Below are positions 1-64,000 of a DNA stretch of 64,000 bases, piece by piece. Position 1 is the first letter of the stretch. Each line of letters opens with the position of its first letter. The notes beneath the pieces were generated by a model. That model saw only the letters and a list, made by a program, of their open reading frames with translations, was not told the origin of the DNA and did not search any database. The position numbers were made by a program, and so were the translations under genes. Source of the stretch: Halichondria panicea (lineage: Eukaryota; Porifera; Demospongiae; Suberitida; Halichondriidae); contig NC_087393.1 of assembly GCF_963675165.1 (NCBI RefSeq), positions 5,411,702 through 5,475,701 on the forward strand, given 5' to 3'.

Positions 1-1190
1 GAAAGCTTACAAAGAGACCTTTCAAATGATGTGTTGCAATCCAAAATTTTGTCGGGGGCCTAATTTGTCATTTTTCGGCCTTGGACCATGGGCTCCATGG
101 TATCGCCAAATCGGGGAATACTTTTATCTCTCAAATATGATTTTTGATGACGCCATTTGAATAATTTTTTTCTAAGCTTTCAGAAAATCATAAAAATTTG
201 AGATTGGATCCACGGAATTCAAGTTATGGCAGCCGAAAGAATCCCCAAACCATTGAATGAACGGGATGTAGTTGAACATCTTTCAACAGCCATAACTTGA
301 GTATCGTTGATCTAATGTCAAAAATTTTCGGATTTTCGGAAAGCTTACAAAGAGACCTTTCAAATGATGTGTTGCAATCCAAAATTTTGTCGGGGGCCTA
401 ATTTGTCATTTTTCGGCCTTGGACCATGGGCTCCATGGTATCGCCAAATCGGGGAATACTTTTATCTCTTAAATATGATTTTTGATGACGCCATTTGAAT
501 AATTTTTTCTAAGCTTTCAGAAAATCATAAAAATTTGAGATTGGATCCACGGAATTCAAGTTATGGTAGCCGAAAGAATCCCCAAACCATTGAATGAACG
601 GGATGTAGTTGAACATCTTTCAACAGCCTTAACTTGAGTATCGTTGATCTAATGTCAAAAATTTTCGGATATCGGAAAGCTTAGAAAGAGACCTTTCAAA
701 TGATGTGTTGCAATCCAAAATTTTGTCGGGGGCCTAATTTATCATTTTTCGGCCTTGGACCGTGGGGTATAATCCATGGTATCGCCAAATCGGGGAATAC
801 TTTTATCTCTCAAATATGATTTTTGATGACGCCATTTGAATTATTTTTTTCTAGGCTTTCAGAAAATTTAACATTGGATCCACGGAATTCAAGTTATGGC
901 ATCTGAAAGAGTTGCCGAACCATTGATGGAGGGTGTAGTTGAACAGCCTTAACTTTAGTACCGTTGATCCAATTTCAAAACTTTTATGATTTTCAGAAAA
1001 ATACCTTTCAAATGATGTGTTTCAATCCAAAACGTTGTCGGGGCCCTAATTTGTCGTTTTTCAACCTTGGACTATGGGCTATTATTATCCATGGTATCGC
1101 CAAATTTATTGGTCTTCCAAATATGATACCATTTGAAAGGTCTCTTTCTAAGCTTTCAGAAAGTTATGACCATTTTAGATGTCTCTCTCA
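1..1190. repeat. Tandem array of a ~337 bp repeat (family A)
   Basis: The motif gaaagcttacaaagagacc recurs at positions 1, 339 and (slightly changed) 675, with a degraded fourth copy near 990, so the period is about 337 bp. Each unit is partly self-complementary: it has a segment reading gaaagcttagaaagagacc and later tctaagctttcagaaaatc. The first two units are nearly identical and later ones diverge. Single or paired copies of the same family lie in introns at 17397-17705, 22000-22295, 31888-32600 and 48280-48610. The array continues off the left edge. The open frame at 964-1323 falls in the decayed copy and looks non-coding. Confidence 0.85.
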
Positions 1191-1344
1191 AAAGGCCAAT
1201 ATTTACAATCAAGTGTTTCCATTGCAGCTACTTGAAGTTCTATACTACCATGCCCATCTCAAAGCTGTCAGCATTCATGGAAGTCGTGCGTTGCATTTAA
1301 TTACCTGTTTCAACTTCACCTAACCTCTCCCTCTCTCTGCACAG

Positions 1345-1753
1345 GATGAGGCCACACTGCAAGAGCACCTCCTGTGCTTCAAGGTACGTATAATACATCA
1401 ATATTGCTGTTCATTGTCTACTCTCTCTTTGCTGCCTCCAGCACAAGACCCGTTGCCTAGTATCAACGAGTAAAGGCACCCAACACCTGGCAGGGGAGGT
1501 GCAGTCTATTTCTGACCTGGACTTCTATATTGATGGGGTCAGTGTGCTACTCTTTATATGAGTGGATATTGTGTTCTAATATCGTGTTATTTTGTCTCTG
1601 TAGGAGATGCTACACATAGCAGACACTAAGATGGCTCGTCGCTATGGTGATTTCTTTATACGACAGATCCACAAGCTAGAGGAGGTAAACCACCAGCCTT
1701 CTATCCATGATTATGACCATCCTACCCTCCCTCCTCAGATCTGTTCCAAATGA
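1345..1753 (+). CDS. 3' end of an unrecognised gene (four exons)
   Basis: Four short exons join in frame: 1345-1383, 1442-1537, 1604-1684 and 1739-1753, ending in TGA. Each has an AG acceptor and, except the last, a GT donor. Together they encode about 76 residues. The segment begins DEATLQEHLLCFKHKTRCLV, continues with a hydrophilic stretch around DLDFYIDGEMLHIADTKMAR, and ends KLEEICSK. The upstream part of the gene is either beyond the left edge or separated from these exons by the repeat array at 1-1190. I do not recognise the family. Codon use and clean splice signals support a real gene, but no catalytic motif or domain is visible. It converges on the POLDIP3-like gene. Confidence 0.55.
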
Positions 1754-2136
1754 AGTGCTCATGTTGAATTTATCGTGTGTGCACATGTCATACATTCTCT
1801 GTAGTTGATCACAAACAATGTTTTATTAATATTATGTGTTATGATAATAATTATTAAGAATCAAGAATCGTAAATATGTAGTTGCCCCAGGAGCACATGG
1901 GGAGATCCTCTGCTCCTCATATATTACAGTGGGATGGGTAAAGATCATTAACAACACCGACACACACATTAGAGTTGTCCTGTTAACCATCTTTACCCAT
2001 TATAGAAATAAAGAGGGCGGCGAATATCAGGAAATAATCATCAACATTTTTGCACAAAGATCATATTGAAGAGGATAAACATAGGCACACCACATAATTA
2101 TACTACTACAGTTCAGTCAAAGCTGGTGGTCAGAGT
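1754..2136. other. Convergent 3' intergenic stretch
   Basis: This AT-rich spacer lies between the stop codon of the + strand gene at 1753 and the stop of the POLDIP3-like gene at 2137. It should hold both 3' untranslated regions. It includes AATAAA-like stretches, such as gaaataaaga near 2008. I see no other gene or structured repeat. Confidence 0.5.
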
Positions 2137-4691
<2,555 letters not shown>

Positions 4692-5226
4692 TGTTGGACC
4701 GATCGTATTTATTAAATAAAGTTGAGGGAATAACGAGATAGTCTTGATATCAGATACAAGTATATATATATATATATGGGCGTTCACTTCACGGCCGGCC
4801 AGCTGTGTGCTGTGAGGTATACTTGGGAGGATGATCTCTTTGTCAGACTTGTTGGATGATAAATAGTAGGTGGGTGATCCACAGCGCAGCCTGGATAGTT
4901 AGGGTCGTTTATCGGTTCAGTGGACCTGAAGGTACTTCACAGAGAGGCTAGTCTTGTGCTTCTCTTTCACTTGAATAGCTAGCTTGAAACACAGTTTCTT
5001 GTCTTGTAACGTATGTTGGGTGTCGAACAACACGTGTAGTTAATTAAATTGACTATAGTGACCTCATCATGACGTCATAATTAACCTAATAATGAACTCT
5101 TTGATCGTGTTTAGACACGCCCCTTTGTTATTGAATGGGCGTGTCTTGCTAGGATAATTCATGGCCGGGAGACACACGGTACACACACAACATGATGACA
5201 GTGCTGCTCTGCTATAGTTAGCTGTC
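4692..5226. promoter_or_regulatory. Divergent intergenic region, POLDIP3 / TRAF7
   Basis: The 535 bp between the two start codons should carry the 5' leaders and promoters of both genes. A run of alternating TA (tatatatatatata near 4761-4774) lies on the POLDIP3 side, and a gacgtcat CRE-like octamer lies at about 5070-5077. Transcription start sites cannot be read from sequence alone. Confidence 0.5.
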
Positions 5227-10319
<5,093 letters not shown>

Positions 10320-12059
10320 AGACCACACCCCCAGTGGAAGAATCCCTTCAAGTGCCCTAACATGAACTCTTTTATTATTATATAGCTCTCAATGCATTCA
10401 TTTCACCTTCATAAATTAATATCTATCAAATAATTAATCGAACAAAACTTAAGTAAATGTATTATGCTTAATTAGGAGGTCAATATTGAGGGGCTGACGT
10501 ACTGATCAGTGCATAATTATTATTATGCATGTACATTGCATTGTACGTTTTGAGCTTATCTGCGGCCTGGAATAGAGGCTGCATTATTAGTGAGTTAGTG
10601 ATCTGATGATCACTACGAAAGCGCTGCTAGATCTACGCATGCGCAGTTTATCAGTGATAGCGATGTCAGACCGATTTTCATTTTTGCTATTTCTAACTCC
10701 TATGTATTACTATCTCTTTTGAACACTCTAGGCAAACCAGAAAAACTTTACTGCACTGGATTTGATCAAGCGAATGCAGAGATACAGAGTTTTGAAGAAC
10801 ACTAGTCAGGGAAAAATTCGTACAAAAATGTACCGCATTTTAATGTACTTGGGTGGGACTTATGAAATTTGTTGTTAATACCGGAAATGATCTTAAAGTT
10901 AGCATATCTGCTGAACCGCTTGGTCTATTCTCTTTCAAAAAGTATGAAATGGACACTCAGGACTCAGGAGTTAACATTGTAACCATTTGATATCTATTTT
11001 ATGAAGTTTATAATGTTTCTGTAATGTATATCTTTATGATGTCCCTATAATAGTATGATGTCTCCTGCTTCAGAGAGTTCTTTTGGATTTAAAGTAACCA
11101 TGCTATCTTTTCTTTCGTACAGTATATTGTATCATGTTTCAGAACTCTCATCAATGTCCACCTTACGCTTGTATCTGTTTCTTGATCTTTATAAGCAATT
11201 TTTCTCATTTGGTCTAAATAATTCGTTTTTAGTGTGATGTAGATTTAAGGCCATACAACTATAAATCTATGATACAACTCTGTTGACAGCTTCTAATTAA
11301 TACAGTAGATTACTCTTGTCTTTTTTGTGTGCAAATTGAATCAGTTCTTGCAATTTAATAGTTTTGGTAGATTACATTGTTGTCCCTGGAATTCTCTCCA
11401 ATCTTTCTTGTTTCTTTTCAACAGAGGCTTTCAGATTGCTTCAATAATTACTTTCAGTAACTTCTAAGAACTTCTAAGAAATAAATACAGCTATTGGTAC
11501 ACTTGGCTTGATTTTACTGCATTTCTATTCTCAGCTCCACCCATCTATCCATGCAATATGTGATTCCGCAAGAAATAAAAGCTTATTGTAGCAACTTTTT
11601 GCATAATCTGGAGAGAGTTAGAGATGAAAGACATGCTCACTTGTGTTTTTGTTCATTTTCATGTTTGGTTGCCAAAATGATGATCACCTTTGAGAAAAAA
11701 TCACACACAAAACAAGAATCAAATGCTAAAATCATAAAAAACTGTTATAAAAATCAAATTCTACGCTATTTTTTACCCCTGGGAACAGCTGTTGTTTGCT
11801 AGACTCTTCCAGGGCTTGCGGAAAGCCCTTCTTGTTCACTCACTTTCTGGTCCCGTTTTTTACCATTGAATTACTGTACGAAAATACGCCCACGCACTAC
11901 TTCCGGTCTGACATCTCTATAATATCAGACAATGATCAGACGCTTTACTGAGCATGCGCATGAGGTCATCGCAACTTCGCAACGCCATTCGCGGAGAGTG
12001 CTGTGCAGCTTTGCTAAAAATAATGCCCTATTAATTTTAGTTCTAGAGAGAGTCATTTA
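10320..12059. other. Gene-poor stretch with weak terminal inverted repeats
   Basis: No exon is recognised in this 1.7 kb. Imperfect inverted repeats lie near its two sides: cgcatgcgcag followed by gatgtcagaccg at about 10637-10676, and on the other side cggtctgacatc followed by gagcatgcgcatg at about 11903-11963. The interior is AT-rich. The 83-codon frame at 11551-11802 has Lys/Asn-rich composition and no family resemblance. It could be a decayed DNA transposon of about 1.3 kb lacking a transposase. The right end (12000-12059) should contain the promoter of the homeobox gene. Confidence 0.35.
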
Positions 12060-13010
12060 GTGCTTCTGATATTAACCGAGCAAGACATAATGCCTCGGAG
12101 GAGGAGCTTCAGTCTCCGCTCTCACGGTGACAGTCGGACAAGCCCTACTGAGGAGAGAGAGCACATTCTCGGCCGCTTGTCTGATAGCCTTGCTCCAGCA
12201 GAAGACACAGTATCGGATGATGACAGTACTTACTATACAAATGGCCCTAGTGGCAGTGCCGCCGCGTCCTCTTCTCCCTATGTGCAAACACGCAGCTCAG
12301 CATCATGGGTCTCTTCCTTGCGCAGCCTTCTCAAGAGGCTGCCTAAGTCCCCCACCAAGCACGGACAAGCTGCAGAGCCGGTCACTCTAGCAGGTATAAT
12401 AGACGACACAGTGCCTCAGAATGAGGAGGAACTCAATGCGTTTCTTGATGATGTATGGCGGAAGAACCTCGCTGATAGTCCACACACCAGCTCCTCTCCG
12501 GGTCCTGTCTCAAACTATAGCAAAAGAATAACAGAGCTCAAGGATTTATTCGATTGCAAGATGGCTGAGATCTCGCAAAGAGAGGCCACCTACATTAATG
12601 AACTAATGTCCTGTGACGATACTACCCCTCTTATCACAGCCTCGCAAATAGCCTCAATCGACGAGGAATTGCGAAGGATGATGTTGGAATCTAAACTCAG
12701 CTACAAGTTTGATAAGTTACGCTTGAGATTGAAGCAAGAAGTGGCGCAGACAGTGTTAGGCCTTCAGTCAGAGTACATCCAAGCAGGACCACCTCAGAAA
12801 AATCAGAGATTGAAATCCAAAGCAACTAAACTTTTGAACGAATGGTTTGACTTTCACCTTGACAACCCGTACCCTAGCGAGGCAGAGAAACAGCTACTGG
12901 CTTATCAGTGCGGGATAACAGTGGAGCAACTGTCAACGTGGTTCTGTAACAAGAGATCACGGAGTAAGAAGATGTTAGCCCTCCACGGAAGACAGAGCAA
13001 GACACTATGA
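12060..13010 (+). CDS. Intronless PBC/PBX-class TALE homeodomain protein
   Basis: This single-exon frame gives 316 residues, or 306 if translation starts at the Met at 12090 (MPRRRSF). Residues about 1-150 are Ser/Pro-rich and low in complexity. A region resembling the PBC-B domain follows (KMAEISQREATYINELMSC, then KFDKLRLRLKQEVAQTVLGL). A C-terminal TALE homeodomain comes next: LKSKATKLLNEWFDFHLDNP, then YPSEAEKQLLAYQCGITVEQ and STWFCNKRSRSKKM. The NPYPSEAEK loop is the PBC signature, with the extra three residues between helices 1 and 2. The recognition helix reads WFCNKRSR where PBX has WFGNKRIR. Expected role: DNA-binding cofactor in the nucleus. The lack of introns contrasts with every neighbour and could mean retroposition or simple intron loss. 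It converges on GTPBP3 with 141 bp between the stop codons. Confidence 0.85.
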   Translation: MLLILTEQDIMPRRRSFSLRSHGDSRTSPTEEREHILGRLSDSLAPAEDTVSDDDSTYYTNGPSGSAAASSSPYVQTRSSASWVSSLRSLLKRLPKSPTKHGQAAEPVTLAGIIDDTVPQNEEELNAFLDDVWRKNLADSPHTSSSPGPVSNYSKRITELKDLFDCKMAEISQREATYINELMSCDDTTPLITASQIASIDEELRRMMLESKLSYKFDKLRLRLKQEVAQTVLGLQSEYIQAGPPQKNQRLKSKATKLLNEWFDFHLDNPYPSEAEKQLLAYQCGITVEQLSTWFCNKRSRSKKMLALHGRQSKTL

Positions 13011-13151
13011 ACTGACTAGCAAGTTTTGTACACAAGTCATGTGTCATGTTAATATTTTCACAGTGTTTATATTTTTTGTAATAATACACTTTTATAGAGA
13101 TTTTGTTTTGTACAACCAATGACACAGTAATTATACAAAGTAGCAGAATAA

Positions 13152-15711
13152 TTATTTTCCTATACAAAAATCCTTAAACACAACATCAAGAATCTCTTCA
13201 ATGCCAACTTTGCCAGTGATTCTACCTAAGTGTCTAATAGATGTTCTCAGCTCTTCAGCTGCCAAGTCCAAACTCTTGTCCCAGTAATCTGGCTCAAGTG
13301 TGAGACCTGTAGCAAATGAATAGGGCCATTGTAAGAGCACAGTAGGATGGTACTTAAGACAACAAGGAACTCCATTTAACAGGAATGCATCTTAATGAGC
13401 TACAAGAAGTTAAGACAATGTATGTAGTCTCACTCATAAAGTTTCCTAGAGCTTCCTGACTCAACGTGAGTTGCTGGCGATGTCGTGCTTGTGTTATACT
13501 GGGGTTGCCAGCCAAAGGGTTTCCACACCTAACAAAAACATGGCACATGATTGATTGTACACACCCTACAGCAACTCACATTTTTTCCAGAATGCTCTTT
13601 AATTGCTGTAGAAATCCCTCCACCCCTTCCTCTGTTTTGCACGACATCCAGCATAGTTTTATCTTACTCTCCTCACTGATAGATGCATGCCATTGCTTTA
13701 CATCGCCATCTGACAAGAGATCTGCCTTGTTCAGTACCACTATTGTGTCATGATCGTTAAACACATTCTCGGCTGGGTTGTGTGGGTGTAGAAACAGCTG
13801 TGCCAGGTCAGAGGGGGTGGTGTCAGGGTTACACAGGTGGTCATTTATGAGTTGAGAGGATAGGAGTGATGAGTCAGCAATAAGAATCTTCAAATCAGCA
13901 TTCTCAGCTCTGCAATGACACATGCAATAAAGCAATAAGAAATATAGTGTACTATTCTGTACGTGTATCTCTATCAAAGAGCTACAAGTGCACAACATTA
14001 GTTGTGAAATTGGACAATCCTTACTCAAGTTATGGCTAATCTCAAAGGCTATAGTCCATGCTTTTCCGCAAAAATGGAGATTTCGACCAGAAAGCAATCA
14101 CTGATTTAAACACATCATTAGATAGACCTTTCAAAGAGCTACAATACGCAGTTTGAAATTACGCAATTCTAACTCCAATTATGAGCGTTCAAAGTAGACA
14201 CCAAAACAGGAAGATTCTCTGCAATAATTAACACACCTTTGCAGAGCCCTTCGAACTCCCTCCTGCTCTATAGGGTTTGTAGACTCTCGTATACCAGCCG
14301 TGTCGCTATGGGTAACGTAAACATCAGGACATTATAATGTCGAACTCACCTCAGTACAATGGGGTAGCCAGAAATGTCCAGAGCTGACTCTAGTACATCT
14401 CGAGTGGTGCCAGCTTGTGGGGACACTATAGCAGCTGGACGCTGACCTGAGAGCATACTAATACACTGCCTAAGGGCATACAACTTTTTGTAAGCTCACA
14501 GAGTATGTTAAGGAGACTGCTTTTGCCCGCGTTGGGAGCTCCTACGATTGCCACATGTACTCCACTGCGTAGTCTCTCTCCACGGCGACCATCGTTAAGG
14601 TGAACCTCGACCTCTGTTAGCAGCTCCTTCACCTCGCTCCTCACTAGGATAAGGGGGCGTGTCTATATTGCATACAATGTAACAAGTACCTTGAGGCAAT
14701 ACATTGTCCCCGATATTCTCATCTTCCCCAAAGTCGATGACAGCTTCAATATGGGCTACTAACTGCAAAACAGTTGATTAGGGGACATGCAACTGATCAG
14801 TTAGTGTAGTTACCTGTGTAAGTTTTGTGGTCCAATTTTTATACAGTCTCCCCAGATCACCCTACAAAATAAGAATGACCTACATACGTATGTACGGGTG
14901 TTTAGGAAGACATACCTCCATTTGTCTGAGTGCTTGCTTCCTCTGGGCTTCTGTTTCAGCATGGATGAGATCGCCCAATCCCTCTACCTCTGTCAGTCCA
15001 AGTTTGCCATTGAAGAATGCTCTCTTGGTGAAGTCTCCTGGTTCAGCGTGTCTACAACCAGCCACGCCCTCCAGTGCTCCTAGGAGACCCACTACCACAG
15101 CTGGTCCCCCGTGACTCTGCAGCTCCAGGCAGTCCTCTCCAGTGAAGCTGTGTGGACCTGTGCACTACACTGAATGTGGCATGGGAACGAATGGACACAC
15201 CTGGGAACCACAGTACAAGGCCGTGGTCAATAGTATCTCCACTGCGGGGGTCCACTAGTCTCCGGAAGAGGGCGTGTCTCGCCTGTGGGGGGCGCTCTAG
15301 TCCAGTGATCTTCAACAGGGCCTACAACACAGGGGGGATTAGCGGCAGAGCTCAGTGAGACTCACTCACATCTTTAGCATGTGGTCCAGTTGCTCTGATC
15401 ACTGCCACTCCTGCATTGCAGTAAATTAACATTTTGAAACGACAGAGTGGGAATTATACAGACATTGGGTCCATATTTTACGAAGTGGAACATAATTATT
15501 TTTCAATAAAATAAAATAATGTTCTGGGGGGGGTGGTCCAAGTTGTTATGTACATACCACATTTCCCGTACCCAGAGGAGAGAGCAAATACTGTATCACT
15601 AGTAGAGAAGAATGATGAAAAGTGTCTGCTCCTCCTACAGTGTGTGCTGCAGCCTCTCACTCTGCACACTGCAAGTGTTGTGAGCTTCTGCAGAACTCTC
15701 CTCAGAGCCAT
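13152..15711 (-). CDS. GTPBP3: GTPBP3/MnmE mitochondrial tRNA-modification GTPase
   Basis: Twelve exons sum to 1569 nt (522 aa; human about 492). The first ~35 residues are Arg-rich ([20 protein letters not shown]), as in a mitochondrial presequence. Then come the MnmE tetrahydrofolate-binding N-domain ([53 protein letters not shown]-type block), the G domain and the helical domain. GTPase motifs are present: P-loop [10 protein letters not shown]2 AGTTRD, G3 DTAG, G4 NKAD. The protein ends FCIGK, keeping the catalytic-type C-terminal Cys motif. Role in the family: with MTO1, it makes taurinomethyluridine at the wobble base of mitochondrial tRNAs. The stop is at 13152-13154. A repeat piece (family B) lies in the intron near 13970-14230. 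It diverges from the LRRK-like gene. Confidence 0.95.
13970..14230. repeat. Dispersed repeat, family B (decayed copy)
   Basis: Within a GTPBP3 intron, words such as tatcaaagagctacaagtgc and atcattagatagacctttca resemble repeat copies elsewhere: 25015-25115 (tagctctttgatagagctac), 38515-38615 in inverse orientation, 46740-46805 and 60685-60810. Common traits are an AGCTCT/AGAGCTACAA core and a (t)aacttgagtta word. The copies are old and their ends cannot be set. Confidence 0.5.
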
Positions 15712-15901
15712 GTGGCACTTCTAGCAACAGGGGGAATTCCCGTAGGATTTCCAAGGGGGCGTTGCTGAACCTTGTGCTCTCATTACGTACATCATATCGG
15801 AGCACGTTGGAAGACAATACACTGTATATATATACTGTAGATCTACTATACTAAAGCTATTTTAACTACTCTCTACTGTGTCTAGCGTCAAGCAACTAAG
15901 A
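15712..15901. promoter_or_regulatory. Short divergent promoter region, GTPBP3 / LRRK-like
   Basis: Only 190 bp separate the two start codons, so both genes probably share one bidirectional promoter. It contains a tatatatatac run near 15824-15834. No other motif is claimed. Confidence 0.55.
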
Positions 15902-28388
<12,487 letters not shown>

Positions 28389-28664
28389 TTGAATCTGTGT
28401 GTACTTTTAATTTGCTGTTGAAAATCATTAATTTTATATCTTTTCTATAATTATCGTTTTCCCTTGAAAAATGTTAATCACAAATTACAATAGTTACTAT
28501 AGCAATCAACAGTCAATGACATAACTATAGCAATCAACAGTCAATGACATATAGCATGCGATTAATTCAAGAGTGAACAAACATTGAGATATAACAGTGA
28601 AACCATCAAATGCACAAGACACGGTTCATACACACAGCACAGTGCTATTAAATGGTCGTCACTA

Positions 28665-29437
28665 CTAATAAAAGAATCCGAGAATTTTGCCACCAGTTTT
28701 CTTTCTTCTTGCCTCCTCGTGATCTAGTATCCCTGACGATGTCGTGAGGACCAGGAACCTGCAGAGAGAGGGAGAGAGTAACAGAGCAATTCCAATCATT
28801 ACAAGTTGTACATAATTATTGTAATAACAACACTATACACGTAACTTTAATTAATACAACCAGGAATATTTATACTAAGGTAAGATAGGGGAAGAATGGT
28901 GGAGAGCAGGCAGACATAATTATAGAATCAAATAATAGCTGGTTGATGTCCAGCGGGTTCGTTCTGATCATAGCATCCGCGCAGACCATGTAGGAAACAT
29001 TAGCCTGTTGGAGACTCACCCAAACTGTCTGGATGGCAGCAGGCTGGAGGCCCACCTCTCAATGGCACCCACACCAACATCAAACCGGGGACTGATGACA
29101 CCACACTTATTGAGACGACCGTTGAGGAACACCACCACCTTGCCAGCACGATGGTCGTCTACTATCTCAAACTCATCAATGTAACCTGGAGAAGAAGTAA
29201 GAAAATAGAGATCTAATACAAACCGTAAAACTGGTGACGCTTGTAAGTACCACCATCGTAGCGTCAAGTATGTGTGTGTGTAATGGTCATCTCTCTGTGC
29301 TCACCATGTTTCATCATGACAGTCAGGAACTTGACGATCACCTTAGAGCAGGGTCTGATAAGCACTTGTCGCTTGCCCCTCTTCTCAGCATTACAGATGG
29401 CCACTAAGGCATCACTCAGCACATTCATGCGAACCAT
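28665..29437 (-). CDS. RPS15A: Small ribosomal subunit protein uS8 (RPS15A)
   Basis: Three coding exons (29437-29305, 29185-29020, 28758-28665) give 130 residues, exactly the usual animal length. The protein begins [20 protein letters not shown]. It continues through [20 protein letters not shown] and [17 protein letters not shown], and ends GGKILGFFY. Role: 40S subunit protein binding the central domain of 18S rRNA. The only oddity is the diverged reading at the second splice ([20 protein letters not shown]), which fits the family. A non-coding first exon probably lies upstream near 29540. No intronic snoRNA was found on inspection of either intron. It diverges from MSRB1. Confidence 0.97.
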
Positions 29438-29723
29438 GACTACGGAAAGAAAGCACAGAGTAGTATTAGCAGCTTCCCTTGGGGAGTATTTATTATTCTA
29501 GGCAACGATTACAATAGATTCATTAGCTTCGACACACCATGCGTACCTGTCCACTTGTACTTGGAAAGAAGGAGTAAGTGCGCATGCGCGCCCATGAGCC
29601 CCACCTCCACTCCACCTTGGAGGTGTGAGCTATTTCTTAAAGGTCAGCATTATTTTCAGACAGAGACATCTCTCAACTTGACTTCTCTTTACTTTTCAAG
29701 GATTATCCAAAGAGACTTCCAAG
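29438..29723. promoter_or_regulatory. Divergent promoter region, RPS15A / MSRB1
   Basis: The 286 bp between start codons include a pyrimidine-rich stretch near 29667-29700 (catctctcaacttgacttct), of the kind found at ribosomal-protein or neighbouring transcription starts. A gcgcatgcgcgc core, resembling an NRF1 site, lies at about 29580-29591. Confidence 0.5.
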
Positions 29724-30345
29724 ATGTCGTTCTGTGGCTGGGGTGGTGAGAAGTACAAAGATCATTTTGATGATGGTGAGTTATTGAGGATTGGTTGGGG
29801 AATTCTCTACTAGCTAGCTAGCTATATATTCATGGCATGGCATGGTATCAGTTTCTTCTTGAGTCACAATTCTGATAGCAATTCTGATAGAAAACCCAGC
29901 CTAGAGTCCTTGTGGTGTCTATCCTTAAGTACTGTTCATAGCTTGTTGTGAATAACTAAATGTACTGTGTATAGTTCTTTGCCAAAGACTTTGGTACCGA
30001 TAAATATTTTGTAATTTCATTTCTACCAACACCCACCATGCAGGAGTATACGTGTGCTCCCAGTGTGGCTATGAGCTGTTTGCCAGCACTAAGAAGTTTG
30101 AGCACAACTCTCCCTGGCCTGCCTTCACGGAGACGGTTCACCCTGACAGCGTATCCAAGTACAACGAGTCCGCCTCTGCCCTCAAGGTCTCCTGTGGCAA
30201 GTGTGGCAACGGACTAGGCCACGAGTTTCTTAACGACGGACCTACGCAGGGCCAATCCCGTTTCTGAATATTCTCGTCCTCCCTTTCCTTTAAGGGGAAA
30301 GGAGAGGGCGTGACAACCGGGGAGGGGGCAGGAGGAAGCAAGTAA
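29724..30345 (+). CDS. MSRB1: MSRB1 methionine-R-sulfoxide reductase, selenoprotein
   Basis: Two exons (29724-29775, 30044-30345) give 117 residues if the TGA at 30265-30267 is read as selenocysteine. Sequence runs [20 protein letters not shown], then zinc motif [25 protein letters not shown], second zinc motif [19 protein letters not shown], and [19 protein letters not shown] before the TAA at 30343-30345. Vertebrate MSRB1 has the same RFUIFSS context, and the 26 codons after TGA stay open, so termination at TGA is unlikely. Role: reduces methionine-R-sulfoxide in cytosol and nucleus, using the Sec residue with the N-terminal Cys4 likely resolving. A candidate SECIS lies ~110 bp after the stop. 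Confidence 0.93.
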
Positions 30346-30450
30346 ACGCACGGGGACTATTGTATATACTATTATAGGCTGATATAGGCTGATATTTTTA
30401 GCTCCAGTAATTATGTTTATTTATTGTTTTTGTTATATACACTGTGTTTG

Positions 30451-30497
30451 TGATGCCTCTGAGCTCATCCCTCATGTCAGGGTGCTCACTGGCTGAG
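30451..30497 (+). promoter_or_regulatory. Candidate SECIS element of MSRB1
   Basis: TGAT at 30451-30454 and TGAG at 30494-30497 can form the non-Watson-Crick UGAN/NGAN quartet. Between them the helix GCC-GGC, an internal tc/ct, TGAGC-GCTCA and CCCT-AGGG is possible, with a catgtc loop. The usual unpaired AA is not seen. A C-rich stretch (atccct) is at about the right distance, as in the rarer CC-type SECIS. The assignment rests on position and fold only. Confidence 0.5.
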
Positions 30498-30670
30498 GAC
30501 TGTCACTGTGTTCAGCAGAAACCTTTACGCTGTCATATGATTATAATTATTGTGTGTGCAAGTTGAATTGTGATACATAATTTTGTTGACACAATGTCAT
30601 TGCTGACGATGCATATAAAGAGGTAGTTTCCTTTGCGGTGTCCGGTGTGTGTGAATACCTAATAACAAGC

Positions 30671-33134
30671 ATGAAGACCTGCTCCCAATGTTGTGTGGCT
30701 GCTCTGACTTCCTTTCTCGTGTGGACATTAGGTCAGTTTGTTTGCAGACACCATAGCCACAGCCACAGGTAGTATACCACGTAGATAATGCTAATAGCTT
30801 GCATGCTAGGAAGGGGGAGGGGCTGGTACTAACCTAGCTGCTAACATCTCTCCTCTACTAGTGGATGCTGTGTATGTGTACAATGGTGACCCCTACCAGC
30901 AAACCAAGGCCCTTGGAGTGAGCAGTCTGGAGCTCAGCAAGACAAGAGATGGAGTCCCAATACACACACAAGGTATAATCCAACCCCTTAGCTAAACTAC
31001 TGGATGTACGCTAGTAGCCACGATAGCCTCCATACAGGTTTTTCTTTTTTCTGTGCTTAACTAAATCAGCAAGAAAAATAAGGCCTGGGACTGTGACGAG
31101 GCTATAGCCATGCATGATACACGTTGCATGGACTCACTAACTCCCTCTCCCCCCTGTAGTGGTTTGCATGGACTCACTAACTCCCCCTCCCCCCTGTAGT
31201 GGTTTGCATGGACTCACTAACTCCCCCTCCCCCCTGTAGTGGTTTGCATGGACTCACTAACTCCCCCTCCCCCTTGTAGTGGTTTGCATGGACTCACTAA
31301 CTCCCCCTCCCCCCTGTAGTGGTGTACCCGACTGACCCTGGAGTGTACGTCCCACTGTTGTTTATCCCCGGCCTCAATGGAGTGGTCTATCCGGAGGTCT
31401 ACTCCACAGTGACGACACGTCTGGCTAGCTATGGCTACCTACTGGCCTCAGTGGACCTCTACTGGCCCGTGGAAGAGGACAATCATGAGGACGTGGGTAG
31501 AAATGCTGAACTGGCATTCAAAGTTCTACAGTGGGTGAGTTGCTTCCCACTTTCTCTACAAGAGTACATATACTAGGCCTGTATACGTATCACAGAATTT
31601 AATTGCATATTTTTAGTAATAATATCTAAAAATATGCAATCAGAAGTGTCCCATTGAGAGTGTGTACTCACCCCTCACCTCAGTTGAAGGTTCACCTGGA
31701 GAGCCACTACCTGCCCTCAGCTGCCCCTAATGTGACTGTGGACTGGGGGAGGTTGGGACTGCTCAGTCACTCTCTGGGAGGGGACACTCTCATTAAGATG
31801 TTAGAGAGCAACAACATGTTCGCTAAGGTCTGCTGCTAGTATTCCCAGTATCTTATGCACACGCATCAAGAAATTAATCAATGGTTCAGGGATCGATCGA
31901 CTCTTTAAGCTGCTATAACTTGAATTCCGTGGATCCAATTTCAATGATTTTCTGAAAGCTTAGAAAGAGGCCTTTCAAATGGTGTCATCAAAGTTTATAT
32001 TTGAGAGATAAATACATTTGCCAATTTGGCCATACCATGGATAATAAATAGCCCATGGTCTGAGGCCGAAAAACGACAAATTAGGGTCCCGACAAAATGT
32101 TGGATTGCAACACGAAAGGTCTCTTTCTAAGCTTTCAGAAAATTGTAACATTTTTGACATTGGATCAACGGTACTGAAGTTAAAATTTTTTATGATTTTC
32201 TGAAAGCTTAGAAAAAAAGAATTCAAATGGTGTCATCAAAAATCATATTTGAGAGATAAAAGTATTTGCCGATTTAGCGATACCATGGATAATAGCCCAT
32301 GGTCCAAGGCCGAAAAACGACAAATTAGGGCCCCGACAAAATATTGGATTGCAACACATCGTTTGAAAGGTCTCTTTCTAAGGTTTCAGAAAATTGTAAA
32401 ATTTTTGACATTGGATCAACGGTACTAAAGTTAAGGCTGTTGAAAGATGTTCAACTACATCCCTCTCCATCAATGGTTCGGCGATTCTTTCAGCTGCCAT
32501 AACTTGAATTTCGTGAATCCAATATCTATGATTTTCTTAAAGCTTAGAAAGCTACCTTTCAAATGGTGTCATAAAAACTCATATTTGAGCGATACGTATA
32601 ATATAGTTACTGTACACCTTTATATACAGGCAGTGGTATTTATGGAGCCAGGAAGTTCCAGTTTCAAAGCTCCTCTCAACTATTCCATCCCTTCACTGTC
32701 GACAGGGACACAGCTGTGCACGGAGAAGCCTGCTTGTTGCCTGAGGGGAGACAGCTTTGATCACTTCTACACCAACATGCAGTGTCCAAAGATTGTCATG
32801 AACATCACGGTAAGAGCAACATCACCCCACCATCACCCTCACTTAATTACTACCCCTCCCCACACACGCACACACACACACACAGGGGGTGGGCCATTGC
32901 TCCATCATTGACGAGGTGGCATGGGACTTGTGTCACTTGAGCCACTTCTGTAAGACTGACAAGAACTCAGAACGTGATGTGTATCGTAGCCAGTTCATCC
33001 CCGGACTATTGGCATCGTTTTATGGAACATACCTCCAGGGAAACTCCGCCCTCTTACAGTACACCACCACCCCCTCCGACATGCCTCTACCAGTCAACTA
33101 TCTACACACAGACCTAAACTGTATAGTTAGCTAA
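30671..33134 (+). CDS. Secreted alpha/beta hydrolase, chlorophyllase/PETase-like fold
   Basis: Six exons (30671-30731, 30862-30972, 31320-31534, 31684-31827, 32630-32809, 32886-33134) give 319 residues. The first 20 form a signal peptide (MKTCSQCCVAALTSFLVWTL). YVPLLFIPGLNGVVYPEVYS is the strand and oxyanion region. LLSHSLGGD is the nucleophile elbow (Ser of SHSLGG). A later VGHCSIIDE carries the probable catalytic His. Several Cys residues (LCTEKPACCLRGD) suggest disulfides in a secreted protein. It resembles the chlorophyllase and dienelactone-hydrolase families in layout; substrate unknown. Intron 2 ends in five tandem 40-bp acceptor copies, and intron 4 is occupied by repeats. Confidence 0.72.
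31122..31320 (+). repeat. 40-bp tandem array of complete 3' splice-site modules
   Basis: The unit ggtttgcatggactcactaa + ctccccctcccccctgtagt is repeated five times, with AGs at 31158-31159, 31198-31199, 31238-31239, 31278-31279 and 31318-31319. Each copy includes a branchpoint-like cactaac, a pyrimidine tract and TAG. Only the last AG leads into the coding exon at 31320. The next upstream AG would add 40 nt and bring in an early stop. Confidence 0.92.
31888..32600. repeat. Two family A repeats in an intron of the hydrolase gene
   Basis: Two head-to-tail family A units, in the orientation opposite to the array at 1-1190, fill this 0.7 kb: tgattttctgaaagcttaga at ~31944 and again at ~32192, with aaaggtctctttctaag near 32115 and 32366. 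They explain the length of the 31828-32629 intron and the stray open frames in it. Confidence 0.85.
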
Positions 33135-33344
33135 AACATGGGATATTTTACATTGACAAAGTTTATTAATTGTAGCAAACACGTTGTTGTTGTATTTGGA
33201 AATTGAAATTGAAAGCTCATGTATAACTAACTATATGATATTATATACAGTAGAAATTATAATTGATAAAGCCAAATGATATCACATGACAGTCAACAGT
33301 GTTCACATGACAGTCAACAGTGTTCACATGACAGTCAACAGTGT

Positions 33345-33582
33345 TCACATGCCAGAAGAGTCATAAAAGTATATCAGACCAGCAATGGCAACGGCGAAAC
33401 AGAAACTCTGAATGACAAACAACATAAGAAGCGCTTGCTCAAAGCGATATGGCTCAGACTTCTGTTTGGGCTTCGTCATCTTAGAGGGTATGTCTCGTAC
33501 GTATACTTCCTCCTCTGACTCACTGAGCTCATCGTGTTTAGTGACCTTGTGATAGCCAACAGGTGGCAGCAACGTGCTAGAG

Positions 33583-33645
<63 letters not shown>

Positions 33646-34868
33646 TGTGGGTGTGTGTGTGTGGGTGTGTGTGGGTGTGTGTGTGTGGGTGTGGAGGTAA
33701 TTATGACAAAGGTTTACTCTTGAAAGGAATTGGCCCACATCCAGGCATCCAAAGCCACTCCTATTGAAAGTGTCAGTCAAATACTTAATCATCATGACAT
33801 AATTATGCTACAACCCTTCTATTTGAGAAATGTAAGTCAACCACTAACTACACTATAGGCCTGTACACTAGCCAGCCACACTATAGGTCTGTGCACTAGC
33901 CAGCCACACTATAGGCCTGTACACTAGCCAGCCACACTATAGGCCTGTACACTAGCCAGCCACACTATAGGCCTGTACCCTAGCCAGCTACACTATAGGC
34001 CTGTACACTAGCCAGCTACACTATAGGCCTGTACACTAGCCAGCCACACTATAGGCGTGTACATTAGCCAGCCACACTATAGGCCTGTACCCTAGCCAGC
34101 CACACTATAGGCCTGTGCACTAGCCAGCTACACTATAGGCCTGTACACTAGCCAGCCACACTATAGGCCTGTACCCTAGCCAGCCACACTATAGGCCTGT
34201 GCACTAGCCAGCCACACTATAGGCCTGTGCACTAGCCAGCCACACTATAGGCCTGTACACTAGCCAGCCACACTATAGGCCTGTGCACTAGCCAGCCACA
34301 CTATAGGCCTGTGCACTAGCCAGCCACACTATAGGCCTGTGCACTAGCCAGCTACACTATAGGCCTGTACACTAGCCAGCCACACTATAGGCCTGTGCAC
34401 TAGCCAGCTACTAAATCCCCTTTGTGCGTGGGTATGATTATCTGAGGTACAGTTTCCTTGTGTGAGGTACAGTTTCCTTGTGTGAGGTACAGTTCCTTGT
34501 GTGAGGTACAGTTCCTTGTGTGAGGTACAGTTTCCTTGTGTGGGTATGAATGCACACTTCCCCTGGTTTTGGTAGCTCATCAACGACTATACACAGTCAC
34601 ACCATAGTTATCAATAGTTAGAAATGCAATCAGCCTTGATTGAGTTGATGGAGGTCAATTAGTGAGGAATTTTTGCTTAATTTTTTTTAAGTAGGTTGTA
34701 TGTCTCACATTTCTGAGTCCTGGTGAGTAGTTCCAGTAGAAGCATGAATCCCATGTTGGTGACCACTGAGAGGCCGAGGGCAGCTAGCATCCATATCATC
34801 TGGACGCTGTGGAAGATGTATATGCCCAACAACAATGCTGCCACTGTGTGTGTGTGTGTGGGGGGGTA

Positions 34869-34902
<34 letters not shown>

Positions 34903-36498
34903 GGGGGTGAACTAACTGACCTCCCAGGTTGAGAATCAGGAGGGCCATTACTCGATGGAAAACATTGAACAACTTCCTCCTAAATTGGAAAAATGGCAGA
35001 ATGATTAGGAGATGGCTTGCACACCCACACACTCACCTTAGTGTAGGACCTACAGCTGGTCTCACTATTCCTAGCAGTGGCTGTACAACACTGAGGGAGA
35101 GACAGACCACACCCACCATCTGATGATAACCCACAGTGAAGCTACCACCGGTGTGACCCAGTATCAGCCCAAGACCAGCCAGTCCACACAAGACTCCAAA
35201 CAACATCATTGTCACATGGGCCTGTAATACACACACACAGTGATGAATGAGGCGTATATTAATGACTGTACACATTCAATACTGGATAATAAACATTGAA
35301 AATAGTGAGGAAATGAAAAGCAAGGTTCCCATTGCCAACCATTCAGGTGACTATCACAGTGTCCACTCACCCTGAACCAGGAGCTGGCAAACACGATACG
35401 GTAGTACCTCGAGACCAACGCTCCAACAGGCATGAAGAACACAAAGGCTATCGTCATCACCACTCCTATTATAGGGACAACATTTCAATATTACACACCA
35501 CACAACATTTGCCAGCTCACCGTGTAGTTTCAAGAGGAGGTACTGCACATCGCCCATACAAATACAGGCCTTCTCACAATCGGTGACATTGCACTTGCAG
35601 GGTGAGGCCGTCTTACTGGTGTGGGGGGCCATTGAGAGGTCATTATCGGCTGAGAGGAGTGGGCCTGATGCAGCCAGGATGTGAAGCGGCTGAGTCAGGT
35701 CCCCTGCTTGGAGCACAGTTGTATTGAGGTACTTCCCAAGAGAAAACCTGAGTGTGCGTGTGCAGGGAAGGGAGTTACATGCAGAGCTCTAGATATCAAA
35801 CCATCACGAGAGTACTACTAACCTGCAGTGCAGCTGGTTGTCAGTGACAGACACACTCATGGGCTTCAAGTGCAAGGCAGGCTGGAGACAACAACACATC
35901 AGTCAATCAGACTACCAGCCAATCACACTTATCACACCAACTTATAGCTAGCTATAATTATGGGTACCTTGTCTCGAATGCTCATGTCCCTGGAACCAGG
36001 CTCTATCCAGCCTTCCCTAAACTGTTGGTGAGAGCCCTCAGGCACCCAGCATGCCACCACATCACTGTTGCCCTGAGGGTAATGATGAACAGGCTACATG
36101 AGTTCCATGATAATTACACTGTGGCCACAATATCATACTTCACTAAACAAGAGGAAGTTTAGGAAGTTGAAACAATCATGATAACCATTAACACACTAAA
36201 CCGCTTCATTTAACATAATTATCTTTGTCCCACACACACAGCACACATGCCCACACACACACACACCATCGATCTGTCGTCAGAGAATCCTAGAGCAGCC
36301 CACACGGAGGTGTTCCGAGTCACCGTGGCAATAAGATGGAATTCAATGGTTCCTTGGTCCTCTCCGTCTCTCCAGCCAACCATGAAGTGGCAGTCAGGGG
36401 GAGAGCAACAGTGAGGCGTCTTGTAGGCCCACTCCACACAGCCTAGGCTATCAGAGCGGGTATCACTGGCAGCAGAGTGGCCCTCATTGGCAAGCACA

Positions 36499-36529
<31 letters not shown>

Positions 36530-36616
36530 GCTGGCTAGAGTATTAGAGGCACTAGCGGGGCGACTTACATGGACCAGTAGAGCTAGTAGGAGAGACACGG
36601 CCATCAGGAACTTCAT
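33345..36616 (-). CDS. DOMON-cytochrome b561 ferric reductase-like membrane protein
   Basis: Ten exons sum to 1386 nt (461 aa). A signal peptide ([16 protein letters not shown]) is followed by a DOMON-type region (~residues 60-190: [42 protein letters not shown]) and a Cys-rich linker ([16 protein letters not shown]). The b561 core of about five helices contains histidines fit for heme: [24 protein letters not shown] and [11 protein letters not shown] final exon (33583-33345) adds an acidic segment ([10 protein letters not shown]) and a last helix. This resembles FRRS1/SDR2, which moves electrons across membranes to ferric iron. The last exon joins through a donor inside cagaaat-gtgaga and a CA-repeat acceptor; that junction keeps frame but is the least certain part. 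Confidence 0.82.
33585..33700. repeat. (TG)n tract at the last DOMON-b561 acceptor
   Basis: On the minus strand this ~115 bp tract reads (CA)n and ends CACACACAG at the acceptor for the exon starting at 33583. The distal half shows TGGG steps. Confidence 0.92.
33845..34415. repeat. 28-bp minisatellite, about 20 copies
   Basis: The unit ctataggcctgtacactagc + cagccaca repeats in tandem with few changes (gtgcac, gtaccc and gctaca variants). It lies in the last intron of the DOMON-b561 gene. Direct repeats abut with no spacers. Confidence 0.95.
34440..34545. repeat. 21-bp tandem repeat, five copies
   Basis: The unit tgtgaggtacagtttccttg occurs five times, one or two bases shorter in two copies. 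It lies in the same intron as the 28-bp minisatellite. Confidence 0.85.
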
Positions 36617-37072
36617 AGCTCAGTACAGTACAGTATAGTACAGTGCAGTGCAGTGCTGTGTTTGGCAAGGTAATAAGTATTTGAACTTTGACCTAGAGAT
36701 AATACACTTCCTGCGCGCGACTCACGGATGTTTGTAGCGTGTGGGTTAGCTGCAGTGGATGGGCTGCTGGGAAACCGAGTGTCACCTCTGCTACAATTAT
36801 GTAGCCTACTGCCTTTATTAGGCAGTCTGCCGCCTTTATGCCAACCGCTTTGTTTTTGCAGTGCCTCACTGGGAAACGTAGAACCTTTTTGCAGTGCTAT
36901 TATATTAATTAAAGCGCTAAACTGGAATTATGTCTATGTATTGTTCACAGTCTAGTCTAGTAGAGAGAACAATAACTATGAAAGCATGCGATAATTATGT
37001 GTTCACCACTATAGATAATAGTAGACTGCATAGACACCAATACAGCTATCCAGTCCATATTATTTTAGTTAT
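36617..37072. other. Spacer between DOMON-b561 promoter and HAGH 3' end
   Basis: About 455 bp between the start of the DOMON-b561 gene and the stop of HAGH, both on the minus strand. It should contain the former's promoter and the latter's 3' UTR. A cagtacagtacagtatagta purine-pyrimidine run sits at 36620-36650. No gene is seen. Confidence 0.45.
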
Positions 37073-38998
37073 TCACATCTTTGGCTTGAATCCATTTTTC
37101 TCTTCTCTTAGAAACTTCATAGTAGAGATAGGGTCGGTTGTCTTACAATGATTCTGTACACTCGCCTCACTGTGTGTGTGTGTGCGTGGGGGGGTTAGGG
37201 TGTGGTAGCAAGACTATGTGTGCGTGTGAGGGGGGTTAAGGTGTGGTAGCAAGACTAGTGCATGTGAGGGGGTTAGGGTGTGGTAGCAAGACTAGTGTAG
37301 TGCACACACACAGCATATGTATCTCACCTCACTCTCATGAAGGGGTTAAAGGACAACTCCTGTCCTATGGTGGAGGGGATGGTGGGTGTGTCCCTCTCAC
37401 GCTTATCCTATACCAGATAATAGAGATAGTTACACTAGTGTCTACACACCATCCCCACCTTGGCCCACTGTAGCTTCTCACTGAGAGCTTTGTTGTCTGG
37501 CTCCACGTGTTGGGCATACAGCAGGTTACTAACAGTGTACTCATGGCCACAGTACACACCCTACAGTGTGTGTGAGGTGTGTATGGGTGTGTGTGAGGTG
37601 TGTGGGGTGGGGCTCACAGTGTCGGGGGGCAGAGAGGACAACACTTGACAGAGAGCATGATGCATCTGTTCAGGAGTGCCCTCAAAGAAGCGGCCACAAC
37701 CACCAACAAATAGAGTGTCCCCTGTAATACACATGTACAACATAGCCACACCCATTACCACACCCACCTGTGAAGACAACCTTGTCCGAGAGGTCCTCAC
37801 TAGTTACATAGTAACAGATGTGCCCCTTTGTATGACACGGAGTCTCTAGACACGTCACAGTCAGACTGCCCACCTACAGTGTGTGTGTGTGTGTGAGTGT
37901 GTGTGTGTGTGTGAGTGTGTGTGTGGGTGGGTGTGGAAGCCATATATGTGTACCTTGAACTGATCGTTGTGTTTGACTGTTTTATTGAGAGCTCCAATTC
38001 TGTCGTCATTACCGCACACAGTCAGTCCAGTCACCATGGAGACAAGCTTCTCATTGCCCTCAGCATGGTCACTGCATTGCGAGGAGATCATAGTATAATT
38101 ATATATCGTATTACTAGAATGTTTTGCGAGCATCAAACATTTGCGAACTTTGCGAGGGTTCATCAATTCGCAACAATTAAATCCGCAAAACCCTAGTAAA
38201 TACACACGATCCTTTCCAGAACGCAATAGTTAGATCGCAAAGGGTCAAATTTTCTGCTGATTTGGCTCATTCGCAAAGGTTTCTCACCAGCAGAATATTC
38301 TAGCAATACGGTACTAAAGTCTTACTTGATGCTAGCTAAAGAGCTAATATTATAATAAAATACGAGAGGGGGGGGGTCTTACAGGTGGTGGTGGGTGGTG
38401 AGGACAGTGGATAGGTGGAGTCCCTCGCTCTCTACAGCAGACACAATCTGTAGCCAAGGTAACACATAATAATCACTGCTATTTAGAGTATGATAGCCAC
38501 ACTCTACATGATTTGGGCCCGAAAAAATCATTGATCTAAACACACCATCTTGTAGCTCTATCAAAGCTACTAAATGAACATTTTATTTTACAATCGTAAC
38601 TCAAGTTATAGGGGAGTCAAAGTTAATTACATACTTACATGTTCTGGCTTGACAGGGTCGACAGTGGCAGCTTGTTTGGTGCTCTTGTCAATGAGGAGGT
38701 ACATGTAGTTGTCCGACAATGCTGGGAGGAGCTTAATTGTCATGTGACCCAGGTCCACTGTAGAGCGACTCATGGTGGAGGCAGCACGTAGGAGTGAGGG
38801 GGTGTGAAGTGTGGGGGTGTGGAGACGTGGGCGTGAGGGGGTATGCAGACGTGACAAACGTGCTGCATGCGTTAACAATACATATCAAGTGATTATCAAA
38901 TATGTATAAAGATAAGAGCTTCCCTCACCAGTGATGAGCTTCTTGAGATCTCCTAGCCTGTAGGAAGAGAGACGGGCGCGCCGGGCTGAGGCTATCAT
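37073..38998 (-). CDS. HAGH: HAGH, hydroxyacylglutathione hydrolase (glyoxalase II)
   Basis: Nine exons sum to 966 nt (321 aa; human mitochondrial form 308). The N-terminus ([20 protein letters not shown], then several HTP repeats) is rich in Arg/His and lacks acids, as in a mitochondrial presequence. An internal Met starts [19 protein letters not shown], where the cytosolic form of the family begins. The metallo-beta-lactamase zinc motif is TTHHHLDHAEG, followed by [23 protein letters not shown] and YCGHEYT. It ends with the family-typical FNPFMRVR and [17 protein letters not shown]. Role: hydrolyses S-lactoylglutathione to lactate and glutathione. The start codons of HAGH and DNAJC12 are 166 bp apart. 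Confidence 0.95.
37185..37300 (-). repeat. ~40-bp tandem repeat beside the last HAGH acceptor
   Basis: Three copies on the plus strand of gttagggtgtggtagcaaga + ctagtg-type sequence, ~40 bp apart. On the coding (minus) strand each holds a cctaac branchpoint-like word and a C run, lying just upstream of the acceptor at 37170-37172 or downstream of the donor at 37327. Confidence 0.8.
38104..38313. mobile_element. Family M1-related inverted-repeat element in a HAGH intron
   Basis: The left end tatcgtattactagaatgtt pairs imperfectly with the right end agaatattctagcaatacgg. The interior has repeated tttgcga / tcgcaaa words. About 210 bp with no coding potential. Confidence 0.6.
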
Positions 38999-39164
38999 TC
39001 AAGTGTAGTATCGTGTCAAGTGTCTTCTTCCAGATAAATAGCAAAGGGAAAGGTCGTATTTAGAACAAGCGCTTATCTAGTGAAAAGTGGGGGAAGGTCG
39101 TCAAAGGTTACGCAAATGAAATGATCTAGCTTGGTTAATGATCTTTACCTAATCTATAAATACA
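38999..39164. promoter_or_regulatory. 166-bp divergent promoter, HAGH / DNAJC12
   Basis: This is the shortest start-to-start gap in the window. Both leaders and a shared promoter must fit in it. A ctataaata box-like word lies ~9-17 bp upstream of the DNAJC12 ATG (39153-39161), too close to be a normal TATA box for that start. Confidence 0.6.
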
Positions 39165-41012
39165 ATGGCTGGATTGCTAACTAACAGGGATCTTTCCAAT
39201 GAGGATGATTTCTATGAACTGCTTGGCTGTGATGAGAACTCGACTGTAAGCAAATCATAATACTTAATTTTCATAGCTGTTATTTTATGTTTAGCGATAG
39301 TTGTTCCAATACTTCTTCGTGGTACGTAGTTTATTCCACTTCACCAGGCAGAGCAGATTGCAATTGAGTTTAAGCAGTTAGCCCGAAAATACCATCCTGA
39401 CAAAGAACACTATCAGGAGCGTAAAGATGAAGGTATGCATTACCACCTCGTTGGTGTTCTTGGAGGTCATTTTGAGTGCCCATAATTTGACTGATTCGAT
39501 ATTTACAGCCGAGAAGATGTTTGTGAGACTGGAAGCAGCTAAAGTAGTTTTGTTGGACAAGGAGAAACGCTCAAAATACGACCAGTGGAGGAGTGGTGGT
39601 TTCAAGCGAGTCATCAGCTTTAAGGACTGGTTGGCAATTCAGTCCAAAGTGCATTCAGTAAGCGCTGGCCATCATATAATTGCATTGCTCTAGTGCAGTG
39701 ATTTGTTGAAGGGTTGTTTGTACACAAACGGTTATTGGGGTACTTGCCTATACTCGGCCTTTCTAAGGGTGACCACTAAGAGGGATCCACTGTATACCTA
39801 ACATTGCCCCTCCCCTCAGTCTATCCACTGGGCTGCTCCTCAAAAGAAACTACCATCACTGCCAGAACCAGAGGTTACTGATAGCTCGCACAGTGAAGGG
39901 CCGGAGCCTTCCAAGAGACAGAAGATTGATTCATCTATAGATAATCAGAAACTAACATCACTTCAACAATTCAGAAAAGGTAAGAACCTAGAATTATAAA
40001 AATTGACAAATTACTTTTCTGCACACATTCCTACATAACAAAATTTCTTATTACAGCTTGGAATAAAATCTAGTAGTTTCACTGAGGGCAATACACACAT
40101 CTCTGTAAGTGTCTTTCTTTAGATTAGCAAGAGTAGCTCTATCCAGCCCATTCTTCCCTGCTAGCCTGCGACCTGCAGCTATGGCTCTCTCCAACAGCTG
40201 GTCATGAGGGGACGTCTCGTTGATGATCTGAGCAGCTAGTGCTTCCTCAGCGGTGTAGCGTGTACCGAGAATGAGGGCTGCATGTAGCTGGGGCTGTGGG
40301 AGACGAGCTCTGTGGGGGGTGAGTGTGTGGGGGGTTGTGTGTGGGGGGTGTATACACAAAGGGATAGTTGTAAGTATCAACTATGTGGTAGTTGTTGCAT
40401 TGTCTTCTTACTTTCCGAGCTTCATAAAGGCGACAGTGAAGTTCCTCTTAATGTGTACTTCGTTGAGGCAGAACCACCCCCTCTCTGTACGCATGATCGT
40501 GTAGTCATGTGATATGGCCACAAATACTCCACCAGCGTAGACATGACCTGAGAGAGAGAGCAGCTCAACATAAGTACATTATTATAATCACAATGGTAAT
40601 TGGCAATTGCCTAAAATATGTACTCCAAATTCTTTACAACATTAAGCGAAACCTGCTCTTACCGTTGATGGCTGCCACGGTTACCAGTGGGAAGGTGAGA
40701 ATCCTCAACAGTAGTTTCTGCAGATTCTCAGAGAACATAAGAGCATCGTCAGCTGGTGCAGTAGACAGGTAGTCAAGGTCCAGCCCCAGGCAATAGTGTT
40801 TACCATCTCCTATTGTCACCACTGCCTTGGCGTCCTCGTAGCTGTGCGTGTATGTATGTAGGAGGGTGTGTGTGTGGGCATGTATGTGTGTGTGTGTGTA
40901 GGAGGGGGAGGCTGTGGTTAATGAATGAATGGTGGCTTACAGTGTAGGATAAGCATAATTATGTGGTTGGGTACTTATGGTAGGTATGGTGTGCTAGTTC
41001 GTATCTCATGTA

Positions 41013-41060
<48 letters not shown>

Positions 41061-41343
41061 GTCAACCTTTCTGCCTTGTCCAAAGCACTGTTCATGGCGG
41101 AGATGAAGTCAGGGTTGAGTCTGTTCTCGCCCCAGCGCATCTGTATCACCACACAACCCTCCACACAGCTCACAGCAAACTCTTTAGCCATCTTTGCCTC
41201 ATTCCTTGTTTGTATGTAAATGTGTAACGATCATTACCATATTTAATCAGCCCCTCCCCTTCTTTTCTGCAGGCACTGAAAAAGACCAGACTACTACTGA
41301 TAAACACTCGGTGCTCTCACAGTTCAGAAACTATAATATTTAA
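39165..41343 (+). CDS. DNAJC12: DNAJC12-like J-domain co-chaperone, host of a nested gene
   Basis: Five exons (39165-39245, 39348-39432, 39509-39657, 39820-39979, 41273-41343) give 181 residues; the human protein has 198. The J domain holds DDFYELLGCDE and the HPD motif at residues 43-45 (ARKYHPDKEHYQ), then LLDKEKRSKYDQWRSGGF. The last residues LSQFRNYNI match the conserved FRNYEI end of DNAJC12, which confirms the distant fifth exon. Vertebrate DNAJC12 helps HSP70 fold aromatic amino acid hydroxylases. The last intron (39980-41272) contains a whole antisense gene. Confidence 0.93.
40051..41191 (-). CDS. Peroxisomal enoyl-CoA hydratase/isomerase family enzyme, nested antisense in DNAJC12
   Basis: Four exons (41191-41067, 40841-40663, 40547-40412, 40309-40051) give 232 residues ending SKL-stop, a classic PTS1 signal. 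It starts MAKEFAVSCVEGCVVIQMRW, then GENRLNPDF. The crotonase oxyanion-hole segments are GDGKHYCLGLDLDYL and AAINGHVYAGGVFVAISHDY, followed by MRTERGWFCLNEVHIKRNF. The wording resembles plant-type short ECI isomerases more than mitochondrial ECHS1. Expected reaction: delta3-delta2-enoyl-CoA isomerisation in peroxisomal beta-oxidation of unsaturated fatty acids. Specificity is inferred from the family. Its start lies 81 bp from DNAJC12 exon 5. Confidence 0.85.
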
Positions 41344-41624
41344 CTTTTGCATACTTATTGTCTTTTGTCTTTGTGTGCATATACTAATAGATCTATAGAT
41401 TCATAGCAAGCATCTGGTGCTAGCAACAATGAATCTCTTTTAGATAGCTATTATTATCACGTGTATTTATAAAAGTAAGAGTTACTGCTACACAAGGAGG
41501 TGAGTGTCTGTGTCTCCACTCCCTAGCAGCTAGTAGCTAGCTATTTTTATAGTTGCATTTAATTTGATTGGCAAAACATTGATTGATAAATTATACATTT
41601 TCCCTTGTGCATTGTGCAGCCATC

Positions 41625-43802
41625 ATGTCTCAAAGGAACTCTACCAATCTCACAGTGGACGTGCTCTGTGATCTTGACGACTACCTGGCTAGTCTGGCAG
41701 AGGAGCCTGAAGAAGAAGTGGAGGATGATGTATTTGAACCAAGTCCAGACGCTGAAGATGCTTGTCCTAGTTGCAGAGTGAACAGCTCCCCTCTCATCTG
41801 TGCTGCTACAAGCGGACACTCTGGCTGTTTGAAGGTCATACTCAGCAAGGGTAATTGCGATCTTGCATCTGAGAGATCTGAAAATGGAGCTACACTTGCT
41901 CATATTCTAGCGAGGAAGAACGAAATTGAGTGCTTACGGATAGTGATTGCTGCAGACTATAGTCTGTGTACTGTTGGTGATGCCAGAGGAGCCACTCCAC
42001 TGCATGTGTGTGCTCACCATGGTCATGCAGACTGTCTTGTCTGTCTTATTGATAATGGAGGATCAGCTAACCAGAAAGATTTCGATGGAGCTACCCCAGT
42101 TCATTTCGCAGCTGCGTCTGGCCATCTTAACTGCTTGAAAATGTTATTGGAGAGAGGGAAAGGAGATCCTAACCCGCAGACAAAGAGTGGGGAAACACCA
42201 GGTACTCAATCATTTGCTGTATGCCTCAAATGGTGCACATTATGAGGCATTTTGACTAACTACTACCCCCCATTATATGTATATCGTACAATTATAATAA
42301 ACTATATGTTCACAACCCTCCGTCCTAAAACTATACTCACCGTACATAAGAAATTCAGATTACCACTTATTTATCATGCTTGTAACAACCCCTCCCCCCC
42401 CCCCACACACAGTGTACTATGCGGCCCAGGAGGGTCACCTGGACTGCGTACAATGTCTAGTGGACCAGTACAAGGCGGACCCAGGACTGGCATCTTATGA
42501 TGGAATGACTCCACTCCATGCAGGGGCACAAACTGGCAGGCTCAACATTACCCACTGGCTCACACGATCAGCTGGTTGTCCCATGACATGTAGGACCATG
42601 GACGGGGCCACGCCCATGCACTTTGCAGCCGCTAAAGGTGAGATTCTATCCTTTAAGTACAACCCAAAATTTGCGCTTCTTCCCCAGCGAATTCTGCTAC
42701 CATAATTCTTAGCATTCAGGAATTAGTTTGGCCTATATTAAAGGTGTATTTATTCTTTACTTCATAGTGTAGCATTTTGATTTTAGACAATTTGTTCACA
42801 CTCTCTGGTACTTGATGTATATCATGTGCAGGTCATGTGGCTATACTGGAATGGATGCTCCACCACTCATTGGCCACTGGACTGGAACAGGATGACTTTG
42901 GGGCCACCCCCGTGCACGATGCAGCTGAGCAAGGACAGCTCGAGTGTCTCCACGTGTTCTACAATCACTCGCTGGACCTCGAGACTAGAGACAGTGATGG
43001 TCTCACACCTTTGTACGTATATGGGTGGGATCTCACACCTTTGTACGTACTTGTATATGGGTGTGGTGGTTATTCATTGATTGATTGATTGTTGACAAGT
43101 GCATGTACTCAGTTGACCCATGCACTGTGAATAACTATCCGTTAATGTCATTTATAGCTTCGTTTGCCTGGTTTCTAAGCACAATGTACATGCAGTTAGT
43201 TACCTAGTTACCTATACTCCTAGTGCATAGTGGAAGGCTCACCGAGGTTTGAATACACCAACTATACAGTGTTTCTGAATTTATAAACTATTATTCATTT
43301 CCATGAAATTATATAGCATGTCTAATAAAATGCTCTCTCGATATGTGTACACCCACCACACCACACACACACACACACCACACCACACACACCCACACCA
43401 CAGGGACATGGCTAAGGAGAAGGGCCACAAAAATTGTGTCCACTTTCTAGAGAGCCCTCAGTTGGCGTACGAGGAGGCAAGGAAACACAATGCTGACACA
43501 AAGACTGCAGAGTACCATCACCTCTTGTCTAGTGATGCCAGCAGCACTGGTCCTGAACCAAGTCTCAAGAGACGCAAAACATTCTCCAGCTTCTTGAGAA
43601 AACCAAAAAAAAAGGTAAACCATGCATGCAGGTTTAAAGCATCTAATTAATTAAGTATGTGTGTATATAGCATCACCACCTGCTTTCAGTCTGTTTCTGG
43701 TAGGCATAATAATGATATTGTAAGGTGACTATTAATACTGTTGTTCCTCTTCATGTGCAGGCATCCTCCTCCTCATCAAGCTTTCAGGGCAGAGCCAAGT
43801 AA
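41625..43802 (+). CDS. Ankyrin-repeat protein, espin-like
   Basis: Five exons (41625-42201, 42413-42637, 42832-43012, 43404-43614, 43761-43802) give 411 residues. An acidic N-terminus (LAEEPEEEVEDDVFE) precedes about nine ankyrin repeats, among them ATPLHVCAHHGHADCLVCLI, ATPVHFAAASGHLNCLKMLL, VYYAAQEGHLDCVQCLVDQY, MTPLHAGAQTGRLNITHWLT and ATPMHFAAAKGHVAILEWML. The C-terminus is basic and Ser-rich (SLKRRKTFSSFLRKPKKK). The repeat spelling resembles espin and espin-like proteins, which bundle actin, but no actin-binding module was recognised, so function is open. It converges on the RGS gene. Confidence 0.8.
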
Positions 43803-45164
43803 AGGACTTTCAAACTGTCTATATAGACTTTATTATATCTTTCTATTGACCCCCTCCCTCATGCATGCAGTGTATAACCACATTGATAATTATGCCTCGA
43901 CCCTAACTGCTCAACGGTTGCAATGCAACGAAAACTAACAACTTCTATATATAGGCTTCTATATAGCCAAGTTCTCTTAGATTTTGATTCGTGGATTAGC
44001 AAACTAAAGCTTCTTTCTCTCTTATGGCTAGTTATGACTGACAGTGAAGGCTGCAGTCTCTTCAGAACTTTCATAGCATCATCCGTTCCTTTCCAAAAAG
44101 TACTCTAGGCACACATCCTGTTACGCTACTAGTTACCCATGCATGCATAATCATTAAAAAACAATCCAGCATGGAAAAAAACCGTTTGCTACTGCCTAAT
44201 GAAAGACTTGTGTGTGTGTCGTGTCGACTGCTATATATCTTCGAAGACATCCTTCAACGGCCATCTAGCTGCTTCCGTGGACCTCACCATATTGCGGACT
44301 CCAACCTCTCTGTCTGAACTCTGAATAGTTATAGCTTCACATTATCCATATCTCCTCAGCCTCTGTCACTCTATTCAAAAAAATAAAAATAAAAAAACTA
44401 CCACTGTAGACTAGCCGGCAGCTGTTGCCTAATGAAAGACAGCTAGCAGGAGGCTGTGTTACCTTTTGCCAATTGTTTTATAATTATAAGGAATGTTGCA
44501 AACTGCACTGTGCTGTGTTTCTTGGCATGTAAACAGTGAAAAAACATAATAAAAAAAAACTACCACTGTAGCCGGGGCTGTTGACTATCACAATGAAAGA
44601 CTACAGGAGGGCTGTGATCTAATGAAAGACTACAGGAGACCTGTTGACTATCACAATGAAAGACTACAGGAAAGTGAGTGGACCAGTTTCCCGGCCACCC
44701 ACCTACAGCTCTGGAGCCCCGGTTTATAACCCACACGCTACATGGGTGAACTGCAATAAGTCAAAAATGTGGGAGGAAGGGAATCTTTTAGCCTCGATCC
44801 AAGGCCGCACTGACGCCTGGCCTAGTATATACATGTATACAATTGCACGCATGTAAAACAAATCAGTGAGTAAAAACATTATAGATAAGCTTATAGTTTA
44901 TTCCCCTACTATATTTAACACTCTAATACTTTTTGAGCGAAAGCATAACATGGCAAGAGGCATTAGTACAGCGCAGCTTGCAACACTCATTATAAACAGA
45001 CATCATCGAAGTAACTTTCTTTCAGAAGTGAAACTGTCAGCACAAAACTGCACAATCGAGCAAATTTAAAATCAAATCTAAATTATACAACTACAACGTT
45101 CTACTGATTCCTGCACTGATTCCAGAGTGACACACACACACACACACGCCCACACCACACCACA

Positions 45165-45204
<40 letters not shown>

Positions 45205-45205
45205 G
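43803..45205. other. Convergent intergenic region with decayed tandem repeat
   Basis: No exon was found. Between 44180 and 44670 a diverged unit recurs, marked by cctaatgaaagac or caatgaaagactacagga (about 44200, 44430, 44590, 44620, 44655) and by A-rich stretches before ctaccactgtag (44398, 44558). A piece reading tagcctcgatccaaggccgc near 44791 resembles the end of the inverted-repeat element at 55892-55981. The rest is AT-rich and featureless. Confidence 0.5.
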
Positions 45206-51609
<6,404 letters not shown>

Positions 51610-52312
51610 GATAGAGTTAGGGTCTTGACAGTCTCTGCTAGAACATTAACAGTCAACTCATGTATAAAGCATGAGCTACTGGCTTGCTACAGTGATCGGG
51701 TTATGATCGCGCGCAGTGAAGTCTCTTCCGCACCACACCCAGCCCCTCCCACTTTTAGTTATGTGCGCATGCTCAATAGGGAAACCACCTTTTTAGGGCT
51801 GACCTTGATTAATCATCACATCAGAGTCATCATCGCGAGCATTAAAGAAAGGATCTTCTAGTTCCATTACTGATAGATTAGGTGAGTTATCTCATGTACT
51901 ATAGCCTCAGAAACCTGTCTAGGCTGTAGCCAACGGTCATTTCTCATGCCTGTACATGTGGATGAGCCTATGTACTGTTACTAAAAGCTATAACTCTTTA
52001 ATACTGTGTGTTGTCTTTAACAGTGTGGCTATAGTGTGTGTGTGTGTGTATTGGTAGTAGAGGGAAGATCTGAAAAACTGGTATCCGTAGTTAATCTGCT
52101 GAATCATATTTACCAACACACAAAATATGCCTGAGCCTTTTCAGAATTAGAATATTTGGTTGTTTAAAAGGAGTCCATACCTACATGTACATGTACAGAA
52201 GCTGGTTTAAGTTGCGTACGGATTCTTATTAAACGTAGTTTTCAATTTGTTTTCATCACTCTCACGTTGTTATTTATACCACACCACAGAGATAACACAC
52301 ACAGAGATAATA
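51610..52312. promoter_or_regulatory. Divergent intergenic region, R7 RGS / RhoGDI
   Basis: The 703 bp between the two start codons contain both promoters and perhaps a 5' non-coding exon for either gene. A gcgcatgc word at ~51764 resembles an NRF1 half site. No coding exon is seen. Confidence 0.45.
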
Positions 52313-54279
52313 ATGGCCGAGGAAGAAGTTGCTGGAGCTACTGCCGCCACTATTGGGGATGTAAGTGTGTGCCCCTGCTCGTTAGTATGTCTCTTTCGTG
52401 TGTGCCAATAATATTATTATGTGGTGTACATAATTATCACAGTCACTTAGTGTGCCTCATTTGTACACCCTTATGCTTGTGTGGTGTGGTAAGCCTCTAA
52501 TAAGCACTGCTTATGCTTGTGTGGTAAGCCTCTAATAAGCACTGCTTATGCTTGTGTTGTGTGGTAAGCCTCTATAATTATAAGCACTCTTTATGCTTGT
52601 GTAGTCAGCCTCCATATAAGCACTGCTTATGCTTGTATAGTCAGCCTCCATAATTATAAGCACTCCCATTGTTTAAAGTAGCATACTTTGTGCGTGTGCT
52701 CACTCAAGCTCTGAGAGCCTATGAGATAGACGCATTTGTTGGTTTCTAGGAGAGATAAGAATGCGTGTCTTGTGTGGCTAGTGTGTCGTGATTGTGTGTT
52801 GGGAAGGGTAAATTGATATCATTGTAACCATTAACCATCACTGTGTGTTTTGTTTCTTATGTGGTTCACAATGTTATTGATTCACCTTGAAACAAAAACC
52901 AGCCACATATGCTTGTTGATTCTAACCTCATCTCAGTGTGTGTATTTTACAAATGCTATCTTCCTCCCAATCCACTCTCACCCTATCTCCATTCATGGCA
53001 TCATTTCACCATCTCACATGTCACGGTAAGTGTCACCATCTATAATCTCATATAACTTGTTTTCAAACCTGTCTGACCACCTCCACCACCGTAGCTTAGA
53101 ATACCCCCCCTCTCCACACACTTCACACCTCACACTTCCCACACACACCTCACACTTGTCACACAGGAGGAGGAGGACGAGGTTACACCAGGCTACAAGG
53201 CTCCTAAACAAGTAGACCTCAAGACTCTGCAAGATCTTGATGCTGATGACGAGGCTCTGGTCAAGTACAAGGCCGAGTTGCTTGGCAACACTACTGACGT
53301 ACTAGGTGTGTGTTCTACTCTCATCACTGAATATGTGTGCATCCAGCAATGTAACAATATAAAGTTCTGTACAGTATGTATGTGCGTCAATTAAGCTTAA
53401 AAAAGTGCTAAAAAGCTACAAAAATGGTGCCAATCCTAGTCACAGTGTCCTGGCTTTAGCAACATTTAATAGTGTGGAGTTTGTATGTTAATTACTATAC
53501 CTCGGTGTGAATGTGCCAGAGGTTACTGTATTTGTGTTGGCTGCACAGATGAGGGTGGGAACAACGTGGTGCTCAAGACAATGTCCGTGTCAGTGGAGGG
53601 GAGAGATGATATAACCTTGGATTTGACGGGTACGTTTTGTAGTTACAGCGCATGCATGTGATCTACATGCACTCCCTCCTTTTAGGTGACTTGACGAAGT
53701 TCAAGAGCACACCGATCATTATCAAAGAGGGGACAACATACAGGATTAAGATTGGGTTCAGAGTTCAACGTGAAATAGTAGCTGGTCTTCGCTACTTCCA
53801 AGCTTCATATCGGAAAGGAATTAAAGGTACACAAGTCACATGACTCCACTCTGTTAGTGACACACGTCACATGACTAGTGTGTGTTGTCTGCATACACAT
53901 GTCACATGACTCCACTCTGTAGTGACACGCGTCACATGACTAGTGTGTGTTGTCTGCATACACATCATACACACGTCACATGACTCCACTCTGTAGTGAC
54001 ACACGTCACATGACTCCACTCTGTTAGTTGTTAGTGTGTGTTATCTGCATACACTCATAGTTATGATTATACTCCCCCTCAGTTGACAAGAGTAACATGA
54101 TGGTTGGCAGCTACGGTCCTAAGACTGAGGCTCATGAGCACAGATCTGCACCAGATGAAGCCCCCTCCGGAGTGATAGCGCGAGGTCTCTACACTGTTAA
54201 GAGCAAGTTCACTGATGATGACAAGAACATCTACCTTGAGTGGGAGTGGACGCTCCAGATCAAGAAAGATTGGGCTTGA
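52313..54279 (+). CDS. ARHGDIA: Rho GDP-dissociation inhibitor
   Basis: Five exons (52313-52360, 53167-53305, 53549-53629, 53686-53826, 54083-54279) give 201 residues; human RhoGDI alpha has 204. The acidic N-terminus and helix segment (EEEDEVTPGYKAPKQVDLKT; DDEALVKYKAELLG) is followed by the immunoglobulin-like isoprenyl pocket: VSVEGRDDITLDLTGD, YRIKIGFRVQREIVAGLRYF, MMVGSYGPKTEAHEHRSAPD, and the terminal WEWTLQIKKDWA. Role: keeps prenylated Rho, Rac and Cdc42 soluble and inactive in the cytosol. Single-copy invertebrate genes are orthologous to the whole vertebrate set, so the symbol is approximate. Introns 1 and 4 carry short tandem repeats. Confidence 0.96.
52490..52670. repeat. ~45-60 bp tandem repeat in RhoGDI intron 1
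   Basis: Four copies marked by ttatgcttgtgtggtaagcc and taataagcactgc, with small length changes. Confidence 0.8.
53828..54055. repeat. ~60-bp tandem repeat in RhoGDI intron 4
   Basis: Words cacatgactccactctgtag, tgacacacgtcacatgacta and gtgtgtgttgtctgcataca recur three to four times. CACATGAC and ACACGTCA words give many E-box-like sites, probably by chance. Confidence 0.8.
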
Positions 54280-54901
54280 TGATTGTAGACCATGCGCTTG
54301 AACAGACTCGTTTGTTGTTGTGTATGTAGCCTCTAGATATAGTATAATTATTAGCTGTCGTTTTGAACTAGTTAACCATCTTTTTTGTTGGAATTTTAAC
54401 GATGTTGTACAATGTAAAGTGTTGTAAATTAATCATTGCAAAAACTTCTGGTGTAGACTTCCTTAATATTATTAGTCTCGTGAATCAGCCGACCTTGAAA
54501 AGTCTCTCCAAGGCAGGCTGATTTGTGAGACTATCTTCTCCTGTGCTCTAGACATACTCTTCCTCTTTGTAACACTGCTGCTCTCTCTGCAAGATCAGCC
54601 CCACCCCTTCTTCCTGCAGTAGTGTGCATGATCCGCTGCAATGTGTGTAGCTATATAAATTATATTGATGTTGATGCTTGTGACTTGATAATATGTTGCC
54701 CCCCTCTTTCAAAACACTCACCCCACCCATACACACTCAGGATTGTTTCCTTGACAGGGACTGTGTTGGAGAGCTGGTGTGTCTTTTCGCAGGATTACAA
54801 AAAATTTAATGTTTCAAATTTTAGAGTTCACCTATAAAACCTAGCTATATACACACTGTTCTCTATTACTACATCACAGTTTTGATGCTACATCACAGTT
54901 T
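54280..54901. other. Convergent spacer downstream of RhoGDI
   Basis: This holds the RhoGDI 3' UTR and the 3' UTR of the minus-strand secreted protein gene. Apart from the hairpin at 54473-54533, I see no feature. Confidence 0.4.
54473..54533. repeat. Short imperfect hairpin element
   Basis: The two ends, tagtctcgtgaatcagccga and ggctgatttgtgagacta, pair apart from a small internal mismatch, and ccttg/caagg extends the stem. The loop is aaaagtctct. About 61 bp in total. Confidence 0.7.
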
Positions 54902-55718
54902 CTACAGGACAGCAACCAGTGCTAGCAACAGTGACATCACAATGGCCAGAGGCATGGCAATGATCAGGGCAGCTCCTCCTCCCAATGTGTTATTACACAC
55001 TGGAGCCGTGCACCCAGAGGGCAGTAGATCGGTAATGTCGATACCGGCCACCGCAGTAACCTTTGACAATCCATCGACACAGTACGTCAGCTGCATGAGT
55101 GAATATAATTATAGGCAATAATTATACTTCTTAATTAACTGCACTATATATAATTTACATTGTGCACAGCTGAGTTGCATGTGGACAGTTGGTGGCTAGG
55201 CATGGTCCTGCAATGACCTGGCCAACCATCTCCCCAAACACAGTTGCATTTTGAGCAAGGCAGAGTCCTTTATCATCCATAGAGCACACTGCATAGGAGG
55301 CCATTAGCACATAGTTACAGTTAGCACTTTGCTATTGAATGCATTGAAACATAAATGCAAGCAGTGAGCTGCAAATTACTCTTACTCACACCCATCAATA
55401 AATGGCAACTGGCACCTATCCATCAGTACAGCGTTCACCTCACTGGCACAATAATCTTTGTTTGAACAAAAGTTCTGAAGGACAACAGGATCGATATCTC
55501 CGCCAATCTGTGGGGAAATGGGGCAACTATATAAAACCTTGGCACACAGTAGCGCAGTGTTGTAAACTCACCTGGAAGGCATTACCGAATGCCTCAAGGC
55601 AGTTTTGATTTAGTTCAGTGAGGCTGTCAAAGAAACACGATATCTGACTCTGTGTGGTCTGACCCACAGCTCCTGTTAAGCAAACTGACAGAGTGAGAAA
55701 GAGCACAAACACCTTCAT
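54902..55718 (-). CDS. Small secreted Cys-containing protein, copy A (frame unresolved at the tail)
   Basis: Exon 1 (55718-55572) encodes a signal peptide and start of the mature protein (MKVFVLFLTLSVCLTGAVGQ, then TTQSQISCFFDS). Exon 2 (55507-55390) continues IGGDIDPVVLQNFCSNKDYC. Exon 3 (from 55288) gives CSMDDKGLCLAQNATVFGEM. In that frame it reaches a TAA at 55155-55157 after a 7-nt deletion relative to copy B. A terminal exon (55090-54902) is well preserved and encodes LTYCVDGLSKV, a Gly/Ala segment and a hydrophobic end (LAIVMSLLLALVAVL), typical of a GPI-anchor signal. Either the product is secreted without the tail, or there is a frameshift or assembly indel. Family unknown. Confidence 0.55.
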
Positions 55719-55744
55719 CTTGCTGCTTTGTCAATATAGAACAC

Positions 55745-55802
55745 TAGTTGGGCGTGGCCCCACCCTGGACGCGAGCGTCCAGGGTGGGGCCACGCCCAAC
55801 TA
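55745..55802. repeat. Perfect 28-bp-arm palindrome
   Basis: Arms tagttgggcgtggccccacc + ctggacgc and their exact complement are separated by only the dinucleotide GA. The GC-rich hairpin lies ~27 bp upstream of the copy A start codon, so it could form in the leader RNA. Confidence 0.95.
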
Positions 55803-55891
55803 ATAGAACACCGCGATATACTATTACTGTTGCTGTCGCCGTCGAAAAGGTATGGCACGTGCAACAATATTATTATTGTCGAGGGCCGCAC

Positions 55892-55981
55892 TAGCCTCGA
55901 TCCCAGGCCGAGTTTTCTCTTTTATAACGGTTATTTGCCTAACCCTTATAAAAGCGAAAACTCGGCCTGGGATCGAGGCTA
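55892..55981. mobile_element. 90-bp inverted-repeat element with 9-bp target duplication
   Basis: The ends tagcctcgatcccaggccga...ttttc and its perfect complement (26 bp) extend to about 36 bp with one mismatch, leaving an ~18-bp loop. The element is flanked on both sides by gggccgcac (55883-55891 and 55982-55990), a 9-bp direct duplication. No coding capacity. A related end occurs at ~44791 and another (ctagcctcgatctcctaggc) near 56008. Confidence 0.85.
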
Positions 55982-56087
55982 GGGCCGCACATGCACATCT
56001 TATACGCTAGCCTCGATCTCCTAGGCTATAATTTATAGTATCTATGCGTGATGTCTGAACTGTATATGTATAGCTCTTGCTTGTTTA

Positions 56088-56336
56088 GGCCACTCCAAGT
56101 GATACTCTGGTTTCTGGTCCTGAAGTTTTTCTAATTGCGGGCGGCTTTTCTCATTATCAATTTCACCTTATGAATCTCATTATTTTGCAAATGAATATCA
56201 TTATCACACTATTTTGTACTGCATGGACCATTATGCGCATGTGTAGTAGAAATAATGGATCGAAATCCAATAATGAGATAGAATAAAATCTTATGTGGGC
56301 GGTGGACCAGAAACCAGAGTATCACTTGGAGTGGCC
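56088..56336. mobile_element. PIF/Harbinger-like MITE with 33-bp inverted ends and TTA duplication
   Basis: The perfect 33-bp ends start ggccactccaagtgatactc (56088-56120) and finish gagtatcacttggagtggcc (56304-56336). The base triplet TTA precedes the left end and follows the right end, the 3-bp target duplication usual for PIF/Harbinger elements. The 183-bp inside is AT-rich and non-coding. Confidence 0.82.
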
Positions 56337-56510
56337 TTATTGCTTAGTCACTATTATATGTGTTATAGTATAATTATATGTTTACAGAGCTAGAGAAATT
56401 CAACGTCACAAAAGAACAACTACACTTCCAATAGTCTACCTAACCGTTAAACGTTCACCGGTTCTATAGCTATTGTTCTTCATAGTTTTCCATGCTACAA
56501 CTATACAGTT

Positions 56511-57378
56511 CTACAGGACAGCAACCAGTGCTAGCAACAGTGACATCACAATGGCCAGAGGCATGGCAATGATCAGGGCAGCTCCTCCCACTGTAGTATC
56601 ACACGCTGGAGCCATGCATCCTGAGGGCAACACTATAGTGTTCAAGTTGAAACCAATAAACTCAGTGACTATTGCCAGCCCATCGAGACAGCACGATATC
56701 TGCACCAGTGAATATAGGTACACAAGATTTGTCAAAACAGTATAGACAACACACAAGGAGCACATTTCTGTCATGTGCTCCTGAACACACTCATGCTACG
56801 TACATCTTGCACAGCTGAGTTGCATGTAGCATCAGAACAATTGGTATTCAGGCACGGCTCTGCAATGGCTGTGGCAATATTTTGGTACAACACAGTTTGG
56901 TTTCGACCAACGCAGAATCCATCATCATCCATAGAGCATACTGAATAGCATTAGCAATTTGTTAGCAATTTGCAAACACAATAATGCAACAACTTACTTC
57001 CCAGAATTACTGGTGACTGGCATTTTATCCATCAGAAAAGTGTTAAATTGAGCACCACAACCGTCTGAGCAAAACCTTTGAAGGGCTTCAACATTGACTG
57101 AATCACCATTGCTCTGCATGCATGGTGGGAAATGGGTCAAAGTTAACTATAGGCCTATATGCATGATAATGTTAGTTTCTAAGCACCACAGCAGAAGGTT
57201 ATGCTAGCTATGCAGTGTGACTTACTGGGAGGGAATTACTGAATTCCTGTGCACAGGCCGCTGGAAAGTCAGGATCGAATATACTGTCCAAGTAACAATT
57301 GAACTGGGATGGAGCCTCAGTAGTCTGACCCATAGCACCTGCCAAGCACAGGACAAGAACAATTCCAATCACCTTCAT
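56511..57378 (-). CDS. Small secreted Cys-containing protein, copy B (frame unresolved at exon 2/3)
   Basis: Exon 1 (57378-57226) encodes MKVIGIVLVLCLAGAMGQTT, a signal peptide, then FNCYLDSIFDPDFPAACAQE. Exon 2 (57113-56998) gives NVEALQRFCSDGCGAQFNTF. The next exon, near 56934-56805, gives CSMDDDGFCVGRNQTVLYQN and CLNTNCSDATCNSAVQD. The last, ending at 56511, gives ISCCLDGLAIV and a hydrophobic tail as in copy A. The exon 2 donor (aa-gtaagt) and exon 3 acceptor differ by one base from the phase needed, so the joined frame breaks there. The pattern of Cys and N-glycosylation sites (NQT) fits a GPI-anchored surface protein. Family unknown; a frameshift, assembly error or missed splice site are all possible. 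Confidence 0.5.
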
Positions 57379-57542
57379 TGCAATTCGCTTCTTTGCAATT
57401 TGCTTCTAAACTTTATTATGATTCCTGACCAGAGGTCAGAGCTATAAATAGCATCCATTATGCACATGCGTGCAGGGTCTGTATGAAGGCCACTGATTTT
57501 ATTTAACACCTTTTATGTCTGGGACACCCAGTCCCATGAGGA

Positions 57543-57743
57543 TACCGTATAGCGGGTAATTTTCGGGGGACAAAATATTCGTGGTTCAGCAATATTGAGA
57601 CTTTTCCTGGGTAATATTTTCGTGGTTACTGCTTGCACTGCAGGTAAAGGTCGCTTCATTCGTGGGTAAAATATTCGTGGTCAGACCTCCAACCACGAAA
57701 ACCACGAATATTTTGCCCCACGAAAATTACACGCTGTACGGTA
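57543..57743. mobile_element. MITE-like element, family M1
   Basis: The left end taccgtatagcgggtaattt and right end aattacacgctgtacggta are inverted with a few mismatches. The inside repeats aatattcgtgg / ccacgaatatt. About 200 bp, flanked by TA, lying upstream of copy B. Confidence 0.75.
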
Positions 57744-58218
57744 TTCAGAACTAATTAGCGAAAAACATTAATGCATTAATACAAACTTAATTAATACAAA
57801 CTTAAAAGCATTTTATACACAAACAATTAAGACATTATTTATTTCCAAGCGTTCTTTCTGTTTTCTTGACTTTTATTGGGTAATCCTGCATGTGTGTGTG
57901 TGTGTGTGTGTGTGTGTGAGTGTGTGTGCATGCATGCGTGTAATAATGATTACCATTAACGGTGTTCCTAACACGGCCAGAGATTAATAGTGGATGGCTA
58001 TATATACAGGTCTATTTGTGTTGAGGTTGACCTTCATAATAATTACTAATGATTGTCATAACATTGTTATTAACATTGTTATACTTCACTGAAATATATT
58101 AGCCCCCCCCCCCCAAAATGAGTGTACCTAATAATTATTGCTGCCTATAATTATATTGCATGTTCATTGTCTGGGAGTTGTTTGCAAAAACTGCATGGTT
58201 TAGACCAGATGGGATAGG
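57744..58218. other. AT-rich spacer upstream of copy B / downstream of KIF19
   Basis: It contains the KIF19 3' UTR and a short TG tract near 57890-57920. A decayed attaatacaaact tandem pair lies at ~57775-57800. No gene is seen. Confidence 0.4.
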
Positions 58219-61200
58219 TCACACATGAAGCAGCTCACCATGGTGATTGTGAATGGCAGCTCTCACTGGTGAACAATAGGGAGAGTTGGTAAACTTTCCA
58301 CCTAGCAACACTGCAATGGTGGGAGAGTACGGTACACTCATGTAATTACAATTTCAGACGATAAATAGCATACCCTTATGTGTGGGAAGTGGTAGTGGTT
58401 TCCTGTACATTCTACCATTGTTTGGTTGGGACACTTGAGGCAATTTCTTATTGGACTGAAGCAGAGTCAGCGATTCATCCGACAAAGAGCCTGTGATTTT
58501 AGGTTGAGATGGTTTTCTTGTGGACATGGGCTTGAGTTTATGTCTACTTGTTCGTGGTATTCTAAATGTATGTTCTTTGACACCCACATCGGATTTACGC
58601 TTTGATTGCATTACAGTCACCAATTGATCCATGGGTAGTTTTTTCATCATCAACTTAGTGCCAGAGAATTTATTCCTGAGTGTTGTTGATTGCTGTATAC
58701 CACAAGAGGGGCCCTTCCCATCGCGTGATATTGATGTGTGGACTGTATACTTCCTCTTAGCCGTAGAACGTGTGGGAATGGACGCAGCGTTGGATAATGG
58801 CACTACTCTGTTCAGCACTAGTCTAGGGGGAATATTGTTTATAGCAACAACCGAAGCTTTGCCGTCATTTCTCTTTGCTTTGGCCGCTTGTAGAATGTGA
58901 TGGAGTGAAGAATCAGAGAGAGGTTTAGTAACTCCAATAGAGTTCCTCTTGTTGTCTGTAGCTAGTGAACTGGTGGCAAGTGGTGTCTCGATACTAATGG
59001 GGAGGGATAATCGCCTGACATGGTGGACCAGAGATGAGCTACTGAGCTGAAGGAAGGATGGGATCAATTGAGACATCGAAGCTAGGGTCGAGAGGGAGGG
59101 TAATATTGGAAGACTGTCTATAATTGGAGATTGGAGGGACGGCTGAGTGGAGAGTATCTGTGCATTACTGCAATGGAGGAAATAATTATGACAATCTAAT
59201 AATCATGATAATTACCTCAGTGAGACTACAGGGTCAGTGTCGTCAGGTATGCTCTCGTCAACAAGGAGGTGGTTGGACTTGGAGCCTGGAGATCATCAAT
59301 TATGGGATGTGACAATATTTCTTAAGTTGAACATGTGTTACCTGTGACTGAGCTGTACAGTTTAGCAGACATCTTGGCAAGATATGGAATCTATATAAGG
59401 AAGTAAAGGGGAAACTGATTGATGCATTTGCTACATTCCCAACACATTGTACAAAAGTTGTTTGGGTTGTGCATGTTTTTCCCTTAGGAGTGCAGTGGTT
59501 GGTTTACAAACTCATAGTATCCCATAAGTACAGGCAGAGTGAAAAGTGCCAGCTCTACAACATATACATGTACACATACACACACTGTACACGTACCTCC
59601 ATCTTCCTGCTGATGAGTGGCATCTGTTGCTCGGCCTGTACTTGTGCTCTTAACTCCCTCTGTCTATCACCTAACTCCTTGACCTTTGATCCCACGTCCT
59701 CTGGAAGTGCCACACCCCTTTCCCCTATAGCTGTATGTAACGCCCCCACTACCTCCAGCAGAGCAGAGCTGTGGGTTAGCAGCTGTTGGATGAGTGACTC
59801 GTGATGACCAAGTTGAATACTCATTAGGGAAGCAGCTACACTATGATCCACTGCACTGGCATCAGATTGACAGGACTGAGAGAGGATATCCATCAGCTTA
59901 AGAGATGGCTGGAGACCAGGGTAGTTGGAGATGGTCTGCATAATGTATAGCTCTGGATAATGTATAGCTCTGAGAGCAATCCAATACAGCCTATAATTAT
60001 AACCTATGAATAAACTATTACATGCATGCAGCACATTCACAAAACTATACACACCTAACTAAATCGCACCTGTTTCACTCTTGTCATCTTGACCATGCTC
60101 TGTTCATGCTTCTTCTGCAGCTTGTGATGCTCGTCCTCCATACGTTGCTTGTCTGCCATCAGTACTGCCATTTCCTCTCGTGCTCTGGACACCCACTCTG
60201 GCTCCATCTCAGCAGCAGGCACCTCTGTACAAGGACCAGAGTCAGGGGGTGTGATAATCTCTTCCACGGCAACTACGTTTGGTCTAAGTGGCGGTAGAAA
60301 TAACGGTGATTTTGACTTTACGGGTGACTTGACATTATTGTCCTCAGCAGAGCTAGGTCTTGAATATAATGGTTCACTTTGCTCGTTACGTGATGTTGGC
60401 CCAGAGCTCTCAACGTACGCATCGCTAAACTGTTCCTCCGTAGAAATTTCCATCTCCCTCGGTTTATGTGCCTCTTCCGTATTAGTGTCTTTGTGTTCTT
60501 GGCTGCTGGCAGTAGTGGATAGTTCAATGGTTGACAGGGAAGTGGGGAGGTTGGACATAGAGAGGCGTCTTTGCTCCCACTCTTTGGTGGAGGCCAAGTG
60601 TTTCTGATACTCTACAGCATTTTGAAGGAGATGGTATTCAAGAAACAGAACCTCTTTCCTGCATGGAAGAAGTTTAGACACTGTCTAATTATTGAATGGT
60701 CCAAATCAATATGATTTTTTGATAGCCTAAAGTGAGCCCTATCAGATGGCAGGCTAAAATATAAGATTAATTTTGGAGTCATTTTTGAAGAAAAACTAAG
60801 TTATGGCTCATCACAATTCTGTGCAATAACATGTTGTTCAGTAAAACATGTAGAATGCACACATGTAGAATGCACACATGCAGTACTATACCTCATTTCC
60901 TTCTCCTCCTGAGAGCAAGTTTTGAGCTGCTGGTATAATGCAGTGACCTTGGGGTCGTGTGAGAGGGGGTGTGGTCTAGTGAGCTCCCTCTGCAAGGTCT
61001 TCACTTGAAGGTTGAGACTGTCTATCATATGCTTATACTCAGTCACATGATAGTTGACATCCACTATGTTCTGACGGGTCTGCATAGGTGCATGCAGATA
61101 GCACGCATGTCAGTTATTTAATTACACTTACACATTGTACTATATTGATACAATTCACACTAAAAATAGCTAATAGTATCAAAACAACCGTTATGGCTGT

Positions 61201-63275
61201 ATTCTACCTTATTCTTGATTCTCTTGGTTCTCTCAGCGTAGACCAAGGTGTTCCTAGACTCCTCAAACAAGGTAGAGGAAGGACTAATGTGTGCAATCAT
61301 GACTGTCATACAGTTCCCACCCAAAGCTTCTTTGAGCAGTCGAGTGAGTTTAGAGTCTCGATAATTGACAAAGTGACTGTGGCCAGTAGTGAGAGCGTTG
61401 ATACAGTTAGCCAGGGCCAGCAGTGAGCGGTTGATGTGGGCACCCTCTATCATACGCATGCCACGATTCTATGAGGGGGAGAGGGAGTGGACATAACGCC
61501 TTGCATGCACAACCTTAGAACAACACAACATGAATATTATTGGAACTAATAGTGAGGCTTATTTGGCACATAGTAAACTGTGTAATTATATTCATACATT
61601 GCCTATAGTTGTTGTCCCGTCACCACGGTGATAAATTTCCTACTGGTATTCACATAACGCTGTACAAACCACACCTATTACAAATATCCTAGAGTTCACT
61701 CATATTGTACCTGAGTGACTGCAGCTCTCTCTGAGCCAGCCAGGTCTACCATGAACAGTACACTGCTCTTCACCTCTTGCTTCACATTCATTGTCTTGCT
61801 CCTCTGTTCAACAGACACCTGCATGCATGGGCCGACACACACACACACTGTTTTACACGTATCCTCTTATTTAATACAACAATTGTACACAACTAATTAC
61901 AAGTATTTATTGTTCATGGAAAGTACATAAACCTATATTATTATTCGTCTGGGCACATTAGTGTTAATCAAAGGTGGTTATCATACATCAAAGGTACAAT
62001 AGCTACTTGTTACGGACATGAAAGTGTGTTTTTGACTCACTAATACACAGGAACTTGCCACCCACTCCACCCACTCCACCCACTTCACTTCACTTCACTC
62101 TACCAGCCTACCTTGAGCAGTGCATGAGAACGAGAGGATGTGTTATTAGCGGCAGTGGGTTCACTTGTCCTGAGCTGGTTACCCCGGCTGAGTAGTGCCA
62201 TGATATCAGAGGTGGAGTGGGTCTCAAGGTCCAATAGTCCACTGATAGTGACTTCCCCCTTGCTGTCATCACGCAGGTCCAATACCTGACCACCCTTCAG
62301 TAGGTCTCGTACTGTTTCATTATAAATCTGGACAAACAGAGATTGATACGTCATAAATAATTATAAGACCTCACTAAAATTAATATGAAAGTCAGCATCA
62401 ATACCAGTTCCACAGTACCTATAAAGTATACTCCTAACAAAAGGAACAAACAGTCAAATTAACTAGATAATGTGAGGTATGTTGTGAAGTTGCAACTTCA
62501 ATGGGCATTGCAGAAAACTCAGTACCTCAACGTAGGCCATTGATACTCTGTACGTCATCTCGTCCTTTGTCTCCTCTATCTTTGTGTAGAGGTCATTGAG
62601 AGTGAGCATCATTATACCAGGCTCTCTGACTGTACCTAACATTGTGTGTGTCTTCCCAGCACCTGTAACATTATAGCTCTATCAAGTTTGACTAATCATG
62701 CAGTTAGTGTAAATTACACCAACAGCTTAATACATGCCAACAGTTGACATACTTACCAGTAGCACCATATGCAAACACAGTGCAGTTATATCCATTCAGC
62801 ACACGCTCTACCATGCTCTTAGCCTTCACTGTGGCATCGTAGATATCGCTCTGAGTTGAATGTTGATTGAAAGTTTGGTCAAATATATACTTCTTCTCGC
62901 GTGATCTGTTGGCTCTCAATATATCATCATTGTCATCGTTTGGATCCATCAGAACAACAAGCTGCAGGTACAGAGCTTGCAGTAATACACTCACACTTTA
63001 ATATCACATTTAATATAAAATATATACAGTGACTTCACTTACATGTTTGTCCACAGCGAATGCAATTTGCTTCGCTCCAGCCTTGTTTTCTGATGAGTTC
63101 ATTGGACGAACACGCAGAGCCACCTACAAGAAAATAGATAGCTTGATACTACAATGCAGTGTCAGTTGATTATAATTATAGGCAGGCGGTGTACTGCACT
63201 GAGTTATGATCATTGCATTACTCTACTCTTTATTACCATCAATGGCTCCTGGTGGTGTGTTGGTGTTGGCTTCAT
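58219..63275 (-). CDS. KIF19: Kinesin-8 family motor, KIF19-like
   Basis: Fourteen exons sum to 3168 nt (1055 aa; human KIF19 is about 998). The 13-codon first exon (63275-63237) reads [13 protein letters not shown] and joins VALRVRPMN exactly where KIF19 has its LMVALRVRP start. The motor domain (~1-360) has the P-loop [10 protein letters not shown] at ~106, switch I NNTSSRSH, switch II DLAGSE, and the neck-side block [20 protein letters not shown] with [12 protein letters not shown] predicted coiled coil follows, then a long basic, Ser-rich tail (exon 58374-59167). The last exon 58310-58219 ends GELLHV. Vertebrate KIF19 moves to ciliary tips and shortens axonemal microtubules, so a role in cilia or flagella is likely. 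It diverges from PHF5A. Confidence 0.93.
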
Positions 63276-63538
63276 TATTCCCTACTGTAGATCACAGGTC
63301 ATGACAGAGTCGAATAGGGCATCTCTGTGCTGCACTGTGATAGATCGAGTGACTTGTGAAAAACTTGTTGATTGCTTGTAAAAGTACAAGTGCTTGTACA
63401 GTGTACGAGGTCGACGCTGGGGGTTGTACAAGGTTGACATGGCAGCCACCCACGCAGCGCAGATGGGCACTTAACCTTTGTACCCAAAGAAAACGTCGAA
63501 GAGATCGAGAAGAAGTGAAACCTTTACCACACTGCACT
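63276..63538. promoter_or_regulatory. 263-bp divergent promoter, KIF19 / PHF5A
   Basis: The gap between start codons must hold both leaders. Overlapping open frames here on the minus strand (for example from 63470) have no support once the KIF19 first exon at 63275 is placed. Confidence 0.5.
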
Positions 63539-63908
63539 ATGGCAAAGCATCATCCTGACTTGATCATGTGCAGAAAACAACCTGGAGTAGGTAAGACAAG
63601 TGTAGAGCTATGTGTAGAGCGTTATATATACTGCTTTCTTCTTTCCTTTCAGCCATTGGCCGTTTATGTGAAAAGTGTGAGTCCGCTAAAAAATGATTAT
63701 ACCAGTGGTGAATTATTAAGATTGTTTGTGCGTTGCCATAGGTGACGGCAAGTGTGTAGTGTGTGACTCGTACGTGCGCCCGTGTACTCTAGTGAGGATC
63801 TGTGATGAATGCAACTATGGCTCATATCAGGGAAGATGTACCATCTGTGGAGGGCCTGGAGTGTCGGACGCCTACTACTGCAAGGAGTGTACTATCTGTG
63901 AGAAAGAT
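63539..63908 (+). CDS. PHF5A: PHF5A, SF3b splicing-complex subunit (5' part)
   Basis: Three exons (63539-63590, 63653-63676, 63742-63908) encode [60 protein letters not shown] and [21 protein letters not shown], about 81 of the usual 110 residues. Repeated CxxC pairs form the three zinc sites. The next exon (family sequence RDGCPKI onwards) lies beyond the right edge. PHF5A is part of SF3b in the U2 snRNP, contacting the branchpoint. A short tandem duplication (gatagttgtctgtgaggag) begins the following intron. Very high conservation makes this a near-certain call. Confidence 0.97.
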
Positions 63909-64000
63909 GTGAGGAGGGCACTGTTGTGTGTGATAGTTGTCTGTGAGGAGTGATAGTTGTCTGTGAGGAGGGCACTGTTGTGTGGGTCTAATCATGTGTT

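Follow-up and report, generated by a model that had tools for sequence, protein, structure and literature searches.

A minisatellite in the human gene IFI6 (6-16) is reported to supply several splice donor sites (Turri et al. 1995), a tandem duplication across an intron-exon boundary is described as having given a new intron in the potato RdRp gene (PMC4974935), and introns in Drosophila are described as gained via tandem duplication of proto-splice sites (PMC2891723). Tandem acceptors of the NAGNAG type are spaced 2-12 nt apart according to TassDB2, and direct repeats of 4-30 bp are mentioned at intron borders generally (PMC11782384). Acceptor modules repeated as minisatellites appeared in no report among the literature matches listed. 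The array examined here lies in the window, that is, the whole stretch of 64,000 nucleotides of Halichondria panicea DNA that was analysed, at exon 3 of a gene which, to judge by its predicted protein, is a chlorophyllase-like hydrolase (Table 1). It is a further example of a minisatellite, or duplication, over a splice junction, here of acceptors and in five copies.

Tandem Repeats Finder places the array at 31124-31323 (period 40, 5.0 copies, 98% matches, score 386), with the unit TTGCATGGACTCACTAACTCCCCCTCCCCCCTGTAGTGGT repeated five times head-to-tail, and thus confirms the five 40-bp copies with branch-point-like motif, pyrimidine tract and TAG that the original prediction had described. 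The extent given there, 31122..31320, denotes a real array, but begins two bases early and ends three bases short, within the four exonic bases that close the last unit. The sequence shared by copies 2, 3 and 5 is altered at one base in copy 1 and at one base in copy 4 (2 variant bases in 200). Each unit contains CACTAAC, which is branch-point-like, a C-rich tract, TGTAG and then TGGT; 36 of its bases belong to the intron and 4 to the exon, and it hence spans the intron-exon boundary. The TAG ends of copies 1-4 fall at 31159, 31199, 31239 and 31279, exactly the four junctions named beforehand, and the TAG end of the fifth falls at 31319, adjoining the coding exon. Head-to-tail units of tens of bases at high identity are what defines a minisatellite; the complete splice-site module, found in 5/5 units, is the mark of the IFI6 type, and the presence of both intron and exon bases in the duplicated unit that of a boundary-crossing tandem duplication. 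On the complementary strand, the unit shows just two G runs, of 6 and 5 bases, as compared to the at least four runs of three G per unit on one strand expected for a G-quadruplex. A 40-nt intron would fall under the 5th percentile (53 nt) of the 247 predicted introns (gene finder minimum, 35 nt). Predicted folding of the array-bearing intron does not surpass that of its shuffles (z -0.23), and RNA structure as the reason for last-site choice was rejected on this value. A 7-bp inverted repeat (CCATGCA ... TGCATGG) lies at the array's left edge (31107-31130) and is paired in the predicted fold.

With IFI6 the array has in common that a minisatellite straddles a splice site and carries one site in each unit; the human case, however, concerns donors for which use of alternative units was reported, whereas the present one concerns acceptors known from sequence alone. 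The likeness to the potato gene, as that report describes it, lies in a boundary-crossing duplicate that takes over the branch site together with the pyrimidine tract and the 3' splice site; the outcome there was a new intron, whereas the five short copies here would lengthen an existing one. The Drosophila cases, as described, likewise involve splice signals multiplied by tandem duplication, with early stops alongside, but the duplicated elements are exonic AG/GY sites and not the whole 3' end of an intron. As in the NAGNAG type recorded in TassDB2, several acceptors stand in series before one exon; their spacing is 40 nt here, however, and each has its own branch-point-like motif and tract. 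CEB1, as presented in PMC2673046, has units of 36-43 bp as compared to 40 bp here, and one of its strands is G-rich; the hydrolase unit differs from it in having two G runs only, with no G-quadruplex predicted.

Table 1. Positions of the hydrolase gene, its repeat array and other repeats discussed (window positions unless another sequence is named)
Feature	Position	Strand	Remarks
Exon 1	30671..30731	+	signal-peptide-like start MKTCSQCCVAALTSFLVWTL; boundary by hand from sequence and phase; missed by gene finder
Exon 2	30862..30972	+	ends CACAAG/GTATAA, phase 1; by hand; missed by gene finder
Intron 2	30973..31319	+	347 nt, of which the last 196 are array
40-bp copies of hydrolase array	starts 31124, 31164, 31204, 31244, 31284	+	CTAAC, C-rich tract, TAG and TGGT in each
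TAG of last copy	31317..31319	+	sole frame-keeping acceptor among five; exon start 31320
Exon 3 of chlorophyllase-like hydrolase (predicted)	31320..31534	+	start 31320 also set by self-trained gene finder
Exons 4-6	31684-31827, 32630-32809, 32886-33134 (span 31684..33134)	+	gene finder boundaries
Array at acceptor of TRAF-zinc-finger (TRAF7-like) gene	7448..7769	+	8.1 copies of ~40 bp; last acceptor 7756/7757
Array in last intron of HAGH-like gene	37178..37298	-	3.1 copies of 41 bp; adjoins acceptor module ending 37169
Wide-zone acceptor arrays outside window (3/11)	L003 34-182, L010 4632-4696, L010 9324-9389		
C-rich CAG repeats	G000 C1 62152 to 3070252 and 13294041		among the matches listed

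In Pfam, the protein joined by hand is matched by chlorophyllase (PF07224, 6.4e-21), in agreement with the earlier assignment of the downstream exon to a hydrolase, and weakly by PAF acetylhydrolase (2.3e-4). Exon 3, in the frame set by exon 2, reads VYPTDPGVYVPLLFIPGLNGVVYPEVYST. In that frame, entry at 31159, 31199 or 31239 leads to a stop after 25 codons and entry at 31279 to one after 17; the full protein continues only from the acceptor 31319/31320, the other four of the array leading to stops. Nine acceptor arrays were entered into the same frame test, in which an upstream AG was accepted if it had a pyrimidine before it and at least 8 pyrimidines among the preceding 12 bases. One array (L048) gave no upstream AG passing this filter. 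The eight remaining arrays had 45 such AGs, a few of which lie in flanks or in exon-derived sequence of the arrays. Thirteen of the 45 are in frame by length, and all 13 hit a stop; another four meet no stop inside the examined stretch, yet are out of frame. With the frame kept open from 0/45, the last site would be the productive one, and the last copy therefore appears to be the spliced acceptor, a conclusion drawn from frame rather than from RNA.

Arrays of this kind recur. The original prediction had drawn attention to a similar array in TRAF7 and to another of similar spacing near the last acceptor of HAGH, and both are found (Table 1). The TRAF7-like gene has a TRAF zinc finger (PF02176, 8.6e-10). 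The exon that follows the HAGH-like array (26 residues read) presumably resembles the HAGH C-terminus, and NCBIfam gave no match for it; both gene names, TRAF7 and HAGH, which are also those of the original prediction, are presumptive. In the 131.5 Mb assembly with 17 large sequences of which the window is part, a strict pattern of the doubled acceptor module gave 21 matches at 8 distinct loci, as compared to a single one for the reversed control. Flanking sequence was read at the seven loci other than the window's, and a coding-looking exon directly follows the last copy at 7/8 loci, window included. Database support is available at four of these seven, namely the hydrolase, an asparaginyl-tRNA-synthetase-like (NARS-like) exon (PF00152, 3.9e-16), a 3-beta-HSD-like exon (PF01073, 2.1e-6) and a coatomer-beta exon (PDB 5a1u, 4.9e-7), the other three (L019, L025, L023) being counted as coding from reading frame only. 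The exon at L023 may be TM9SF-like; it had no match in Pfam or PDB and just an unrelated one in NCBIfam (E 0.79). The eighth locus (L032-L034) is a 33-bp repeat, read as coding. Six of the seven acceptor loci lie on the plus strand, which can be chance; a tool artefact as the source of this preference was rejected, the search with a complementary, looser acceptor pattern (58 matches versus 35 in the control) having recovered the same arrays in 23 of its 58 rows. L048, although fetched as a donor-pattern place, is an opposite-strand acceptor array in an NSF-like gene (PDB 1d2n, 7.3e-8). The recurrence of arrays of whole 3' splice-site modules is confirmed, in nine genes as we read them, of which five have database matches.

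The anatomy seen at acceptors occurs likewise at donors. For these, a pattern of similar information (AGGTRAGT twice, 15-45 bases apart) gave 52 matches as compared to 96 for the reversed control, so that the count itself is uninformative. Ten array-like places were picked by eye from the 52 matches and about 0.4 kb of each was inspected. Five of the 10 (L040, L044, L045, L046, L049) are donor arrays at exon ends, in which the open frame ends at the first copy and the units repeat exon bases; four show no coding exon within the ~0.4 kb fetched. Clear families are evident for two of the five (short-chain dehydrogenase, 4.5e-14; dsRNA-binding, 7.5e-7), while one exon has a weak match below its cut-off (0.0087), that of L040 has no match in Pfam or PDB, and L044 was called coding from its open frame. 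The common mechanism at acceptors that had been proposed is, accordingly, upheld in one part only: module arrays do recur (7/8 strict loci, TRAF7-like, NSF-like), but with donors at 5/10, a targeting of acceptors is unsupported.

The placement of arrays was evaluated in a sample of 234 kb, consisting of the window and of one 10-kb stretch from each of the 17 large sequences, taken at a fixed coordinate. A small gene finder self-trained on the same sequences predicted 315 exons, 273 acceptors and 265 donors, and misses exons (4/6 found in the hydrolase gene). The sample holds 60 tandem arrays of period 18-120 and 25 of period 25-60, 4 of the 25 inside exons; an array was taken to touch a site when it overlapped -10 to +3 bases of it, and the null was random placement largely outside exons. 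The enrichment at acceptors on which the original prediction depended is not seen at this low power: in a small sample, arrays of period 25-60 touch acceptors 2 times (TRAF7-like and hydrolase, both in the window) against 2.44 expected and donors 0 times against 2.27, and in the 17 outside stretches 0 of 17 such arrays touch acceptors against 1.32 expected. For periods 18-120, acceptors are touched 7 times versus 3.84 expected (p 0.07) and donors 3 times versus 3.70; the seven acceptor touches are all in the window, which was chosen for holding such arrays, and several are low-complexity CA- or C-rich tracts. In a wider zone of -30 to +3, where counts come without a null, 11/60 arrays lie at acceptors and 6 at donors. 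Arrays of period at least 10 are within 15 bases of 11/140 acceptors versus 4/134 donors of strong exons, and of 14/273 versus 10/265 when all exons are considered. Single modules in the sample number 40.6 (acceptor type) versus 38.5 (donor type) per Mb of strand, and of the single acceptor modules not in arrays ~3/12 resemble genuine acceptors by eye, as compared to 7/8 of the doubled ones. Given that few predicted acceptors fit the search pattern (2/273, versus 7/265 donors), the 7 acceptor and 5 donor arrays may mean, with counts this tiny, that real acceptors carry arrays several times more often than real donors do. Taken together, acceptors may be in modest excess.

The shared period of ~40 bp, considered as proof of a common mechanism, was rejected: periods of 35-49 occur in 11/40 arrays of the 17 outside stretches, and the length is not special to acceptors. 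A preference of microsatellites for acceptors was also rejected, simple-unit arrays being found within 15 bases of 19/273 acceptors and 16/265 donors, with no acceptor excess. CA repeats run straight into the acceptor of predicted introns in the window at 7145, 32885, 33583, 34843, 36500 and 27049; GT or TG repeats begin at several predicted donors (e.g., 47110 and 36266), with a frequency about equal to that at the acceptor end.

Based on the collective evidence, the hydrolase array is probably a young minisatellite born across the intron-exon junction, placed approximately at random and tolerated there. Similar repeats lie at exon starts and exon ends of other genes, and the array thus looks like an ordinary minisatellite that covers a splice site by chance. 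One short tandem duplication would have copied the last 36 intron bases together with the first 4 bases of exon 3, and later growth in copy number would have led to the five units. Break repair or paired nicks, then copy-number growth, would suffice as the mechanism of duplication. The array would survive because a full 3' splice site in the right frame is present in the copy adjoining the exon, and with that copy intact the remaining ones would become intron; donors would present the mirror image, the first copy being the one left intact. In a compact, gene-dense genome that is rich in such arrays, the acceptor position would be about what random placement leads one to expect. Directly in support are the anatomy of the array, the frame arithmetic, the donor counterpart and the observation of no excess over random placement in the small sample; the duplication history, the neutrality and the use of the last acceptor are what we infer. 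Polymerase slippage on short pyrimidine-rich ends, proposed earlier for the duplication, is not indicated, since the edges of the hydrolase array share 0 bp, and the unit ends are not pyrimidine-rich. Edge homologies of ~4 and ~3 bp, estimated by arithmetic from array lengths for the TRAF7-like and NARS-like arrays, make the picture a mixed one.

It is possible, though we consider it doubtful, that the C-rich tracts of acceptors (with G-rich template) are duplication hot spots, in the way that G-rich minisatellites like human CEB1 are unstable. Acceptors would then be hit because their tracts are C-rich, and donors via G-rich intron starts. By eye, the tracts in all seven strict-pattern acceptor arrays are C-rich even though T-rich ones were allowed, G runs are present in several donor arrays, and the unit length and G-richness of CEB1 reported in PMC2673046 are in keeping with the idea. 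A doubled-module pattern with C tracts gave 103 matches versus 26 in its control, at least 40 of the rows being dispersed-repeat copies on C1. Yet only 8/25 arrays of period 25-60 have a run of at least 5 C or G, which argues that such runs are not needed; the complement of the hydrolase unit has two G runs, not four, and C tracts before CAG are already commoner than T tracts in the sample (12 versus 4).

The mechanism of the original prediction, a specific duplication of 3' splice-site modules, seems very unlikely to us. The recurrence in nine genes and the excess of strict-pattern matches over the reversed control would agree with it, as would the lead of acceptor over donor arrays in the wide zone and the leaning to acceptors of the per-site, strong-exon, period 18-120 and single-versus-doubled module counts. 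However, the search pattern selects acceptor-like units, so that the acceptor location of the arrays is partly built in; moreover, donors show identical anatomy, arrays of period 25-60 are not enriched over random placement in the 234 kb, and the edges of the hydrolase array are without homology. Just as improbable is an involvement of the array in splicing control, with extra copies competing with the last site and diverting transcripts to early stops, and copy number tuning the output. The upstream copies are intact modules, and the frame was kept in none of the tested uses; however, there is no sign of constraint beyond youth, and stops are expected anyway, because the repeats hold TAA and TAG and their length is not a multiple of three. 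A rather improbable extension of tolerance is that splice-junction minisatellites constitute a recurrent class (also in NARS, COPB1 and NSF homologues) from which the spliceosome reliably picks the outermost site; their tolerance would be due to the first donor, or the last acceptor, being taken from a near-identical series. If true, the arrays would vary module dose naturally and so expose the rule by which a 3' splice site is chosen, and alleles differing in copy number could adjust what fraction of transcripts is stopped.

The arrays matter because in them ~3 to 13 3' splice-site modules, almost identical to one another, precede a coding exon, and none of the upstream AGs examined keeps the frame. 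They provide a natural test, readable by ordinary RNA reads, of which end of such a series prevails, that next to the exon or that closest to the 5' splice site. They also advise caution, in that striking splice-site repeats can be common minisatellites placed by chance. Additional repeats came into view. A 28-bp unit (ACACTATAGGCCTGTACACTAGCCAGCC) is repeated 20 times at 33850-34408 of the window, outside predicted exons. Similar dispersed sequence, with a core like TTTCAAATGGTGTCAT together with GAAAGCTTAGAAAG and partly inverted, is recognized by eye at ~31950-32600 of the window, at ~2200-2320 of L024 and at ~1850-1930 of L031. Repeats with two C-rich CAG motifs (e.g., CCCCCTTTTCAGAGAGGTGTCACATTCC...) make up at least 40 rows, which among the matches listed are all on the largest sequence, and at least 38 of these rows lie within its first 3 Mb. 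At 9579, 3962 and 2020 of L006 and at 7049 of L015, the stretches opposite predicted coding frames are almost the same, in the manner of a multi-copy element.
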